Assembly: GCA_019358895.1 (NCBI GenBank)
Contig: JAHHIG010000015.1
Span: forward strand, 1-64,000
From: Tildeniella nuda ZEHNDER 1965/U140
Lineage (GTDB): Bacteria; Cyanobacteriota; Cyanobacteriia; Leptolyngbyales; Leptolyngbyaceae
Length of the DNA: 64,000 nt
Direction of reading: 5' to 3'
This document shows positions 1-64,000 of the stretch, in pieces. Position numbers and translations under genes: made by a program. The first letter of the stretch is position 1, and every line of letters begins with the position of its first letter. Under the pieces are notes generated by a model. It was not told the DNA's origin. It saw nothing but the letters and a program-made list of their open reading frames with translations, and searched no databases.

Positions 1-85
1 TTGAGGCAACGGGTATCGCGGCTAGTCCGCAAAACCTTATCCTTCTCAAAATCAGTAGCGAATCACATTGGTGCCATTTGGTACT

Positions 86-331
86 TCATCCATCACTACA
101 ATGCATCATTACTTGTGTAGCACTACCTAATTCATCAACTGCAAGTTGGTATGCAGGGGCTTTGACTAAACAATTGGCTAGCTCTGAGAACCTTGCATTA
201 ATCTCATCAAAATTGTCTGCATGTTCAAGATCTGCCTCACCATCCATCTGAAATGTGTTCAAAATGGCAGCCATCAGATCCGCTTGAAAATCTTCTGAGT
301 GGGCTACTGTGGATGCGTTAAGTGTTTCCAT
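86..331 (-). CDS. Small hypothetical protein
   Basis: An 81-residue acidic protein that I do not recognise. The start is supported by AGGAG about ten bases upstream of the ATG on the minus strand. It has no signal peptide, membrane segment or clear motif; Asp and Glu are concentrated in the first half and the last residues include Cys and His. It lies downstream of the TMEM175-like gene on the same strand with a 60-base gap, so the two could be cotranscribed. It is real-looking because of its ribosome binding site and gene-like composition, but nothing indicates a function. Confidence 0.55.
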   Translation of the reverse strand: METLNASTVAHSEDFQADLMAAILNTFQMDGEADLEHADNFDEINARFSELANCLVKAPAYQLAVDELGSATQVMMHCSDG

Positions 332-391
332 TGGGTGAATCTCCTAATCAATATTGATTCTTGAAGAACTTGTCGATCGAATGAAAAATTA

Positions 392-1048
392 CTAGCTAGG
401 TTGAGTCACCTTGTTTAACTCCTGTGGCATTGCTAATAATTTCCTCAGCGTGAAATACGCCAAGGGAAATAGCAGCCAAGCTAGATCTGACCAGGCAGGT
501 GCAAACATGGCAATTCCAATAGCTACCAACGCACAGATTGGCTCAATTAAGGCTTTAACCTTCATTGCTGCAATTGTCTGAGAGTCAAGATTTTCATCAA
601 CTAAGCGATGCTGATGCGTTGCATAGTTCCAGCTAACAAACGATAGAAAGCCAATCAACGCAATGTTGACTGCAAAACAGATTTTGGCAAAGGAATTGCC
701 TGAAAAGACCAGCGCCAATTCATTCGAGTACGGCACAAGAAACAAACACATCAGATACAGTGTGTAAATCCATAAATGTGCCTCATTCGTGCGTTTATAG
801 TAGGAAAACTGTTGGGTATGAGCGATCCAATACACTGCCACAAGCACAAATGTAATGAGATAAGCGCCCAAAGGCTTAAGTTGACCCACTAAAAACTGAT
901 TGATTTCTACCTTCGTTAGCACTTCGGCATTCTCTGGCAAGTCAAACCGCCAGAAGGTTAACGCCATTGCTAATGCAAAAATGAAATCACTCAACCGCGC
1001 CAAGTGTTTTAGGGCGTTTGAGGCTTGCGCGTCTTGATTCGTGTACAT
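392..1048 (-). CDS. TMEM175/DUF1211 family membrane protein
   Basis: A 218-residue integral membrane protein of the TMEM175 (DUF1211) family; characterised members are potassium-permeable channels. The family signature R-x3-F-x-D/F-x-F-A is visible near residues 18-30 (RLSDFIFALAMAL), where family members usually have FSDGVFAI. About five or six hydrophobic segments follow, which fits the length of one bacterial TMEM175 repeat. AGGGA precedes the ATG. The gene diverges from the TetR gene at 1232 across a 183-base region full of GGACGGT repeats, so it is a likely target of that regulator. Ion selectivity cannot be read from the sequence. Confidence 0.8.
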   Translation of the reverse strand: MYTNQDAQASNALKHLARLSDFIFALAMALTFWRFDLPENAEVLTKVEINQFLVGQLKPLGAYLITFVLVAVYWIAHTQQFSYYKRTNEAHLWIYTLYLMCLFLVPYSNELALVFSGNSFAKICFAVNIALIGFLSFVSWNYATHQHRLVDENLDSQTIAAMKVKALIEPICALVAIGIAMFAPAWSDLAWLLFPLAYFTLRKLLAMPQELNKVTQPS

Positions 1049-1087
1049 TTTCCCTGAATTGGCTTGAGCTTAACAATTCAATACTAC

Positions 1088-1175
1088 ACCATCCAGACGG
1101 TATAGTGTCAAGTAGAAAAGTGTACTGATTGGACGGTTTTTTATTTTAGCTGCTGGACGGTCTGGACGGTATAAT
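1088..1175. promoter_or_regulatory. Divergent promoter with four GGACGGT-type operator repeats
   Basis: Four copies of a C/T-GGACGGT-like motif occur at 1093-1101 (CCAGACGGT), 1129-1137, 1153-1161 and 1162-1170; the last two are adjacent at 9-bp spacing. The first lies in a near-palindrome, ACCATC-CA-GACGGT (1088-1101). The last runs straight into TATAAT at 1170-1175, a good -10 element for the TetR gene. Repeats between a TetR gene and a divergent gene usually act in autoregulation and target control. That role is inferred. Confidence 0.6.
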
Positions 1176-1231
1176 CAAAGAAATGATTCGCTTTGAATCA
1201 GGGGCGTTAGGCTAGAACCTTAAAGAAACTT

Positions 1232-1834
1232 ATGAAAACTGTCAAAACTGCTAAGGTTGCCGAAAAAGCCTCTAGCTCATCCGGTAAGAAACGTTCTGAA
1301 ACCCGCGATCGCCTGATTCAGTGCGCGATCGATATCTTAGTCAACCAAGGCAATGAGGCTCTGACGCTGGATGCAGTGGCTCAGGCAGCCGAAGTAAGTA
1401 AAGGTGGCTTGCTCTACCACTTCCCCAATAAAGAAGCTCTTATTACGGGAGTCATTCAGCATCTTATTGATGATTTTAATGCGGCAATTGAGTCTGAGCT
1501 GGCGAAGGAGAAGGGAGACGAGCCTGGAAAATGGCTACGCGCCTATGTCCGTGCAACATTTAACAGCAGCCAGCTTCCCCTTGCTCTTGGTTCGAGCTTA
1601 TTCGCAGCAGTTTCAATATCGCTCAATCAAGAAACCGTAAAACAGATCGATACCCAAATCAGCAAATGGCAACATAACCTATACAACTGTGGGCTTGACC
1701 CAACGCAAGCCAGTATCGTATACCTGGCAGCAGAGGGGTTGTGGGCAACGGAGATGTTTGAGATTGCCCCTAGTCAAACACTCCGTAAACAGATTCTTAA
1801 GAGATTGTTACGCATGACCCATGAAGTTCATTAA
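1232..1834 (+). CDS. TetR/AcrR family transcriptional regulator
   Basis: A 200-residue regulator. After a Lys/Ser-rich N-terminal extension, the TetR DNA-binding domain runs from about residue 24 to 70: an R-D-R-L-I-Q-C-A start, T-L-D-A-V-A-Q-A-A, then the recognition helix V-S-K-G-G-L-L-Y-H-F-P-N-K-E-A-L. The rest is an all-helical ligand-binding and dimerisation domain whose ligand is unknown. It lies between a GTTAGGC heptamer (1206-1212) and an attC-like site (1874-1958), so it may travel as a gene cassette. However, it has its own promoter and operators and a divergent partner, which is unusual for a cassette gene. Confidence 0.9.
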   Translation: MKTVKTAKVAEKASSSSGKKRSETRDRLIQCAIDILVNQGNEALTLDAVAQAAEVSKGGLLYHFPNKEALITGVIQHLIDDFNAAIESELAKEKGDEPGKWLRAYVRATFNSSQLPLALGSSLFAAVSISLNQETVKQIDTQISKWQHNLYNCGLDPTQASIVYLAAEGLWATEMFEIAPSQTLRKQILKRLLRMTHEVH

Positions 1835-1873
1835 AGCCCCCCGAAGCCGCTGAAACCCTTACGCAAAAACGCA

Positions 1874-1958
1874 GTATAACAAGTCGATGAAGCGGACGGC
1901 GGGAAATCTTGGCAGTGATGCTAAGGTTATCTGCCGCCGCTTATCTTAGTCGTTAGCT
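1874..1958 (+). other. attC-like integron recombination site 1
   Basis: An 85-bp imperfect inverted repeat bounded by GTATAAC on the left and GTTAGCT on the right. The left arm TAAC-N5-GATG-AAGCGGACGGC pairs with the reverse complement of the right arm (TAAC-N5-AGAT-AAGCGGCGGC), leaving one unpaired G and one unpaired A on the left arm. Sites 2, 3 and 4 show the same geometry. Extrahelical bases on one arm are the recognition hallmark of attC sites. The terminal heptamers are slightly off consensus. Confidence 0.7.
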
Positions 1959-2145
1959 GGTTTCGCAAACAGTCCTTCCACTCGTTCACAGAGGCATTCA
2001 CACAGTGGCAAAGCGCCGCGTCGTTGATGGGTTAAGATCGTCGTTTGAGAGGGTTTGTGGTGTGGTAAAGCACTGCGCAGTGGTTTGAGTTCGGTTAGTG
2101 GGGTGGTAAAGTTAAAATCAGCAAAGGTAGTCGGTGCGTCTCTCA
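1959..2145. other. Gene-less interval between two attC-like sites
   Basis: This 187-base stretch between sites 1 and 2 has no credible open frame on either strand. If both flanking sites are functional it would be a short cassette without a gene; such cassettes are known in chromosomal integrons. It could carry a promoter or a small RNA, but I see no strong hairpin or promoter. Confidence 0.45.
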
Positions 2146-2231
2146 GCTAACACCGCTGTTGCAACGGATTGTCGGGTTCTGTTTGTGGAGTAGCGAAGTC
2201 CACCTGCAACCGCTGAACAGTGACGTTATGC
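2146..2231 (+). other. attC-like integron recombination site 2
   Basis: An 86-bp imperfect inverted repeat from GCTAAC to GTTATGC. The left arm TAACACCGCTGTTGCAACGG pairs with the reverse-complemented right arm (TAACGTCACTGTTCAGCGG). Extra G and A bases stand on the left arm at the same positions as in sites 1, 3 and 4. A DUF6228 gene follows in the same orientation. Confidence 0.72.
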
Positions 2232-2368
2232 CGCGAGTTCTCGGTAGGGACAGCAACCACAAGGTGATCTGTTAGCATTCAGACTTTAGTAACCTTGAGC
2301 TTGTCAGTGAAGCAGCGTATTTAGTTATTGGCAGGGCGATCGTCGTTCGTTTTCGTATTTAGAATGCA

Positions 2369-2764
2369 ATGTCCAAAGTAACAATCAAGTCTGCAAATAC
2401 AGGGGCAAAGCTGGAATTTTCAGAAGTTGGAAATGAATACTGTACAGTCACGTTTTCAAGCGCGTCTCTGAGTGCGTCACATCGAGTTTGGTTTTACACC
2501 GGAGACTGTGAGCGGTTAGTTAGCTTGTTTATGGAGATGGCAGAAAACTGAACAGGTTGGGAAGGGACGAAAACCTGGGCTGCTATTGAGGCAGATTTTA
2601 GTCTCTCTTGCACTTCAGACAAATTAGGACACATTGCACTTGCAGTCGAGTTGGTAGGACGTGATGCTCCTGAGTTATGGTCTGCAAAGTTCAATGTAGA
2701 GATCGAAGCTGGACAACTTGAAAAAATAGCAAACGAAATGAAGTCATTGTTTAGCGGGTGTTAG
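2369..2764 (+). pseudogene. DUF6228-like cassette gene interrupted by an in-frame TGA
   Basis: Translation from ATG 2369 runs 60 codons to TGA at 2549-2551, then stays open in the same frame to TAG at 2762-2764, giving 131 residues in all. The downstream part reads TGWEGTKTWAAIEADF and later SDKLGHIALAVEL, matching my recollection of the DUF6228 pattern (W-x-G-x-K-x-W, then T-S-D-x-L-G-H-I) whose N-terminal half lies upstream of the stop. The TGA sits where a Trp (TGG) would fit, so a single base change explains it. The frame ends 18 bases before attC-like site 3, the usual place for a cassette gene. It could be a true nonsense mutation or a sequencing error; DUF6228 function is unknown. Confidence 0.75.
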
Positions 2765-2781
2765 ATTTGACGCATGCGGCA

Positions 2782-2866
2782 GCATAACCAGTCGGTTGCA
2801 GCGGACATCCGAAAGCCCTGATGCTAAGTTCAGGTTCCTTGCTGCCGCTGAACCGAGTCGTTATGC
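2782..2866 (+). other. attC-like integron recombination site 3
   Basis: An 85-bp inverted repeat from GCATAAC to GTTATGC, with the clearest arm pairing of the four sites. TAACCAGTCGGTTGCAGCGG pairs with the reverse-complemented right arm (TAACGACTCGGTTCAGCGG). A single G and then a single A on the left arm remain unpaired, as in attC sites. It closes the DUF6228 cassette. Confidence 0.78.
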
Positions 2867-2953
2867 CGACTTTTGACTTTTAAGGCTGGTATTGCTCAAG
2901 CCATTAGGGTCACAATGTTGGCAATAAGGAAAATCAAGGCAACTTCCACAAAA

Positions 2954-3295
2954 TCAATCTATTCCATCCGCGTTCATGCGTTTAAGGTGTTCCTGTCCCC
3001 AATCACACAGCGGCTTCAAAACAGGAATAATCGTTTTGCCATAGTCTGTGAAAGCATACTCAACTTTTGGAGGCATCTCAGCAAGCATATTGCGACTAAC
3101 AATGCCATCACTTTCTAGTTCGCGCAGTTGCTGGATCATCATTTTTTCAGTAATTTCAGGCATTAACCGCTTCAATTCGCTGTATCTTTTTGCCTTATCC
3201 CTCAGATGCCACAGGATTAGGAGCTTCCATTTACCACCCAGGACTTTCAACGTAGTTTGCACGAATGGTGTGCCATCAGGTTGTTCTGATTTCAT
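2954..3295 (-). CDS. HxlR family winged-helix transcriptional regulator
   Basis: A winged-helix regulator of the HxlR/YodB family, 113 residues from the ATG at 3293-3295; a GTG three codons upstream is an alternative start. The core LGGKWKLLILWHLRD, then RYSELKRLMPEITEKMM and the wing with VEYAFTDYG, is diagnostic. In redox-sensing HxlR proteins a Cys-Pro pair precedes this core; here the position reads Thr-Pro and I see no Cys in the protein, so thiol sensing by that residue is unlikely. It diverges from the ABM-domain operon at 3409, and two palindromes lie between them. It most likely represses that operon and itself. Confidence 0.88.
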   Translation of the reverse strand: MKSEQPDGTPFVQTTLKVLGGKWKLLILWHLRDKAKRYSELKRLMPEITEKMMIQQLRELESDGIVSRNMLAEMPPKVEYAFTDYGKTIIPVLKPLCDWGQEHLKRMNADGID

Positions 3296-3323
3296 AACAA
3301 TCACTCACTAGCGAATCCAGAAA

Positions 3324-3379
3324 TACTTACTTTTTAGTAAGTACTTTCCAAAAAGCTAGTAACAGTATACCTTGGTATA
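3324..3379. promoter_or_regulatory. Paired palindromic operators in the HxlR/ABM divergent promoter
   Basis: Two perfect inverted repeats lie 22 bases apart: TACTTACT-TTTT-AGTAAGTA (3324-3343) and TATACC-TT-GGTATA (3366-3379). The second lies about 30 bases before the ABM start and overlaps a likely -10 region; AGGAGG follows at 3398-3403, six bases before ATG 3409. Their position between a regulator and a divergent operon makes them the likely HxlR binding sites. That assignment is inferred. Confidence 0.6.
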
Positions 3380-3408
3380 GTTCAAATCTTTAGATTCAGG
3401 AGGCAATT

Positions 3409-3990
3409 ATGCGGTCTCCTGCTGGAGTCGTAGCGATTACTCGGCACGTTCAGCCGGGATCTGAGTCTGTATTTGAAGAGGCAGTGCGAGGTGTCATCTT
3501 TGTAGCTAGTACCTTTCCGGGCTATGCAGGAGGTGAAGTTTTATACCCCACAACGAAGCGTGGTGCATGGCAACTGATCTTGCGCTTCGACACTCTTGTT
3601 CATTTGCAAGAGTGGGAAAAATCTCCCATTTGTCAGGGCTGGATTGCGAGGGCAGATGCACTCACCATCGGTGATCCAAAAGTTTTGCGGGTCAATGGGT
3701 TAGAAGCATGGTTCGCGCTGCCGGAAGTGCCAAATGCATTCCCACCCCCTAAATGGAAAACCGCAATTGTTAGCGCGATCGGTATCTATCCAGTCATTTC
3801 TCTGATGCCGATTCTGCTGAAACCCATCACAAATGGACTCCCTGCGTGGTTAGCAACACTTGTAAGCATTGCCATTATGATGCCGTTGATGACTTGGGTC
3901 ATCATGCCTCAGGTAACGCGATTGTTTAAGCCTTGGCTTTATCCTCCTGAGGCAAAGCGTTCAGCCCATCAATCATCTAACCCAAATTAA
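3409..3990 (+). CDS. ABM-domain (antibiotic biosynthesis monooxygenase-like) membrane protein
   Basis: A 193-residue protein with an N-terminal ABM fold (about residues 5-95: V-A-I-T-R-H-V-Q-P-G, then FPGYAGGEVLYP and the RFDTLVHLQEWEKS strand-helix). It is followed by two hydrophobic segments near residues 115-165 and a basic tail. ABM proteins are dimeric ferredoxin-like-fold enzymes or binding proteins acting on quinones, polyketides or heme; the form with C-terminal membrane helices resembles COG3224. AGGAGG gives a strong translation start. First gene of a five-gene operon facing HxlR, so probably induced by an electrophile or small aromatic compound; the substrate is unknown. Confidence 0.8.
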   Translation: MRSPAGVVAITRHVQPGSESVFEEAVRGVIFVASTFPGYAGGEVLYPTTKRGAWQLILRFDTLVHLQEWEKSPICQGWIARADALTIGDPKVLRVNGLEAWFALPEVPNAFPPPKWKTAIVSAIGIYPVISLMPILLKPITNGLPAWLATLVSIAIMMPLMTWVIMPQVTRLFKPWLYPPEAKRSAHQSSNPN

Positions 3991-4002
3991 CGGAATAGAT
4001 TT

Positions 4003-4437
4003 ATGGATAACCTGCAACTAGAAAATGGATTCCCGGTCAATCCTATCCGAGTCGGCGATGGGATTGTTCTGATCAACATATTTACACTCGATCCTGAAAA
4101 AACTGAGCAGTTTGTGTCTACTCAAGTTGCCGAGTATAAGAGATTGAAAGGTCAATTTCCAGGCAGTTATACAGCTAATTTACACATTAGCCCCGATCGG
4201 ACACGAGCTGCGAACTACGCTAATTTTGCATCAGTAAAAGATTATGTTGCCATGCGGAATAGCCCTGAGTTTGCCGACCATTTAAAGCGTCTTCAGGGGC
4301 TTGTTGTTAAGGCAGACCCCCAACTCTATCAAGTGATGTACACGCAGAATCTAGACATGCCTACTTCTGAAGAGCCTTTACCCATGTTGCCCGATCCAGA
4401 ACTTGCACCAATACTTGCGCCGCCTGTACTTTCCTAG
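4003..4437 (+). CDS. ABM-domain protein, soluble
   Basis: A 144-residue second ABM-type protein, 12 bases after the first. The core V-L-I-N-I-F-T-L-D-P-E, then KGQFPGSYTANLH and the N-Y-A-N-F-A-S-V segment, is a single ABM domain with no membrane segment. A Pro/Leu-rich tail of about 30 residues follows. Two adjacent ABM proteins suggest an enzyme and a partner, or two substrates of one detoxification route. No catalytic residue can be assigned confidently. Confidence 0.75.
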   Translation: MDNLQLENGFPVNPIRVGDGIVLINIFTLDPEKTEQFVSTQVAEYKRLKGQFPGSYTANLHISPDRTRAANYANFASVKDYVAMRNSPEFADHLKRLQGLVVKADPQLYQVMYTQNLDMPTSEEPLPMLPDPELAPILAPPVLS

Positions 4438-4469
4438 CTTCTGAGGATGCACGATGGGCAACGGACAGA

Positions 4470-4526
4470 CCATTCACTTGAATGGTGGCATTTTGTGGGC
4501 TTTTGAATTAGTTAGGAGTACAGGAG
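4470..4526 (+). promoter_or_regulatory. Leader with palindrome upstream of the SnoaL-like gene
   Basis: Contains the palindrome CCATTCA-CT-TGAATGG (4470-4485), followed by a TTTTGTGGGC-TTTTGA element and a ribosome binding site GGAG. The same GTGGGC-A/T-TTTGA...TTAGGAG arrangement recurs before the SDR gene at about 4979-5010. It is either a duplicated leader or a shared internal promoter/operator; the role is inferred. Confidence 0.4.
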
Positions 4527-4534
4527 ATTAACCA

Positions 4535-4912
4535 ATGGACGAACGGATTGATATTTTGACAACGCTTTACATTGCAGAGCAAACATTTGATGCTGGGGAC
4601 CTGGAACAGAACATTCAGACCTGGAGCGATGAGGTGCTCATTGAAACACCCTTTGGTTCTGCGGATAGCCTGGAGTCCTACAAATCCTGGTTTAACGGGT
4701 TTTATGCTCAAACATCTGCTAATGGTGGAACACGCCATTATGTTCACAATCCTATTGTCCATGTGAATGGCGATCGCGCCGAAATCATTGCTTATCTCTA
4801 CATCATCAACGCCAGTACAGGCGGTTTTCTTGGCTCTGCAAGAATCCATGAAAAGTTGAAGAAAACAAGTGCTGGATGGAAGTTTACTTACCGTAGCGTA
4901 AAACCAGATTGA
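4535..4912 (+). CDS. SnoaL-like / NTF2-like fold protein
   Basis: A 125-residue single-domain protein of the NTF2-like superfamily, close to the SnoaL-like group. Visible features are the N-terminal helix with I-D-I-L-T-T-L-Y-I-A-E-Q, the TWSDEVLIETPFG strand, H-Y-V-H-N-P-I-V-H-V-N-G-D-R-A-E and the final K-T-S-A-G-W-K-F-T-Y-R strand. Members include polyketide cyclases, ketosteroid isomerase-like enzymes and many of unknown function. It sits between ABM proteins and an SDR, a set often seen in conversion of quinone- or polyketide-like compounds. CAGGAG precedes the ATG. Confidence 0.78.
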   Translation: MDERIDILTTLYIAEQTFDAGDLEQNIQTWSDEVLIETPFGSADSLESYKSWFNGFYAQTSANGGTRHYVHNPIVHVNGDRAEIIAYLYIINASTGGFLGSARIHEKLKKTSAGWKFTYRSVKPD

Positions 4913-4959
4913 GACTTATCCAAGCCCATCTCTTGAAAGCAAGCGCGTAACATTTACTA

Positions 4960-5010
4960 TGCTGACGGTATAATGGCAGCGTTTTGTGGGCATTTGATCG
5001 ATTAATTAGG
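4960..5010 (+). promoter_or_regulatory. Leader/promoter upstream of the SDR gene
   Basis: Holds GACGGTATAAT (4964-4974), the same GACGGT-plus-TATAAT arrangement as the TetR promoter at 1165-1175. A TTTTGTGGGC-ATTTGA stretch resembling the leader before 4535 follows, then TTAGGAG ahead of ATG 5018. An internal promoter is likely, and shared control with the TetR regulator is possible. Both are inferred from similarity only. Confidence 0.4.
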
Positions 5011-5017
5011 AGAAATT

Positions 5018-5764
5018 ATGGACGTTGCCAATTCAATTGCTCTTGTAACCGGAGCCAATGGGGGATTGGGTCAATATTTTGTTGAAGCGTTGCGATCGCA
5101 AGGTGTCACCAAAATTTATGCGGGTGCCCGCAACCCCAAAGCATTGGAATCACTAGTAGCAGACCATTCCGATATCGTTATTCCCATTGCCCTCGATATT
5201 ACAGACGAACAATCTGTCAATCAGGCAGCCGCTCAATGCCAAGACGTAACCCTGCTGATCAACAATGCCGGAGTTGGATTTAATCAGGGCTTGATCGCTG
5301 CGCCTAATTTGTCTCAAGCCCGTATGGAGATAGACGTTAACTACTTTGGAACCTTGATGATGTGTCGTGCTTTTGCACCCGTATTGAAGCACAATGGCGG
5401 TGGCGCAATTGTCAATATGGTATCAATGGTCGCGCGAGTCAATCTTCCCTTCAATGGCAGCTACAGCGCATCCAAAGCCGCAACCCTATCGCTAACTCAG
5501 GGCGTGCGCGCAGAGTTGGCAGCCCAAGGAACATTGGTGATTGCGGTCTTGCCTGCAACCATTGATATCGGCATGGGTAAATCCTATCCTGACCCGAAAG
5601 TGTCGCCGGAAGCAGTTGTTGGCGATGCTCTACAAGCTGTGATCGATAGTGTTGAGGACGTTTATCCTGGAGAACAGGCGAAACAAATGGCAGCGCAATT
5701 GCTTAGCGATCCTAAGGCACTTGAAAAAGCAGTGGCGACCATGTTACCCAGTTCAACTCAGTAG
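5018..5764 (+). CDS. Short-chain dehydrogenase/reductase (SDR)
   Basis: A 248-residue classical SDR, a soluble NAD(P)-dependent oxidoreductase. The cofactor-binding Gly-rich motif is VTGANGGLGQYF (about residues 10-21), NNAG is at about 86-89, the catalytic Ser is in MVSMV and the active-site pair is Y-S-A-S-K near residue 155. No Asp follows the second strand in the NADH-specifying position; the Ala-Arg-Asn there favours NADPH. The substrate is unknown. A 105-base gap with its own promoter-like element separates it from the previous gene; the next gene follows by 19 bases. Confidence 0.9.
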   Translation: MDVANSIALVTGANGGLGQYFVEALRSQGVTKIYAGARNPKALESLVADHSDIVIPIALDITDEQSVNQAAAQCQDVTLLINNAGVGFNQGLIAAPNLSQARMEIDVNYFGTLMMCRAFAPVLKHNGGGAIVNMVSMVARVNLPFNGSYSASKAATLSLTQGVRAELAAQGTLVIAVLPATIDIGMGKSYPDPKVSPEAVVGDALQAVIDSVEDVYPGEQAKQMAAQLLSDPKALEKAVATMLPSSTQ

Positions 5765-5783
5765 TCAGCAGTATAGGTTTTCA

Positions 5784-6431
5784 ATGAAAATTGCGATCGT
5801 CGGTTCAGGGAACATGGGTGGCGGTTTAGGCAGACTTTGGGCAAAAGCTGGGCATGAGGTTATTTTCTCCTATTCCAGAAACCCAGATAAGCTGCAACAG
5901 CTTGCAGTTTTAGCAGGCAACCAGGCGACCGTTGGCGATACGAAGGAAGCGCTAGCAAAAAGCCAGGTCGTTATGCTGGCGGTGGGAGTTTTGGCATTGG
6001 AAGAGGTGATGTCTGCGGTCGGTTATCTGGATGGCAAAATCGTGATCACTTGCGTCAGCGGATTACAACCGGACTTTACGGGGCAGACGATTGGACTGGC
6101 GACAAACTTAGAAGCTTCTATTGCTGAGAGGGTGCAACAGCTTGCGCCGAATGCAGCCGTTGTTGAGGCATTCAACATCACCTTTGCAGACATTATTGCT
6201 TCAGAATCAAGGGATTTTGAGGGCGATCGCCCCAGCATTTTCTATTGTGGCGATGATTCAGAGGCTAAGAAGACGGTTGCTCAACTCATCGAGGACTGTG
6301 AGTATGAAGCCATTGACGCGGGAATGTTAATTGTGGCTCGTTCTTTAGAAACCTTGGCAACTGCTTGGGTACAGTTTGCGGTTGCCAGTCAGTTATTTCC
6401 AAATCTTGGACTGAAAGCACTGCGGCGCTAA
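5784..6431 (+). CDS. NADPH-dependent F420 reductase-like protein (NAD-binding)
   Basis: A 215-residue protein of the F420-dependent NADP oxidoreductase family (Npd-like/COG2085). I took ATG 5784 because the family begins exactly at the M-K-I-A-I-V-G-S-G-N-M-G-G-G-L Rossmann motif; the frame is open further upstream but overlaps the SDR. Further family features are FSYSRNP, KSQVVMLAVG and E-A-F-N-I-T-F-A. Many members in organisms without F420 use NADPH with other substrates, so the cofactor is open. It is the last gene of the operon and ends only 6 bases before attC-like site 4. Confidence 0.85.
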   Translation: MKIAIVGSGNMGGGLGRLWAKAGHEVIFSYSRNPDKLQQLAVLAGNQATVGDTKEALAKSQVVMLAVGVLALEEVMSAVGYLDGKIVITCVSGLQPDFTGQTIGLATNLEASIAERVQQLAPNAAVVEAFNITFADIIASESRDFEGDRPSIFYCGDDSEAKKTVAQLIEDCEYEAIDAGMLIVARSLETLATAWVQFAVASQLFPNLGLKALRR

Positions 6432-6437
6432 ACCACG

Positions 6438-6525
6438 GCATAACAATCCCGTTGCACACCGACCGCGTCAAATTGGCTGGTGAATCCGAGAGTTTACTAG
6501 CGGCGGGTGAACGGGGTCGTTAGGC
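6438..6525 (+). other. attC-like integron recombination site 4
   Basis: An 88-bp inverted repeat with consensus ends GCATAAC and GTTAGGC. TAACAATCCCGTTGCACACC pairs with the reverse-complemented right arm (TAACGACCCCGTTCACCC), leaving unpaired G and A bases on the left arm. This is the closest match to classical attC ends in the window and directly follows the F420-type oxidoreductase gene in the same orientation. Confidence 0.78.
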
Positions 6526-6850
6526 TGCTCTAAGTTACCTGTGAGGGCACTGCCTACAGCCCTTGGTTTAATAGTCAGGGTTAGGCAAGTAGACTGAGGG
6601 AAGTTTGGAACTTTAATATCAGGGCAATCTCAAGGCGAACCTGATCATTTTGCTAATCATGCAACAAAGCCTATTGCTTGCGTTCTAGCATGGCTTCAAG
6701 CTGAATCTGGGTGATAGGGCTAATCCTGCAAAATCTGCATGAACTTGGCTGCAGCTTGCAATATTTGTTTACAAACACACTCTAAGAGCTGGTATCTATA
6801 CTGCTCCTCACGATTCATTTAGGATCGCTGTAGTGAAGCTAGTGATTGAC
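6526..6850. other. Gap after the last attC-like site, no supported gene
   Basis: 325 bases with no credible complete gene. A 38-codon stretch open in one plus-strand frame (about 6601-6715, reading roughly GQSQGEPDHFANHATKPIA) has no start and may be the decayed end of another cassette gene. A second GTTAGGC heptamer at 6580-6586 lacks a partner arm. Confidence 0.35.
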
Positions 6851-9385
6851 TTACCAACCCACAATGACTTTCCACAAAAGAGAGCCGATCGCTAACATTG
6901 ACAGATGTTGTGGCAGCAGTTTCACAAGCGACTGACGGGCAATTTTTTGGGTCAGAATAACGCTGAGCCAGAAGGAGAAAATCAAGGTAACGCTTTGTAA
7001 AAAGGCAATGACAGCAGGATCAGCAACGGCGATCGGTAAATTAGCTGTCCCTAAGCCAACGGTCGCAAAGCTGACGGGAATAACCTGTCCTGCTTCAGTG
7101 AGTCCTAGACGTAAGTAGTGTGCCAGACTTGCGCCTAAGACGAGGGGCAGGTAGCCATACGCTAGTTCCAAAAACGGGCGGGGTTTGTAGCTGCGCTGGA
7201 ATAGCCGGATGGTAGCATGAGCAAGAAGGGCGATCGTGCTGGGTAGCAGCAACGCCAATAGTGAAACGCCCGCATGAATGCCAAAATTGTTCAGGTGTAA
7301 TTGCCAACCAAACTGCGCCTCAATTTCAGGCAACCGATGCAGAAATACGCCTCCGAAAAGCAAGAAGAGCAGGCAAATTTCAGCGTAGGTCGGCGTGTGC
7401 GTTGTCCATAATTCAATGCCGGGTGGTCGCAGGTTTAGCTCAACCGATCGATGAGGACAGGCTTTGAGACAGGTCATGCAAAGCACACAATCGCGGTTAT
7501 CCTCAAGCTGAGCCGGGTGAGAATAGAGTGGACAACCGCCTGTTTCCAGACCTTCCCCTTTCTGAGGTCCGCCTTTGTAGCACTGATAGGTTGTACACGT
7601 AGCGGAACAAATGCCCTGCTGTGCCCGGAGTTCGACCATCGACAGTTTAGCAAACAGCCCATTCATGCCGCCGATCGGGCAGAGGTAACGGCACCAAAAG
7701 CGACGTTCAAACAACAGCGAGAAGATGACTGCACCTGCCGTGATCAGCAGCAGCAAGCAACCGGATAGATAAGCGGTGTCCTCTAAGTTCCAAAGTTCTT
7801 CCCACAGCAAAATCAAGGTAAACATGCCGAACAAAAACCATCCGCCCCATTTTTCGGCTTGCTGTCGGGGCCAGGGCAGCAGTTGTCGGGGATAGAGCCA
7901 GAGCGAGATTTTCTGGGCTAACTCGCCATAGATCATGAACGGGCAAACCGAGCACCAGAGCCGTCCAATGAATGGGAATGCCAGGAGAATCAGAGTCCAC
8001 CACCATGCCCAAAATAGATTGAGCGCGATGTTGTCATGACGGCTCTGCGGTCCCAACATCAGTACGGCGACGACGACGGCAAAAAAGCCGAGCGTGAAGC
8101 CATAGTTGATGCGATCGGGATACCAGGGACTCCGCAAAAACTGGCGTAATTGGGGTGAAGAATTGAGTAAATTGACGCGAAACCGCCTGGTTTTCACACT
8201 CACTGACCAAAATACTTCTTCAGTGAGTTCTGAGGCACCATCCGATTGCAGTACTGCCCGCTCTACCAGATTTTCTAGCTCAGTTAAATTACCAGGAAAG
8301 TCGTAGCCCTGAAGCCGACGCAGTGCCTCTGGCGTTACCTTGGGTTTAGCCAGCCCTCTAGCGCGACAAAACAAGCTTAGATAATACTCTACCTGCGATA
8401 AAGTATCGGCTTTTCGTACTCGTAACGGCGGGACTCGGATAATATGCCCCACTAGCCCTTTTCGCTCTAGTGCTGGCAGAACCTTTTCGGATGTCATTAC
8501 GATACGTGCCTGACATTGGCGGGACGGTGCAGACGGTTCACCCTCGCGTTTAACGAGGTCATACTCTCCGGTTTCCAGGAGCCGTACCAGTTTGTTCTGT
8601 AAGTCCGGTGTCAACTCCTGAACATTGTTGAGCAGCAAGGTGCCCTCACCCAGCCAGTCAATTAGTCCCGGTTTACCACCCACACGCCCAAACAGCTCTG
8701 AACCGCTGGTTTGTAGGGTATCGCAGTCAATTTTAAGCATCGGCTCATGGCGGTAGCGAGAGCCAAAATGAATCAGCGCAGTCGCATTATCTTTACCTAA
8801 TCCCGGTTCGCCGAAGACCAGCACCGATCGCCGATCGTCTGCTGCCTTTTTAATTTCCTGACGTAGCCGTGTTGCATAGCGGCTAGAACCCACAATCCCT
8901 CGTCGTACTTTAGGCACTAGATAGGGACGTAGTGCCGTCTGTCGCTCGCGTTCATAGATCAGTTGGGCTGAAACCTGATCCAATTCGCTGGCTAACTGGC
9001 GCGATAGTGTCTGGGTAATTTCGGGATGCCGCTGCACGATCGCCAAAAAGTCAGCTTTGGGAATCGACCAGAGCACACCATCACTCAGGGTAATGACTGT
9101 TGCTTCAACGGGCTGGTCTAACGCCAATTCTTTGAGATGCAGAATGGTTCCTGGCAAAAGGCTCACTGCATTAGCAAGACCTGTTGCGCTGCTGCGGTAG
9201 CTTTCCAGTCGCCCTGCTTTAAGAATATAGAGTGCCTCGGGGGAGGTATCCTCCAGAACAAGCCGACGATTTTCCTGTACCGATTCTTCCTGAATAGCGG
9301 CTGCGATCGCCGCTAAAGCTTGCTCTGAAAGGGCATTTAGACTGGTATTTTCACGTAGCCAGGCAACTTTTTCTGTCTGTTCCAT
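6851..9385 (-). CDS. cNMP-binding/AAA+ (sigma-54-activator-like)/polyferredoxin membrane fusion protein
   Basis: An 844-residue three-part protein. Residues about 20-140 form a CRP-like cyclic-nucleotide-binding domain without a DNA-binding helix. Residues about 165-385 resemble the AAA+ domain of sigma-54 activators: Walker A GEPGLGKD at 192-199, VPPLRVRKAD at 318-327, FPGNLTELENLVERA at 363-377. The GAFTGA sigma-54-contact loop is missing and the Walker B segment reads LLLNNVQE instead of LFLDE. There is no C-terminal helix-turn-helix. From about 425 on it is a NapH/NosR-like membrane ferredoxin: CSVCP (478-482), CRYLCP (565-570), Cys593/597/602, and a 4Fe-4S motif CVLCMTCLKACP (633-644), with several membrane helices. 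Probably a membrane redox protein with a regulatory nucleotide-binding half; function unknown. Confidence 0.8.
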   Translation of the reverse strand: MEQTEKVAWLRENTSLNALSEQALAAIAAAIQEESVQENRRLVLEDTSPEALYILKAGRLESYRSSATGLANAVSLLPGTILHLKELALDQPVEATVITLSDGVLWSIPKADFLAIVQRHPEITQTLSRQLASELDQVSAQLIYERERQTALRPYLVPKVRRGIVGSSRYATRLRQEIKKAADDRRSVLVFGEPGLGKDNATALIHFGSRYRHEPMLKIDCDTLQTSGSELFGRVGGKPGLIDWLGEGTLLLNNVQELTPDLQNKLVRLLETGEYDLVKREGEPSAPSRQCQARIVMTSEKVLPALERKGLVGHIIRVPPLRVRKADTLSQVEYYLSLFCRARGLAKPKVTPEALRRLQGYDFPGNLTELENLVERAVLQSDGASELTEEVFWSVSVKTRRFRVNLLNSSPQLRQFLRSPWYPDRINYGFTLGFFAVVVAVLMLGPQSRHDNIALNLFWAWWWTLILLAFPFIGRLWCSVCPFMIYGELAQKISLWLYPRQLLPWPRQQAEKWGGWFLFGMFTLILLWEELWNLEDTAYLSGCLLLLITAGAVIFSLLFERRFWCRYLCPIGGMNGLFAKLSMVELRAQQGICSATCTTYQCYKGGPQKGEGLETGGCPLYSHPAQLEDNRDCVLCMTCLKACPHRSVELNLRPPGIELWTTHTPTYAEICLLFLLFGGVFLHRLPEIEAQFGWQLHLNNFGIHAGVSLLALLLPSTIALLAHATIRLFQRSYKPRPFLELAYGYLPLVLGASLAHYLRLGLTEAGQVIPVSFATVGLGTANLPIAVADPAVIAFLQSVTLIFSFWLSVILTQKIARQSLVKLLPQHLSMLAIGSLLWKVIVGW

Positions 9386-9620
9386 TCTGCCTACCTCTGG
9401 TAGCTAATCAGCACTCGTTTTTTGCACTAACTGATGTCAGTGCGATCGTACCTGAATTGCTGAGACAGTCAGCGACCCTCAATATTTCGACGCATGACGT
9501 AGAGGCGTTAGCTGTAATGCCCCTACAGAGGGAATAAATATTTTTTGCTCGCGTAGCAAGAACATCACGCTATAGATTAGAAAGAAGCTGCTCTCAATAC
9601 GCGATCGCTGCCTGATAATC

Positions 9621-10913
9621 ATGCATATAGATCTTAAAAAAATCGGATTAGGTTGTTTTATTTTTGCCGCGATCGCATTAACAGGCTGTCGAAACCAAAG
9701 GGCAGCTTCACTCAATCAAAATGACTCAAAACAACCGGAACCACTGATTACAGTTACATTGAGCGGTTGGCAGAGCAGCCCCGATGAAAACCAACTTTTA
9801 AAGCGGGTTATCCGGGATTTTGAGGCGAAGAATCCCACTATTAAAATTAAGTACGAAGTCATCAACAGTGAGTACATGGATGTCATCAAGACTCGCCTGA
9901 TTGGTGACGTTGCACCCGATGTTTTTTATCTAGATGCGCTTGAAGCTCCTTTGTTGATGAAATATAATGTCTTGGAACCGTTGGATGCTTACATCACAGC
10001 AGCCTTCAACCTCGCTGATTTTGAGCCACTAATGCTAAATGCTTTTAAGCGCAACGGTAACCTTTATGGTTTACCAAAAGACGTTTCTACACTAGCACTC
10101 ATTTATAACAAAAAAGCTTTTGTTGCTGCTGGTATAACGAAACCTCCTGAAACATGGAACGACTTGTTGATTGATTCTAAGAAATTAACGATCGATCGTA
10201 ATCAAGATGGAAGGATCGATCAATATGGCTTTGGGCTTGCCCCAGAATTAGCGCGTCAAGTCTTTATCATTAAAGCATTCGATGGCAAATTAGTTGAGCA
10301 AAATGGTTATGCATCTTTTTCAGAGCCTCATAGTTTAAAGGGTTTGCAGTTGGTTGTTGATCAGTATCGGCGCGATCGTACAGCAGTACAACCAACTGAT
10401 GTCGGTGCGACATCGGGTAGCGATCTATTGGGTCAAGGAAAAGTTGCGATGACACTTGAAGGCACGTGGGCGATGCCGTATCTCAAAGAAACGTTTCCAA
10501 AGATTGATGTTGCTACAGCTGAAGTGCCTACAATTAATGGCAAAAAAGGCACAATGGCATTCACAGTCGCATATGTTATGAATCGCAAAGCAAAGCATAA
10601 AGAAGCTGCCTGGAAATTAATTGCTTATCTCACTGGGACTGAGGGTATGAAAGCCTGGGCAAAGCAGGGGTTAGCGCTGCCCACCCGCCGATCGGTTTTA
10701 GCAGGTTTGAGTTATAACAAAAATCCTCTTTATGCACCGTTTGCAAGGGGAACAAATTATGCAACGATCTGGCAGGCAGGCGAAAATCTACCAACAATAC
10801 GCATGAATTTTAATAATCAATTTATCAGTGCATTATTGGGTGAGCAGCCTTTACCGCAAGCGATGAAAAAAGCACAAGATACAGCCAATCGAGAGATTTA
10901 TTTAGCGAATTAA
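9621..10913 (+). CDS. Sugar ABC transporter substrate-binding lipoprotein
   Basis: A 430-residue family 1 extracellular solute-binding protein (MalE/UgpB type). The N-terminus is a lipoprotein signal with lipobox L-T-G-C at about residues 20-23. Family features include VTLSGWQSSPDENQLLKRV, GDVAPDVFYLDA, NLYGLPKDVSTLALIYNK, GQGKVAMTLEGTWAMPYL and a late G-M-K-A-W-A-K-Q-G-L-A-L-P-T-R motif. It is anchored to the cytoplasmic membrane and delivers an oligosaccharide or polyol to the permease pair downstream. The 235 bases upstream are a divergent promoter region shared with the AAA+/ferredoxin gene. Confidence 0.92.
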   Translation: MHIDLKKIGLGCFIFAAIALTGCRNQRAASLNQNDSKQPEPLITVTLSGWQSSPDENQLLKRVIRDFEAKNPTIKIKYEVINSEYMDVIKTRLIGDVAPDVFYLDALEAPLLMKYNVLEPLDAYITAAFNLADFEPLMLNAFKRNGNLYGLPKDVSTLALIYNKKAFVAAGITKPPETWNDLLIDSKKLTIDRNQDGRIDQYGFGLAPELARQVFIIKAFDGKLVEQNGYASFSEPHSLKGLQLVVDQYRRDRTAVQPTDVGATSGSDLLGQGKVAMTLEGTWAMPYLKETFPKIDVATAEVPTINGKKGTMAFTVAYVMNRKAKHKEAAWKLIAYLTGTEGMKAWAKQGLALPTRRSVLAGLSYNKNPLYAPFARGTNYATIWQAGENLPTIRMNFNNQFISALLGEQPLPQAMKKAQDTANREIYLAN

Positions 10914-10924
10914 TCATTGCTAAC

Positions 10925-10957
10925 AGACCTCCAATTTCTTTGAGAAATTGGAGGTCT
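10925..10957 (+). promoter_or_regulatory. Perfect intercistronic hairpin after the binding-protein gene
   Basis: AGACCTCCAATTTCT and its exact complement (15-bp arms) are separated by TTG, 11 bases after the binding-protein stop. No T-run follows, so it is not a standard terminator. In ABC operons such hairpins protect the 3' end of the binding-protein mRNA and lower permease expression. The right arm also carries GGAGGT, which is too far from ATG 10976 to serve as its ribosome binding site. Confidence 0.7.
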
Positions 10958-10975
10958 AAAGGTAGACGGACATCT

Positions 10976-11884
10976 ATGAATAGACTGATTAACGATCGCT
11001 GGAAAAACCGGGTTATAGAAGAGAACGTAACAGGTTACCTCTTTATGGCTCCGACCATTTTGATTGCTGGAGTCTTTTTAATTCTGCCGATCGCCTATGC
11101 CGTCGTATTGGCATTCCAGAAAGTACAGCTACTAGGTGATGTGAGCTATCAGTTTACAGGGTTGAAAAACTTCGCTCGGATTGCACAAGACGATCGTGTG
11201 TGGATTGCGCTCAAAAATACGGCTGAGTATGTGGCGATCGTCGTTCCGATCCAGACTGTTCTTGCACTGGGACTAGCTCTCATTCTCAATAGTCAGATTA
11301 AGGGTCGTTCCTGGTTTCGAGTCGCGTTTTTTCTGCCCACTGTCACATCATCAGCGGTATTAACTCTGATTTTTATGTGGATCTACAACTCAAACGGACT
11401 ATTGAACAGTGTATTGGGTCTTCTACACTTGCCAACTTACAATTGGTTGGGCGATCCAAATGTAGCGCTGAAAGGCATTATGATCATGAACATTTGGTCA
11501 ACCGCGCCACTTTTTATGGTGATTTATTTAGCGGCGCTACAGGATATTCCAGAGACTTTGTACGAAGCAGCAACACTTGATGGCGCGAGTATTTGGGAAA
11601 AACTGCTGCACATTACACTGCCTTTCTTACAACCCGTTACGTTCTTTGTCGTCGTAATGGGAATTATTGGTACCTTCCAACTCTTTGATCAGTCCTATAT
11701 TTTCTCGGCAGGCTCTGGTGGTCCAAATGATTCGACGTTGACGATCGTCCTTCTAATCTACCAATACGCTTTTAAGAATTTAGATATGGGTTATGCGTTA
11801 GCGCTGACGTTAGTCTTAGCAGTCATTCTCATGCTTTCAACACTGATTCAGCGCACTTTGTTTAAGGAAGAACGATTGGACTAG
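10976..11884 (+). CDS. Sugar ABC transporter permease (MalF/UgpA type)
   Basis: A 302-residue permease with six hydrophobic segments and the ATPase-contact EAA loop L-Y-E-A-A-T-L-D-G-A-S-I-W-E-K (near residue 200), followed by ITLPFLQP. I chose ATG 10976 because the only upstream alternative is a TTG inside the intercistronic hairpin. It pairs with the permease at 11894 to form the membrane channel for the binding protein at 9621. Confidence 0.92.
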   Translation: MNRLINDRWKNRVIEENVTGYLFMAPTILIAGVFLILPIAYAVVLAFQKVQLLGDVSYQFTGLKNFARIAQDDRVWIALKNTAEYVAIVVPIQTVLALGLALILNSQIKGRSWFRVAFFLPTVTSSAVLTLIFMWIYNSNGLLNSVLGLLHLPTYNWLGDPNVALKGIMIMNIWSTAPLFMVIYLAALQDIPETLYEAATLDGASIWEKLLHITLPFLQPVTFFVVVMGIIGTFQLFDQSYIFSAGSGGPNDSTLTIVLLIYQYAFKNLDMGYALALTLVLAVILMLSTLIQRTLFKEERLD

Positions 11885-11893
11885 GAGCCGAAA

Positions 11894-12721
11894 ATGAAAC
11901 CGATTCGCTGGTCAACCAGTTTTTTATACGTTGTTTTAATTGCCTATACGCTGATTACTTTATTGCCGTTTGCCTGGGCTTTTTCTGCTTCATTCAAATC
12001 GCTGGCTGAAATTGCAGCAGGTGGGCTTAATCTAATACCTGAGCAGTTTACGCTGAAGAATTATCAGACAATTTTCACGCAGGAGCCATTGTTTGGTCGT
12101 TGGTTAATGAATAGCGCGATCGCTGCCATCTCAGTCACATTGCTAAATCTGCTCTTTAACTCAATGGCAGGTTACGCCCTGGCAAGAATTCAATTTCCAG
12201 GCAATCAATTCTGGTTTTTTCTCATTCTGGCAGTCCTTATGGTACCGGGACAAGTTACCCTCTTACCCAAGTTTCTAATTCTAAAATCGCTTGGTTGGCT
12301 CAATACCTATCAAAGCTTAATTGTGCCGTCTGCGGTTAATGCCACCTTTATTTTTATGATGCGGCAGTTTTTTATTAACTTTCCAAAAGAGCTAGAAGAA
12401 GCCGCTGCGCTAGATGGTCTGGGTCGTTTTGGCACCTTTTTTCAAATTGTTTTACCCCTTGCCAAACCCGCTTTAGCCGCTCAAACTATCTTCATTTTTA
12501 TGGGTTCCTGGAATGAATTTCTCATGCCGCTAGTGATTCTTTCTGATCCCGAAATGTTCACACTGCCCCTCGGGTTAAATGCCTTTAAAGGTCAGTACAT
12601 TAGCTACTGGAATTACATCATGGCAGCCTCCATGATTTTCACCTTACCCGCACTAGCGGTCTATGCCTTTTTCAACCGTTACTTCATTCAAGGTGTAGCG
12701 TTCACGGGCGGGAAAGGATGA
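11894..12721 (+). CDS. Sugar ABC transporter permease (MalG/UgpE type)
   Basis: A 275-residue permease, nine bases after the first, with AGGAG overlapping the end of that gene. The EAA loop is L-E-E-A-A-A-L-D-G-L-G-R-F-G-T-F (near residue 170), followed by IVLPLAKPALA and six hydrophobic segments. No ATP-binding subunit gene is present in the window. As in many carbohydrate ABC systems, a shared MsmK/UgpC-type ATPase elsewhere probably energises it. The substrate cannot be deduced. Confidence 0.92.
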   Translation: MKPIRWSTSFLYVVLIAYTLITLLPFAWAFSASFKSLAEIAAGGLNLIPEQFTLKNYQTIFTQEPLFGRWLMNSAIAAISVTLLNLLFNSMAGYALARIQFPGNQFWFFLILAVLMVPGQVTLLPKFLILKSLGWLNTYQSLIVPSAVNATFIFMMRQFFINFPKELEEAAALDGLGRFGTFFQIVLPLAKPALAAQTIFIFMGSWNEFLMPLVILSDPEMFTLPLGLNAFKGQYISYWNYIMAASMIFTLPALAVYAFFNRYFIQGVAFTGGKG

Positions 12722-12850
12722 AGGGGGAGTTTTGAGTTTTGAGTGGATTGAGCGATCAGCGATCAGCGGTCAGCTTTTTAACCTTTAGCCTTTAGCCTTC
12801 TGCCTTCACCTTCCCCACTCCCTACTCCCCACTCCCTACTCCCCCCCTCC
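12722..12850. repeat. Short tandem repeats in an intergenic gap
   Basis: Runs of ACTCCCTACTCCCC-type 7-bp units, AGCGATCAGC-type units and TAGCCTT units fill the space before yebC. The same short-sequence repeats recur at 20580-20630, 55570-55600, 60757-60800 and 62900-62980. They are dispersed cyanobacterial STRR-type repeats, not coding. Confidence 0.75.
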
Positions 12851-12891
12851 GTTGTCTATCCTGTTAATGGCGTTAGTGCGATCGATGCGAC

Positions 12892-13701
12892 ATGGCAGGA
12901 CATAGTAAGTGGGCAAACATCAAGCGGCAGAAAGCCAGGGTTGATGCGGTGAAGGGCAAGGTGTTTACCAAGATTTCGCGGGAAATTATTGTGGCGGCGC
13001 GGAGTGGTGTGCCTGATCCAGAGGGGAATTTTCAACTGCGGACGGCGATCGACAAAGCAAAGGCAGCAGGCATTCCCAACGACAATATCGATCGAGCGAT
13101 CGCGAAAGGGGCTGGCAAACTGGGAGCCGACAATGCCGCTCTGGAGGCGATTCGTTACGAAGGCTACGGTCCCGGTGGTGTGGCGATTCTCATCGAAGCG
13201 CTGACCGACAACCGCAACCGGACGGCAGCCGATTTGCGGGTTGCTTTTAGCAAAAACGGTGGGAACCTGGGTGAAACGGGCTGTGTGGGCTGGATGTTTG
13301 AGCAAAAAGGGGTTGTAGAAGTATCCCTTGTGCCTGTGGAAACGGGACGCAAGCGTCGATCGGAGACCGTGCAAATTCAGGAAGATGAGCTGCTGGAGGC
13401 GTTTCTGGAGGGTGGTGCAGACACCTATGAACTGATTGAAACCGAAGATGGTACGGTTGCAGAAGCGCTGACCGAGGTGCCGAATTTAGAACCGCTCAGC
13501 CAAATACTGAAGGAGAAAAACTATCGGGTGAGTCGTGTCGAATTGCGCTGGATTCCCGGCAATACGCTAGAGGTGAATGATCCCGACCAGGCGCGATCGC
13601 TCCTCAAACTCATGGATGCTCTCGAAGATCTGGATGATGTGCAGAGCGTGACCGCAAATTTTGAGATGACCGATGAATTGCTGTCGCTGAGCGTCGCCTG
13701 A
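12892..13701 (+). CDS. yebC: YebC/PmpR family protein (TACO1 type)
   Basis: A 269-residue protein of the YebC/TACO1 family. The N-terminal signature M-A-G-H-S-K-W-A-N-I-K-R-Q-K, then FTKISREIIVAARSG and N-I-D-R-A-I-A-K-G, is diagnostic, as is EGYGPGGVAILIEALTDN in the central domain. Recent work places long-form YebC proteins with the ribosome, helping translation of proline-rich stretches; older work calls them transcriptional regulators. It is somewhat longer than the usual 240-250 residues, owing to the acidic loop near residues 150-180. Almost certainly single-copy housekeeping. Confidence 0.95.
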   Translation: MAGHSKWANIKRQKARVDAVKGKVFTKISREIIVAARSGVPDPEGNFQLRTAIDKAKAAGIPNDNIDRAIAKGAGKLGADNAALEAIRYEGYGPGGVAILIEALTDNRNRTAADLRVAFSKNGGNLGETGCVGWMFEQKGVVEVSLVPVETGRKRRSETVQIQEDELLEAFLEGGADTYELIETEDGTVAEALTEVPNLEPLSQILKEKNYRVSRVELRWIPGNTLEVNDPDQARSLLKLMDALEDLDDVQSVTANFEMTDELLSLSVA

Positions 13702-13780
13702 TTTCACCCAATTGTTGAAAAAGGCATCTGCTGTGACCCATGCAAGCTAGGATAGCGTTAGGTAGAAAGGGATTCTAGTG

Positions 13781-14461
13781 ATGGTAGAGCGTCCAATTAA
13801 GAAGTCTGAACGTCAGGCGAAACCCGAAGGCGAAAGCAGCGAGACCGTTGCGAAAGCATTGCCAACACGGAATGTCGATCGTCCAACGTTAAACGGTGAG
13901 CGCAGCGAAGGCGTTGCCCAAGCGTTGCCAACGCGGAACGTCGATCGCCCAACGCTCAATAAAGACAAAGACAAAGACAAAACGAGCGATCGTGGCACCG
14001 AGAAGGATAGAGGCAAGGGCAAAGGCAGAGGCAAAGGGCGCGACGAAGAGCCAAGACAAATGCTTAGCCCAGCGCTGATGCGTGGACCCAAACCAACAAA
14101 GCCCAAACCACCAGAGCCTGAAGTTGAGGAAGTACTGTCAGAGGTGACAGAAGAAATCATTGCTGAAGAAGCAGTGACTGAAGAAGTTGCAGCAGAAGAA
14201 GTTGCAGCAGAAGAAGTTGCAGCGGAAGAAGTTGTGGCGGAAGAAGTAGCAGCAGACGAAGTTGCGGCGGAAGAAGTTGTAGCGGAAGAAGTTGCGGCGG
14301 AAGAAGTAGCAGCGGAAGAAGTTGTGGCGGAAGAGGTTGTGGCGGAAGAGGTTGTGGCGGAAGAAATCATTCCTGAAGACGCTGTGGCTGAAGACGATCT
14401 AGCTGAAGACGCTGTGGTTGAAAAAACGCCAGACGTTGTAGCGGTAAACGAGCGCTCGTAA
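13781..14461 (+). CDS. Low-complexity Ala/Glu/Val-repeat protein
   Basis: A 226-residue protein with three parts: a basic N-terminus with two copies of ALPTRNVDRPTLN (about residues 26-60), a Lys/Asp/Gly/Arg-rich stretch, and from about residue 115 a pentapeptide array of E-E-V-A-A and E-E-V-V-A units. It has no signal peptide or membrane segment. Charge moves from strongly basic to strongly acidic, which suggests an unstructured or coiled protein binding nucleic acid or a basic partner. ATG 13781 was preferred over the GTG directly before it. Function unknown; the opposite strand is also open across the array only because of its 15-bp periodicity. Confidence 0.65.
   Translation: MVERPIKKSERQAKPEGESSETVAKALPTRNVDRPTLNGERSEGVAQALPTRNVDRPTLNKDKDKDKTSDRGTEKDRGKGKGRGKGRDEEPRQMLSPALMRGPKPTKPKPPEPEVEEVLSEVTEEIIAEEAVTEEVAAEEVAAEEVAAEEVVAEEVAADEVAAEEVVAEEVAAEEVAAEEVVAEEVVAEEVVAEEIIPEDAVAEDDLAEDAVVEKTPDVVAVNERS
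14165..14370 (+). repeat. 15-bp tandem repeat array
   Basis: About thirteen units of the form GAAGAAGTTGCAGCG with synonymous and Ala/Val-changing variants encode the E-E-V-A/V-A array. The unit length is a multiple of three, so copy-number change keeps the reading frame. Confidence 0.8.
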
Positions 14462-14648
14462 TTGCTTGCTGAAAGAGGCGGTGCGATCGTCCCTCATCAC
14501 AACTGAGAGCAGAAGCAGTCTCTAGAGCGACAGAGGTTTGGTTGTAAGCTGGCGGTTGTTACATGACACTTCAGCAACGTCCGGACTAGTGTCATGCCAG
14601 GGTGTAGACTGTGTTTTCATCGTATCTGAAAGCTCAATCTGCCTTGCC

Positions 14649-16124
14649 ATGATCCGTCGCAGAAGTGTTCTAATCAGCCTGCTGGCGATCGCCCTTACCG
14701 TCAGTCTACTCAGCCATTGGCTTTTGGTTAGCTCTGCACAGGCGATCGACGAATGTCAGCTTTCAGCAGCAGCAGTCAAGCAAAAAACAGCGGTACTTCA
14801 GGCAGCTTTGACTGGTGATGCCGCCGCTCAGAAAACTTATCAAGCGGTGCTGGCGCAGCAGGGGCAACAGTTAGCGCAATGCCGCAGCCAAAGCCAGTTT
14901 AAGACTGAGGGCATCTGGTTGCGTCTGTACCCTTGTGACAGCCAGCCTGGAGTGCTGGAGGCGGTGCTCGATCGCATCGTCGATCGCGGCTACAACCAGA
15001 TCTATGTGGATACCTTTTCTAACGGTCAGGTCTTGCTACCATCCAGCGCGAACCCAACCCCGTGGTCGTCGGTTGTGCAAGCACCGGGCTACGAGCAAAC
15101 AGACCTGTTGGCGCAAGTAATCCAGAAAGGGCACGATCGCGGTCTCAAGGTTTACGCCTGGATGTTTGCCCTCAATTTTGGCTATACCTATGCCGTGCGA
15201 CCCGATCGCCAGTCTGTGTTGGCACGTAACGGGCAGGGTGACACCAGCCTCGCAGTGGGCACGAAAGTCAGCCAGGATACCAGTGTGGATCTGACCGTGC
15301 AGGATGAAATTTTTGCTGACCCATATAATGCCCAGGCTCAGACTGATTACCTTCAGCTTTTGCAAGCAGTGCTGCGACGACGACCCGATGGCGTGTTGTT
15401 TGACTATATTCGCTATCCCAAAGGCGTTGGCGGAGCTTCGATCGTCAGCAAGGTCAAAGACTTGTGGATTTATGGCGATGCCTCGCAGCAAGCACTGTTT
15501 CAACGTGCCCAAAATCAAAAGGGGCTGGAGCTAATGCGCCGCTATGTCGCACAGGGAACTGTGACAGCAAGCGATTTGGCAGCCGTCAACAAGCTCTATC
15601 CCACTGAAAAGGAACCGCTGTGGCAGGGACGATCGCCCGGATCAGCCACAGGTTTGACGGCAATCCAGTCCCAACTGTGGAATTTGGCAGTGGCTCATGC
15701 TATGCAGGGTCCGATCGATTTTCTCACTACAGCCGCCGCTCCCGTGCAGCAGCAAGATATCGCAGTCGGCGCGGCGTTTTTTCCCGAAGCCAATCAAGCG
15801 ATCGGCAAAGGCTTTGATTCTCGCTTGCAGGCATGGGATCGCTTTCCCACCGCGATCGAGTGGCATCCGATGGCATACGGGCTGTGTGGCGATACCAGTT
15901 GCATCAACGCGCAGGTGCAAAAGGTGCTGAGTCAGGCGACAGTCGGCACGATCGTTGCGCCCGTAATCACAGGGCAATGGCAACAAGCAACCGAGCGACC
16001 CTCACTAGAGGCGCAAATGGGGGCGTTGCGATCGCTCTCACCACCCATTCAATCGATCAGTCATTTTTCCTTTGGCTGGCAAGAACGGCAAATGGAACGC
16101 GATCGGCAGTTCTGTCGGCTTTAG
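14649..16124 (+). CDS. Secreted GHL10/DUF4015-type glycoside hydrolase-like protein
   Basis: A 491-residue exported protein. ATG 14649 is used because the signal peptide R-R-R-S-V...SSAQA (about residues 1-32) begins there. The mature part is a TIM-barrel of the family-10-like (GHL) type, with GIWLRLYPCD, GYNQIYVDTFSNGQ, GLKVYAWMFALNFGYTY, DGVLFDYIRYPKG and IEWHPMAYGLCGD. Members are thought to act on bacterial cell-wall or exopolysaccharide glycans; the catalytic acids are not assigned here. Monocistronic; periplasmic or extracellular. Confidence 0.82.
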   Translation: MIRRRSVLISLLAIALTVSLLSHWLLVSSAQAIDECQLSAAAVKQKTAVLQAALTGDAAAQKTYQAVLAQQGQQLAQCRSQSQFKTEGIWLRLYPCDSQPGVLEAVLDRIVDRGYNQIYVDTFSNGQVLLPSSANPTPWSSVVQAPGYEQTDLLAQVIQKGHDRGLKVYAWMFALNFGYTYAVRPDRQSVLARNGQGDTSLAVGTKVSQDTSVDLTVQDEIFADPYNAQAQTDYLQLLQAVLRRRPDGVLFDYIRYPKGVGGASIVSKVKDLWIYGDASQQALFQRAQNQKGLELMRRYVAQGTVTASDLAAVNKLYPTEKEPLWQGRSPGSATGLTAIQSQLWNLAVAHAMQGPIDFLTTAAAPVQQQDIAVGAAFFPEANQAIGKGFDSRLQAWDRFPTAIEWHPMAYGLCGDTSCINAQVQKVLSQATVGTIVAPVITGQWQQATERPSLEAQMGALRSLSPPIQSISHFSFGWQERQMERDRQFCRL

Positions 16125-16211
16125 GCTAAAAAACATTGCGACCAAAACCACTTTAAGATGGACTGAGTATCTGATCGATCATAGTTGTCTGCAAAGATCG
16201 AGGCTCTAGCG

Positions 16212-16694
16212 ATGAACTGGCAAGAAGTGTGTGACAACAAAGCGTTGCAAGATCTCCCCTTTAAGATTGAACTGAATAAATGGGGGCAGATTGTGATGAG
16301 TCCTGTCAAGGTGAAGCATTCCTTTTTTCAAGGCAGGATTCAAAGCCTTCTGGAGTCTTTGTTGTCAACAGGAACCGTTATGCCAGAGTTAGCCATTCAA
16401 ACGACGGATGGCGTTAAAGTGGCTGATGTTGTTTGGGTTTCCGATCGCCGCCTGGATGTGATTGAAGAAGAGACTGCTGCCTCGATCGCACCCGAAATTT
16501 GTGTCGAAGTGAAATCAGCCAGCAACACGCTCGAAGAAATGCTGGTCAAGAAAGAACTCTACCTTGGTGCAGGCGCAGTAGAAGTCTGGCTCTGCGGCAA
16601 GAGTGGGGTAATGAGCTTTTACAATCAGCAAGGGCAGTTGGACGCATCGTTGCTCGTGCCGGATTTTCCAAACCTGATTCAGCGGAAGACTTAG
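16212..16694 (+). CDS. Uma2 family endonuclease-like protein (DUF820)
   Basis: A 160-residue protein of the PD-(D/E)XK-fold Uma2 family, hugely expanded in cyanobacteria. Typical features are K-H-S-F-F-Q-G-R-I near residue 37, K-V-A-D-V-V-W-V-S with the active-site Asp, PEICVEVKS with the E-x-K motif, then EMLVKKELYLGAGAVEVWL. ATG 16212 was taken over a TTG nine codons earlier. Role in the cell unknown; nuclease activity is predicted from the fold only. Confidence 0.85.
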   Translation: MNWQEVCDNKALQDLPFKIELNKWGQIVMSPVKVKHSFFQGRIQSLLESLLSTGTVMPELAIQTTDGVKVADVVWVSDRRLDVIEEETAASIAPEICVEVKSASNTLEEMLVKKELYLGAGAVEVWLCGKSGVMSFYNQQGQLDASLLVPDFPNLIQRKT

Positions 16695-16722
16695 CAAGGG
16701 CAGGGCAGAAATCATGAAAGTA

Positions 16723-16746
16723 AGGGTCGGGAATGTTCTTGACCCT
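16723..16746. terminator. Possible bidirectional terminator hairpin
   Basis: AGGGTC and GACCCT form a 6-bp stem with a 12-base loop between the convergent Uma2 and hemB genes. The stem is short and no clear T-run follows, so this is weak. Confidence 0.3.
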
Positions 16747-16768
16747 CATCTACAAACTGATCTGATCG

Positions 16769-17752
16769 CTACACTCCCAGCCAGCGAGCCGCATCTTTAG
16801 CGTGGTAGGTCAGGATCAAATCAGCTCCAGCACGTTTGAAGCCTGTCAATGTTTCCATCACCACACGCTGTTCGTCGATCCAGTCATTGAGGGCAGCGGC
16901 TTTAATCATGGAGTATTCGCCGGAAACGTTATAAGCGGCAACGGGTAGATTGGTTGCTTCTTTCACGCGCCAAATGATGTCCATATATGCCAGAGCGGGC
17001 TTCACCATCAGCATATCGGCACCTTCAGCGATGTCGAGTTCAATTTCTTTGATTGCCTCGCGGGCGTTGCCAGGGTCCATCTGGTAGGTGCGTCGATCGC
17101 CAAACTGAGGGGCAGAGTCTGCCGCATCTCGAAAGGGACCATAGTAGGCAGAGGCATACTTCGCCGCATAAGACATGATCGGCGTGTCTTCAAAACCTGC
17201 CGCATCCAGCCCTTCGCGAATCGCCTGCACAAACCCATCCATCATGCCCGATGGCGCAATGATGTCGGCTCCTGCCTGTGCCTGCGAAACAGCGGTTTTC
17301 TTCAGCAGTTCCAGCGTGGGATCGTTCAATACCCGTCCACTCAGATCACCGACTTGCAGATAGCCACAGTGCCCGTGAGATGTATATTCGCAAAGGCAGG
17401 TGTCAGCAATGACAAGCAAATCGGGAACCGCCTGCTTCACCGCCGTAGCCGCTTTTTGCACAATGCCATGATCGTGCCATGCACCCGTCGCATCCGTATC
17501 TTTATCGGCAGGAATGCCAAACAGAATGATCGCTGGAATACCCAGGTCGTAGACTTCCTTCGCTTCTTCCACGATTTTGTCTACCGAAAGCTGAAAGACA
17601 CCCGGCATCGATCGCACTTCTTTTGCAAAGCCCTCCCCAGGCACCGCAAACAGTGGATAGATTAAGTCGCTCGTGGTGACAACTGTTTCACGTACCATCC
17701 GACGAAGCTGAGGATGGCTGCGAAGACGACGGGGACGCTGGTTAGGAAACAT
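16769..17752 (-). CDS. hemB: Delta-aminolevulinic acid dehydratase (porphobilinogen synthase)
   Basis: A 327-residue HemB, the cytosolic enzyme condensing two 5-aminolevulinates to porphobilinogen for chlorophyll, heme and bilins. Visible are [18 protein letters not shown], the metal-site region [14 protein letters not shown], the Schiff-base lysines in [18 protein letters not shown] and [12 protein letters not shown], and the substrate loop NVSGEYSM. I placed the start at M-F-P-N-Q-R-P (17752); a TTG eight codons upstream is possible. The zinc-type cysteines near residue 120 are present. Confidence 0.97.
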
Positions 17753-18130
17753 AGGAGTAATGCGGCGAGAGGACAAAGGGATGAGCAGTTGGCGGGAGCG
17801 GTCAGCCGTCGGCAGCCAATGACTGAATGATGTGGTGAAGTGGGTTGTTGATAGCGAGTGATTGGTGACTTACTAGAAGCCTGTGAGACTTAAAGCGCAT
17901 CAAACTCAAGCTGACCACTAACGGCTGAACGCTGATCGCTTTAAAAGTCTAAAACGTTCTGCTCACGGTCTACGCACTGCTTTCGTAACGTTCTGTTGCA
18001 ATCATTCGCAAGCTAGAGCGAAGAAGCCTGAGTTTTGCCTTTTAGCGAGAAGGCGTTGTGAGAAAGCAGGAGGCTCAGCCTTCAGCCTTCAGCCTTCAGC
18101 TTTCAGCTTTCAGCTTTCAGCTCTCATCCC
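17753..18130. repeat. Intergenic gap with 7-bp tandem repeats
   Basis: No gene seen. The stretch 18075-18125 is a run of TCAGCCT/TCAGCTT heptamers, and elsewhere there are degenerate GCTGAACGCTGATCG units. These are STRR-type cyanobacterial repeats between hemB and rpiA. Confidence 0.7.
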
Positions 18131-18844
18131 TCAAAACTCTCTTACCGATGGCTTCCCATCTTTCACTTCGCCGACCAGGACAAGGCTGGCAACGCCGACA
18201 AACAAACCATTCTCCAAAACGCCAGGAATATTGTTGAGAATTTTCTCTAGCTCAGCGGGGTTATCAATACCATTGTCAAATTTTACGTCGATGACAAAGT
18301 TGCCTTGATCGGTAATGACAGGACCTGCTTTTTTGACCCCCATGCGGAGTTGGGGTTTGCCACCCAATGTCACGATCGCCTTCATCACGGGACTCATCGC
18401 CATCGGAATCACTTCTACAGGCAACAGAAATGTCGTGCCCAGCTTAGCAACCAACTTGCCACTATCGACTACGACAATGAATTGATCGGCGAAGGCATCG
18501 ACAATCTTTTCCTGGGTGTGAGCCGCGCCGCCACCTTTGATCAGATTCTTCTGCGGGTCAACCTCATCGGCACCATCGATCGCGATATCAATGCGATCGA
18601 CCTCATCTAGCGTCGTCAGCGGAATGCCGTATTCTTTTGCCAGCACGATCGCCTGAAACGAGGTACTCACGCCTTTGATGTCCTTCAGATCGCCACTTTT
18701 GAGCCGATCGCCCAACGACTGAATCGCAAACGCTGTCGTTGACCCAGTGCCGAGTCCTACAATGGAACCTGACTGCACTCGTGCAGCGGCAGCCGCTCCA
18801 ACCTGCTTTTTCGATTGTGTTGTAGGGTCAAGTTCAGTACTCAT
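18131..18844 (-). CDS. rpiA: Ribose-5-phosphate isomerase A
   Basis: A 237-residue RpiA interconverting ribose-5-phosphate and ribulose-5-phosphate in the Calvin and pentose phosphate pathways. The signatures are [13 protein letters not shown], the [13 protein letters not shown] loop with its catalytic Asp, [15 protein letters not shown] with the catalytic Lys and Glu, and VIPMA. The length is normal. Monocistronic. Confidence 0.97.
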
Positions 18845-19040
18845 AACGGCACTTTAAAGTTGTTGGTTGTTGGTTGTTAGAAAGGTAGAGGGAAAGGCTA
18901 AAGGATGAAGGATCAAAATTCAGTGGTCAATAGACTTAGAAATCAAGAACAAAATTTTCAACTCAAAATTTCAGCCTCTAGCCTTTATTTTTTAGCCTTT
19001 AGCCTTTCCCCTTTCCCCTGCCTCCGTCAGTCTACTATCG

Positions 19041-20054
19041 ATGGGCGATCTTCCTATGAGTTGGCATGAAGATTTTTCCGAAACGGACTATCAACAATAC
19101 TGGAATCTCTCACCCGAAGCGCGTGGTCAGAGATTGACCGATCAGCAAACGGCTGACGCTTTGAAGGCATTACTGCTGTATCAGCAAGGGCGACAAGCGT
19201 TAGACACTCACGACGTGAATACCGCGATCGCCAGTTTTGCTGAGGCACTGACCCTACGACCCGGTTGGCACGATGTGTGGGCGGGTCATGCTGCTGCTTT
19301 GCTGAAGGCAGGAGAGCAGGAGACCGCGATCGTCAGTTGCGATCGTGCCCTGGAGCTGGAGCCATCGTCCGCTGAAGCCTGGAGCGTGAAGGGTGCAGCC
19401 CTATATCGTCTGGGACGACATGAAGCAGCAGCGAACAGTTGCGATCGTGCCCTGGAACTAAACCCTGATGACCATCAAGCATGGAGCACCCTGAGCGATG
19501 CCCTCAACCGTCAAGGACGCTACGAAGAAGCGGTGGTCAGCTACGACAAGGCGCTGGCTTTGAAACCAGACGAGCCATTCACCTGGGGCAACCGAGGCGC
19601 GGCACTACAAAAGCTGGGTCGCTATGAAGAAGCCATTTCTAGCTACGACAAACTGTTGCAGGCAGAGCCGAAGCGCTATCGGCTCTGGCATCAACGGGGG
19701 CTTGCCTTACGGAAATTGCGCCGCTTTGATGCCGCGATCGCAAATTTCGATGAGGCTTTGAGCCTTCAGCCTGATTTCTACCCGGCAACGCGCAGTAAAC
19801 TATTCATGCTTCTGCAAACGGGACAGCTTTGGCGCTATGTCACAGGCAGCAAAACGCCAACAGAACGGGAAAAAGTGACCAGAGATTTGCGTAACGTCTG
19901 CGACTCCGTGGTCAAAACGAAATTACCAACGCTGGTTGTGATTAGCTTAGTAGTGCTTTCCAGCACGCACAGTCAGGTAATGGCGCTGGCGATCGCAGGC
20001 GTGTTCCTGCTCATTGCCGCGATCGGCGATCTCCTCGCAGAATCTCAGCAATAA
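19041..20054 (+). CDS. TPR-repeat protein with C-terminal membrane segments
   Basis: A 337-residue protein with about six tandem TPR units (residues 50-255) showing the W-A-L-G-F-A-P pattern, for example GWHDVWAGHAAALLKAGEQE and HQAWSTLSDALNRQGRYEEA. Two hydrophobic segments lie near the C-terminus (about 290-330). TPRs mediate protein-protein contacts, so this is probably a membrane-attached scaffold facing the cytoplasm. An ATG five codons downstream is an alternative start. Partner unknown. Confidence 0.85.
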   Translation: MGDLPMSWHEDFSETDYQQYWNLSPEARGQRLTDQQTADALKALLLYQQGRQALDTHDVNTAIASFAEALTLRPGWHDVWAGHAAALLKAGEQETAIVSCDRALELEPSSAEAWSVKGAALYRLGRHEAAANSCDRALELNPDDHQAWSTLSDALNRQGRYEEAVVSYDKALALKPDEPFTWGNRGAALQKLGRYEEAISSYDKLLQAEPKRYRLWHQRGLALRKLRRFDAAIANFDEALSLQPDFYPATRSKLFMLLQTGQLWRYVTGSKTPTEREKVTRDLRNVCDSVVKTKLPTLVVISLVVLSSTHSQVMALAIAGVFLLIAAIGDLLAESQQ

Positions 20055-20088
20055 TCCAGACTCAATGTCCAGTCTTACTAGAGGTGCT

Positions 20089-20460
20089 ATGTCTCGCAAA
20101 CGCTTCGTGATCGAAATGGGTATGGGCGTTGACCAACACGGGCAGGAACCAACTGTTGCAGCGGCTCGTGCTGTCCGTAACGCGATCGCACACAACGCCC
20201 TTCCTGGCATTTGGGAAGTCGCTGGTTTAAGCGATCCCGATCAGATGCTGGTCGAGGTTCAGGTAGCGGTACCGTACCCCGATCAGGTGCGAGAAGCGGA
20301 CGTGCTGGCAGTGCTGCCCTTTGGACGCAAAACGCTCAAAGTAGAGGCTGGCGGCATGATTGTTCAAGGACGAGCGATCGCGTCACTCAATGACAAAAAC
20401 GATGAAATGCTGGTCGCCGTCGCATCAGTAACGGTGCTGGTTGAGATGCCGGATGAGTAG
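20089..20460 (+). CDS. Lin0512 family protein
   Basis: A 123-residue protein of the Lin0512 family (Pfam PF09585), function unknown. The start M-S-R-K-R-F-V-I-E-M-G-M-G-V-D-Q-H-G is the family N-terminus, and GAGGT lies seven bases before this ATG. Two conserved parts follow: TVAAARAVRNAIAHNALPG and a V-Q-V-A-V-P-Y-P-D-Q-V strand. It follows the TPR gene by 34 bases and may be cotranscribed. Confidence 0.85.
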   Translation: MSRKRFVIEMGMGVDQHGQEPTVAAARAVRNAIAHNALPGIWEVAGLSDPDQMLVEVQVAVPYPDQVREADVLAVLPFGRKTLKVEAGGMIVQGRAIASLNDKNDEMLVAVASVTVLVEMPDE

Positions 20461-20633
20461 GAAGAGGGCAGGAGGCAGAAGACAAAGGCTAAAGGCTAAA
20501 GGCTAAAGGCTAAAGGCTAAAAACTGTATTCAAAGCTTTTTAGCGTATCGGCGCAAAGTGCTATTTAAAACTCAAAACTTCCCCTGCCTCACCCCTACTC
20601 CCCACTCCCCACTCCCCACTCCCCTCCATCACT
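20461..20633. repeat. 8-bp GGCTAAA tandem repeats and CACTCCC repeats
   Basis: 20484-20521 is a tandem run of AAAGGCTA octamers (about five units); 20590-20630 is ACTCCCC-type. No gene. Confidence 0.7.
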
Positions 20634-21065
20634 TCACTCCCCTCCCCCCTCATCCTGAAGCTGCCCGCCCTTGCAGAGGCGATCGATGAGTTCTAGCAGC
20701 GCCTGGTAATTGGTGATGGGCTTGACGCAAAGTGCATCGGCTTGCGATCGTTTCAGCAACCCCTCACGCTCATTGAGCATGGCATAGGCAGTGACAAGAA
20801 TAATTGGCAAATGTGAGGTTTCGGGGTGGTTTTTGAGAAAGCGTGCCAGGTCGGCACCACTGATCGCTTGTCCCTCCCATTCAGCTCCGGGTAAGTTGAC
20901 ATCCATCAGCACAATGTCAGTAGGCTGCGATCGACAGCACGAAACGATCGCGGCAGGCTCATCTGCAATGACAACCTGATGTCCACCCAACCGCTGAATC
21001 AGTTTGGCAGTTCCTTTTGCCAACAGTGCGTCATCATCAACCAAAAGTACATTCCAGCCACACAT
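20634..21065 (-). CDS. Stand-alone response regulator receiver protein
   Basis: A 143-residue receiver domain with no output domain. The acidic pocket is L-L-V-D-D-D (residues 7-12), the phosphoacceptor Asp is in VLMDVNLPGAEW, the switch Thr is in ILVTAYA and the conserved Lys is in CVKPI. It lies 97 bases downstream of the split phytochrome-like kinase on the same strand, so it is the likely partner. It probably signals by protein contact, as in other cyanobacterial CheY-like proteins. Confidence 0.92.
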   Translation of the reverse strand: MCGWNVLLVDDDALLAKGTAKLIQRLGGHQVVIADEPAAIVSCCRSQPTDIVLMDVNLPGAEWEGQAISGADLARFLKNHPETSHLPIILVTAYAMLNEREGLLKRSQADALCVKPITNYQALLELIDRLCKGGQLQDEGGGE

Positions 21066-21162
21066 GGTTTTTCTTCTCTTGTATCAAAACGGATACGCAG
21101 ACATGGAACGGGAGTAGATCGCTCTTTTCCGACCTACAACAGTAATTGTGGGCTGCTTACGG

Positions 21163-23310
21163 CTAGAGTGATGGATCAGGGATAGTAAACCTGATGGTCG
21201 TGCCTTGCTCCTTGCCGGGGCTTTCTAGCCAAATTTGTCCGTTCATCAATTCCACCAGGCGCTTGCAAATGGTCAGCCCTAGACCCGTGCCACCGTAGCG
21301 GCGTTTGATCGAACCATCTGCCTGTACGAATGGTTCAAAGAGTAAGTCTTTATGCTCACGATCGATGCCAATGCCCGTATCGGCAACCGAAATTTCGATG
21401 ACCTGCTGGGGTGACTGGTCGATCGTTTGAATGCATCGAAGGACACGCACACGCACGTCGCCAGAGTGAGTAAACTTAAAGGCGTTTGCCAGCAGATTCG
21501 TCAGAATTTGTCTCAGTTTGACCACATCTGCTCGGACGCAGCTCACCTGGCAATCAATCAAGAGGGGAATGCCCTTTTGACGGCTCTCTAGCTGGAAGAG
21601 ATCCGCTTGTGTTTGCAAAAGTTTTTGCAGGTCAATCAGTTCCCACTGAACAGACATTCGCCCTGCCTCAATTTTGGCAATATCAAGAATTTAGTTGATG
21701 ATATCAACTAAATTCTCCGCTGAATGATAAGCAACGTTGATATATTCTTGCAGTTCCTCTGGGTTGTCATACAAGCCCTGCTTCAGCAGCTCAAGATAGT
21801 TCAGCGTAGAGGCAAGCGGGGTTCTTAGTTCGTGGCTGGTGGAGGAGAGAAAGTCGGACTTGAGGCGGCTTGCTTCTTCAGCCGATGTGCGTGCCACGTT
21901 AAGCTCACGGTTCCGCATTTCGACCAGAATGCGCTGTTCGCGTTCGCAGCGGTAGAGTCGATTTTGCATGATCGCCATCGTCAGGTGTGTCCCCAGCGAT
22001 CGCACCAGTTCAAGTTCGTTTGTCGTCCACTGCTGCACTTGTCCATGCTTGAGTTCTTGCCAAGCCGCAAATGACTCTCGCACGCGCTGATTCCGTTCAT
22101 CCGGGTCAAACCGACCAGCCCAGAGAATATTCGTGTCAATTTCGTCGCGGAAGAGCGTCAGGCAACCCAGGGGTAGATCCCCGTAGCGCAAGGGCATCAC
22201 CAGTAGGCTGCGAATGTGAGTGCTGCGAAAGCCCGATCGCACCTCTTCTAGCAGTGGTTCCTGGTACAAATCGGGCACTACTCTAGGGCTGCACCCAGCC
22301 GGGTTTTCTACGGTTAAATAGTTGAGGGCATCGTGCTCTAGATTTAGCTCTGCCCATTCATCCAGCAAGCCTTCTATCGATGGCGGAGGCAGTTCGACCG
22401 ATGTAAATAGCTGCTGCCAGAAAGAAGCGGCTTCTAGCGGTTGGTCTTGACTGAGATCATCTGGTTGCTGACCTGTAGTGTAAATCTGCGTCATGGCATC
22501 GACTTCATTTGACGCTAGATAAAGACGACCCGCAGCACACCCAGTTACCTTAACAACCTGTTCCAGGACAAGCTGTAGTACCTCGTAGATGGGCATCGGT
22601 GAGTGTAACAGCGTTGAAATCTGATTGATGATGGCTTCCCGATCGGCTTTCGCACGGGTATTGGTGAGCAGTTGGGATTGAGCGATCGCGATCGACACAT
22701 GATCCGCCACCATCTGCACTGTCTTTAGACGCTTTTCGGAGAATTGCTTGGGTGTAGCGTGATGAGAGACGAGCAGCCCCCACAAATCTTGACGGTGAAA
22801 AATCGGGATGACGAGCGAGGACTGTACCCCCATCGCTGTCAGATACTTTATGTGGCAGGGATCAACCGGACGGCGTAATACCGCTTCGATCGGCAACGTT
22901 TGCACGTCCTCTAGGGTCAATGCTCCCGGCGTTTGGGGATGCTCTAACCGACTGAGGGTAACGCTTTGCGATGGCACGTCAACAATGCAACGCTGCCGCG
23001 CTTTAATGAACAGTTCTCTGGAAGCAGCAGGAATATCAGTCGCTGGAAAGTATAATCCCATCAAGGACGGCAAGCGTGTCAGATCGGTTGCTTCTGCAAT
23101 GACCACTCCCGTACCATCGGGTTGGAAGCGGTAAATCTTGACGCGATCGGTGCCCAAAAACGACTGGATCTCCGCTACCGTGGCAGAGAGAATCTCTTGC
23201 AGCTCGAGAGACTGCCGAATCCGGTTAGTCATCCGGTGCAGCAGGTTTCCCTGAGTTAAACTTTGCTCTGCCAGTTTCGATCGCGGTCGCTTAGCCATAA
23301 ACCCTTTCAT
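21163..23310 (-). pseudogene. Phytochrome-like GAF hybrid histidine kinase cut by an in-frame TAA
   Basis: One kinase gene in two pieces. The N-terminal piece (stop TAA at 21691-21693) has a phytochrome/cyanobacteriochrome-type GAF with FPATDIPAASREL, R-C-I-V-D-V and the bilin-type C-H motif DPCHIKYLTAMGVQ, then a second GAF and the H-box SSTSHELRTPLA. Right after SAENLVDIIN the frame meets TAA, then continues without shift as ILDIAKIEAGRM, the normal next part of the dimerisation helix. The second piece (21163-21657 if started at its ATG) has the N-box RQILTNLLANAFKF, DTGIGI and GGTGLGLTI. A CAA-to-TAA change would explain it. As encoded, sensor and ATPase are separate; activity would need readthrough or the stop is an error. 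Confidence 0.82.
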
Positions 23311-23563
23311 GTGTACAGTCACTTTTTAACTGCCTTTCTCTAACTGCCTTTTTAAGGGCTAATGCGAAAAAATGGTTGCAAGCTGCCGCCTGCAACGATC
23401 GAGCAGACAGACCGTGAAACTGCAAAGCCTCTGGGTACAATCCGCAGATCTTCTGACAACGGCTGAGACAATTCCGTGCAACAACGGACGATTTGCGATC
23501 GCCACACTTAGTTTATGGATAGACAAGACCTTGCAGCGACGCGAAATTTACTGAAATTCAGTA

Positions 23564-24439
23564 CTATCTCAGTAGAGCGCCCCATGTTCCCGCACCAACC
23601 ACCCCATCCGGCTCAAGCTTAAAGCGTCGTTGTGCAGCCTTCACAGCCGTCAACGTTTCGGCACCAAACGTGCCATCGGCTGCACCTTTTAAGATACCGA
23701 GCGATTGTAGCCGTTCTTGCAGCACCAGCACAGCCGATCCCTTCATACCCTGCTTTAAGATCGGCAGCGCTACCGATGCAGTGGTTGGTGTATTCACTGC
23801 TGCCGGACGGGCTTCTTTGGCTGGTTTAGCCCGTGTTGGAGCCACTTTAGTCGAAGCAGGTTTCACAGCGGGGCGAGGGCTGGCAGCAGGCACATTGCTT
23901 GAGGGTGCTGGGCTTGCCCCCGTAGGAATCGGGAATGATGCTGAGCCGCTGCCGACTGAAGGTGATACGGGGCTGCTCGTGGTTGGAGTGGGGGTTGGAG
24001 TTGCCGCTATCGGGGCTGGGCTAGGCATCTCTGCGATCGCTGGAAAAAGACGATTCCAGGTTGCTGGACCTGTAACACCGTCTGCACTCAAGCCAGCCGC
24101 TTGCTGAAACTGGGAAACAGCCGAAACAGTGCTCTGACCATAGACCCCATCGACTCTGCCCCCGTAGTATCCCAATAGTTTAAGGGTTGCTTGCAGCTCA
24201 GTCACCTCAGATCCTCGACTACCCGGTTTTAGCGTCGGACGCATGAGTGCATCAGTGGGAGTGGCTCCGATTGACTCGGTGGCTGCGGCACCAGTTGTCT
24301 GGCTAAAAGCACTCGCTGTCGTAGCGTAAACGAGGGCGGTATAGCCTAAGCTGATTGCCGACAAACTGAAGGCTGTGCGGCGAAGCAGCCAAAAAATTAA
24401 CGTCGGAGGCTTAGATGAGTCTGCCCGCGTGTTACCCAT
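23564..24439 (-). CDS. Exported protein with two peptidoglycan-binding domains
   Basis: A 291-residue protein. ATG 24439 was chosen because AAGGA stands about eight bases upstream. A basic N-terminus and hydrophobic segment (about residues 18-45) act as signal or anchor. Two PG_binding_1 domains follow, at about 75-140 (GSRGSEVTELQATLKLLGYY, D-G-V-T-G-P-A-T-W) and 225-291 (GMKGSAVLVLQERLQSLG, D-G-V-V-G-A-G-T-W), joined by a Pro/Ser/Ala/Thr linker. Binds cell-wall glycan in the periplasm; no catalytic domain is present. Confidence 0.88.
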   Translation of the reverse strand: MGNTRADSSKPPTLIFWLLRRTAFSLSAISLGYTALVYATTASAFSQTTGAAATESIGATPTDALMRPTLKPGSRGSEVTELQATLKLLGYYGGRVDGVYGQSTVSAVSQFQQAAGLSADGVTGPATWNRLFPAIAEMPSPAPIAATPTPTPTTSSPVSPSVGSGSASFPIPTGASPAPSSNVPAASPRPAVKPASTKVAPTRAKPAKEARPAAVNTPTTASVALPILKQGMKGSAVLVLQERLQSLGILKGAADGTFGAETLTAVKAAQRRFKLEPDGVVGAGTWGALLR

Positions 24440-24807
24440 TGCTGGAATCCTTCTAGAAAGAATTGAACGATGATTCAAAACGCCGATCGGTGAGAATATT
24501 TTTTGACAAACAGGCGGTTGAGGGGGTGAAGATGCTCATCAGAGCGGTTTCCATCCAGTAAATTTACCCTAGAGATACTATAGATGAGTCAGGATCAAAT
24601 ACAACCAGAGAGTTTCTTAAATCACCTCTGAAGCATGTGCGAGAACGATCGAAGCGGATCGTCATACCATACAGACAAGAACAGACAAGAGCCATGAAGG
24701 TGGGATGAGTTGTGATATCTGTTTTACAGCAACGATCGCACGATGTGCCGTTTCTACCATAACCATGTCCACGTTGAGCAAGACGTAGTAGGAGTAATCG
24801 ACGATCG
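24440..24807. other. Divergent intergenic region, no supported gene
   Basis: 368 bases between divergent genes. Only a 15-codon frame (ATG near 24583) appears. An AGGAG near 24790 serves the gene at 24808. No hairpin or repeat of note. Confidence 0.4.
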
Positions 24808-25848
24808 ATGCGCCATTCACTATTGAGCCGCTTTCAAGGAACACTGCTGGTAGCGGCGTTGGGTGATGAGTTGGGGACTTACAGTCGGTTAGGACAACCT
24901 TCAACACCGGACGGCACCACTGGATTAAGGCAAGATCTGTCAGCCCTGGCTCCGGCTAATCTCACCAGTTGGCATCCTGGGAGTGCCTCTGGACGCAGCA
25001 TTTCTTCTACGTCTTCAGCCCCTTGGGGTAGTGCCGCAGTTCGTTGTGCTCGTGCGCTCGTTCAAGCTGGTAGCTGGCACGAGCTGGAAATGGCGGCGAT
25101 CGGCGTTCGCCTTGCGGCTGATCGGTTGGCGGTTGGTGCAGCATTGGGCAAACCGCGCGCTTCCTTGAAGGCGGCGGAAGGAGCACTGGCTACACTCCCC
25201 ATCGCCTTATTCTTTTATGATAGTGAAATCAGACAACAGCAGCTATTGGTACAAACAGTTCAGCTCTGGCAAGCTCCGCCCGATGGTGAAGCTGGGCTGC
25301 TGGCGATCGGCTATGCGATCGCGCAGGTACTGAAAGAGCGCCTGGAACGCCTGACCCTGTTGCCCCAAATCCTTGCTTACCTCAAACAGAGTACTGCCAA
25401 GCCAACCGCTTCCCTGCTAAATTTGACGAAGACGTTGGAGCAGGTTCAGACTCTTCTCCAACATGGTGCCGGACTTTACGCCGCGATCGAACAGCTACGA
25501 GCTGTAACCACTCAATCGGAGAGCAGGGCGATCGCGATCGCCTTCTACTGTTTCCTGAGTACGCCAGACGATCTGCGTCTATCACTGTTGCGGGCGGCGC
25601 GTAGCGGTGAGGTTGCGCCAGCGGCATGTGCCTTGACGGGTGCCTTGAGCGGTGCTCATAACAGCCTCAACGGACTGCCATTGTCATGGCGGATAAATAG
25701 CTCAATCCCTTTGCTATGGGGGCTTTCTAGCGAAGAGATGAATCAGCTGGCAGCCCGTCTGTTTGCCGTTTGGTCAGGTGTTTACGCTTCAGGAACCGTA
25801 ACCAACGCATCTGCGATCGCCGCTCCTGGGGTGATTCGTCCTCGTTAA
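24808..25848 (+). CDS. Degenerate ADP-ribosylglycohydrolase-fold protein
   Basis: A 346-residue all-helical protein. The N-terminus S-R-F-Q-G-T-L-L-V-A-A-L-G-D-E-L-G resembles the R-x2-G-x3-G-x-A-x-G-D-A-x-G opening of ADP-ribosylglycohydrolases, and GALSGAHNSLNGLPLSWR near residue 280 matches the family's G-A-x2-G-A...I-P-x-W segment. The metal-binding acidic pairs usual in active enzymes (T-D-D, D-S-D) are not seen. It is therefore likely a non-catalytic or diverged member, a type common in cyanobacteria. Function unknown. Confidence 0.6.
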   Translation: MRHSLLSRFQGTLLVAALGDELGTYSRLGQPSTPDGTTGLRQDLSALAPANLTSWHPGSASGRSISSTSSAPWGSAAVRCARALVQAGSWHELEMAAIGVRLAADRLAVGAALGKPRASLKAAEGALATLPIALFFYDSEIRQQQLLVQTVQLWQAPPDGEAGLLAIGYAIAQVLKERLERLTLLPQILAYLKQSTAKPTASLLNLTKTLEQVQTLLQHGAGLYAAIEQLRAVTTQSESRAIAIAFYCFLSTPDDLRLSLLRAARSGEVAPAACALTGALSGAHNSLNGLPLSWRINSSIPLLWGLSSEEMNQLAARLFAVWSGVYASGTVTNASAIAAPGVIRPR

Positions 25849-26000
25849 AGTGCTGATCAACGTCTATAAAGGTGTGTGGTGAGGCTCCGCTGCAAAGGTA
25901 AAACGGGTTTCTATAATGGAAGGGCTATGTCGATCGTTCTCGCTCCGTCTCGTTATCCCATTCAAAGTCGCTGCCACGGGTGGGGCGACCGCGTGTCACT

Positions 26001-28562
26001 ATGAAATTGCTTCATCGCCTGACGCAACCGTTGGAAGCACCGAGCTTCAATCGCGGCAGGCAACTGTGGACAAAGTGGGAAGCGCTGTTGCGTCAGAGCT
26101 TGAACGAACATACTCTTCTGCACCAGCTTTTGCCCTCAGCGCGATCGAGTCAATCAACTCAACCGCTGCCAGTGAGTTCAAACGGCTCCTCTGGGCAACT
26201 GAATGGACAACCTGTGTCCAAGCTGAGAGTTGCTCCAGGCAGTGCGTCTCGTTCTTATTTGCTCGTTGCCGTTACCGTTGTCTCTCTGACCAGTGTGATC
26301 GGGCATCGCTTCTACAACGCGCCAAAGTTGGATGTGGGTAAGGCTACGCCACAGACCATCGTTGCACCCGCCACCGTTACGGTTGAAGATACTAAAGCCA
26401 CAGAGGAAAAACGCAAGGTCGCTCGAAAAGAGGCAACCTCGGTACTCATGCTGGATCAGTTAATGAACCAGCGCATTGAGCAAACAATTCAGCAGCAGTT
26501 AAACCAGGGCAATGAACTGAGGCACCTGGCAGGTGCCTTTCCGTTTGCCAAAACGGCTACGTTGTCTCTTCCTATACAAACGTACTTGCGAAAAGCCTCT
26601 GCACAAGATTGGAATCAGGTTGCTACGGCTGTAAACCGGGTGCCAACCCGTCTTGATACAGCAACCGCTCGACGCGAACCCCAAACAGCAGCTTTGGATG
26701 CAACCCAGCAAAAAGTGTTTGCCGAACTGCGATCGTACCGTCGGACGGTTGGCGCAACTGACTACAACGCTTTAACGGACGCAATTACGGAAGCGCGATC
26801 GCGCTACGTCGCTGCGCTCAAGTCACTATCTCAAACACCCACTCCGGGAACATCGACTCCAGGGAGCAAACCCAGTTACGATGCATCACTGCTTGACTTG
26901 ACCGATCCAGAATGGCGGCAAACGCAAACGCGTATTCTCCAGGCAGCCGATCGCATTCTGGCGCAAGGCATTCCCTTAGAGTTGCCACAGTCCATTCTGA
27001 ATGAGGCAGTCAGACTACAGGTGAAGGATTGGGTACCCACAGGCGCAGAGCCGATCGCGACAAATATTTTGCTGGCATCGCTCCAGCCTAACCTGACACG
27101 CGATGAGACCCAAACTCGACTGAGCGCCGAACGAGCAGCACAAGACGTGAAGCCAGAAATGGTATCGATTCGTCAAGGTGAGGTTATTGTGCATTCTGGC
27201 GAGATCATCAGCACGGCTGACTTCGCCCTGCTAGATAAGTTCAAGCTGAGCCGTCGTGGCGTGGATTGGTACGGGTTAATGGGCTTCGGCGTAGTGGTGG
27301 GTGGCGCTGTCGGGATCTATTGGCTTGTAGAGCGTCGATTTCATCCGGGAATGCGTTGCCGCGATCGCATTCTGATTGTGCTGCTGACCTTCAGTACACC
27401 GCTGCTGCTGGCGCTGCATGTCCCCTCAACAAATTTGCCAGCCATCGGTCTTTTAGTAGGTAGCTTCTATGGCTCTCCGCTAGGTATTGCAGCTACGGTT
27501 TTGTTAGCGCTCTGTTTGCCCATTGGCGCGGTACTGCCGTGGAGCCATCTGCTTTCGAGTGCGGTAGGCGGCATCTTGTGCGGCTATATGGCAGGACGGC
27601 TGCGATCGCGCGAAGAGCTGGCATTGCTGGGAACCGCCGTGGGTGTCCTTCAAGGGGTGCTTTACCTGCTATTGAACGTGGTTTCGGGCGCGGGCTTTTA
27701 CACCCTCCTTGGCTCAACGGTCATTCATGGGCTAATCGGGCTTGCCTGGAGTATTGTGGCGATCGGGGTCAGCCCCTATCTGGAGCAACTATTTGACCTT
27801 GTGACGACCATTCGTTTGGTGGAACTGGCAAACCCCAACCGTCCTTTACTCAAGCAACTAGCCGCCAAAACCCCCGGCACCTTCCAGCACACGCTGTTTG
27901 TCGCCACGTTAGCAGAGGCAGCGGCGCGGGTGTTGGGCTGCAACGTCGAACTGGTCAGGGCTGGCACCCTTTATCACGACATTGGCAAAATGCACGATCC
28001 CCTGGGCTTTATTGAGAATCAGATGGGTGGACCCAACAAGCACGACCTGATCGATCACCCCTGGAAAAGCGCTGCCATCATCAAAAAACATGTTACCGAA
28101 GGCATCGTGATGGCGCGAAAGTACCGTCTGCCCAAAGCCGTGCAGTCATTTATTCCTGAGCATCAAGGCACGATGATGATCGCCTACTTCTACCATCAGG
28201 CGCAGCAACAGGTGCAGGAAGCTCTGGCAAACAGCAAGCCCATGCCGCCAATCAAGGATTTAGACTTTCAGTACGATGGACCCGCACCCCAATCGCGTGA
28301 GACTGGCATTGTGATGCTGGCTGATTCCTGCGAGGCGGCACTGCGATCGCTCAAAGATGCCACGCCCAAAGAAGCTCTGTCGATGATCAATAAAATCCTT
28401 CGCGCCCGCTGGCAAGAAAAACAACTGATTGATTCCGGTCTCACCCGCGATGATATGTCTAAAATCGCCACCGTTTTTGTCGAGGTCTGGCAGCAATCGA
28501 ATCATCAACGCATTGCCTACCCATCGAAGCCAATTAGCATTCAGCCGTCAGTCAGCAAGTAG
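26001..28562 (+). CDS. 7TM-HD family phosphodiesterase (PgpH-like)
   Basis: An 853-residue integral membrane HD protein. ATG 26001 is preferred to a GTG seven codons upstream. The order is a membrane segment (SYLLVAVTVVSLTSVIG, about residues 85-105), an extracytoplasmic 7TMR-HDED domain (to about 420), six or seven membrane helices (about 430-600), then the cytoplasmic HD domain with FQHTLFVATLAEAA, LYHDIGKMHDP, the DHPWKSAAIIKKHV metal ligands and PEHQGT. Characterised homologues (PgpH) hydrolyse c-di-AMP, so control of cyclic dinucleotide and osmotic or potassium balance is likely. Confidence 0.9.
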   Translation: MKLLHRLTQPLEAPSFNRGRQLWTKWEALLRQSLNEHTLLHQLLPSARSSQSTQPLPVSSNGSSGQLNGQPVSKLRVAPGSASRSYLLVAVTVVSLTSVIGHRFYNAPKLDVGKATPQTIVAPATVTVEDTKATEEKRKVARKEATSVLMLDQLMNQRIEQTIQQQLNQGNELRHLAGAFPFAKTATLSLPIQTYLRKASAQDWNQVATAVNRVPTRLDTATARREPQTAALDATQQKVFAELRSYRRTVGATDYNALTDAITEARSRYVAALKSLSQTPTPGTSTPGSKPSYDASLLDLTDPEWRQTQTRILQAADRILAQGIPLELPQSILNEAVRLQVKDWVPTGAEPIATNILLASLQPNLTRDETQTRLSAERAAQDVKPEMVSIRQGEVIVHSGEIISTADFALLDKFKLSRRGVDWYGLMGFGVVVGGAVGIYWLVERRFHPGMRCRDRILIVLLTFSTPLLLALHVPSTNLPAIGLLVGSFYGSPLGIAATVLLALCLPIGAVLPWSHLLSSAVGGILCGYMAGRLRSREELALLGTAVGVLQGVLYLLLNVVSGAGFYTLLGSTVIHGLIGLAWSIVAIGVSPYLEQLFDLVTTIRLVELANPNRPLLKQLAAKTPGTFQHTLFVATLAEAAARVLGCNVELVRAGTLYHDIGKMHDPLGFIENQMGGPNKHDLIDHPWKSAAIIKKHVTEGIVMARKYRLPKAVQSFIPEHQGTMMIAYFYHQAQQQVQEALANSKPMPPIKDLDFQYDGPAPQSRETGIVMLADSCEAALRSLKDATPKEALSMINKILRARWQEKQLIDSGLTRDDMSKIATVFVEVWQQSNHQRIAYPSKPISIQPSVSK

Positions 28563-28679
28563 TTCGGTGCTGTTTAGTGAATCATGCTTTAAACCTGCTC
28601 AAAACAGCATTAGTACCGATGCTTGGTTCTAGACAAGTTGTACCCTTGGTTAACGAGATCTTTCATTAGAGCTATCGTA

Positions 28680-29501
28680 TTAGCGCCTAATTGCTGCTCT
28701 ACATGCTTTACAACTGCCTGTCCCAAACTTGCTTCTGCAATTATTGCACCATGCGTTGCTGGTCTTAGTTATATGCTTTTCTCTTGCGTTACCTTGTGAG
28801 GCTGGAGACCAAAACCACCAGCTAAATTGACACTTTGGACAGTTAAGGGTCAATGCTCCTAAAGCGATCGGTACATGAAGCTTTTGAGAGCAGTGTGGGC
28901 AGGCAGTAATAATCTTCTCCTGCTGGGTTGGTTGCTCCCTCAAAATTGGTTGCTCATCCCACAGGAGTTGTCCTACCAGCTCGTACGCCTCGCTCAAAGG
29001 AATTTGCCCATTTTCCACAGCTTGAATTAATTGTTGAGCATCTTCGACACTTATTAAATCAAGCCTAAGCGGTTCTTTTAAAAATACGTAAAAGTCCGTA
29101 ATGTCATGCTGCTTGACCTCAGAGCGCCTCTCTCTTGCCTGGAGATCTTTCAGCTTGTCCCAGTATTCTTTCGATAGTTGATCACGTTTACCTTCCTGAA
29201 AACCGCCATCTTTAACGAATCTCGATATGCCATAAAAGGCGGCTCCACCAGCTACAGCAGCACCAGCTACAAGCGCAACGGGAGCAGCAGCCACAGTCAA
29301 AGTGAAACCTGTTAAAGCTGTAATGATTGGGATAGAAGCTGTTGTTGCTCCAAAGATTGCAGCAGCAGCACCAGTACCAACAGCACCTAATGCAGTAATT
29401 CCAACACTAGCAAGAATTCCAACTTTATCATCTGGATTTTGTTCTAACCGCTCGATAGCTTTGAGAAGCTGTTCCTTTGTGAAATTTTGAGTGTTCGACA
29501 T
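28680..29501 (-). CDS. Glycine-rich membrane protein with zinc ribbon; C-terminus possibly frameshifted
   Basis: A 273-residue protein of unknown function. A short N-terminal helix (F-T-K-E-Q-L-L-K-A-I-E-R-L-E-Q-N-P) leads into a long Ala/Gly-rich hydrophobic region (about residues 28-95) with glycine-zipper spacing, then a charged helical part, then a zinc ribbon C-P-H-C...C-P-K-C (about 200-225) followed by WWFW. The final 25 residues are Cys/Arg-rich and look unlike the rest. Another frame of the same strand, entered just before them, reads GAIIAEASLGQAVVKHVEQQ and stays open to 28610, a more protein-like ending. A frameshift near 28765-28785 is therefore possible. It follows the similar protein at 29531. 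Confidence 0.6.
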   Translation of the reverse strand: MSNTQNFTKEQLLKAIERLEQNPDDKVGILASVGITALGAVGTGAAAAIFGATTASIPIITALTGFTLTVAAAPVALVAGAAVAGGAAFYGISRFVKDGGFQEGKRDQLSKEYWDKLKDLQARERRSEVKQHDITDFYVFLKEPLRLDLISVEDAQQLIQAVENGQIPLSEAYELVGQLLWDEQPILREQPTQQEKIITACPHCSQKLHVPIALGALTLNCPKCQFSWWFWSPASQGNAREKHITKTSNAWCNNCRSKFGTGSCKACRAAIRR

Positions 29502-29530
29502 TTTGGGTTTTAGAGATTTAGAAATAAAAG

Positions 29531-30034
29531 TTAAGCAGTGGTGGTATTGGGAAACACAGTACTGAACACATCTTTAAGAAGTGCAAAGAAGTGTTGGGCA
29601 ATTTCAACAATATCTTCACCCACACCTTGAAACTGTTTATCAAGTCTGTGTCCAATGACTGCGCCAACTGCTGTAATGGTTATGCCTAATATTGCTGCTA
29701 TTGGTGCTAGAAGTTGACCTAGAAACGGTATTGAGGTTATTAAACCTGCAATGGCACCACCAATTACTGCCCCGATTCCAGCGCCTGCAACTAGAAAAGG
29801 ATGCGCTTTCACAAACTCGATAACTTTGAGGAGTACAATCTTCCCGACCGAAAAAACTTTGCCTGCTACTTTCTTGGTGTAGGTCAGAATTTGGTGCAAT
29901 CGACTGACAACTTCTTCGGGAAGATCGAGTTCTTGCAGCTTTATATAAAGTTCGCTACTACTTAACGATTCAGCCTCGGCATTCCAAAGTGCTAATTTCA
30001 GATTTGCTTGCGGTGTTGATAGGTTCTGTTTCAT
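29531..30034 (-). CDS. Small glycine-zipper membrane protein
   Basis: A 167-residue protein with no recognised family. A soluble helical N-terminus (about 1-75) precedes two hydrophobic Gly/Ala-rich segments (VAGAGIGAVIGGAIAGL at about 84-100 and a second from 105 to 130), then an amphipathic C-terminal helix. GxxxG spacing suggests helix packing or oligomer formation in a membrane. It is 29 bases upstream of the zinc-ribbon protein with the same kind of segment, so the two form a probable operon. Pore-forming or membrane-shaping roles are conceivable, but nothing in the sequence proves either. Confidence 0.55.
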   Translation of the reverse strand: MKQNLSTPQANLKLALWNAEAESLSSSELYIKLQELDLPEEVVSRLHQILTYTKKVAGKVFSVGKIVLLKVIEFVKAHPFLVAGAGIGAVIGGAIAGLITSIPFLGQLLAPIAAILGITITAVGAVIGHRLDKQFQGVGEDIVEIAQHFFALLKDVFSTVFPNTTTA

Positions 30035-30235
30035 TTCTAAAGTTCAAAACTCAAACTGCTTTGAACTTTAGATTAACCTTCACTACAAACATTTGAGATT
30101 GGTGATTGCACGACGAATATTTTGCTGTATACCATCGGGATAAGTGGATCTACAGTTGAGTTCCGTTTCTCTGCTCAAGCTAATTTAGGATATTTGTCAT
30201 CAGGACTGTTTTAAAGCGAAGTGAGTCGCCCAAAG

Positions 30236-31075
30236 CTATCCTTTTACCCCACTCCCAGATTCGGTGGGGACGATGTAGTGTTGCATGGCAATGAAGAAGA
30301 GCAAAATGGGCGCGATCGAAATCACAGAACCTGCTGCAATCAAGCGCCAGTCGAGCGAAAAGGTGCCTGCCAGCGTTGCGACACCGAGCGGGAGAGTGTA
30401 GTATTCGGGGCGATCGAGCACAATCAGGGGCCACAGAAAATCGCTCCAGGAGCCAATGAACACAAAGATTGCCAGCGTCACCAGCGCGGGACGAATCGCG
30501 GGGATCATCACGTACCACCAGATGCCCAGTTCCGAGCAGCCATCCATCCGTCCTGCTTCTTCTAATTCTTTGGGTACGCCTTGAAATGCTTGTCGTAATA
30601 AGAAGATGCCAAACGCAGAGGCGATCGCCGGAAAAATTACGCCCAGATAACTATTCCGCAACCCCAACTGCACTGCCAGCACGTACAGCGGAATCATCAC
30701 AATCTGAAACGGAATCATAATCGTGGCAACGATCAGCGTAAAAAAGACTTCTCGCCCTCGAAAGTTGAGCCGTGCCAGCGGATAGGCTGCCAGCGCACAA
30801 AGCAGCAAATTCAACCCAACCGTCAAGACTGCTACGATCGTACTGTTCAACAAATAGCGCCCAAACGGGTTCGCTTTCCAGACCGTGACAAAATTCTGAA
30901 AGGTCGGCTGGGTGGGAAATAGCTGTGGCGGAAACTGGAAAATATCCTCTGTGGGAGATTTCAGCGAGGTACTGATCAACCACACCAATGGAATGAGCAT
31001 GGCGATCGCGATCGCGCCCAACATCCCATAAATCCAAACGTGTTGCCAGAATCGCGATCGCTGCCGTTGAGTCAT
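30236..31075 (-). CDS. Carbohydrate ABC transporter permease (MalG type), orphan
   Basis: A 279-residue permease with six hydrophobic segments and the EAA loop L-E-E-A-G-R-M-D-G-C-S-E-L-G-I (near residue 185). It is related to the sugar permease at 11894 but not a close copy, and resembles osmolyte or oligosaccharide permeases (GgtD/UgpE group). No binding protein, second permease or ATPase lies next to it. The only close neighbour, eight bases upstream on the same strand, is a methyltransferase, so its partner genes must lie elsewhere or were lost. Confidence 0.88.
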   Translation of the reverse strand: MTQRQRSRFWQHVWIYGMLGAIAIAMLIPLVWLISTSLKSPTEDIFQFPPQLFPTQPTFQNFVTVWKANPFGRYLLNSTIVAVLTVGLNLLLCALAAYPLARLNFRGREVFFTLIVATIMIPFQIVMIPLYVLAVQLGLRNSYLGVIFPAIASAFGIFLLRQAFQGVPKELEEAGRMDGCSELGIWWYVMIPAIRPALVTLAIFVFIGSWSDFLWPLIVLDRPEYYTLPLGVATLAGTFSLDWRLIAAGSVISIAPILLFFIAMQHYIVPTESGSGVKG

Positions 31076-31083
31076 AGTGCTGT

Positions 31084-31884
31084 TTATTTTGTTGCCACAA
31101 CTGCCAGATTCCAGGCAAACCGTTTTGTCAATGGTAAGGCTTTCAGCGCCCGATCGAGCGTTTCTAACCGCTTATAGTCAGGCTCTAACCGCTCGTGTTC
31201 CAGAATAATCTTTTTCCAGTAGCGTTCCTCGTTTGGGTTCACCTTTTCGATCAGGTAAAAGCGCAGGAAAATCCAGAGGGTCGCCAGCCAGAAGGTATCG
31301 TAATGAGTTTCGGCAAAGCGCGATCGCACAAAATTAGTGATATTGATATCTAACGGCGTTTCGTCTTCTGTCCGTACTTTTGTCGCAATGCGACGATAGA
31401 CGTTGATTACGGGATTATGCTTCAGTGGATCCCAAAAACAGGCTTTGCCTCCCGGCTTTAAGACCCGATACATTTCCTGAATCGCAAGACAGGGATCGGG
31501 AATATGATGCAGCAGGTTTGAGGCATACACAATGTCGAAGGTGTTGTCGGGGAAGTCGATCGCCATTGCATTCACCACTTTCCCCTCAACCTCAACCTGA
31601 TTCGTCGCTGCCAGTTTGAGCGCCACATCCACCATGCCCGGTGAATAGTCAGCCGCCACGCAGCGTGCCCCTTTGGTTGCAAAATACACGCTGTTTTCAC
31701 CAGCACCACAGCCCAAATCTAGCAGATACTTGCCGCGCAGATCACCCAACTGCTTGAGAATAAAGCGATTTTCCGGTGCGGTACACGCCTCAAAATAGTC
31801 GGCAACGCGAATACCGTCTACGTCGATGACCGCTGCCCACTGGTCATGAAATTGCTGCTCTTTCTGAAGAATGTCGTCTTGCAT
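31084..31884 (-). CDS. Class I SAM-dependent methyltransferase
   Basis: A 266-residue soluble methyltransferase. Motif I is LLDLGCGAGENSVYFA, followed by CVAADYSPGMVDVALK (motif II), IDFPDNTFDIVYASNLLHHI (motif IV with the UbiE-like L-H-H) and VLKPGGKACFWDP. The C-terminal part, rich in Arg and aromatic residues, is of the kind seen in lipid or small-molecule methyltransferases. Substrate unknown. Between it and hicA (31885-32048) a 48-codon minus-strand frame ending ILRQRQAAGDNGEATV lacks a start and may be a gene remnant. Confidence 0.88.
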   Translation of the reverse strand: MQDDILQKEQQFHDQWAAVIDVDGIRVADYFEACTAPENRFILKQLGDLRGKYLLDLGCGAGENSVYFATKGARCVAADYSPGMVDVALKLAATNQVEVEGKVVNAMAIDFPDNTFDIVYASNLLHHIPDPCLAIQEMYRVLKPGGKACFWDPLKHNPVINVYRRIATKVRTEDETPLDINITNFVRSRFAETHYDTFWLATLWIFLRFYLIEKVNPNEERYWKKIILEHERLEPDYKRLETLDRALKALPLTKRFAWNLAVVATK

Positions 31885-32048
31885 TATGGTCGATCGTGGC
31901 TAAACCGTTGCCTCACCATTGTCGCCTGCTGCTTGCCTTTGTCGCAAAATAGCGGCTTGAATTTTGGCATCAAAGTCATGATCGTCTACGGCTGTAATGA
32001 TGTTGCATGGACGATCGCCCAACCGATCCAGACATGACCCAAGCGTTT

Positions 32049-32273
32049 TCAACGAGCTTCCAGCAGCTCCTCGACTGTCAAATTAATATTGCTGGCAATC
32101 TGCCGCAACAAACTGGGAGAAATGTCGCGCCCTTTGTGGAATGGCACTGTGGTTGCTCGACCATCCTCGTGACGAAACTGCTTAGGTGATCCTTTTTGGC
32201 GCACTTCTACAAAGCCAAGGTTTTCTAGAATCCGAACTGCTGCTTGAGGCTTCAAAACAGGAATGCTGCCCAT
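32049..32273 (-). CDS. hicA: HicA-family toxin
   Basis: A 74-residue HicA-type double-stranded RNA-binding-fold toxin, an mRNA interferase. Typical features are I-P-V-L-K at the start, ILENLGFVEVRQKGSPKQF with the catalytic His in F-R-H-E-D-G, and TVPFHKGRDISPSLLRQI. It lies three bases after hicB, in the antitoxin-first order hicB-hicA seen in many genomes. Confidence 0.92.
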   Translation of the reverse strand: MGSIPVLKPQAAVRILENLGFVEVRQKGSPKQFRHEDGRATTVPFHKGRDISPSLLRQIASNINLTVEELLEAR

Positions 32274-32276
32274 TGT

Positions 32277-32486
32277 CTACCCAACGACGATTTGTTGAGT
32301 GCCAACAAACGTTGTATCAAATCTGACTTGCTCATCTTCCAGAAGCGTCTCAATGACTTCCTGTAAGTTCTCGTGCAACTCATCCAATGTCTCACCCTGA
32401 GAATGGGCACCAGGAAAGCCAGGAACATAGCCAACATACAGATTTGTCTCAGAATCTTGCTCAACGATCGCTGTAAACGTTCTCAT
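32277..32486 (-). CDS. hicB: HicB-family antitoxin
   Basis: A 69-residue short HicB antitoxin with the partial RNase H-like fold: F-T-A-I-V-E-Q-D, YVGYVPGFPGAHSQGETLDE and LHENLQEVIETLL. The C-terminal DNA-binding domain found in longer HicB proteins is absent, so autoregulation would need another region or partner. It forms a module with hicA at 32049. Confidence 0.92.
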   Translation of the reverse strand: MRTFTAIVEQDSETNLYVGYVPGFPGAHSQGETLDELHENLQEVIETLLEDEQVRFDTTFVGTQQIVVG

Positions 32487-32625
32487 ACTTGTTCCCCAAT
32501 CAGCACCTCAATTCTAACTAGATATTGAAACCCTCACTAGTAGCGTTTGTTTTTATAGTATGTCTCTTTCCAATCATTGCCAAAATGCCTGACAATCTCA
32601 AATGTAATGTGGCGAGAGCAATGTT

Positions 32626-32766
32626 CTAATAACCATTGCCATCTTTTTTGACGATCAATGCAATCTCGTCAGCCATGACAGACTGGATGTAAATTGTTTT
32701 AAGTGTCTGATCGTAACGAAAAACCTGAATCGGCTGGTACAGATTGGATAATAAGCTGTTCATCAT
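32626..32766 (-). CDS. DUF6888-like small protein, probably truncated
   Basis: A 46-residue frame, M-M-N-S then LLSNLYQPIQVFRYDQTLKT, ending I-V-K-K-D-G-N-G-Y. The L-S-N-L-Y-x-P-I-x-x-F-R-Y-D core is what I remember of the cyanobacterial DUF6888 family, usually about 60 residues with a Cys-containing N-terminal helix that is missing here. An in-frame TGA directly precedes the first ATG and no good ribosome binding site is seen, so it may be a remnant. The rest of the 430-base gap (32487-32916) shows nothing. Confidence 0.5.
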   Translation of the reverse strand: MMNSLLSNLYQPIQVFRYDQTLKTIYIQSVMADEIALIVKKDGNGY

Positions 32767-32916
32767 TCAAACTGGGTATTTAAGAGGCTGAAACTCTTTA
32801 CTGGCTTCGATCGCTTTGAAAAAACTTAAATGCATAACAGCTTAGTAAGTGCCAAAACCTTCAAGCTGATTAAAACAGCGCTTGAACTAAGTTCTCTGTT
32901 CATCTTGACGCTAATT

Positions 32917-33630
32917 CTAACTTCTACCTGAGGATTGACCTTCAGTGGTAGCGATTTCACCCGTCTCCATCAATTGCTTAAAACGGCTCAGCTCGTCACC
33001 AATCTGTTGTTCTGGTGCTTCGCCAAAAAGCTTAGCAAAAGCAACCCCAACAGCACCACCGGGTGGATTGTATTCAGTCACGACTTTTACTTCTGTACCA
33101 CGATCGGCAGGAGCAGGTTTGAAGCGGACGAAACCAGAATGATCGACATCAGCACCTTCAACCGATGCCCATGCAATAAGCTCATTCGGTCGATCGTCGA
33201 GAATATCCGCATCCCACTCAATGCTTTGCCCCAAAGGTGCTTTAGCCACCCAGTGCGATCGACGCCGATCAATCACAGTAATGGATTGAATGTGCTTCAT
33301 AAAGCTAGGCAATTGCTCAAAGTTGCGCCAATAGTTGTAAAGTTCTTCGGCTGATCGATTAATGGTGACTGTTTTTTCCACCCGAAGCGTTTTGTTGATC
33401 CCAACGGCTTCAATGACTGCATCCGGTAAGCTTTTTTGACCTTGAACACCGTGATAGGCAAGACTACCGCCTGCTACTGCTGTCAAAATACCGCGCAGCG
33501 AACCTTGCTGTAAGCCAAACAGCACCATTGCACCACCACCAATCACCGATGCCCAGCGTTCGATATCACTAGGAGCATTGTCTGATTCTTGCGAATTTTG
33601 TGGTGTGATTGTTTCTTCCATGTTTTGCAT
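32917..33630 (-). CDS. SRPBCC (polyketide cyclase/dehydrase-like) family protein
   Basis: A 237-residue protein. The N-terminus (about 22-60) has two short hydrophobic stretches, WASVIGGGAMVLFGLQ and ILTAVAGGSLAYHG, like the DUF2892 membrane part found fused to such domains. The SRPBCC domain follows from about residue 80: VEKTVTINRSAEELYNYWRN and E-W-D-A-D-I-L-D-D-R-P-N-E-L-I-A-W. These bind hydrophobic ligands; this architecture is common in stress-induced cyanobacterial loci. Followed by an SDR upstream on the same strand (54-base gap), likely the same operon. Confidence 0.85.
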   Translation of the reverse strand: MQNMEETITPQNSQESDNAPSDIERWASVIGGGAMVLFGLQQGSLRGILTAVAGGSLAYHGVQGQKSLPDAVIEAVGINKTLRVEKTVTINRSAEELYNYWRNFEQLPSFMKHIQSITVIDRRRSHWVAKAPLGQSIEWDADILDDRPNELIAWASVEGADVDHSGFVRFKPAPADRGTEVKVVTEYNPPGGAVGVAFAKLFGEAPEQQIGDELSRFKQLMETGEIATTEGQSSGRS

Positions 33631-33684
33631 TCTCCCGTGAGCGTTTCACTTAATTCAGCATCAACTGCCTGTTTTGATCAAGTC

Positions 33685-34704
33685 TCAACCATCTTTACCA
33701 AACGCCTGTGTAGCCAATAGAGCTAGAAAAGCTGCACCTAAAGCCGTTCCAGCCGCTCCCCAGCCGATAGCAGGGTTGCGATCGAGCCAATCGGTTAGGC
33801 TAGGAATTTCAAGGTGACCAAAATCGCCTTCAACGCGATCGTTTTCTGACACTGGTTCGTAAAGGTTATTGGGTGCATCTGCCGACTTCAGTTCATCAGT
33901 TCGTTGACCCTGGAAGCCAGCTAATACCAGCAAAGCATCAACTAATGAGGGCGATAGGCGCTGCAATACATCCAGTACTTTACCAACATCGCCAACAATA
34001 AAGTCGCGTGTTGGATGTTCTGCGGTGTAGAGGACAGCATCAGCAACGAGGCTCGGTGCGTAGTAGGGTGGTATGCCAGTTGGTTTCACACCTAGTTTGG
34101 TCAATACATTGTTGTAAAAGGGCGTGTTGATTACCGCTGGCTTAATGCTAGTAACGCTAACGTCACTACCTTCATGCTTCAACTCAACCCGTAACGATTC
34201 TAGAAAGCCTTCTACACCATGCTTGGCTGAGGAATAAGAACTTTGTAAGGGCAATGCTCGTCTCCCTTCCATTGAGGAGATGTGGAGCAGCGCGCCACGC
34301 CCTTCACGCTTCAGGTGCGGCAATGCCACCATTGCTCCATACACTTGCCCCATCAAAGTGACATCAATCACGCGACGAAACTCATCGGGTGTAACCTGTT
34401 CAAACGGGGCAATGACAGCAGTGGCAGACGAATGAACCCACGTGTCTAAGCGACCGTAAGTGGCGATCGTCTTGTCTGCAATGGCTTTCACTTGCTCAAA
34501 CACTGAGACATCAGCTACGATCTCTGTCGCTTTACCACCAAACTGATGAATCTCATCCACCAAAGACTGAAGTCCTGCCTCGCCGCGAGCCGCGACTACA
34601 ACACTTGCGCCACGTCTTGCAAAACGAAGAGCTGCTTCACGTCCAATGCCACTTGATGCGCCAACGATCGCGACGACCTGCTGCTCTATCGGCTTTAACT
34701 GCAT
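33685..34704 (-). CDS. SDR family oxidoreductase with C-terminal membrane segment
   Basis: A 339-residue SDR; start at M-Q-L-K-P-I-E (34704) because AAGGAG stands seven bases upstream. Cofactor motif VGASSGIGREAALRFA; R-R/G-E-A-G-L-Q in the second strand region suits NADPH; catalytic Ser in LLHISSMEG and Y-S-S-A-K-H-G. The C-terminus adds about 90 residues with an Asp-rich part and a last hydrophobic helix (AAGTALGAAFLALLA). SDRs of this size and tail are common next to SRPBCC and stress genes. Substrate unknown. Confidence 0.88.
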   Translation of the reverse strand: MQLKPIEQQVVAIVGASSGIGREAALRFARRGASVVVAARGEAGLQSLVDEIHQFGGKATEIVADVSVFEQVKAIADKTIATYGRLDTWVHSSATAVIAPFEQVTPDEFRRVIDVTLMGQVYGAMVALPHLKREGRGALLHISSMEGRRALPLQSSYSSAKHGVEGFLESLRVELKHEGSDVSVTSIKPAVINTPFYNNVLTKLGVKPTGIPPYYAPSLVADAVLYTAEHPTRDFIVGDVGKVLDVLQRLSPSLVDALLVLAGFQGQRTDELKSADAPNNLYEPVSENDRVEGDFGHLEIPSLTDWLDRNPAIGWGAAGTALGAAFLALLATQAFGKDG

Positions 34705-35192
34705 TTTGCTCCTTAAAACGGTTTTCAACTGGTTAACGCAATGTCCGTAGTGGACATATACTTTGCGGGCGGTTTAGAGCAATGGCATCCAACGCTCAAA
34801 GTAATTAGTAGCGTTCATTTTAAGCTTGTGCACTAAATCTACTGATAAACAGGTTTGCCTCCGTCTGTCAGAAGACAGAGCCTGAGCAAGCATAAGAGCC
34901 AAGATAAATCTGACTGTATCAAATGTAATTCCAGCAAATTGACGCTGACAAAGCTGGTTGACACGGTTGAAGGAATACGTAAGTGTAATTTAACCAGGTG
35001 CAAGAGCTTGCTAAAAAATAACTACACACTTTTGGATCAGCGGTCAGCGATCAGCTTTTCGCTGACGGCTGACAGCTACAGACCATGCTGTTATTTCTGT
35101 ACAACTCCTAAGCAGTCACTGTAGAGAGATAGCAAAAGCCTATGAACGTTCTTCGGGTTGGGTCAACTCTCTAGCAAAGCAGCGCTGTAGTG
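34705..35192. other. Long divergent intergenic region, no supported gene
   Basis: 488 bases upstream of two divergent genes. It includes a TTGACA at about 34959 suited to a -35 element, a small hairpin CTGTC-AGAA-GACAG, and degenerate CAGCGGTCAGCGATCAGC-type repeats near 35040-35080. No coding frame is convincing on either strand. Confidence 0.45.
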
Positions 35193-36338
35193 ATGAAAAC
35201 GCGTATGGCATCCCTTGAATCAGATGAGTGCTCATTACGAGCGATCGTTTATACTGACGCGATGGGAATTGGTGGAGCAGAGATTAGTCTAGGACATCTA
35301 GTTGCCCATATATCACCAGACATTACGCTTACTGTAGTGGGGGTTTCGCAGATCGTTGTAGAGACGATCGCAGCCAAGCGTCCTCAGTCAACGCATGTGG
35401 TTTTACCTGCCAAAGGAGTGCAGGCGATCGCAGCTCACATCGCAACGTTGCATCAATTGCGTCCAGATCTTATACATTTCAACCTATGTACACCCTGGGC
35501 TTGTGCGATTGGGCTAACAGCAGCATTAACTCTACCAACAGTGCGTATTGTTCGTGTGGATCAATTGCCCCTGCGAACGACTGACGCGATCGAGCTGTGG
35601 CGTACGCGAGCATTGTCTCTACGTGTGGATGCTCATGTAGCGGTGGGTGACGCATCAGCAAGACGGATGGAGGACTTTTATGCCCTGGGTCGAAACACCA
35701 TTCTATCGGTACCAAACGGTGTACCTGATAGAGAAATGGGCGCGGTAGAATCACCGCTGCGTAAGGATGACAGGCTTGTTGTTGGCAGCGTGGGACGGCT
35801 AGATGCAATGAAAGCACATGATATTTTACTACGAGCGATCGCGCAGGTGGATGATGTTGATGTCGTGATTCTGGGTGAAGGTGAGCAACGCGCGACATTG
35901 GAACAACTGGCGATGGAACTTGGCATTCGCGATCGCGTTACATTGCCGGGATGGGTCGATGAGCCACGCGCTTACTTACCCAACTTTGATGTGTTCGTTT
36001 TGCCATCGCGCTCTGAGGGCTTTCCATTGGCGATTGTAGAAGCCATGTTGGCAGCCCGTCCAGTAGTGGCGACGAAGGTTGGCAGCATCGCAGAAGCCGT
36101 TATTCACGGTGAGACGGGGTTTCTCATTGAGAAAGATGATGTGATGGGTCTCGTCTCAGCGTTGCGTTGCCTGAAAGCGGATGCCACACTGCGCGATCGC
36201 CTCGGTCAATGTGGACGAGAAGTCGCGATCGCGCGGTTCACGGCTCCACAAATGGCAAAGCGATACGAACAAATCTGGCGAGATGTCCTGGCAATGCCGC
36301 GATCGTCCCGCTTTCGTGTGCCGCGTCCACGTGATTAA
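35193..36338 (+). CDS. Glycosyltransferase family 4 protein
   Basis: A 381-residue GT-B fold glycosyltransferase. The C-terminal donor domain shows VGSVGRLDAMKAHDILLRA, RVTLPGWVDEPRAYLPNFDV, the E-x7-E motif SEGFPLAIVEAMLAARPVVA and GETGFLI. The N-terminal A-M-G-I-G-G-A-E-I-S-L-G-H-L matches the acceptor-domain G-G-A-E loop. It is the only plus-strand gene of the glycan cluster and faces the minus-strand GT4 at 36470. A GTG one codon earlier is an alternative start. Confidence 0.92.
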   Translation: MKTRMASLESDECSLRAIVYTDAMGIGGAEISLGHLVAHISPDITLTVVGVSQIVVETIAAKRPQSTHVVLPAKGVQAIAAHIATLHQLRPDLIHFNLCTPWACAIGLTAALTLPTVRIVRVDQLPLRTTDAIELWRTRALSLRVDAHVAVGDASARRMEDFYALGRNTILSVPNGVPDREMGAVESPLRKDDRLVVGSVGRLDAMKAHDILLRAIAQVDDVDVVILGEGEQRATLEQLAMELGIRDRVTLPGWVDEPRAYLPNFDVFVLPSRSEGFPLAIVEAMLAARPVVATKVGSIAEAVIHGETGFLIEKDDVMGLVSALRCLKADATLRDRLGQCGREVAIARFTAPQMAKRYEQIWRDVLAMPRSSRFRVPRPRD

Positions 36339-36362
36339 TAGAACACCACAAAAGATAGTGTT

Positions 36363-36405
36363 AAAAAACTGCTGGCAGTTTCCACAGAGGGTTCTTGCCA
36401 GCAGT
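36363..36405 (-). terminator. Intrinsic terminator of the minus-strand glycan operon
   Basis: ACTGCTGGCA (36368-36377) and its exact complement (36396-36405) form a 10-bp stem with an 18-base loop. On the minus strand the stem is followed by a run of six T. It lies about 65 bases beyond the stop of the last minus-strand GT4 gene and between two convergent genes. Confidence 0.75.
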
Positions 36406-36469
36406 GCTTTGTCTAGAGCCACTGCTGCATCAGCATTTCAACACATATTCTCATCCAACTCGCATCCTA

Positions 36470-37684
36470 CTAATGCAGAACAGATTGATAGAGCTGCAAA
36501 TGTGTTTTTGCGATCGCGTCCCATGTCAGGTTTTGGACAACGGTGTAACCAGCCATGCTGAGCTGATGGCGTTTGGCGCGATCGTTCAATAGCTCAACGA
36601 GCGCGATCGCTAAACCAGTGGGATCACGAGGAGAGATGAATGTTAGGCAATGATCAAGTTCACGATCGGGTGATTCAGGACGTGTAGCAACGACAGGCAA
36701 ACCGTGTGCCAGGAGGGTCAGAAGGGAACCACTTTTTAGTGTCACGCCATGATGGAATGGCAGCACACCGAGATCAGCACCTGCCAGATAGCGTGAGGCA
36801 GCTTCAGCAGAGATATAGCCCGTGAAATGGACATTTCCATCTAACCCTAATGTGGTGACCAACGTATGTAGTTTGTGCCAATAGGTTGCGGCTTGCTCAC
36901 CCACCAACGCCAGACTTTCGACTCCACCGATGAGGAGTAGACGCACGTGTGGTTTGGTTGCAATAATCTGCTTGAAGGCGACTAACAGTGTTTCTAGCCC
37001 TTTCACGGGATGTAGAAAACCAAAGAAGGCAATAATCTCGGTTTCATTTGACCAATTACAGGTTTGACGCAACGTTTGACGAGCCGTAGTTTGATCAATG
37101 GGAGTGACTTCAATATTAGGGGCGATCGCAAGGCGATGGATACGATCGTCAAACGCGGGCAGCCGTTCTCGCAGCACCGTTTCAGCATCAGTGTTGGTTG
37201 TGAGGATGGCATCGCTACAGGTGAGCAGAAAGCCATCCTCACGATCCCACCAGGTATGCTGTTGTCCCCATTGTTTTAGCCATTCCAACAGAGATGCGGA
37301 TAGCCATTGAGGTCTCCATTCCCACCAGCCGTATTCGTGGACTGTTGTGACGATCGGTTTGCGCCATCCCGTTGCTCTCAGCAGCAATGGTAGGAGAAAA
37401 ATGGCACGTTCAAATCCATAGGTGCCAGCCGCGTGCTGAATGTGCAGAATGTCTGTGGGTCTAGTGTGGAGCGATCGCACCAATGCCCCTAACTCACTGA
37501 CCTGCCAATCGTGCACAGCACCAATAACATCTGGTGCGTTCAATGTTTTGGCAGCAGCATGAGTGGTCAGAACAGTTGATGGAATGCCTAGAAGATCAAG
37601 GTTTGTGCGGAGGCGATCGGTGTAGTGAGCCACTCCACAGCGTGTCGGTTGGTAGGTGCCTGCAATGAGAGTAACCTGAATCAT
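36470..37684 (-). CDS. Glycosyltransferase family 4 protein
   Basis: A 404-residue GT-B glycosyltransferase: N-terminal GTYQPTRCGVAHYTDRLR, donor-domain FFGFLHPVKGLETLLVAFK, VHFTGYISAEAASRYLAGAD and FHHGVTLKSGSLLTLLAHGLPVV, where the usual E-x7-E region is changed to a Gly/Ser-rich form. Last gene of the minus-strand glycan run. It probably adds a hexose to a membrane-bound or exported glycan; donor unknown. Confidence 0.9.
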   Translation of the reverse strand: MIQVTLIAGTYQPTRCGVAHYTDRLRTNLDLLGIPSTVLTTHAAAKTLNAPDVIGAVHDWQVSELGALVRSLHTRPTDILHIQHAAGTYGFERAIFLLPLLLRATGWRKPIVTTVHEYGWWEWRPQWLSASLLEWLKQWGQQHTWWDREDGFLLTCSDAILTTNTDAETVLRERLPAFDDRIHRLAIAPNIEVTPIDQTTARQTLRQTCNWSNETEIIAFFGFLHPVKGLETLLVAFKQIIATKPHVRLLLIGGVESLALVGEQAATYWHKLHTLVTTLGLDGNVHFTGYISAEAASRYLAGADLGVLPFHHGVTLKSGSLLTLLAHGLPVVATRPESPDRELDHCLTFISPRDPTGLAIALVELLNDRAKRHQLSMAGYTVVQNLTWDAIAKTHLQLYQSVLH

Positions 37685-37710
37685 GGCTTTATGAGATCTG
37701 CAACTAATTT

Positions 37711-37790
37711 ACCCTCATCCCCACCCTTCTCCCCAAGGAGAAGGGCTTTCGGAAGTCTCCTGTGGGAGAGGGCTAGGGAGAGGGCGCGAC
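37711..37790. repeat. Palindromic intergenic repeat, related to the 40365 repeat
   Basis: Contains CCCTTCTCC-CCAA-GGAGAAGGG (37724-37745) and a CTCCTGTGGGAGAGGGCTAGGG segment. The same modules make up the 114-bp units at 40365-40592, so this is a third, diverged copy of a REP-like element. Confidence 0.7.
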
Positions 37791-37801
37791 ACGTTCATAT
37801 T

Positions 37802-40333
37802 TCATTCAGCCATGCCCAACAGCGTTAATCCAGTCGCTACAACGGTCTCTGGTGGAATATCTAAACACTCCAGGTTGTAGGGGCAGGTGAACGCATAGCA
37901 GGGGCTACAGACTGTCGGCTGGCGCAGCAGTTTGGCGTTAGTAGAGCGCGGTTGCCATTGCGATTCGTATTCGGTGCCTGCAAAGAGGATTACGCTAGGG
38001 GTACGGGTGGCATCGGCAAGATGCATGGTAGATGTGTTGTTGCTTAACATCAGTCGGGCATTGGCGATGAGTGCTGCTAACTCGCTGAGATCGGTATCAC
38101 CAATTAAATTAATGGCATGAGTGCCTAAACGATCGAGTAGCGGCGCACTGTGAGGACGATCGCTTGCCATTCCAGTGACAACCACGCGATCGCCCGTGCG
38201 TTCAGCTAACTGGTGAGCCGCGATCGCAAACCGATCAACGGCATAGTTGCGCGACTGACAGCTTGTCCAGGGGTTTAGCAATAGGTATGGCTCACCCGGT
38301 TCTAGCCCATGCTCCTGTAGTTTGACGATGGCACGTTGTTGAGCCGCTTCGGGGATGTGAAGGCAAAGACTGCGATCGCGCACTGGAAACCCGACGGCTT
38401 CAATTAAGCGTAAGTTACGCTCTACTTGATGAATGGTATCGGGAGCCGCTTTGACTTCCGTGCTTAAGACGGCACCACCCCATTCTTTTGACTCGCCCAA
38501 GCGCAGGGGAATGCCTGCCAGGTAACACATGAAAGCGGCTGGATGGGGCGTTTGGCTGAAGCTGGTGAAAATAATAGCAGCATCAAACTGACGATCGCGC
38601 AGTGTAGCGATTAATGCCCCTTCGCGATCGGGATCAAAGGGAAGCTTGCCTAAATCTTGCCACAGAGCACGACAGGTCAGCACGTCATCGAGCCACGGAA
38701 GCAATGCTGCCGCCTTGGTACCACCCGGACTCGCCATTAGCGTCAGACGTGCTTCTGGCAGAGCGTCTTTGATGGCATGCAACGCGGGACTAATCATCAA
38801 CACGTCGCCAATATTGTCTAACCGCATGACGAGAATGTTTCGTGCGCCTGACCATTGGTGCCAGAGAGCGGAATCTACAGTGAGTGAGGGGGGAGGGGGG
38901 AGTTCTGAGCTGGGTGGGTGGAGTTCTGAGCTGGGTGGTTGGAGTTCTGAGCTTGGTGTTCCGAGTTCTGAGCTGGGTGGTTGGAGTTCTGAGCTGGGTG
39001 TTCCGAGTTCTGAGCTGGGTGGTTGGAGTTCTGAGCTGGGTGTTCCGAGTTCTGAGCTTGGTGGTTGGAGTTCTGAGCTTAGTGTTCCGAGTTCTGAGCT
39101 TGGTGGTTGGAGTTCTGAGCTTGGTGGTTGGAGTTCTGAGCTTAGTGTTCCGAGTTCTGAGCTTGGTGGTTGAAGTTCTAAGCTTGGTGTTCCGAGTTCT
39201 AAGCTTGGTGGTTGGAGTTCTGAGCTTGGTGTTCCGAGTTCGAGACTCGACCTTTGGAGTTCCAGGCTCGGCGTTCCGAGTTCTAAGCTCGACGTTCCGA
39301 GTTCTAAGGTTGGTTTTCCAGGCTTAGAGGCTGGCAAGTGTAGAAATGGGGCAGCAGCAGCCATCACTTCAGCGGGTGAAATGGCATCAAGGCAGGTCTG
39401 CCAGCCATCAAAGGGACAGATACCACTGTACCAGCAGCATTGAGTCGTAAAATTGTCGATGTTGCGTTCAGGGCAGCCTGGATACCCTTGCAGGTTGATG
39501 TGAGGCGCAGGCTGTCCATAGCGATCGTGCCACGAAGGTCCAAATAACGTGATGGTTGGCGTGTCCAGGGCGGCTGCGATACGGGCAGGTCCAGTATCGG
39601 CAGCAATGACGAGATCGGCGATCGCCATCAGTCCCCCTAACGATCGCAGAGTGCCTTGTTGCCAAACTTGAGCGTGATTGCCAATTTCACTGGCAATGTG
39701 TTCTGCCTGCTCTGGATGAGAGCCAACGGGCACTACGATCGTTGCACCATACTGCTGGTGTAGTTCGCGTCCTACCATCACAAAGTTTGCGGTTGACCAG
39801 CGTTTAATTGCCATACCTGCGTCAGGGTACAGCACCACTAAGGGGGGCATCACATGACCAAGCTGCTGCTGCGCCGAGAGTATCTCAGCGGATGTCAGGT
39901 GGAGCTGCGGCGTGCCGATCGCGTCTGGTTGAATCAAGCCATCTGCCAGCAAGAGTTGGAGGAAGCGATCGCCCACTCGTTGATGAGATGGCGGCGATCG
40001 CCAGAGATTGGTCACTGTTTGCAGGGCATTACTCACTTGAATCACGTGATCAATGCCGTCGTAGTTAGTATCTGACACAATCAAATCAAAGGTGCAGCGG
40101 TCTAGCAGTGCTTCAACCACGTTTCGAGCCTGATGCACCTGATTCAGTTCAGGTTCAATCCCAATTACATGATGGATGAGTGGATCGTCCTTGAGCAGTT
40201 CGCTTCCTGGTGCAAAGGTCAAGACGGTGAGCTTAGCGTTTGGGTGCGATCGCCCCAGTGCCTGGATTGCCGATAAAGCAATCAGCACATCACCAATGCC
40301 ACCCAACAGTTCAATGAATAAAATCGTTCGCAT
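37802..40333 (-). CDS. Tandem GT9 (heptosyltransferase-like) fusion with a 7-residue-repeat linker
   Basis: An 843-residue protein made of two GT9 ADP-heptose:LPS heptosyltransferase-like modules. Module 1 (about 1-340) opens I-L-F-I-E-L-L-G-G-I-G-D-V-L-I and has VLYPDAGMAIKRWS and ADTGPARIAAALDTPTITLFG. Module 2 (about 490-843) opens N-I-L-V-M-R-L-D-N-I-G-D-V-L-M and has NNTSTMHLADATRTPSVILFAG. Between them residues about 345-485 are a repeat of S-S-E-L-G-T-P / S-S-E-L-Q-P-P heptapeptides encoded by 21-bp DNA repeats. Adding two sugars in succession is a reasonable inference; the linker is probably extended. Confidence 0.85.
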   Translation of the reverse strand: MRTILFIELLGGIGDVLIALSAIQALGRSHPNAKLTVLTFAPGSELLKDDPLIHHVIGIEPELNQVHQARNVVEALLDRCTFDLIVSDTNYDGIDHVIQVSNALQTVTNLWRSPPSHQRVGDRFLQLLLADGLIQPDAIGTPQLHLTSAEILSAQQQLGHVMPPLVVLYPDAGMAIKRWSTANFVMVGRELHQQYGATIVVPVGSHPEQAEHIASEIGNHAQVWQQGTLRSLGGLMAIADLVIAADTGPARIAAALDTPTITLFGPSWHDRYGQPAPHINLQGYPGCPERNIDNFTTQCCWYSGICPFDGWQTCLDAISPAEVMAAAAPFLHLPASKPGKPTLELGTSSLELGTPSLELQRSSLELGTPSSELQPPSLELGTPSLELQPPSSELGTLSSELQPPSSELQPPSSELGTLSSELQPPSSELGTPSSELQPPSSELGTPSSELQPPSSELGTPSSELQPPSSELHPPSSELPPPPSLTVDSALWHQWSGARNILVMRLDNIGDVLMISPALHAIKDALPEARLTLMASPGGTKAAALLPWLDDVLTCRALWQDLGKLPFDPDREGALIATLRDRQFDAAIIFTSFSQTPHPAAFMCYLAGIPLRLGESKEWGGAVLSTEVKAAPDTIHQVERNLRLIEAVGFPVRDRSLCLHIPEAAQQRAIVKLQEHGLEPGEPYLLLNPWTSCQSRNYAVDRFAIAAHQLAERTGDRVVVTGMASDRPHSAPLLDRLGTHAINLIGDTDLSELAALIANARLMLSNNTSTMHLADATRTPSVILFAGTEYESQWQPRSTNAKLLRQPTVCSPCYAFTCPYNLECLDIPPETVVATGLTLLGMAE
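38885..39310. repeat. 21-bp tandem repeat array inside the GT9 fusion gene
   Basis: About twenty units of two alternating kinds, GTTCCGAGTTCTGAGCTTGG-T and GGTTGGAGTTCTGAGCTTGG-T, encode the linker. They stay open in both directions because the period is a multiple of three. The 63-bp array at 59360-59925 is also built of 21-bp units. Confidence 0.8.
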
Positions 40334-40364
40334 AGCTGCATCATTGACTAGGACTATGTTCTGG

Positions 40365-40592
40365 CGTTAAGCATTGAGTATTGTCCTCATCCCCAGCCCT
40401 TCTCCCCAATGAGAAGGGAGCAAGATTCAAAGTCCCTCTCCTGTGGGAGAGGGATTAGGGTGAGGGCGAAAGGTGGGACGTTAAGCATTGAGTATTGCCC
40501 TCATCCCCAGCCCTTCTCCCCAATGAGAAGGGAGCAAGATTCAAAGTCCCTCTCCTGTGGGAGAGGGATTAGGGTGAGGGCGAAAAGGTGGT
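40365..40592. repeat. Two tandem 114-bp repeats
   Basis: Copies at 40365-40478 and 40479-40592 are nearly identical. Each starts CGTTAAGCATTGAGTATTG and contains the palindromic CCCTTCTCCCCAATGAGAAGGG and CCCTCTCCTGTGGGAGAGGG modules. The second copy overlaps the 3' end of the GT2 gene and supplies its last codons and stop. Confidence 0.85.
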
Positions 40593-41420
40593 ATGCTCCC
40601 ACTGAATAACTTTATCGGCAGCAACCGGGCGATCGGGAATTGTGGTTGGCACCTCTTGATGGTAAACACCTGATGGAATCAGCCCACAGCCGCCATAGTG
40701 CGCCATCAGTTGAAGCTGCACCAGCACATCTTCACCGCCATGTTTGGGTGGAAGATCGTGCCAAAAGTTGAAGCCACCGATGCTACGCAGTTTTGCCGTA
40801 TCATACAGGATGCAACCAGCAATCCATGCAACCTTATAGGGCTGTGGCTTGTTTACATCTAACGCTCCCTCTAACATCAATCGCTGCTGAAGATGATAGA
40901 GGTTAGCCGCACTATGAAGCCGCCAGCGTTCCCATTGCGGTGTCTCTGGTTGCACCAGCTCTGGTTGCACAGCGCCATGCCAAAACTCGATCGCCTGGTC
41001 ATGAGGACGCACATCATGCAGGAAACTCAGCCCATGCGGTGCATTACCAACAAACCCACAGTCCTCAGCCTGAATGGTGGTTAGCAAGTGTTGGATTAAC
41101 GTCGCCTCTAAGATCAAATCGTCATCAAGAAACAGCACATACGGAGCCGTTGCCTGATCTAACAAAAACTGGCGCTGCTCTGAGATACCACGACGCGGTA
41201 GATGTTTGTGCTGCTCAACGCTGTGCCCATGCGCTTGCAGTACCCGTAATACTGCCTGCACCTCACCTGTGTCGAGAAGATCCTCTCCCTCAGTTTGGTC
41301 AGAAATGACAAGGTGAAAATTGCGAAACGTCTGAGCAATCAAACTGGTCAGTGTGACGGCTAATGCGGTGGGACGGGCATAAGTGGGAATTAACACATCA
41401 ATCGTTGCTGTCATCGCCAT
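40569..41420 (-). CDS. Glycosyltransferase family 2 protein
   Basis: A 283-residue GT-A glycosyltransferase. It has D-V-L-I-P-T-Y-A-R-P-T-A-L, then ISDQTEGEDL, the D-x-D metal motif in YVLFLDDDLILEATL and W-I-A-G-C-I-L-Y-D near residue 200. The C-terminal residues T-F-S-P-S-P and the stop come from the intergenic 114-bp repeat, so the original end may have been different. It overlaps the upstream GT9 gene by ten bases. Confidence 0.9.
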   Translation of the reverse strand: MAMTATIDVLIPTYARPTALAVTLTSLIAQTFRNFHLVISDQTEGEDLLDTGEVQAVLRVLQAHGHSVEQHKHLPRRGISEQRQFLLDQATAPYVLFLDDDLILEATLIQHLLTTIQAEDCGFVGNAPHGLSFLHDVRPHDQAIEFWHGAVQPELVQPETPQWERWRLHSAANLYHLQQRLMLEGALDVNKPQPYKVAWIAGCILYDTAKLRSIGGFNFWHDLPPKHGGEDVLVQLQLMAHYGGCGLIPSGVYHQEVPTTIPDRPVAADKVIQWEHTTFSPSP

Positions 41421-42661
41421 ACCTCTCTGGCAGATGGTGTGAGTGTGGTTGACTGGCGATCGTCTACATTAGCAAGGGTCAGTAATGGTAATGCTGATGG
41501 TACCAATTCTAATGGCGACGCGATCGATGGATTCACAGTGTCAGCCATTAATTCACATGCGGCTCGAAACACATCATCCGGTGACACTAGCTGCAAACAG
41601 TGATGATGCCCTTCGGGACAAATGCTCTTATAGCAAAACTTGCATGGCACGTCATGAAATAACACTCGGTTGGGCACTCCCCAGGGTGTGTGTTGTGGAT
41701 TGGTCAGCGCATATAAATCCACCACGGGCGTACTTACGGCTGCGGCAATGTGAGCTGGACCTGTATTGTTAGCAATTAAGAGTGGCGCGATCGCCAGCAG
41801 TGCTGCCATTTCTGCCAGGTCAAGTTCGCCTACCAGTGAAGCAGAAGCAACGCCCATCGCTGCCTGAATCGCCGCCACCAACTCCCGCTCTGGCTCCGTC
41901 CCTGTAAACAGAACCTGACAGTTCGCATCCAGCACCAGCCGACGCGCAACGGCGGCAAAACCCTCGGCTGGATAACGGCGTGACGCGGCTGTTGCACCCG
42001 GATGTATCACCACCCACGGCTGCTTGATATCCAACTCCAGTAACTGCAATCGCTGCAAAAGACGCTGATGGTTACTCTCTGTCACATGGAGAGACAGGCA
42101 CTCATCTTCAATGTGAAAACCAAGGCTGGCAACCAAATCCAGTTGACGGCGTACTTCATGACGGATACCACTGCTCGGTTCGGGATCAAGCACCCAGTCG
42201 GTCAGCAGTTGATAGGGATTTTCGTGACAATGGGCAAGTCGTAATGGAATATCTGCCAGGTAGCATAGCAACGCTGATGGCAAAGGGTTTTGGCTAAACA
42301 CAGTAAAAATGACGGCTGCATCAAAAGCCTCCTGGCGCAGAGCTTCCACCATTGCTAGTTCGGGACGGCTGTTCAGTCTTGGTGCCGTCGCTTTCATCCA
42401 GGGTGGATCGTAGGTGATGACGCGATCGATCTCTGGTACAAGTGCTGCTACGTCTGCTCCCGAATATGACGTAAGTAAGGTAATGTGACGGTTAGGATCT
42501 CCCTGTTTCAATGCCCGGATTGCCGGAGTGGTCATTAAGACATCACCGATCGCATCCAGCCGAATACACAAGATTTTTTTCGCTTGCTGCCACTGTTCTT
42601 CTACCACTGTGTGTTCTTCTACCACTGTGTTTTCTTCTAACAATGTGTTTTGCAGAATCAT
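41411..42661 (-). CDS. Glycosyltransferase family 9 (heptosyltransferase-like)
   Basis: A 416-residue GT9 protein. After a T-V-V-E-E repeat-like N-terminus, the family start I-L-C-I-R-L-D-A-I-G-D-V-L-M-T-T-P-A-I is clear; PWVVIHPGATAASRRYPAEG and ANNTGPAHIAAAVSTPVVDLY follow. A Cys-rich segment VPCKFCYKSICPEGHHHC near residue 345 is typical of many GT9 members. It overlaps the HldA-type kinase gene upstream by four bases (ATGA), so the two are translationally coupled. Confidence 0.93.
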   Translation of the reverse strand: MILQNTLLEENTVVEEHTVVEEQWQQAKKILCIRLDAIGDVLMTTPAIRALKQGDPNRHITLLTSYSGADVAALVPEIDRVITYDPPWMKATAPRLNSRPELAMVEALRQEAFDAAVIFTVFSQNPLPSALLCYLADIPLRLAHCHENPYQLLTDWVLDPEPSSGIRHEVRRQLDLVASLGFHIEDECLSLHVTESNHQRLLQRLQLLELDIKQPWVVIHPGATAASRRYPAEGFAAVARRLVLDANCQVLFTGTEPERELVAAIQAAMGVASASLVGELDLAEMAALLAIAPLLIANNTGPAHIAAAVSTPVVDLYALTNPQHTPWGVPNRVLFHDVPCKFCYKSICPEGHHHCLQLVSPDDVFRAACELMADTVNPSIASPLELVPSALPLLTLANVDDRQSTTLTPSAREVWR

Positions 42662-43734
42662 GCAACCTCCGTTAACTCATTGATTCCATCGCCTGATGTT
42701 TCTTCTTGAAACTGGTCAACTTGCAGTTTAGAGTCTGCTGCGATCGCTATTTGCAATTCTTCCGCAGAACAAGTAGCTGTACCGTCTTTTGCAACGACAA
42801 TCGCTGCTGCCGTTGCCGCTAGTTCCGCCGCCACTGTGATGGATGTTCCAACCGCTAAGGCAAGGGTGAGCGCACTGATGAAGGTATCGCCTGCTCCCGT
42901 CGGATTGACACAAGTGATGGCTTTGGCTGGGATAAGATGCGGCGATCGCTCACGTTGGAGGATGATGGCACCATCCACATCTAATGTCACAATGGCAAAT
43001 TTGGCTCCTGTGCGGTCTAGCAGTTGATGACGATGTTGGGCAATTTGCTCAAGACGGGTCTTCGTCTGGTCATCAAGGGCGATTGCCATTTGGGATGCCA
43101 GCAGGCGCATCGCTTCCTCATAATTGGGTTTCACAGCCGTTACACCAATCGAGCGATAGCTGGCTAACCGCTTGGAATCCACTACCAGTAGCTTTGGTAC
43201 CTGAGCCTGGAGTTGAGCGATCGCTTCAATCACTTGTGGTGTCAACAGACCATAGCTGTAGTCAGAAATTACAATCGCATCGCACGGCATGAAACGGTCA
43301 GTCAACTGCTGGATGAGCTGCCGCTCGGTGTCGGGGGCGATCGCCTCCGTGCTGCCCTGATCCATCCTCACTAACATTTGAGACGCTGCCATTACCCGAC
43401 TTTTAACCAACGTGCGCCGCAAGGGTTGCTGCAACAGCACCTCGGTTTCAACCCCATAGCGTACCAGTGCATGTTGTAAAAGTTCGCCTTCCACATCATC
43501 ACCAATCACCGAGAGTAACGATACCTGAGCACCAAGGCTGCGAAGATTGACTGCCACATTGGCTGCCCCACCAGGAATATCCTGACGATCGCGCAGTGCG
43601 ACTACCGGAACAGGAGCCTCCTGACAAAGACGGGTAGCCTCGCCCAATAAATAGCTATCCAGCATCGCTTCACCAATGACAATGATGTGTCGATCGGCAA
43701 ACGTATTGATAAGGCTAGACACATTCGTGTGCAT
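42658..43734 (-). CDS. hldA: D-glycero-beta-D-manno-heptose-7-phosphate kinase-like (PfkB family)
   Basis: A 358-residue PfkB kinase of the HldE N-terminal/HldA type, which makes heptose 1,7-bisphosphate. It shows IVIGEAMLDSYLLGEATR, PGGAANVAVNLRSLGA, a KSRVMAASQMLVRMD segment close to that of HldE, and the catalytic NPTGAGDTFISALTLAL with Asp as base. The C-terminal nucleotidyltransferase domain of HldE is absent, as in organisms with separate HldA and HldC. With GmhA and GmhB in the same cluster the assignment is strong; other PfkB sugar kinases remain possible. Confidence 0.85.
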   Translation of the reverse strand: MHTNVSSLINTFADRHIIVIGEAMLDSYLLGEATRLCQEAPVPVVALRDRQDIPGGAANVAVNLRSLGAQVSLLSVIGDDVEGELLQHALVRYGVETEVLLQQPLRRTLVKSRVMAASQMLVRMDQGSTEAIAPDTERQLIQQLTDRFMPCDAIVISDYSYGLLTPQVIEAIAQLQAQVPKLLVVDSKRLASYRSIGVTAVKPNYEEAMRLLASQMAIALDDQTKTRLEQIAQHRHQLLDRTGAKFAIVTLDVDGAIILQRERSPHLIPAKAITCVNPTGAGDTFISALTLALAVGTSITVAAELAATAAAIVVAKDGTATCSAEELQIAIAADSKLQVDQFQEETSGDGINELTEVA

Positions 43735-43854
43735 GAAGGGAGTTGTTGGTGATTAGTTGTTGGTGGTTAGTGATGAGTTTTGAGGTTTGGATCAACTTTG
43801 ACCCGCTGACTACTGACCGCTGACCGCTGACTGCTGACCGCTGACTGCTGTCTC
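43735..43854. repeat. Intergenic STRR repeats
   Basis: Runs of GACTGCTGACCGCTGACTGC-type 7-bp units (43800-43850) and GTTGTTGGTGATTAG-like units separate hldA and gmhB. No gene. Confidence 0.65.
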
Positions 43855-44406
43855 CTACTTAATAATGTGCGCTGCCTCAGCCAAATCCTTCGCTAGAAAA
43901 TGAGGTACTCGCTCTGATGAAAGCAGCCATTCCGTCTCGTTGCCATTGTTAATGAGAATCGTTTGACAACCCACTCGACGACCGGCTTCCACATCGTTCA
44001 AAATGTCACCAACAAACCAGGATTGGGTTAAGTCGATCGCGCGATCGCCCGCAGCTTGCAGGAGAAGACCCGGCTCCGGTTTGCGACAATGGCAGGCGAT
44101 CGCATACTCCATTACCGTGCCATCGGGATGATGGGGGCAGTAATAAAACCCATCTAACAGCACATCAAATGGCTCCAACAGTTCCTGTAGACGTGCTTCC
44201 ACTGCTGTCAGGGCTGATTCTGGAAAATAACCCCGCGCGACACCTGATTGATTAGAAATGACAATCAGTTGATAGCCCAACTGCTGCACTTGCCGTAAGC
44301 CATCTCCCGCACCGACCGTTAACCGGATTCGCTGTGGATCGACGTTGTACGGCACGTCTTCAATCAACGTACCATCCTTATCCAAAAACACCGCTCGGTT
44401 TTTCAT
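43855..44406 (-). CDS. gmhB: D-glycero-beta-D-manno-heptose-1,7-bisphosphate 7-phosphatase-like
   Basis: A 183-residue HAD-IIIA phosphatase. Start at M-K-N-R-A-V (44406). Motif I is VFLDKDGTLIEDVPYN, motif II Ser is in LIVISNQSGVARGYF, and motif IV is SWFVGDILNDVEAGRRVG. The zinc loop YYCPHH...ACHCRKPEPG is characteristic of GmhB. It removes the 7-phosphate before nucleotide activation of the heptose. Confidence 0.92.
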   Translation of the reverse strand: MKNRAVFLDKDGTLIEDVPYNVDPQRIRLTVGAGDGLRQVQQLGYQLIVISNQSGVARGYFPESALTAVEARLQELLEPFDVLLDGFYYCPHHPDGTVMEYAIACHCRKPEPGLLLQAAGDRAIDLTQSWFVGDILNDVEAGRRVGCQTILINNGNETEWLLSSERVPHFLAKDLAEAAHIIK

Positions 44407-44440
44407 TTCCACTCTTCACTCCTCTCCCCTCACTTCCTCA

Positions 44441-45166
44441 TCAGGGCCACGACGACTCTTGCATGGGTAGCACAGTCACTTCAGGAATGACCGTCGCTGC
44501 CGGTTGAGACAGCACATAGCGAATGGTATCTGCCACGTTCTTAGGATCTTGCAGCTTTTCCAGCGGTGTGTCAGGGAAGCGATCGAGAATAAACGGTGTT
44601 TGCATTCCACCAGCAACTACAGCCGTTACTTTAATACCATAGGTACGTGCTTCTACATGGAGCGCGTGGCTAAAACCTAGCAAACCCCATTTGCTGGCAT
44701 GATAGGCAGATGCATTTGCCCAAGCTCGTTTGGATGCGGTCGAAGCAATATTGATGATATGTCCGCTTCGTTGTTGCTGCATTGTTAGTAGCACTTGCTT
44801 AGAGAGGATGAATGGCGCGCGTAGATTGACTGCCAAGACGCGATCCCAATCGGCGATCGTTAATTCTTCCACAGGTAACGTGACATCTGTACCCGCGTTG
44901 TTGATCAAAATATCCAGGCGACCAAATTCCTGAATGACGTGGGCGATCGCCGTTTCCACCTGCTGTTCATCACAGACATTGAGATGGATTGCCTGCGCTT
45001 TGCCTCCATCTGCCTGGATTTCTAACGCAACTGTCTCCGCAAGCTCTTCACGGATGTCCGCTACAATGGCGATCGCGCCTGCCTCACCTAGCATCCGACA
45101 GATTGCCTCGCCTAGACCGCGTCCACCGCCCGTTACCAGCGCCACTTTTCCGGTTAATTCAGACAT
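44441..45166 (-). CDS. SDR family oxidoreductase
   Basis: A 241-residue classical SDR with LVTGGGRGLGEAICRML, N-N-A-G-T-D, IINIASTASKRAW and Y-H-A-S-K-W. The Asp after the second strand (I-V-A-D-I-R) favours NADH. AAGGAG stands before the ATG. Its place between gmhB and the GT4-GmhA fusion suggests it oxidises or reduces a sugar or lipid of this glycan, but no substrate motif is seen. Confidence 0.88.
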   Translation of the reverse strand: MSELTGKVALVTGGGRGLGEAICRMLGEAGAIAIVADIREELAETVALEIQADGGKAQAIHLNVCDEQQVETAIAHVIQEFGRLDILINNAGTDVTLPVEELTIADWDRVLAVNLRAPFILSKQVLLTMQQQRSGHIINIASTASKRAWANASAYHASKWGLLGFSHALHVEARTYGIKVTAVVAGGMQTPFILDRFPDTPLEKLQDPKNVADTIRYVLSQPAATVIPEVTVLPMQESSWP

Positions 45167-45192
45167 TGTTTGAACTCCTTGCTATCGAATAA

Positions 45193-47130
45193 TTAGCTAA
45201 TCGTTGCTGGCAGATCAGAGGCAATCGCTTTATCCATCAGGCGTTCTACCGCTTCTACCAGTTGAACACTATTGGCTATAGATGGATGGTTGGATGATTG
45301 TTCTGTCACAAACCATTTCTCTACCAACTCACAAAGCAGATGGATAACCACGATCTGCACTTCCTGAATATGCTGCGGTTCTGAAGACGGCACCACAATG
45401 CAATAGTCCGCTAGCGATCGCAACGTCCCACCGTCGCCACCCAAAAGGGCAATGGTTTGCACGCCCTGCAATCGAGCCACATTAAAAGCTTCAACCAAAT
45501 TGCGCGATCGACCACTGGTGCTAATGCCCATCAGCACATCACCTGGTTTGCCAAACGCCTCCACCTGACGCGCAAAGACATCCTCAAACCCCACGTCATT
45601 TGACCATGCAGTGAGAACGGCGGTGTCAGCCGTTAACGCCATGGCTGGAAAGCCCGGTCGGCTGCATTTAAAGCGACCCACAAATTCGGCGGCACAGTGC
45701 TGAGCATCGGCTGCACTGCCCCCGTTGCCGCACAGCATCACTTTGCCACCACGATCGAAGCAAGCACTTAGCACGTCAGCCGCGTCTAAAATGGATTGCT
45801 GTAGCTGCTGTTTGGATGTTTGTAAGGCAGTGACAACTTGATCGAAGCGGCGATCGATCAGTGCAAACGCCTGGAGGGTATGACGGCGCTCTGGCTGATG
45901 GGTGGCGATCACTTGCTCATACAAGGTTGCCATCGTTGTTGCCACCCTTTGCCATGTAAACAACGCGTTGACACGTTGAATTGCCTGTCGCCCGAAGCTA
46001 TCCAGCAACTGAGGCTGTTGATAGAGATGGGCAATGCGATCGGCAATTGCCATTGGATCATTCGGTGGAACGAGGTAGCCCGTTTCGCCATCTCGTACCG
46101 TAAATTTAATCCCACCCACATCAGAGCCAACGACAGGTGTACCACACGCCATCGCTTCGATCGGTGTAATGCCAAACGGTTCGTACCACGGCGTTGTAAT
46201 GAATACATCGGCAGCACTGTAGTAATATTTCAGTACTTCACGCCCCTGACGACCCACAAAGGTGACATAATCTGCCACTCCAGCTTCAGCCGCGATCGTC
46301 TGTAACCGAGTCATTTCAACTGTAACGCGTGCATCAGCATCAGCTAAATCACCACCCACAACCAGCAAGTGTGCTGCCGTTTGATGTTCCTGAATCAGGT
46401 ATGCAAGACTCCGAATGACCGTGTCAACGCCTTTGCGAGGCACCATACGACCCAGTTGCAGCAGCACACGCTCCTCAGCCGGAAGCCCCAACGCCACACG
46501 GGCAAGCGGTTTGCTCAATGGTTCAAATTCAGTGGCATTGAAACCACAGGGAATAATGACAATCTTGTTGGGATCAGCATGATAGAGACGGCATAAATCC
46601 TCCTCATCTTGAGGACATTCTGCAATAATGGCATCCGCTTCAGACGCAATACGGTCTTCGATCGCAAACCGCTCATCGGGAAATTCGTCTGCCCTACCTT
46701 GATGGAAACGACGCACACGCCCCAAAGCATGGTACGTCATTACAAATGGAATCCCCAATTGCTGCTTGACCTCGGCTGCCACCAGCCCAGACATCCAAAA
46801 ATTGGCATGAATGAGATCATAAGACGGCTGTTGGCGTTGACAAAACTGAAGGACATACGCTGTAAACTCTGCCATAAACGGCAGCAAATCTTCTTTACGG
46901 ATATGGAATGCAGCACCAGCAGGCACATGAATCAAACGCACACCATCAACCCAGTGGGCAACTTCTGGCAAAAGCAGATGGTCACGACGGGTGAATATAT
47001 CAACCAGGTAGCCCACTTTTGCCAGATGCTTGGCAAGCTGCCCCACATATACATTCTGCCCACCGCTATCAACGCCACCCAGAACGCCAAATGGAGAGGC
47101 GTGTTCACTGATTAAAGCAATCCGTTTCAT
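45193..47130 (-). CDS. GT4 glycosyltransferase fused to GmhA-type phosphoheptose isomerase
   Basis: A 645-residue two-domain protein. Residues about 1-420 are a GT4 glycosyltransferase of the sucrose-phosphate synthase-like group: F-G-V-L-G-G-V-D-S-G-G-Q-N-V-Y-V at the N-terminus, then LQLGRMVPRKGVDTVIRSLA and YEPFGITPIEAMACGTPVVG. Residues about 435-620 are an SIS domain of the GmhA type, with CGNGGSAADAQHCAAEFVGR, LTADTAVLTAWSNDVGFEDV and GISTSGRSRN; GmhA converts sedoheptulose 7-phosphate to heptose 7-phosphate. The glycosyltransferase and the first heptose enzyme are thus on one chain. AGGTAGG precedes the ATG; the stop is 26 bases from the next gene. Confidence 0.9.
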   Translation of the reverse strand: MKRIALISEHASPFGVLGGVDSGGQNVYVGQLAKHLAKVGYLVDIFTRRDHLLLPEVAHWVDGVRLIHVPAGAAFHIRKEDLLPFMAEFTAYVLQFCQRQQPSYDLIHANFWMSGLVAAEVKQQLGIPFVMTYHALGRVRRFHQGRADEFPDERFAIEDRIASEADAIIAECPQDEEDLCRLYHADPNKIVIIPCGFNATEFEPLSKPLARVALGLPAEERVLLQLGRMVPRKGVDTVIRSLAYLIQEHQTAAHLLVVGGDLADADARVTVEMTRLQTIAAEAGVADYVTFVGRQGREVLKYYYSAADVFITTPWYEPFGITPIEAMACGTPVVGSDVGGIKFTVRDGETGYLVPPNDPMAIADRIAHLYQQPQLLDSFGRQAIQRVNALFTWQRVATTMATLYEQVIATHQPERRHTLQAFALIDRRFDQVVTALQTSKQQLQQSILDAADVLSACFDRGGKVMLCGNGGSAADAQHCAAEFVGRFKCSRPGFPAMALTADTAVLTAWSNDVGFEDVFARQVEAFGKPGDVLMGISTSGRSRNLVEAFNVARLQGVQTIALLGGDGGTLRSLADYCIVVPSSEPQHIQEVQIVVIHLLCELVEKWFVTEQSSNHPSIANSVQLVEAVERLMDKAIASDLPATIS

Positions 47131-48119
47131 GCCCTACCTCCTGCTACTGTGTGCAATGTTGAAGTCTGGTGATGTTCAGTGCCCGTCACCAAAGCAAACG
47201 CTGCTTCCCAATCACGAGTAAACCGTTGAATATTGAAGCGCTCTTGAGCATACCGTCGTGCTCCTTCACCCAGACGGCGCGCCTCTGCTGGCTCTCGTAG
47301 CAGCCTCTGCATCACTGCTACTAATTGATTGACATCGGTGCCGACATAGCCAGAAACGCCATTCTCAACAACCATTGCCATTTCAGTCGTTGCTAAACCC
47401 ACGATCGGCATTCCCAGCATCATTGCCTCACATACCGCTAACCCCAGGCTGGTATAGCGAATGGGATTGAAGAAAAAACGATACCGTGCTTGCAGTGCAG
47501 GCAGTTGAGCATGAGGAACTTCGCCCAAGCCATCTAATTCCATTGAACCCATGCCAACGAGATCGAGCGGCACCTGCCGACGGACTTGCGTAAAAATATC
47601 GGCACCTAAACGGCGACCGCGCGATCGTAAGCCATTCACAACGACCAAACCGCGATCGAGTTCACCTGTATAATGCACTGATGGAACTGTCACGCCGTGC
47701 TCAATCACACAGGTCGGAGTCTTGCCACTATCCCACATCAACGCGTTGAACGGCGTGACGTGAACCAGCATCACATTGGGATCATTAACTACATGGCGTG
47801 TATTAGTGGGATGCTCCTGCGGCGGATCGTGCTCTAGATAGAGACGCGGTAGCTGACGTTGAGACTCAGATAAAATTTCGTGCTGATCGTGCAGATAATT
47901 CTTCCGCGATTGAAACAAAATACAGTCGAATGCTTGTTCTCGCACCAACGCAGCAGGCACATCACGGACGTTATCTGACCACAACGAATTGCCTAAACGA
48001 CCACCATAGCCTTCAGGATAGCCCGGTTTCACTGGTAGATAGAATTCATGACGGCATTGCATTAGGTAGGAAAGATAACTTCCATGAACGTGCCAAGTCA
48101 GAATGCGTAATGGACGCAT
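47127..48119 (-). CDS. Glycosyltransferase (GT4-like)
   Basis: A 330-residue GT-B type protein. The N-terminal ILTWHVHGSYLSYL motif and the C-terminal YTSLGLAVCEAMMLGMPIVG, GVSGYVGTDVNQLV and ARRYAQERFNIQRFTRDW are typical of short bacterial GT4/GT1-like enzymes. The last E-x7-E motif is kept (L-A-V-C-E-A-M-M). It overlaps the GT4-GmhA gene by four bases, which implies coupled translation. Confidence 0.85.
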   Translation of the reverse strand: MRPLRILTWHVHGSYLSYLMQCRHEFYLPVKPGYPEGYGGRLGNSLWSDNVRDVPAALVREQAFDCILFQSRKNYLHDQHEILSESQRQLPRLYLEHDPPQEHPTNTRHVVNDPNVMLVHVTPFNALMWDSGKTPTCVIEHGVTVPSVHYTGELDRGLVVVNGLRSRGRRLGADIFTQVRRQVPLDLVGMGSMELDGLGEVPHAQLPALQARYRFFFNPIRYTSLGLAVCEAMMLGMPIVGLATTEMAMVVENGVSGYVGTDVNQLVAVMQRLLREPAEARRLGEGARRYAQERFNIQRFTRDWEAAFALVTGTEHHQTSTLHTVAGGRA

Positions 48120-48306
48120 GAATGGTGTACCTGATTAGTAATTGTTTGTAGCAATTTCTTTGCCGGAAATGCAGTAACCAGCTTCGATAAATGCCTGCTC
48201 AAGTAGTGAATGCCTGCTTAAGTAGTAGCACCCAAGCGATTTTTGCCTTGCACTAAAAGCAAAGCTAGAGTAATCGCTTTGATTCACAAAATTAGATGCA
48301 TCCTTA

Positions 48307-49620
48307 CTAGCTATGATGAATTGATGAGTAAAAAGATTCATCGGCAGCTTGCCTAAGATGCTGTTGATCCCACTGTGCTGCAATTGGGCATTTGCACAAC
48401 GTACGAGTATCACTATGCAGCGATCGCAAAAATAGTGCCAATCGAATCTGCATAGCATCATCAAAACGACGTGGATCTAGCCCAGTTAATGAGGTAATTT
48501 TTTCTAAGCGATAGCTGAGCGTGTTGCGATGAATGGATAACCGACTGGCAGTTGTTGAAAGAGAGCAGTTCTCAAAAAAGAAAACATCTAACGTCTCTAG
48601 TAGTTCTGCTTCCTGGTCAAGTGGACTAAGAAGATACTTAGCCAGATCAATCTTGGTGCGTTCATGGGAAAGACCGACAAAGGCTGCAATACCCAATGCA
48701 TCTAGACAATGCACTTGATTTTGACCATAAAAATGCTTGCCTAACGAAAGGGCTGCTCGCGCATCTTGATACGATGAAGCCAACCCCTTTAATGTAGGAT
48801 GATAGCGACCAATACCAATACTAATTGTGGTAGTTGTATCGGTACGTAAGCGATCGAGTAAGGCAGCTCCGGCTCGTTTGAGTGCTGTTAAATTTGCCCA
48901 AGACGAGTCAACTTGACGCGGTTCGTCATGCGTTGTCCATGCGGCTAAATCTTGTGTACCACTAGCCTTCAACACAGCAATCTCACCGTTACCAATATAA
49001 GCACAAATTGTTTCATTAGGTAGATGGAAGAAACTAACGACGCTACTGGTAACAAGCTGTGCGCGTCGCAAGATTTGTGCTGATGGTTCAAGCTCTCTTA
49101 GTGCAGCAGCAGACAAAATATAGTCCGCAGCATCAATGAGGATGACCGCACGTGGGCGTGTAAGATCCATGCCCAAGATTTGCCCTTCCCTCAAAAGATT
49201 GATTTCACTAAAGTTGGAGCCAATCAGTAAATCATGAATAAATTTATTTTTTAGTTCATGGTGGTCAGGTTGCTTCACCAGCAACGCTTGAGCCATCAAT
49301 TCCACCAACAGTTGAGCCGGACGTGATGAAATAACTTCATCACCGCTCGATTTAGCGACAAGGACATCGCACCATTGTCCATCTAAGGATATTGGTAGAT
49401 GGATGTATGCTTCTGTGTCTTGGATAGTTGCATTGAGTAACTCTGATGTGGGTAATTCGGATGTACGTAAACCCGTCAACGAATAGTCTTTGCTCCTGGC
49501 AACGATCGTGCCCTGAGCATCCAGCACCAAAATCTGTGCCGTTAAAGTTTCTGACAAACGTTCAGCAATCGCGATTGCAACTGATTGAAATTGGCTACTC
49601 ATGCCTACTTTCCGTTTCAT
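48307..49620 (-). CDS. CdaR/PucR-type transcriptional regulator
   Basis: A 437-residue regulator. The N-terminal part (about 10-130) resembles the sugar-diacid recognition domain, with LTAQILVLDAQGTIVARSK; a GGDEF-like middle part follows; the C-terminal PucR-type helix-turn-helix is FFENCSLSTTASRLSIHRNTLSYRLEKI. Such proteins sense small acids or sugar derivatives and activate neighbouring genes. The ATG at 49620 overlaps the stop of the GT9 gene (ATGA), so it is translated within the glycan operon and may autoregulate it. M-S-S-Q-F-Q six codons in is an alternative start. Confidence 0.85.
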   Translation of the reverse strand: MKRKVGMSSQFQSVAIAIAERLSETLTAQILVLDAQGTIVARSKDYSLTGLRTSELPTSELLNATIQDTEAYIHLPISLDGQWCDVLVAKSSGDEVISSRPAQLLVELMAQALLVKQPDHHELKNKFIHDLLIGSNFSEINLLREGQILGMDLTRPRAVILIDAADYILSAAALRELEPSAQILRRAQLVTSSVVSFFHLPNETICAYIGNGEIAVLKASGTQDLAAWTTHDEPRQVDSSWANLTALKRAGAALLDRLRTDTTTTISIGIGRYHPTLKGLASSYQDARAALSLGKHFYGQNQVHCLDALGIAAFVGLSHERTKIDLAKYLLSPLDQEAELLETLDVFFFENCSLSTTASRLSIHRNTLSYRLEKITSLTGLDPRRFDDAMQIRLALFLRSLHSDTRTLCKCPIAAQWDQQHLRQAADESFYSSIHHS

Positions 49621-50666
49621 CCAATTTCGCTCAACTGCAACTTAGACACTGAGTCTGTAGCAATGGGTTGCTGCAAAAGCGCGTCTGCTTGCGCGATCGC
49701 ATCGCCCGCAGTCGCACCTGTAGCGTGACAAAGCACCCGATGACGATCGCGATTAAGTGGTGCCCACCGCTGTGGATCGGAAGCTGTAAAAATTACTACA
49801 CTAGGCACTTGAAGCGCATCAGCTAGATGAGAAATACCCGTATCGTTGCAAACCAGCAGGCGAGACCCCTTCAGCAAGACAGCTAGTGCGCCCAATGTTG
49901 TGCAACCAGCTAAATTCAGCGATTCAGCTTGCATGAGTTGGGCAACAGCATGGGCGATCGGCAACTCTTCTGACGTTCCCGTTAAGACAATTTGGCACCC
50001 GCGCTGAGCAAGTGCATCGGCAACGATCGCAAACTGTTTCGGCGACCAGCGGCGCTCAACTACACTTGCGCCCGGATGGATGCAAACATAGCATCCCCGA
50101 CGAAGATTGTAAGTTGCATCGACTGCTTTCAATGCCTGATAATCAGCCTCTTGAAGCGGAAATTCTAAAGCTTCACCTTGAGCAGGTATACCTAAAAACG
50201 ACAGCAATCGTAAGTATCGCCTTACTTCTGGCTCGTGCTTTGGGTACGGCAAAAATCGCTTAGCATCTGGACAGTATTGCTCAGGCAAAAAGAAACCTGC
50301 GTTGCGCTTTGCTCCTAACAGTAATGCAATTGGGTTTGTGATGACACCACTACCATGCATTTGAAGTGCTAAGTCAAACTGCTGTTTTTGGGCTGCTGCT
50401 AAAAACGTTGGAATCTGCTGCACTTGAGGCTCTTGCTCTGGTAAGCCTGGATAGCCTGGAAAGACCAACAACTCATCTAAATACTGATGAAAGCGTTGAA
50501 CCAAAGCCTGCGTTTTTTGCAAACCTACTAGGGCGATTTTTGCCTGTGGCAACGCTGTGCGGAGCGATCGCAACGCAGGCACAATGCATAGAAAATCGCC
50601 CAGACCCTCCAGCGATCGAAGCACCGCTACCTGTTTGAAATTAGAAAAATGCTCATTGTCATACAT
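49617..50666 (-). CDS. Glycosyltransferase family 9 (heptosyltransferase-like)
   Basis: A 349-residue GT9 protein: V-A-V-L-R-S-L-E-G-L-G-D-F-L-C-I-V-P-A-L at the start, YVCIHPGASVVERRWSPKQF in the middle and C-N-D-T-G-I-S-H-L-A-D-A-L-Q-V-P-S-V-V near residue 275. It is the first gene of the minus-strand glycan run and is coupled to the CdaR-type regulator. Its promoter should lie in the 55 bases after the DUF2231 gene or further upstream. Confidence 0.93.
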   Translation of the reverse strand: MYDNEHFSNFKQVAVLRSLEGLGDFLCIVPALRSLRTALPQAKIALVGLQKTQALVQRFHQYLDELLVFPGYPGLPEQEPQVQQIPTFLAAAQKQQFDLALQMHGSGVITNPIALLLGAKRNAGFFLPEQYCPDAKRFLPYPKHEPEVRRYLRLLSFLGIPAQGEALEFPLQEADYQALKAVDATYNLRRGCYVCIHPGASVVERRWSPKQFAIVADALAQRGCQIVLTGTSEELPIAHAVAQLMQAESLNLAGCTTLGALAVLLKGSRLLVCNDTGISHLADALQVPSVVIFTASDPQRWAPLNRDRHRVLCHATGATAGDAIAQADALLQQPIATDSVSKLQLSEIG

Positions 50667-50721
50667 TGCATTTCTTAGAGCTTAAATCACAATGCAACAC
50701 TGCTACTGATACGCGAACAAC

Positions 50722-51243
50722 TCACGGTCTATGGTTGCTGCCATAACCAATCACAGCTATTTTGTGACGGTAAACTAACTCTGCACCGTACCAACCAGTA
50801 ATGCCAATTAATGTCGCCACAAAAAGCGAAAGAACCAGCCCGATCGGCAAAATTGCTCCCGTTTGATTACCCCAGCGCAGCACAAAGCTAATCAGTGACA
50901 GGCTCAAAACGGCAATGTTGCCAACCATGTGAATCCAGCCAGCCTGATGCTCACGGACACGATCGATTTTCACGAAGTCCAGCATCCCTGTTATGGCTGC
51001 TGCCAATCCAGCGACAAGACCAGCACCAATCAGCCAGAATGATGCGCGTGCCCAAAATGCATCTCCAGTCAACCAGTACCCAACGTCTGTGCCTAAAGCA
51101 CCCGTCAGAAAGGCAATAGGAAACGTCACAATCAGTGGATGAAACGGATGACCCGCGATCGCAACAGTACTCGGTACGCCACTGTCACGATACTCTCTCT
51201 CATCGCTTTCAATTACAGGAGGGATATTGGGTGTTTGAGTCAT
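50722..51243 (-). CDS. DUF2231 domain membrane protein
   Basis: A 173-residue protein with four membrane segments. The DUF2231 signature G-H-P-F-H-P-L-I-V-T-F-P-I-A is near residue 32, followed by AGLVAGLAAAITGMLDFVKID, RVREHQAGWIHMVGN and GWYGAELVYRHK. Function is unknown; the family is often found near redox or stress genes. Confidence 0.9.
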   Translation of the reverse strand: MTQTPNIPPVIESDEREYRDSGVPSTVAIAGHPFHPLIVTFPIAFLTGALGTDVGYWLTGDAFWARASFWLIGAGLVAGLAAAITGMLDFVKIDRVREHQAGWIHMVGNIAVLSLSLISFVLRWGNQTGAILPIGLVLSLFVATLIGITGWYGAELVYRHKIAVIGYGSNHRP

Positions 51244-51305
51244 AGTTTTACCTTAAAGAATTGCGCTCAATCATCAGTTGCCTTATTCGCTTTGCAACAA
51301 AGGGT

Positions 51306-51896
51306 TCAATCCATTGCACGTTTCGCTGCATTAGTCGCGTTGTCGATCGGTTCTTTAACGCCACGAGATAAATCTTCAGCAGCCGCTTTTGTATTCCGCT
51401 TTGTCTGGTCGAACGTACGCGAAGTCTGCCCTGACGCATTTCTTACATTGCGTTCGATGTTCTTGGAACCGCGTTCCCCAAATTGTCCCAGGCTCTCCTT
51501 TGCCTCGTTAGCGGTTCGACCAATGTCATCCCCAATGTTCTCAATACGCTCTTGCAAAGGTGTCCCGCTACGGAAGTTTTTGACATACTGTTCAGGGCTG
51601 TCAATCCCTTTCTGATTGATGTTGCGCTCTACTCGATCCTTTAACGCTTTGGCTTTTGCATCCACATCGGCTTTATCAAAGCGAGTTGCATCAACATCGT
51701 CAAAGTTATTCATCCCACCTTTGTAAGGTTGGCTTTGACCAGGCGTATTGGGACTATTAAGCTCCTTCAACGTTGCCGTATCGGTTGCATCTGCACGACT
51801 ACAAGCGGTGCCAAAAAACATCAACAGGCTCACTGCGGCAACAGCTAGAAGTCGATTCAACTGAGCGCCTTTTAGAAAGGAGAAAATTCTGTTCAT
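51306..51896 (-). CDS. Lipoprotein, KGD/N-rich, related to the 52034 lipoprotein
   Basis: A 196-residue predicted lipoprotein. Residues 1-33 are a signal with lipobox F-G-T-A-C. The mature part has a P-G-Q-S-Q-P-Y-K-G-G-M-N-N-F-D-D-V-D motif and then amphipathic Lys/Asp/Glu-rich helices with K-x3-E-x3-R spacing (residues 80-196). The lipoprotein at 52034 has the same order and a similar G-G-Q-N-N-P-H-K-A-G-G-D-G-Y-N-D motif, so the two are paralogues. Helical apolipoprotein- or LEA-like envelope proteins; role unknown. Confidence 0.75.
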   Translation of the reverse strand: MNRIFSFLKGAQLNRLLAVAAVSLLMFFGTACSRADATDTATLKELNSPNTPGQSQPYKGGMNNFDDVDATRFDKADVDAKAKALKDRVERNINQKGIDSPEQYVKNFRSGTPLQERIENIGDDIGRTANEAKESLGQFGERGSKNIERNVRNASGQTSRTFDQTKRNTKAAAEDLSRGVKEPIDNATNAAKRAMD

Positions 51897-52033
51897 GCTC
51901 TCACTCCATTACTGCTAATTATGCTGATCAATGTTTGCTGCTCTTACCCTATGTACAACCTCAATATGCACAGGGAAGAGACTGTCTATACGCCTGTCAT
52001 GAAGGCGATCAAAGAGGCGATTAAGGAGCACCG

Positions 52034-52561
52034 CTACTCTGGCTTTGCCAATCCTGATTGCTCAATTGACTTTTCAGTCGAGCCAGTTAGGTGCTTAGAG
52101 GCTTCCTTGAATGTGTTGCCCACTTTCTCTAAAAGTTTGGCATCCGGGTCACTGCGATCGAATACAGCTTGAGGTTCCTCAGGTGCTTGCTGCAATTCCT
52201 TCATTGCGTTTCTGGCTTTTCTGGAGGTCTCGCCCATACTTTGGTTGTCTCGCCCTGAAAACGCACGTTCAATCTTCTGATCTGCGGCTGCAACCAATTG
52301 ACTAGAACCTGAGATGCTGGCACGATCGCGCTTGCTGACAGTAGGGTCAGTAGACATCTGATAGTCGTTGTAGCCATCCCCACCAGCTTTGTGAGGATTG
52401 TTTTGTCCACCCATTTGTACAGGCGGGTTGTTTGGACGAGCACCGACATTGTTCTCGCTACTGCAAGCAACGTTCAAAAGAAGAATCAATCCTGCTGCAA
52501 ACACTGCGACGATCCTGCCCAGACGCAGCGTTTGACACAAGGCAGCTAACGTATTCACCAA
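52034..52561 (-). CDS. Lipoprotein paralogous to the 51306 gene
   Basis: A 175-residue lipoprotein with lipobox L-N-V-A-C-S at about residues 29-34. A G-G-Q-N-N-P-H-K-A-G-G-D-G-Y-N-D-Y motif precedes D-P-T-V-S-K-R-D-R-A-S-I and amphipathic helices. The start is TTG, or GTG one codon later, with AGGAG upstream. It precedes the paralogue at 51306 by 137 bases on the same strand, so a tandem duplication is likely. Confidence 0.75.
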   Translation of the reverse strand: MVNTLAALCQTLRLGRIVAVFAAGLILLLNVACSSENNVGARPNNPPVQMGGQNNPHKAGGDGYNDYQMSTDPTVSKRDRASISGSSQLVAAADQKIERAFSGRDNQSMGETSRKARNAMKELQQAPEEPQAVFDRSDPDAKLLEKVGNTFKEASKHLTGSTEKSIEQSGLAKPE

Positions 52562-52904
52562 GACATCTTCTCCTACGTAATTTAAGAAACTTAAGACGTA
52601 ACGTCAATGGCTATCTCGATTCAATGGATAACCATTCACAAAAATACTAAGCACAAGCGGCTAACGTTTGCTCTATCTAGGGTGTGAGTTGAACTCTAAG
52701 AGCTGAATTAGCAAGCCGCCCTAGCTAAAAGGGTGCAATTGATTACGGATGAAAATTAAGCATTGATTCAGTCGTGTGATAGATACTGTCAATTGTTATA
52801 TTGGCTACATTTGTACATAACTCAACTGCTTGTTGCTTGCTGTCCTACTGTTCAGCGGTTGACGAAACTGAGCTTTAGCCGTTTTATGCCAGGAGAATTG
52901 CCTT
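52562..52904. other. Divergent intergenic region, nothing recognised
   Basis: 343 bases between divergent genes. AGGAG at 52891-52895 serves the GTG-started DUF3891 gene. No hairpin, repeat or small gene stands out. Confidence 0.45.
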
Positions 52905-53666
52905 GTGATTGTTCATCCGACTCAGAACGGTTGGCAGATTATTTACCATCGCGCTCATGCTCTGCTGGCTGCTCAAATTGCTGGACATTGGCGGCGTAAA
53001 GATGCTCCCCCTCGACTGTATGAGACAGTGGCAGCCATCTCACACCACGATGATTTAGCAAAAGAGTGGGAGAGTGATAATTTAACAGAGGCGGGAACAC
53101 CAAAAGATTTCTTGATGGATGAAGGCGACTCCTATGAGCCTTTGAGAGAACACATAGAGCGTGCGTTGTATCGGGGACACTGGGTTGGGTTGCTAAACTC
53201 CATGCATATGTCCCATTTGAATGCGAGTAAGCGCGGCACGTCGGCTGAAGCAGATGCTTTCCTGGATGAACAGTCAAAAAATCAAGCACGGTGGCGTAAG
53301 GAAGTTGAAGCGTCACAAGAAGATGCTGATAGTGCGTATGCCTTTATGCAGTGGTGCGATCGCCTTTCACTCATTCTCTGTCAGCACGAGCTACCAATGG
53401 ATGAGCGTGCGTTAGAAATTAGCAAAGGACCCGATGGACAACGGTACAACGTGATCCAGCACGACAATGGTTTGTTAACTGTGACTCCCTGGTGCTTTGA
53501 AGACGATCGCTTTACGGTCAATGTGGAATCAACATCACTCTCACAAGTGACCTTCGAGAGCAATGAACATTTGATTGATGCCTTAAAACAGTCACCCCGT
53601 AAGCTCCTGGAATGGACATTTGTTAAGGAAGATCCTGAAGCAATGCAGGACAATCCATTGAGCTAA
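52905..53666 (+). CDS. DUF3891 family protein
   Basis: A 253-residue cytosolic protein of the DUF3891 family. It starts at GTG 52905 with AGGAG nine bases upstream. Conserved parts are M-I-V-H-P-T-Q-N-G-W-Q-I-I-Y-H-R-A-H-A-L-L-A, ETVAAISHHDD with a possible metal-binding HHD, H-M-S-H-L-N and QWCDRLSLILCQHELP. The repeated His and Asp suggest an HD-like metal fold, but no activity is known. Confidence 0.85.
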   Translation: MIVHPTQNGWQIIYHRAHALLAAQIAGHWRRKDAPPRLYETVAAISHHDDLAKEWESDNLTEAGTPKDFLMDEGDSYEPLREHIERALYRGHWVGLLNSMHMSHLNASKRGTSAEADAFLDEQSKNQARWRKEVEASQEDADSAYAFMQWCDRLSLILCQHELPMDERALEISKGPDGQRYNVIQHDNGLLTVTPWCFEDDRFTVNVESTSLSQVTFESNEHLIDALKQSPRKLLEWTFVKEDPEAMQDNPLS

Positions 53667-53713
53667 TTAGAGATTAACGCCACCCTGTTCAACCTTCCAA
53701 GTTAATCATTCGT

Positions 53714-54253
53714 ATGCCCGATCGCCTGCCAGATTCGATTGCCAGTATCCTCACGACAGCAGCAACACCCGATGCCCTTTTTACTGCCCTGATGCCTGCG
53801 CTGGGAGCTTATTTAGAGTGCGATCGCTGTTTCCTCTACCTGCGAGAGCCAAGTACACACATGGGCAAAGTACCCTTTTGCTGGGTACGCAATGCTGAGA
53901 TGCCAATGGTTTATGACGAAGAGTGGAAACTTGAGCCACCCTCTTTGCCTGATCGTGATCCCATGTTTGCTGCTGCTTTGCGAACAGAGCCTTCTGTTGT
54001 GGTTGAGGATGTGGAAACTGCCAGTCCTGACACTTTAAACCAACAGTTTGAACGTGAGAACTTTGGGCATCGAGCACTCATTCATGCTCATCTTTGTCAC
54101 GGAGGACAGCTTTGGGGAGTTTTGCAGCCCAGTGTGTTTGGTCGTCCAAGACAATGGACATGTGCAGAACAAGCGACGATCGCACAAGTGGTGCAAGCCA
54201 TTACTCCTAGCGCTATTGCTTATGTCAAAGCGATCAAGGAACTGCATGATTAG
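53714..54253 (+). CDS. GAF domain protein
   Basis: A 179-residue protein that is a single GAF domain. It shows L-G-A-Y-L-E-C-D-R-C-F-L-Y-L-R-E-P, EDVETASPDTLNQQF, S-A-L-I/H-A-H-L-C-H-G-G-Q-L-W-G-V-L and a final helix. No bilin-binding Cys-His motif is seen in the usual place, so it is not obviously a photoreceptor. It follows the DUF3891 gene by 47 bases on the same strand. Confidence 0.82.
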   Translation: MPDRLPDSIASILTTAATPDALFTALMPALGAYLECDRCFLYLREPSTHMGKVPFCWVRNAEMPMVYDEEWKLEPPSLPDRDPMFAAALRTEPSVVVEDVETASPDTLNQQFERENFGHRALIHAHLCHGGQLWGVLQPSVFGRPRQWTCAEQATIAQVVQAITPSAIAYVKAIKELHD

Positions 54254-54292
54254 GATCGCACGCTCACCGACACTCTAAAACAAAGCCTGCAT

Positions 54293-54532
54293 TCACTCCT
54301 CATCAGGGCGGTCTTCTGTAAACTGATCGATCGCCTCTCGCATTCCTTCGGAGTAGGGTTCCAGAACGGTTGATGCGACGTGCAGATCGGCAAGTGCCTG
54401 ACTAAATTCCTCTGAATTGGGGTCAGCGTTTTCTAAGGTTTGAATGGCGGCGATCGCCCGTTCTAGCTGAGGACGATAGTCAGCTAGATGAACTTTAAGC
54501 AACGCCAACGATTTATTGTAAGTGAGCGTCAT
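54293..54532 (-). CDS. Small acidic helical protein of unknown family
   Basis: A 79-residue acidic protein, mainly helical, with L-A-D-Y-R-P-Q-L-E-R-A-I-A-A-I and a Glu/Asp-rich end. Its ATG overlaps the stop of the 64-residue basic coiled-coil gene upstream (ATGA). A basic-acidic overlapping pair next to toxin-antitoxin modules could be another such module, but neither protein matches a family I know. Confidence 0.5.
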   Translation of the reverse strand: MTLTYNKSLALLKVHLADYRPQLERAIAAIQTLENADPNSEEFSQALADLHVASTVLEPYSEGMREAIDQFTEDRPDEE

Positions 54533-54723
54533 TTGTTCAACCTCCTTTCAAGTTTGGCAATTTGCTGACGGCAAACGGCAACGGTCTTCTCCCACTTAGC
54601 AATGAGTCCTTGCCGCTGTTGTTCTAATGGTCTGCTAAGTTCTCCGGCAATCTTTTTCAAATGCTCTTCCAGTGCCCGGTGCTGCCCTTGCAACTGCTTA
54701 CGATATTCTTTATTCTTCGTCAT
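54529..54723 (-). CDS. Small basic coiled-coil protein of unknown family
   Basis: A 64-residue, strongly helical, Lys/Gln/Arg-rich protein with heptad-like Leu spacing (Q-H-R-A-L-E-E-H-L-K-K-I-A). It overlaps the acidic gene at 54293 and lies 37 bases from a decayed NACHT tail. Function unknown. Confidence 0.5.
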   Translation of the reverse strand: MTKNKEYRKQLQGQHRALEEHLKKIAGELSRPLEQQRQGLIAKWEKTVAVCRQQIAKLERRLNK

Positions 54724-54760
54724 ACCTGTACCCTACACCCTACATCCCACACCCCACACC

Positions 54761-54815
54761 CTATTCTCCCATTCTCGCAAAATGCTCCTGCAAGGACTTG
54801 TGGATAAACCGATAG
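54761..54815 (-). pseudogene. Decayed NACHT 3'-end copy A
   Basis: The 55 bases read, on the minus strand, Y-R-F-I-H-K-S-L-Q-E-H-F-A-R-M-G-E and a stop. They match the last 17 codons of the NACHT gene at 57201 with two changes. It is followed to the right by the VapBC-like module. No open frame continues upstream. Confidence 0.75.
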
Positions 54816-54855
54816 ACTAGGATAAAGCTGAAAAGATAAGCTGAGGACAGAGCGT

Positions 54856-55131
54856 GTGAAAGAAGCCGTTACCTATCAGACACTTTTACAAGAAGTGAGG
54901 GATCAGGGCATTCAGCAAGGGCTGTCAACTGTCGCACTCAACCTGTTGCACGAAGGGGTAGAGATTGCACAGGTCGCAAAGCTGACTGGGTTGCCGACAG
55001 AGCAGGTACAACGCTTAAGTGAGACTGGAACAGATGAATCAGCTCATGACGAGCCGCTGGTGAACTTTATCGGTGCGGTATCTCATGGTTCCTTGGCACA
55101 ACAGCCTGATGTAGAGCTTTATGGCGACTAA
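54856..55131 (+). CDS. Putative antitoxin with Rpn/DUF4351-like helical tail
   Basis: A 91-residue protein starting at GTG 54856 (GAGGA upstream). It carries G-L-S-T-V-A-L-N-L-L-H-E-G-V-E-I-A-Q-V-A-K-L-T-G-L-P-T-E-Q-V-Q, the helix-turn pattern found at the C-terminus of cyanobacterial Rpn/DUF4351 proteins and their short antitoxin-like relatives. It overlaps the PIN toxin gene by 11 bases, the order and spacing of a VapBC module. Confidence 0.65.
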   Translation: MKEAVTYQTLLQEVRDQGIQQGLSTVALNLLHEGVEIAQVAKLTGLPTEQVQRLSETGTDESAHDEPLVNFIGAVSHGSLAQQPDVELYGD

Positions 55132-55549
55132 GGTCTTTGTTGATACCTGGGGATGGCTAACGCTGCACGATAAAAGCGAAGTAAGGCATCGAGAAGTGGT
55201 CGAGTTTTACAAGGACTTCCGTTTCCGAAACGGTGTGGTTTGCACGACTGACTATGTGTTAGACGAAACCTTGACGCTCTTGTTTAAGCGGTTACCAGTC
55301 TCTCAAGCCCAGCGATCGATGGAAACCCTAACCACGGCATTCGTGGCAGAAACCTTCAAACTGGAATGGATTACACCAGTTCGCTTTGCTCAAGCACAAG
55401 CACTGCGCCTGAAGTTTTTAGACAAGCCTCAAATCTCTTTTACAGACCTGACCTCAATGGTTGTCATGGATGAACTGGAGATTGAGCAGGTTCTTACTGG
55501 CGACGCTCATTTCATCCAGGTTGGCATGGGCTTCCAACGGATTCCCTGA
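55121..55549 (+). CDS. PIN domain VapC-like toxin
   Basis: A 142-residue PIN ribonuclease. Acidic residues expected at the metal site are K-V-F-V-D-T-W-G (first Asp), V-L-D-E-T-L (Glu), ISFTDLTSM (Asp) and V-L-T-G-D-A-H-F (last Asp). VapC toxins cut tRNA or rRNA when free of antitoxin. It is encoded with the 54856 gene. Confidence 0.85.
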   Translation: MATKVFVDTWGWLTLHDKSEVRHREVVEFYKDFRFRNGVVCTTDYVLDETLTLLFKRLPVSQAQRSMETLTTAFVAETFKLEWITPVRFAQAQALRLKFLDKPQISFTDLTSMVVMDELEIEQVLTGDAHFIQVGMGFQRIP

Positions 55550-55590
55550 TTGCTCACTTTTTTCATTCCCTACTCCCTATTCCCCACTCC

Positions 55591-55740
55591 CTACTCCCCC
55601 ATCTTGGCAAAATGCTCCTGCAAGGACTTGTGGATAAACCGATAGCGCCCCCCGACGCGCTGAAGGAAGAGCCGATCGGTGCTCCGCACACACTTCATGA
55701 GCGGTGCAGTAGTCGAGACGGGCATAGTTCCAGGGAATGA
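55591..55740 (-). pseudogene. Decayed NACHT 3'-end copy B
   Basis: 150 bases related to the last about 130 bases of the NACHT gene. On the minus strand the final part reads F-L-Q-R-V-G-G-R-Y-R-F-I-H-K-S-L-Q-E-H-F-A-K-M-G-E, then a stop, identical to the live gene's end. Near the upstream part a roughly 25-base insertion (CTCCGCACACACTTCATGAG) breaks the frame. It lies six bases beyond the stop of the YgiT-like gene. Confidence 0.8.
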
Positions 55741-55746
55741 AATCAC

Positions 55747-55977
55747 TTATTTGAAAGCATACACATCGACACTGATTGCTTTTGTCGGTTGATGGTCTCC
55801 ATGTAGCATTTGCCGAATTTTTTCAGTGGTTTCTCTGCTAAAGGTTGTTTCGCCACAGCGAGAACAGACGATCGCAGGGATATTTTCGACTAGAACAGGT
55901 TTTCCATAAATTTGAAAGACCTCACTGACCTGTTCTTCATGCGTCTTATTTGCTCCACAGTTATGGCACTGAAACAT
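55747..55977 (-). CDS. YgiT-type zinc finger antitoxin-like protein
   Basis: A 76-residue YgiT/MqsA-type zinc-binding protein with F-Q-C-H-N-C-G-A at the start and V-C-S-R-C-G-E-T-T-F in the middle, the two CxxC pairs that bind zinc. The C-terminal DNA-binding domain of full-length MqsA is absent. AAAGGAG precedes the ATG. It follows the DUF4258 gene by two bases; the two form a toxin-antitoxin-type pair. Confidence 0.88.
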   Translation of the reverse strand: MFQCHNCGANKTHEEQVSEVFQIYGKPVLVENIPAIVCSRCGETTFSRETTEKIRQMLHGDHQPTKAISVDVYAFK

Positions 55978-55979
55978 GG

Positions 55980-56288
55980 TTATCTCCTTTGGGAATAGTT
56001 AATCCACTCAAGATTATTCGGCTCGTAGAGCGTGATGATTCTCACAAGTTCTGATTGAGCAAGCGAGACTTGAATATGGAGCGGTCGATGTGTTGCGGTA
56101 AAGCCTAAAAGTAGACAACTTGGTGAATATTTATCATTTGGATACGCTTCAATGCTGATGGCATTCAAGCCAGCTTCTCTAATTTCCTGTTCACTGATAT
56201 TACGCTCAATGGCTCGTTTGAAAGCATGGCGGCTGAACTCAAACTGCCCTGCGTAGAGTTGTTGTCGAACCGCATCAATTGTCTTCAT
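55980..56288 (-). CDS. DUF4258 toxin-like protein
   Basis: A 102-residue protein of DUF4258, the fold usually paired with YgiT-type proteins as the toxin partner. It shows F-S-R-H-A-F-K-R-A-I-E-R-N-I-S-E-Q-E, IEAYPNDKYSPSCLLLGF and I-I-T-L-Y-E-P. A ribonuclease role is inferred from the pairing. First gene of the module. Confidence 0.85.
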   Translation of the reverse strand: MKTIDAVRQQLYAGQFEFSRHAFKRAIERNISEQEIREAGLNAISIEAYPNDKYSPSCLLLGFTATHRPLHIQVSLAQSELVRIITLYEPNNLEWINYSQRR

Positions 56289-56346
56289 TCATTCTAATGA
56301 TTCCTGCTCCTCTCATGCTCTAACCCCACTCCCCACTCCCCACTCC

Positions 56347-56492
56347 CTACTCCCCCATCTTTGCAAAATGCTCCTGCAAGGACTTGTGGATAAACCGAAC
56401 TGACAAGTCAGCGCTCCGCGATCGCGCCCATCAACCCGCTGAAGGAAGAGACATCCTGTGCGGTGGTTGAGCAAGCGAACATAGTTTCAGGC
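56347..56492 (-). pseudogene. Decayed NACHT 3'-end copy C
   Basis: 146 bases related to the NACHT 3' end. CTCCTGCAAGGACTTGTGGA and the flanking bases match exactly. An insertion of about 30 bases around 56400-56430 containing GCGATCGC breaks the reading frame, so the decay differs from copy B. It ends eight bases before the stop of the second VapC-like gene. Confidence 0.78.
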
Positions 56493-56500
56493 ACATAGCC

Positions 56501-56932
56501 TCATTTGAAAGGATTCACGATCGTCAACTGCTGCTCAACCACCAGACCATCTTGCATATCTTCAGAGTAGAGAATCTCTGCATTAGCAGACAGCGCACTG
56601 GCAACAATCAGACCATCCCAAAACGAGAAGCAGTAACGTGATCGCAGGCTTGAAGCAATCGTCAGAGTTTCAATATTTAGAGCAACAACAGTACAGCGAC
56701 TTTGAAAGGACTCAATCAGAGTTTGAATTTGGGCTTCTGTAAACGCTGCTTTCCTGAACGCATTTGCACAAACCTCATTAATCACTTGTGTACTGGTGAT
56801 GATGTCTTGTGCTGCGGTGAGAGAGAAGGCAATTGTACGCTTTCGCTCACGCTCTTGAGCCTCAAGTGATTGATTGTCTAGCAAACGATATAACCACACG
56901 TTGGAATCGAGGAAGTATGGTTTGTTGCTCAT
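56501..56932 (-). CDS. PIN domain VapC-like toxin (second module)
   Basis: A 143-residue PIN protein: Y-F-L-D-S-N-V-W (first Asp), Q-V-I-N-E-V-C (Glu), CFSFWDGLIVASALSANAEI (Asp) and L-Y-S-E-D-M-Q-D (last acidic pair). It is not closely similar to the PIN protein at 55121. It overlaps the antitoxin at 56929 by four bases. Confidence 0.88.
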   Translation of the reverse strand: MSNKPYFLDSNVWLYRLLDNQSLEAQERERKRTIAFSLTAAQDIITSTQVINEVCANAFRKAAFTEAQIQTLIESFQSRCTVVALNIETLTIASSLRSRYCFSFWDGLIVASALSANAEILYSEDMQDGLVVEQQLTIVNPFK

Positions 56933-57156
56933 AGACTGCGATCGTGCACTTCATCCCTGGTTAAAAAGCGATCGACCTTAACCGGATTTTGCGCCAGTTC
57001 ATCCATGATGTCTGGTCTAGAAGCTTGCCTCTGAGCTTGCTTTAGCACAGTAATTTTAACCGTGTTCGCGTCTGCAAGTGACTGCTTGTATTCTTCAGGT
57101 ATCACAATCACCCCATTCTCGACCGTTGCCTGAAATTCTACAGAACCCATCATCAT
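56929..57156 (-). CDS. VapB-like antitoxin (second module)
   Basis: A 75-residue antitoxin-type protein. S-V-E-F-Q-A-T-V-E-N-G-V-I-V-I-P-E-E-Y looks like the AbrB/SpoVT-type strand pattern, and the C-terminal half is a toxin-binding tail. Three consecutive ATG codons could serve as start; GGAG is best placed for the second or third. It precedes the PIN gene with a four-base overlap. Confidence 0.8.
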   Translation of the reverse strand: MMMGSVEFQATVENGVIVIPEEYKQSLADANTVKITVLKQAQRQASRPDIMDELAQNPVKVDRFLTRDEVHDRSL

Positions 57157-57200
57157 GCTCCAACCTGCACACGTCTATTCTACTCCCTACACCCCACTCC

Positions 57201-59225
57201 CTATTCCCCCATCTTGGCAAAATGCTCCTGCAAGGACTTGTGGATAAACCGATAGCGCCCACCGACGCGCTGAAGGAGGAGACGTTCGGTGCAGTAGTCG
57301 AGAAAGCGGGCATAGTTCCAGGGAATAGAGCCACTATGGAAGAGAATACAGCGAAGGATAAAGTGTTGAATAAAAGCTATTCCTCCTACAAATAGGAAAC
57401 TCCTCATTCCTAAAAGTAGACCAATGTTTAATCCCTCAATTGAACCAAGAAATAGAAGTCCTGTTAATCCAAAGAATAGCCCAATAAAAAGGAAACTATA
57501 AGTTGCATTACTCAGTGAATCAAAAATACCTTGATTTCTGATTTTGTTTGGTTTTATGTCTACTTTATGTAGACCGAAACCTGGCTCTAGTAAAGTGCCT
57601 AACATTATGGTGCCGATAATTGCACCGCTCAATAATGAGGCTTTGACATTTGCAAGCCAGCCAACCAATGTAAAGACTATTCCAAATAGCAATGAAACGA
57701 TTCCTAATACAAAGATGATTTTCAGTGAAAATTTTGTATCTTTAACTGGTTCAATGGATAAAGGTAATACTCCAACCTGACCGAACGTAATTCCAAAGCT
57801 CATTGAAAATATTAGTAATATAAACAGTCTACCGCTTGACTCTTTACTTAGTCTGAGAAGTATTCCACTTAAGCTGAAAACACATACGCTGGTAAGTTTG
57901 AAAGCAATTTCGTAGAATTTTAACTTTGCATTGTTATAAAGCCAAGAGGGTTGTATTCTTTCAATTAAAAACTCAGTTTGTGACTCTTGCTGCAACTGTT
58001 TTGCCAGAAAACTGATCCAGTAGCGGATTTGTCTTGCCGTTGGCGGTTTGCCCTTCTCATATATATGACTCTTGAGTTCCCAATGCAACATTTGCTCCAC
58101 ATAGGCATCCAGCAGTAAATCTAATCGTTGCTCCATCAAGTTTGCCTGCTGCCACTGGTTGCAGAGAAGTTTCGGGTAAGATAGAGCCAGAATGCTTAAC
58201 CATAGCGGCGTTCTAATCAATTCCCACATTGCCTCATCTTGCCGTAGCATTTGCCAGAGTTCTGGTTGGTTTGTTGCGGTTAAGTATGCCTGAATTTGCG
58301 TGTCGGTAAGGGTCTGCAACAAGATAGCTCCATTCAGGTGCATTCGGGTTTCGTTGTGTGGCTCCGCTGCTTCCGATTGCCACTGTCCCCGCACCACTTT
58401 TTCGTATTCTTCGCGCCGACAGCAGACGGCTAATGAGGGTGGTCGATCGTCGCTCTCCAGCCAGCGGTTAATTGCCTGCACACAACCTTCCTGATGCTCT
58501 GGCTTTACTTCATCCAGTCCATCCAGCAGGGGCAAAAGGTGCTTGTCTGCCAGCCATTGTGTGCCAATGTCCTTTCGCACCCCGTATTTTGACTTCAGTT
58601 CTTCCACCAACCAGGCGGTCATCGTCTGCTTTGGGTCTTTCCACGACGACAGGTTTAACAGGACGGGGATGAATGCGGTTGGGTTTTGTTCGGCTCGATC
58701 GCACAACCCCTTTGCCAAATCCAGCATCGTCATCGTTTTGCCTGCTCCTGGCTCACCCAGAATCAACAGTCTGCCGTCAATGCCTTTAAGCGTGAACACC
58801 TCCAAAATGCTTGTCTCAGTTGGCAATAATTGGGGCGACTTGGGTCCAATTTTGACCTCTGCATCCAACGGTCGCCTCACCTGCTGCGGTTGAGCTTGCT
58901 TGCCCAGGTTGATGAACACGGCATTATGCAATGATTGATCCAACCGTGAGATCACTTCTTGCTTGACCGCTTGCAGTAAGAGCGTTTGACTGCGCGATCG
59001 GGCATCCTGTTGAGGCGGTTCAGGTAGCACTGTCTCTTCCTCTGACTGCCTGTTCTGCCAGAGTACGATCGCTGCTGCAATCAGCGTGATCACAACCACT
59101 GCCCCAATGATGACTTGATCTCTATAGGGAAAGTTTGGAGTAGGTGGTAGCTGATTAATCAAGTAACCAAGCAAACTGGCGATTATCGCAGCAATCAAAA
59201 CTTGAACGATCGATTTGGTTCGCAT
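57201..59225 (-). CDS. Membrane-anchored NACHT NTPase
   Basis: A 674-residue STAND-type NTPase. Two N-terminal membrane helices (about residues 8-60) precede a NACHT domain with Walker A LLILGEPGAGKTMTMLDLAK, LLPLLDGLDEV as Walker B, and the helical part with W-L-E-S-D-D-R-P. Then come several C-terminal membrane segments (about 440-640) and the cyanobacterial tail RFLDYCTERLLLQRVGGRYR...F-I-H-K-S-L-Q-E-H-F-A. Bacterial NACHT proteins are linked to phage defence and signalling. Partial copies of its last 50-130 bases stand at 54761, 55591 and 56347. Confidence 0.9.
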   Translation of the reverse strand: MRTKSIVQVLIAAIIASLLGYLINQLPPTPNFPYRDQVIIGAVVVITLIAAAIVLWQNRQSEEETVLPEPPQQDARSRSQTLLLQAVKQEVISRLDQSLHNAVFINLGKQAQPQQVRRPLDAEVKIGPKSPQLLPTETSILEVFTLKGIDGRLLILGEPGAGKTMTMLDLAKGLCDRAEQNPTAFIPVLLNLSSWKDPKQTMTAWLVEELKSKYGVRKDIGTQWLADKHLLPLLDGLDEVKPEHQEGCVQAINRWLESDDRPPSLAVCCRREEYEKVVRGQWQSEAAEPHNETRMHLNGAILLQTLTDTQIQAYLTATNQPELWQMLRQDEAMWELIRTPLWLSILALSYPKLLCNQWQQANLMEQRLDLLLDAYVEQMLHWELKSHIYEKGKPPTARQIRYWISFLAKQLQQESQTEFLIERIQPSWLYNNAKLKFYEIAFKLTSVCVFSLSGILLRLSKESSGRLFILLIFSMSFGITFGQVGVLPLSIEPVKDTKFSLKIIFVLGIVSLLFGIVFTLVGWLANVKASLLSGAIIGTIMLGTLLEPGFGLHKVDIKPNKIRNQGIFDSLSNATYSFLFIGLFFGLTGLLFLGSIEGLNIGLLLGMRSFLFVGGIAFIQHFILRCILFHSGSIPWNYARFLDYCTERLLLQRVGGRYRFIHKSLQEHFAKMGE

Positions 59226-59359
59226 TCAAGGAGTTCCGGCAGGCAAGATGTAAGGCTGCTCTTACTATAGCCATAGAAAAGCTGGAGTTCAGAGGATAAA
59301 CAATGAACCTTTTGGCTCGACATTCCGAATTCTGAGCAGAAGCACTCCAGGCTTTAACG

Positions 59360-59925
59360 CGATCGTTTTTGCTTAAGACGCGATCGTTCCTACTTCAAGT
59401 GGCATTGTTCCTACTTCAAGCGCGATCGTTCCTATTCCAAATGGCATCATTGCAGTTCAGAACACGATCGTTCCTACTTCAAGTGCGATCGTTCCTATTC
59501 CAAATGGCATCATTGCAGTTCAGAACACGATCGTTCCTACTTCAAGTGCGATCGTTCCTATTCCAAATGGCATCATTGCAGTTCAGAACACGATCGTTCC
59601 TACTTCAAGTGCGATCGTTCCTATTCCAAATGGCATCATTGCAGTTCAGAACACGATCGTTCCTACTTCAAGTGCGATCGTTCCTATTCCAAATGGCATC
59701 ATTGCAGTTCAGAACACGATCGTTCCTACTTCAAGCGCGATCGTTCCTACTTCAAATGGCATCATTGCAGTTCAGAACACGATCGTTTCTACTTCAAATG
59801 GCATCGTTGCAGTTCAGAGGGCGATCGTTCCTATTTCAAGCGCGATCGTTCCTGTTTTAAACGCGATCGTTCCTACTTTAAATAGCATTGTTAGAGTTCA
59901 GAGGGCGATCGTTCCTTTCAAATTT
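59360..59925. repeat. 63-bp tandem repeat array (3 x 21 bp)
   Basis: Five near-identical 63-bp units start at 59422, 59485, 59548, 59611 and 59674, flanked by degenerate units. Each unit is three 21-bp parts: GCGATCGTTCCTATTCCAAA-T, GGCATCATTGCAGTTCAGAA-C and ACGATCGTTCCTACTTCAAG-T. All frames stay open, so the long translation there is a by-product of the periodicity. Confidence 0.88.
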
Positions 59926-59994
59926 CGCCCACGCCCCACACCCTACACCCTACACCCCACACCCCACACCCCACACCCCACACCCCACACCCCC

Positions 59995-60768
59995 ATGCTC
60001 CCCTCTGGTGACGCTCAACCCACATCCTCCGAGCAATGGTTTGCCTTGTCGATCGGCAATTCGCGCCTGCATTGGGCACAGTTTATGGGCAGAGATATGC
60101 AGCGAACCTGGGACACCCCTCATCTGTCTGAAACTGATGTGCAACAGCTTCTTGCCACTCGGTTTATTCAAAAACCCAGCCTCTACATTGCGTCGGTTGT
60201 ACCCCAGCAAAGCCAACTGTGGCAGGAGTATCCCTCAGCGCACGTCATTACGTTGGAACAGGTGCCGTTGCAGGGGCTGTATCCCACACTGGGGATCGAT
60301 CGGGCGCTGGCAGTCTGGGGCGCGATCGCCACTGTTGGTAGTCCCGTTCTCGTGATTGATGCAGGCACCGCGCTGACGTTCACTGGTGCAGCAGGCGATC
60401 GTCTGGTGGGTGGTGCTATTTTGCCGGGATTGGGGCTACAGTTCCACACGCTCAACCAGGCAACGGCTGCCCTTCCTGATGTCGGTGCGGCAAGTCTTGC
60501 AGTGCAGCATCTTCTGCCGCCACGCTGGGCAACGAACACAGCCGACGCGATCGCCAGTGGCATTCTTTACACCCTACTAGCAGGTCTACAAGCCTTTATA
60601 GACGATTGGTGGCAGCAGTTTCCCGCTAGTAAGGTCATGCTACGAGGTGGAGACAGCGATCGTCTCTACAGTTACCTCACAGCCCATGCGCCCGCCTTGG
60701 CACGTCGAGTTACCGTTGAGCCGCATTTGATTTTTTGGGGGATGAGGAAGGTGAGGAGTGGGGAGTAG
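59995..60768 (+). CDS. coaX: Type III pantothenate kinase
   Basis: A 257-residue CoaX, first enzyme of coenzyme A synthesis from pantothenate; ASKHA fold. ATP- and substrate-binding motifs are L-S-I-G-N-S-R-L-H-W-A near the N-terminus, VPLQGLYPTLGIDRALAVWG (with the catalytic Asp), VLVIDAGTALTFTG and AILPGLGLQFHTLNQATAAL. The ATG lies in a run of C-rich repeats without a clear ribosome binding site, so the true start may be a few codons away. Confidence 0.92.
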   Translation: MLPSGDAQPTSSEQWFALSIGNSRLHWAQFMGRDMQRTWDTPHLSETDVQQLLATRFIQKPSLYIASVVPQQSQLWQEYPSAHVITLEQVPLQGLYPTLGIDRALAVWGAIATVGSPVLVIDAGTALTFTGAAGDRLVGGAILPGLGLQFHTLNQATAALPDVGAASLAVQHLLPPRWATNTADAIASGILYTLLAGLQAFIDDWWQQFPASKVMLRGGDSDRLYSYLTAHAPALARRVTVEPHLIFWGMRKVRSGE

Positions 60769-60837
60769 GGAGTGGGGAGTGGGGAGTGGGGAGTGGGGAG
60801 TTTCCGCCTTCTGCCTCCTGCCTTCTGCCTCCTGCCT
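60757..60837. repeat. 7-bp GGGGAGT tandem repeats
   Basis: A run of about six GGGGAGT units (60757-60800) and CTGCCTT/CTGCCTC units follow coaX; the first units overlap its last codons, R-S-G-E. STRR-type. Confidence 0.7.
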
Positions 60838-61650
60838 TCATCCTTTAGCCTTTCTTCCTACAAATCCTCGAATCGCTTGAGCAACGGCATCAGGTTGGGT
60901 TTCGAGGAGATTACTGCTGGTACTGGGTAACTGTTGGAGTTTTGCGTCTGGGGCGAGTTGCGCGTAGGTTTGATTCAAACGTTTAGCCGTGGGGGTGTCT
61001 TGTTCACCCTGTAGCACTAGCACGGGCACTTTGAGCCATTTCAACTGTTCCTGGAGCTGTTCCGATCGCAGTTCTGCCCGTCGGCGTTGGAACAGCAGCT
61101 TGCAGGCAACAGGGAAAGCAAGGAGTTGTCGTCGTCGCTGTAACAGTCGGTCGGGATTGCGGAGTTTGAGGACTTTGCGGAGTGCGTGGCGCGATCGCAA
61201 TACCCATCCCGTCACGGCTAGTTTTAATAACCGTGCTTGCCACCAGCGTCCTCCTAACCCTTCAGCCTGTACGCCTTCTGGTGCCAGCAAGACAACGCCT
61301 TCGACCTGATCGAGATACTTCAGCGCGTAGCTAGCCGCAATCCAACCGCCTAACGAATGCCCCACTAGACAGACCCGTCGTAGTTTCAGCGCTTCTAAAT
61401 GCTCTGCCAAACACTCGACTTCCAGGTCGATCGCATAGTGGACGTTGGGTTGTTCTGATTCACCAAACCCCAGCAAGTCGGGTGCAAGGCAGTGATACTC
61501 CGTACTTAACCGTTCAATGATGGGTACCCATTGACCACTGTCGTCCCAGGAACCATGCAAAAAGACGATCGTGCGTCCCTGCCCCACTTCACGCCAAAAA
61601 ATCTGACCTTGAGGGAGCCTGATACGAGCATTTCTGAGCGGTAGAGCCAT
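60838..61650 (-). CDS. Alpha/beta hydrolase
   Basis: A 270-residue alpha/beta-hydrolase-fold protein; start at M-A-L-P-L-R-N (61650). It shows I-V-F-L-H-G-S-W-D-D-S-G-Q-W, the nucleophile elbow V-G-H-S-L-G-G-W and a strand with LVLQGEQDTPTA. The usual catalytic His follows the last strand less clearly. Substrate unknown. Confidence 0.88.
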   Translation of the reverse strand: MALPLRNARIRLPQGQIFWREVGQGRTIVFLHGSWDDSGQWVPIIERLSTEYHCLAPDLLGFGESEQPNVHYAIDLEVECLAEHLEALKLRRVCLVGHSLGGWIAASYALKYLDQVEGVVLLAPEGVQAEGLGGRWWQARLLKLAVTGWVLRSRHALRKVLKLRNPDRLLQRRRQLLAFPVACKLLFQRRRAELRSEQLQEQLKWLKVPVLVLQGEQDTPTAKRLNQTYAQLAPDAKLQQLPSTSSNLLETQPDAVAQAIRGFVGRKAKG

Positions 61651-61737
61651 CCTGAACAATGAAGTAGTGTTACGCGAGTCGTTTGAGTTAATACTAAACG
61701 TCGATCGCCACTTTTAGAAGTCCTGTATTGCTTTGTA

Positions 61738-61826
61738 GCGGTCAGCGGTCAGCGGAAAGCTGATAGCTGATAGCTGACGGCTGATAGCTGACGGCTGATA
61801 GCTGATAGCTGATAGCTGATAGCTCT
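61738..61826. repeat. AGCTGATAGCTGACGGC-type tandem repeats
   Basis: About nine units of the 10-bp GATAGCTGAT/ACGGCTGAT kind run from 61745 to 61822 between the hydrolase and the Nudix gene. No gene. Confidence 0.75.
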
Positions 61827-62282
61827 CTACGCTAACGTCGTTTGTCCGTTCAGATAATCCTGAAGCTGGCGATCGTGATCGTGAGACAGCCGACCCAACG
61901 GTAACTCTCCTCGTGAGAACGCCTGCACATTGAGCACTTCCATCGGATCGCGGATTTGTATCGTGCCCTGTGCCTCCACTTCAACCACCACGCAGATCGA
62001 GTGAATGCGAGGGTCACGTTCTGGCGACGAATAAACACCGACTAGACGGCAAATTTTGGCGACCTCTAGCCCCGTTTCTTCCGTCAGCTCTCGGTAAACT
62101 GTGGTGATGAGGTCTTCGCCCCAATCAACCATACCGCCAGGTAAGCCCCACCGACCATTATCGCGGCGCTGCACTAGCACGATGCGCCCGTCTGGCAGAA
62201 GCGGAATAATGCTTGTGCCCGTCACCGGATGCCGGAACAGAACGCCCAATACAGCTTGTCCAAAATGCCATAACCGACGCAT
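61827..62282 (-). CDS. Nudix hydrolase
   Basis: A 151-residue Nudix protein. The Nudix box G-x5-E-x7-R-E-x2-E-E-x-G runs through GGMVDWGEDLITTVYRELTE and E-T-G-L. The strand V-L-V-Q-R-R-D-N-G-R-W-G-L-P is typical of ADP-ribose or nucleotide-sugar pyrophosphatases, but the substrate cannot be told. Confidence 0.92.
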   Translation of the reverse strand: MRRLWHFGQAVLGVLFRHPVTGTSIIPLLPDGRIVLVQRRDNGRWGLPGGMVDWGEDLITTVYRELTEETGLEVAKICRLVGVYSSPERDPRIHSICVVVEVEAQGTIQIRDPMEVLNVQAFSRGELPLGRLSHDHDRQLQDYLNGQTTLA

Positions 62283-62314
62283 AGGTTAAGATTGCGGGCT
62301 GAAAAACTACCCGT

Positions 62315-62773
62315 TTAAGCAAGCGTCGCCAAAATCTCCTTCGCATGGGATTCAGGCTTGACTTTTTTGTAGATTGCTTCGATCGTACCATCTGGAGCAA
62401 TCACAAACGTATTGCGACTGATACCGATGTATTCTTTGCCCATAAACTTCTTAAGCCCATAGCTCTCATAAGCAGTGGCAACCTGTCCGTCCTCATCTGT
62501 CAGCAACGGAAACGGCAACTCAAACTTAGTCGTAAACTTTGTGTGAGACTGAGCATCATCAGTGCTGACACCAAGCACCACAACATCTTTACCTTGAAAT
62601 TCAGTATAGGAGTCTCGAAAACCGCACGCTTCTTTGGTGCAACCGGGAGTATTGTCGCGGGGATAGAAATACAGCACTACACGCTGACCTTGCAAATCAG
62701 CCAGGTTAACGATATTACCATTGCTGTCCGGCAAGCTGAACGCGGGAGCAGGATCACCAACACTAAGAGTCAT
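62315..62773 (-). CDS. bcp: Thioredoxin-dependent peroxiredoxin (BCP/PrxQ)
   Basis: A 152-residue peroxiredoxin Q. The peroxidatic site is P-G-C-T-K-E-A-C-G-F-R-D-S-Y, with the PrxQ-type second Cys five residues on. FYPRDNTPG precedes it and G-V-S-T-D-D, LPFPLLTDEDGQVA and S-R-N-T-F-V-I follow. It reduces hydroperoxides with thioredoxin in the cytoplasm. Confidence 0.95.
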   Translation of the reverse strand: MTLSVGDPAPAFSLPDSNGNIVNLADLQGQRVVLYFYPRDNTPGCTKEACGFRDSYTEFQGKDVVVLGVSTDDAQSHTKFTTKFELPFPLLTDEDGQVATAYESYGLKKFMGKEYIGISRNTFVIAPDGTIEAIYKKVKPESHAKEILATLA

Positions 62774-62838
62774 AACGCGCTATTGAGTAAGCCATCACTA
62801 TTGGATATTAAGCGCTTCGTTACAATCTGTCTAGCGGG

Positions 62839-62985
<147 letters not shown>

Positions 62986-63621
62986 TCACAACACCCCTTT
63001 GGAACTGGGAATCGTGTGTGCGCGTCTGGGGTCGATTTCGGCTGCCATACGAAGCGATCGCGCCAATGCTTTGAACGTCGCTTCAATAATATGGTGTGAG
63101 TTGATACCGTCGAGTTGGCGAATGTGGAGCGTCATCTGGGAATGATTGACGATCGCTACAAAGAATTCCCGTACCAGTTGCGTGTCGTAGGTGCCAACGC
63201 GCTGAGTCGGAATCTCTAGCCCATAGCTGAGATGAGGGCGACCCGAAAAATCGAGTGCGACCTGAATGAGTGCTTCATCCAAAGGTGCAACGAAATGACC
63301 GAAGCGAATGATGCCTTTGCGATCGCCCAGTGCCTTTGCCAGCGCCATCCCCAGCGTAATGCCTACGTCCTCGTTGGTGTGATGGTCGTCAATTTCCAGA
63401 TCGCCCGTTGCCTGCACGTGCAGATCGATCAGTCCGTGGGAGGAAATCTGGTGCAGCATGTGATCGAGAAAGGGAATCCCGGTTTTTGCAGCGCACTGCC
63501 CGGTACCATCCAGGTTCAGCGTCACCTGCACATCCGTCTCGCCTGTTGTGCGGCTGACCGTCGCGGTACGGGTTGGGACAGTCAATTGAGCTAGGTTTGT
63601 CAGTCTATCGCTGGTCTGCAT
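62986..63621 (-). CDS. hisB: Imidazoleglycerol-phosphate dehydratase
   Basis: A 211-residue HisB, sixth step of histidine synthesis, with no fused phosphatase domain, as in cyanobacteria. Manganese-binding and catalytic motifs are [33 protein letters not shown]-like [14 protein letters not shown] and [19 protein letters not shown]. Length is normal. Confidence 0.97.
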
Positions 63622-63709
63622 GGCACTTGCACGTTAAGAGGCAACAGATTCATTATGGGCGATCGCGCGATCGTTCATCCAGCAAAGCGTTAATCACCAC
63701 AGTTGTCGA

Positions 63710-64000
63710 TCACCACAGTTCAAACGTGACTGCTCGATGCGACAGGTTGGGGTTGTAGTACGGATCGCCGTTGAGCTGATTGAAATAGCCCTTCCACTTT
63801 TGGTTTAAAGTTTCCCACTCATGAGGTTGCAGTCCTGCTTTGCGGCTCATTGATTCGTAGTGAATTAGGCGTGCATACGGTGTTACCACATTGCGATAGC
63901 CTGCCTGATGCACCTTCAAACAAAAATCTACGTCGTTATAGTTGAGCGGAAAGATTTCGTCCATGCCGCCCACTTGCTGGAACAGTTCCCGACGAATCAT
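63710..64000 (-). CDS. C-terminal part of a family 2 glycosyltransferase (runs off the window)
   Basis: The 96 residues seen are the C-terminal end; the gene continues beyond 64000, and the apparent Met at the edge is internal. R-R-E-L-F-Q-Q-V-G-G-M-D-E-I-F-P-L-N-Y-N-D-V-D-F-C-L-K matches the GT2 motif G-G-F/M-D-E...D-V-D-F-C-L-R. Product depends on the missing part. Confidence 0.85.
   Translation of the reverse strand: MIRRELFQQVGGMDEIFPLNYNDVDFCLKVHQAGYRNVVTPYARLIHYESMSRKAGLQPHEWETLNQKWKGYFNQLNGDPYYNPNLSHRAVTFELW

Follow-up and report, generated by a model that had tools for sequence, protein, structure and literature searches.

The window analysed here is the first 64 kb of contig C31 (JAHHIG010000015.1) of Tildeniella nuda ZEHNDER 1965/U140, whose own genome is designated G000; other G numbers denote relatives. 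Near its left end lie four putative attC sites, all on the + strand and separated by gaps of ≤3.6 kb. They were scored with R1, a covariance model of our own trained only on attC sites from integrase-linked loci of relatives, with the T. nuda genome absent; of 30 non-redundant candidates for training, four were set aside, namely three with an odd length of 98-99 bp and a fourth lying on the strand opposite to the outward direction. The features of the locus are as follows, cassettes 2 to 4 being given between crossover points.

1..127, + strand: C-terminal end of an IS1 transposase (PF03400, 24.4 bits against a cut-off of 24.1), multicopy element
86..331, − strand: 81-aa ORF without a family match (ORF list and family search)
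392..1048, − strand: TMEM175-type channel gene, divergent from tetR (PF06736)
1232..1834, + strand: TetR-family regulator, last gene before attC site 1 (PF00440/PF17937)
1874..1958, + strand: putative attC site 1, length 85 (R1, 69.5 bits)
1953..2225, + strand: cassette 2, no ORF of ≥60 aa in the ORF list
2145..2231, + strand: putative attC site 2, length 87 (R1, 63.7 bits)
2226..2860, + strand: cassette 3, single gene
2369..2763, + strand: cassette 3 gene, one in-frame stop at 2549-2551, uninterrupted homologue in G005
2782..2866, + strand: putative attC site 3, length 85 (R1, 64.1 bits)
2861..6519, + strand: cassette 4, multigene, 3.7 kb
2954..3304, − strand: HxlR-family regulator (PF01638)
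3409..3990, + strand: antibiotic-biosynthesis-monooxygenase-like protein (PF03992)
4003..4437, + strand: 144-aa protein, nothing above the Pfam cut-off
4535..4912, + strand: SnoaL-like protein (PF13577), its counterpart in G002 followed by an attC of its own
5018..5764, + strand: SDR oxidoreductase (PF00106), 17 relatives found, 16 of the 17 cyanobacterial
5784..6431, + strand: F420-dependent NADP oxidoreductase-like protein (PF03807)
6438..6525, + strand: putative attC site 4, length 88 (R1, 64.1 bits)
6520..6616, + strand: putative fifth-cassette stump with just the leader left (comparison with G019)
6851..9385, − strand: 844-aa chromosomal flank gene, conserved (E of 1e-100 or better in 43 of 56 genomes)

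The identification of the four hairpins as integron attC sites, which the first-pass annotation of this DNA had proposed, is supported at the sequence level by the independent model R1, by the closure rule described below, and by similar sites at integrase-linked loci of relatives. With filters off, R1 found all four where they had been placed and in the shared orientation claimed for them, the start of site 2 alone moving from 2146 to 2145. Their scores (63.7-69.5 bits) set them apart from everything else in the window, which supports the reading of the locus as a remnant array: the next-best match was the reverse strand of site 3 (22.8 bits), the reverse strands of sites 4 and 1 reached 16.1 and 10.3 bits, and nothing else in the 64 kb scored above 11.8 bits. 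The RYYYAAC/GTTRRRY-like ends and paired arms described earlier are present as R''/R' boxes and L''/L' arms at all four sites, with R-box non-pairs in the R1 match at sites 1 (two), 2 (three), and 4 (one). Likewise, the unpaired G and A proposed at fixed positions of one arm are borne out by the R1 matches of the window sites; among relatives, both are invariant in the training alignment and unpaired in the counted structure. Same-strand genes end 39, 18, and 6 bp before sites 1, 3, and 4 (the gene before site 3 being interrupted), and the two distances noted previously were correct (2763 to 2782, 18 bp; 6431 to 6438, 6 bp). Site 1 has 88% identity over 81 bp with a site at an intI-linked locus of G001, site 2 has ∼80% identity with repeated attC sites of G019, and site 4 has 89% identity over 91 bp with a G027 site ∼2.6 kb from the intI of that genome.

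Covariation among the relatives' sites supports the attC structure; pairing holds in 90.5% of its cells, versus 26-42% with the partner slid. When the bottom-strand DNA of each site was folded alone, sites 3 and 4 formed the whole hairpin (z −4.3 and −2.1) and site 1 formed the inner stem with its R box unpaired (z −2.7). The stability of site 2 was no better than that of shuffled sequences (z 0.13), and the folding of sites 1 and 2 thus argues against a remnant array. The short R' pattern by itself occurred at chance level in the window (13 matches, 10.65 expected). Rfam gave zero matches at gathering scores, and relaxed E-values on 1000-7000 returned no attC family either.

Circular cassettes would have been inserted by IntI at G|TTRRRY crossover points, so that each cassette would span from TTNNNN to the G of the R' box of its attC. 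A match by reverse complement between the R' of one site and the R'' of the next is a mark of such insertion, and it is present in all three neighboring pairs of the window: R' of site 1 is GTTAGCT, and R' of sites 2 and 3 is GTTATGC in both cases, each the reverse complement of the R'' that follows. The same closure was found in 59 of 72 pairs in relatives and, with the window included and two G019 loci excluded, in 39 of 51 pairs (shuffle mean, 6.7; maximum, 14); over all 92 hits the count is 62 of 75. In addition, 55 of 59 scanner hits in relatives are oriented outward from intI. These closure and orientation tests led us to reject an origin of the hairpins from some other palindromic repeat that resembles attC, such as a MITE or an IS200/IS605-type end. 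Genome-wide occurrence and shared right-hand DNA at some lone sites of G030 and G000 would suit such a repeat, but the placement relative to ORFs does not, the shared right flanks are few, and we regard this origin as extremely improbable.

Two of the cassettes have counterparts elsewhere. Positions 2368-2865 of cassette 3 have 89% identity with a cassette in G005:C86, where the 9 kb read contains no further attC, and 2834-6447 has 88-90% identity with a stretch of Stenomitos frigidus that has ∼0.25 kb extra inside and an attC at both ends. Downstream of site 4, 6518-6616 has 83% identity with a G019 cassette leader lying directly behind an attC; the G019 gene starts 5 bp farther on. Contig C31 begins inside the IS1 element, and 1-127 matches many places in relatives, several of them at contig ends. 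To judge from its sequence, the array is decayed, given the IS1 element at the contig start, the in-frame stop in cassette 3, and the stump after site 4.

It is very probable that the locus is the remnant of an integron cassette array. Four attC sites would bound an ORF-less cassette, a single-gene cassette whose gene is now interrupted, and a 3.7-kb multigene cassette; the TetR-TMEM175 stretch would precede site 1, a truncated fifth cassette would follow site 4, and the IS1 element would cut the left side. Against this reading, no joint between C31 and an integrase is visible, and the first cassette lacks a recognizable left boundary, the expected GTTATAC being absent from window base 1 to site 1. 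A candidate left boundary of a tetR cassette at 1203-1212 (GGCGTTAGGC) was dropped, as site 1 predicts GTTATAC, which is absent upstream. The stretch at 128-1830 has 81% identity with one in G053:C6, and a scan of 7.5 kb there with R1 yielded no attC. On the right, the 844-aa flank gene scored below the NCBIfam cut-off in all matches listed (25 of 26). No window gene left of 6849 occurs in the 3-20 kb beside this gene in eight relatives; its neighborhood is mostly unshared among them, and no empty site is therefore definable for the window array.

No integrase was detected in the 64-kb window by tblastn with the T. nuda IntI (E up to 0.01). The earlier description of a cluster without a visible integrase (CALIN-like) thus holds for the window but not for the genome, because the genome-wide search that had been recommended revealed a full-length IntI on contig C36 (462.7 bits; cut-off, 265) and about thirty more sites. 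Residues 53-364 of the 365 in this IntI align with the solved IntI 2a3v (E 6e-90), and the stretches holding R, HxxR, H, and Y, which we take to be the tyrosine-recombinase residues, are conserved. The end of C36 carries intI, attI, a cassette, and an attC, and the attI junction GTTAGCC is the reverse complement of the R'' of the first C36 attC. We infer that the C36 IntI is active and made, or still moves, the window array, on which it could act in trans.

The window array could instead be the far end of the C36 integron across an assembly gap and belong to a complete integron, not a CALIN. C36 stops 1.8 kb past intI inside a second cassette, the first attC of C31 lies 1.9 kb from the contig start, and the two arrays read in the same direction. 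This connection is nevertheless unlikely: C31 starts in an IS1 element and not in a cassette, and the ends of C36 and C31 share no exact overlap of 10-200 bases. C7 also ends beside an attC. The R'' of that attC, GCATAAC, matches the open C36 cassette (GTTATGC), whereas that of site 1 (GTATAAC) does not, although GCATAAC is common and the C7-C36 fit is therefore weak. Given the IS1 element at the start of C31 and the IntI on C36, the remnant array is a possible rather than an established CALIN, the absence of a neighboring integrase being a result for the 64-kb window.

The window array is ordinary in kind; the unusual part is the scatter of sites across the genome. The 34 stronger sites of G000 occupy 28 places, 25 of them single (four matches of <26 bits were left out of the context counts). 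The first-pass annotation had named as counterevidence the same inverted repeats occurring genome-wide without cassette-like genes: they do occur genome-wide, but of 34 sites examined outside the window and the C36 integron, 20 lie directly behind a same-strand ORF (intergenic null, 21.5%). Of 21 ORFs preceding lone sites, 19 were covered by the Pfam scan, and PADLOC assigned no defense family to ten cassette proteins from elsewhere in G000. At a few lone sites of G030 and G000, the DNA immediately to the right is a shared repeat. Sites resembling attC (R1, E 1e-4 or better) were found in 52 of the 56 genomes searched, among them genomes that lack an integrase match above the cut-off (48 sites in G002, 50 in G006, 70 in G053, and 22 in G026); in G030, a single-contig genome, 24 of 33 sites are single.

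One explanation, to which we give very nearly an even chance, is that the lone cassettes of G000 were inserted singly by IntI at attI-like or attG-type chromosomal sites. A left boundary matching the site's own cassette lies within 1.5 kb upstream of 20 of 39 G000 sites (16 of the 20 belong neither to the window nor to the C36 integron), above controls with the motifs of other sites (mean, 3.3 of 39; maximum, 10) and with the own motif downstream (4). Inserts are absent at the matching loci of relatives in four cases, with both flanks together in 6 of 6 relatives for L112, in 5 for L117, in G002 and G004 for L105, and in G005 for L119; at L119 the homology with G005 ends 2 bp beyond the crossover that was predicted. 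A fifth locus searched, L121, gave no flank pair. R' fits GTTRNNY less often at lone sites (10 of 20 in G000, 14 of 23 in G030, and 7 of 16 in G006) than in arrays (40 of 46), as expected if the target supplied R'; these counts were unchanged when the box was allowed to move by ≤2 bases, several boxes having looked shifted. The L119 junction CAATAG|TT scores 9.7 on an attI-core matrix built from 11 of 15 arrays (three without a boundary and one with two candidates were left out), a matrix that is partly circular because in four two-candidate arrays the one resembling the others was picked. Other observations are less favorable to single insertion. The left-boundary enrichment fails in G030, with 4 of 23 sites against a control mean of 1.8 and a count of 4 for the own motif downstream, and in G006 (1 of 16; control, 1.4), and for this reason insertion at attG-type sites is not our leading reading. 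Right insert edges are not base-exact, as the intergenic DNA has diverged; even at L119 the left edge alone is nearly so. R'' is also poorly conserved in G006, where its fit at lone sites (8 of 16) is as poor as that of R', and fits at 18 of 23 in G030, so that in these genomes the R' effect might partly reflect decay in general.

The lone sites might alternatively be relics of several dead integrons that have lost intI and most cassettes, a possibility somewhat short of an even chance. The 177 bp left of the C36:38090 cassette have 77% identity with the C36 integron's attI region, and this match stops within a few bases of the junction; attI cores mark the junctions of L123 and of the two outer L110 cassettes as well as a near-boundary of L106; and intI fragments occur near L123 (0.1 kb past the junction) and near L104 (3.5 kb from the site). 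Relatives also contain many short intI matches, which would fit such relics. In contrast, an attI core of ≥9 bits is absent within 1.6 kb upstream at 25 of 34 G000 sites outside the window and the C36 integron, at 23 of 23 in G030, and at 14 of 16 in G006, and the L119 insert begins at a crossover right behind a stop codon, while G005 keeps the gene without the insert. More broadly, we suggest tentatively, as rather less likely than not, that the integron of this lineage scatters cassettes over the whole genome instead of stockpiling them in one place, its IntI putting single cassettes at attI-core-like points (...AATAG|TT). If so, cassettes would often lie behind other genes, mostly outside arrays, and could outlast the loss of intI.

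How does the locus compare with known systems? The novelty first claimed for a cyanobacterial attC cluster is weak, since cyanobacterial intI and an attC model are already in print (PMC2426708 and PMC8352920, respectively). The window array appears to resemble cyanobacterial chromosomal integrons in IntI family, attC architecture, and cassette order and orientation; it differs in being integrase-free within its contig and decayed, and most detected G000 sites lie outside the intI-linked array. CALINs are attC clusters without an integrase (PMC12444791 and PMC9024848). The window array is similar in having two or more attC sites, no visible integrase, and IntI elsewhere in the genome, as in some Xanthomonas, but the end of C31 in IS1 hides its left side. 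A SALIN is a single attC without an integrase (PMC12690207), and such single sites can be true sites (PMC9024848). G000 is similar in that 25 of its 34 stronger sites are single; it differs in having more single than arrayed sites, some of which show cassette boundaries or are matched by empty sites in relatives. Insertion of cassettes at attG is known from laboratory work (Loot 2024), as cited in PMC12444791 and PMC12901181. G000 is alike in having cassettes at chromosomal places other than attI; unlike that experiment, these are natural genomes, and several junctions resemble the attI core of this lineage. The window array is thus one more cyanobacterial case of a known system, and the surrounding genome matters more: where lone cassettes are numerous in a natural genome and its relatives are sequenced, one can test directly whether non-attI insertion shapes chromosomes in nature.

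The assembly amounts to 6.08 Mb in 38 contigs, one of which, C31, opens with the 64-kb window. The four parallel attC sites of 85 to 88 bp each that the first-pass annotation had proposed were all recovered with R1, a covariance model trained on 26 attC sites that a hairpin scan of integrase-adjoining loci had yielded in relatives, the own genome being excluded. The array and its borders are as follows (scores from R1, filters off):

1-127: end of an IS1 transposase, matching many places in relatives
1874-1958, + strand: attC site 1 (69.5 bits)
2145-2231, + strand: attC site 2 (63.7 bits)
2782-2866, + strand: attC site 3 (64.1 bits)
6438-6525, + strand: attC site 4 (64.1 bits)
6851-9385, − strand: 844-aa gene of conserved chromosome, present in 43 of 56 genomes

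Under the same settings the reverse reads of these sites reached at most 22.8 bits, and the best place elsewhere in the window reached 11.8 bits. The model structure shows covariation among its training sites, with 90.5% of cells paired and 114 cells altered on both sides, versus 37 in shuffles. Sites 1, 2, and 4 are 80 to 89% similar to sites in several relatives.

If cassettes join as circles at G|TTRRRY, each R' box would have to mirror the R'' box of the site that follows. The mirror is exact in all three window pairs and is found in 59 of 72 same-strand adjacent pairs of relatives, i.e., 62 of 75 when pooled (shuffle mean, 14.7; maximum, 28). It is found in 39 of 51 pairs (shuffle mean, 6.7; maximum, 14) without two G019 loci with tandem near-identical cassettes. 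At L052 and L062, both intI linked in the single-contig genome G019, near-identical attC-bounded units follow each other at a spacing of 306 to 308 bp.

The absence of a visible integrase from the window was borne out, with no IntI-like sequence detected in the 64 kb, and the proposed genome-wide intI search led to a 365-aa IntI on contig C36 (TIGR02249, 462.7 bits; cutoff, 265) with nearly full-length similarity to the solved integron integrase 2a3v. The order on C36 is IntI, an attI junction at which the first cassette also follows the mirror rule, a cassette gene coding for 350 aa, an attC scoring 74.2 bits, and then a further cassette that is cut off by the contig end. TIGR02249 exceeds its cutoff in 31 of 58 genomes, including this one. 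At the right end of contig C7, an attC (L202) lies 60 bp from the contig end with its gene off the contig; a C7-C36 join is possible, since the R'' of this site fits the open cassette of C36.

Upstream of site 1, a tetR-TMEM175 stretch matches DNA of another genome (G053) in which R1 finds no attC. Similar motifs (78%) with GACGGTATA precede tetR (1088-1110) and an SDR gene (4956-4978) and are possibly operators. Cassette 2 has no open reading frame (ORF) of ≥60 aa. The cassette 3 gene carries one in-frame stop; its counterpart in G005 is uninterrupted and has its own attC (42.5 bits), the sole one that R1 finds within the 9 kb read.

The interval between sites 3 and 4 spans 3.7 kb and six genes, and Stenomitos frigidus has the same stretch, ∼0.25 kb longer inside, with an attC at both ends. 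This multigene cassette may have been assembled from former single cassettes. A SnoaL-like gene within it has an attC of its own in G002, and locus L183 matches both flanks of the gene but not the gene itself. Direct repeats (4481-4506 and 4972-4997; 85% similar) lie on both sides of this gene, and the unit ends in an apparent R'' remnant, GGTATAA.

The attC behind one oxidoreductase gene end (6405-6560; also L182, L184, L185, and L199) differs among genomes. The attC is of one type here and of another in S. frigidus and CSU_1_3, and it is apparently truncated in CCP2 and G002. Homology breaks at R'' plus a few bases, and the differences may stem from sites having been exchanged or lost, with R'' as the breakpoint. 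Positions 6518-6616 match a cassette leader that, in G019, is placed directly after an attC; here the leader lacks its gene.

The genome-wide search for attC sites that the first-pass annotation suggested gives at least 42 places at E ≤ 1 (R1), a lower bound, as 150 of 1,649 first-look candidates were scored. At E ≤ 2.2e-4 there are 34 sites, counting the window's four and the one on C36, and a 4-kb rule places them in 28 clusters, 25 of them single sites. Single sites make up 24 of 33 in the one-contig genome G030; in G002 and G006, whose genomes are fragmented, they make up 15 of 48 and 20 of 50, respectively. Context was assessed for a separate set of 34 own-genome sites (≥26.7 bits; window and C36 integron left out): 20 lie behind a same-strand ORF at −12 to 60 bp (random intergenic windows, 21.5%), one has an opposite-strand ORF start at that distance, and eight have an opposite-strand ORF end just past R'. 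Of this set, 22 are intergenic, compared to 10% of random windows under the same crude ORF caller. The ORF placement was replicated in G030 (15 of 23 single sites, one partial hit being left out; null, 0.24) and G006 (10 of the 16 examined out of 20; null, 0.25). Pfam families among 20 proteins, including the C36 cassette product, comprise acetyltransferases, toxin-antitoxin parts, OsmC, SpoU methylase, a PF00144 beta-lactamase-family protein, TMEM175, and oxidoreductases; eight of the 20 have no Pfam match.

The scatter of lone sites seems in part to be made up of relic integrons, because L111 retains a 177-bp attI copy and intI fragments lie near L123 and L104. The junctions of several lone cassettes resemble the attI core of the family: with a partly circular attI-core matrix, they score 17.7 (L123), 17.5 (L111), 12.7 and 9.2 (L110), and 9.7 (L119), and one of 77 control downstream stretches reaches 9. 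Cores of ≥9 occur within 1.6 kb upstream of 9 of 34 sites here and 2 of 16 in G006, and of none of the 23 in G030.

The left boundary predicted from a cassette's own site occurs ≤1.5 kb upstream of 20 of 39 own-genome sites (controls: other sites' motifs, mean of 3.3; own motif downstream, 4). Four of the 20 belong to the window or C36, and one of these four, at window site 4, is a chance hit within a gene. The general insertion reading is weakened because the same test fails in G030 (4 of 23) and G006 (1 of 16). Empty sites were sought for five loci in six same-genus genomes. L119 looks like a cassette inserted alone, since G005 homology ends at query base 1352, where crossover is predicted after 1350, and restarts at 2795, beyond the attC end at 2653. 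Flank spacing at L112 is 29 to 36 bp in five relatives and 188 bp in G005, versus 1.4 kb here; L117 has no insert in five relatives (spacing, 0 to 228 bp); L105 measures ∼0.1 kb in G002 and ∼0.3 kb in G004, versus 0.9 kb here; and no flank pair was detected for L121 in the six genomes. Lone sites of G030 share repeated DNA from the R' box onward (64 to 99 bp at L213, L214, and L222; 271 bp at L220 and L226), which may represent the end of a transposable element.

Lone cassettes dispersed over whole cyanobacterial genomes were not found described in the portions of the literature searched, a scope that does not extend to the key paper on attG (chromosomal insertion targets other than attI). It is this scatter, rather than the array, that is worth following. 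Earlier surveys place Cyanobacteria among integron carriers (PMC2426708), a cyanobacterial attC model has been published (PMC8352920), and attC clusters and single attC sites lacking an integrase have already been named as classes (CALIN and SALIN). With these in print, the window array is one further case of a known kind of system.
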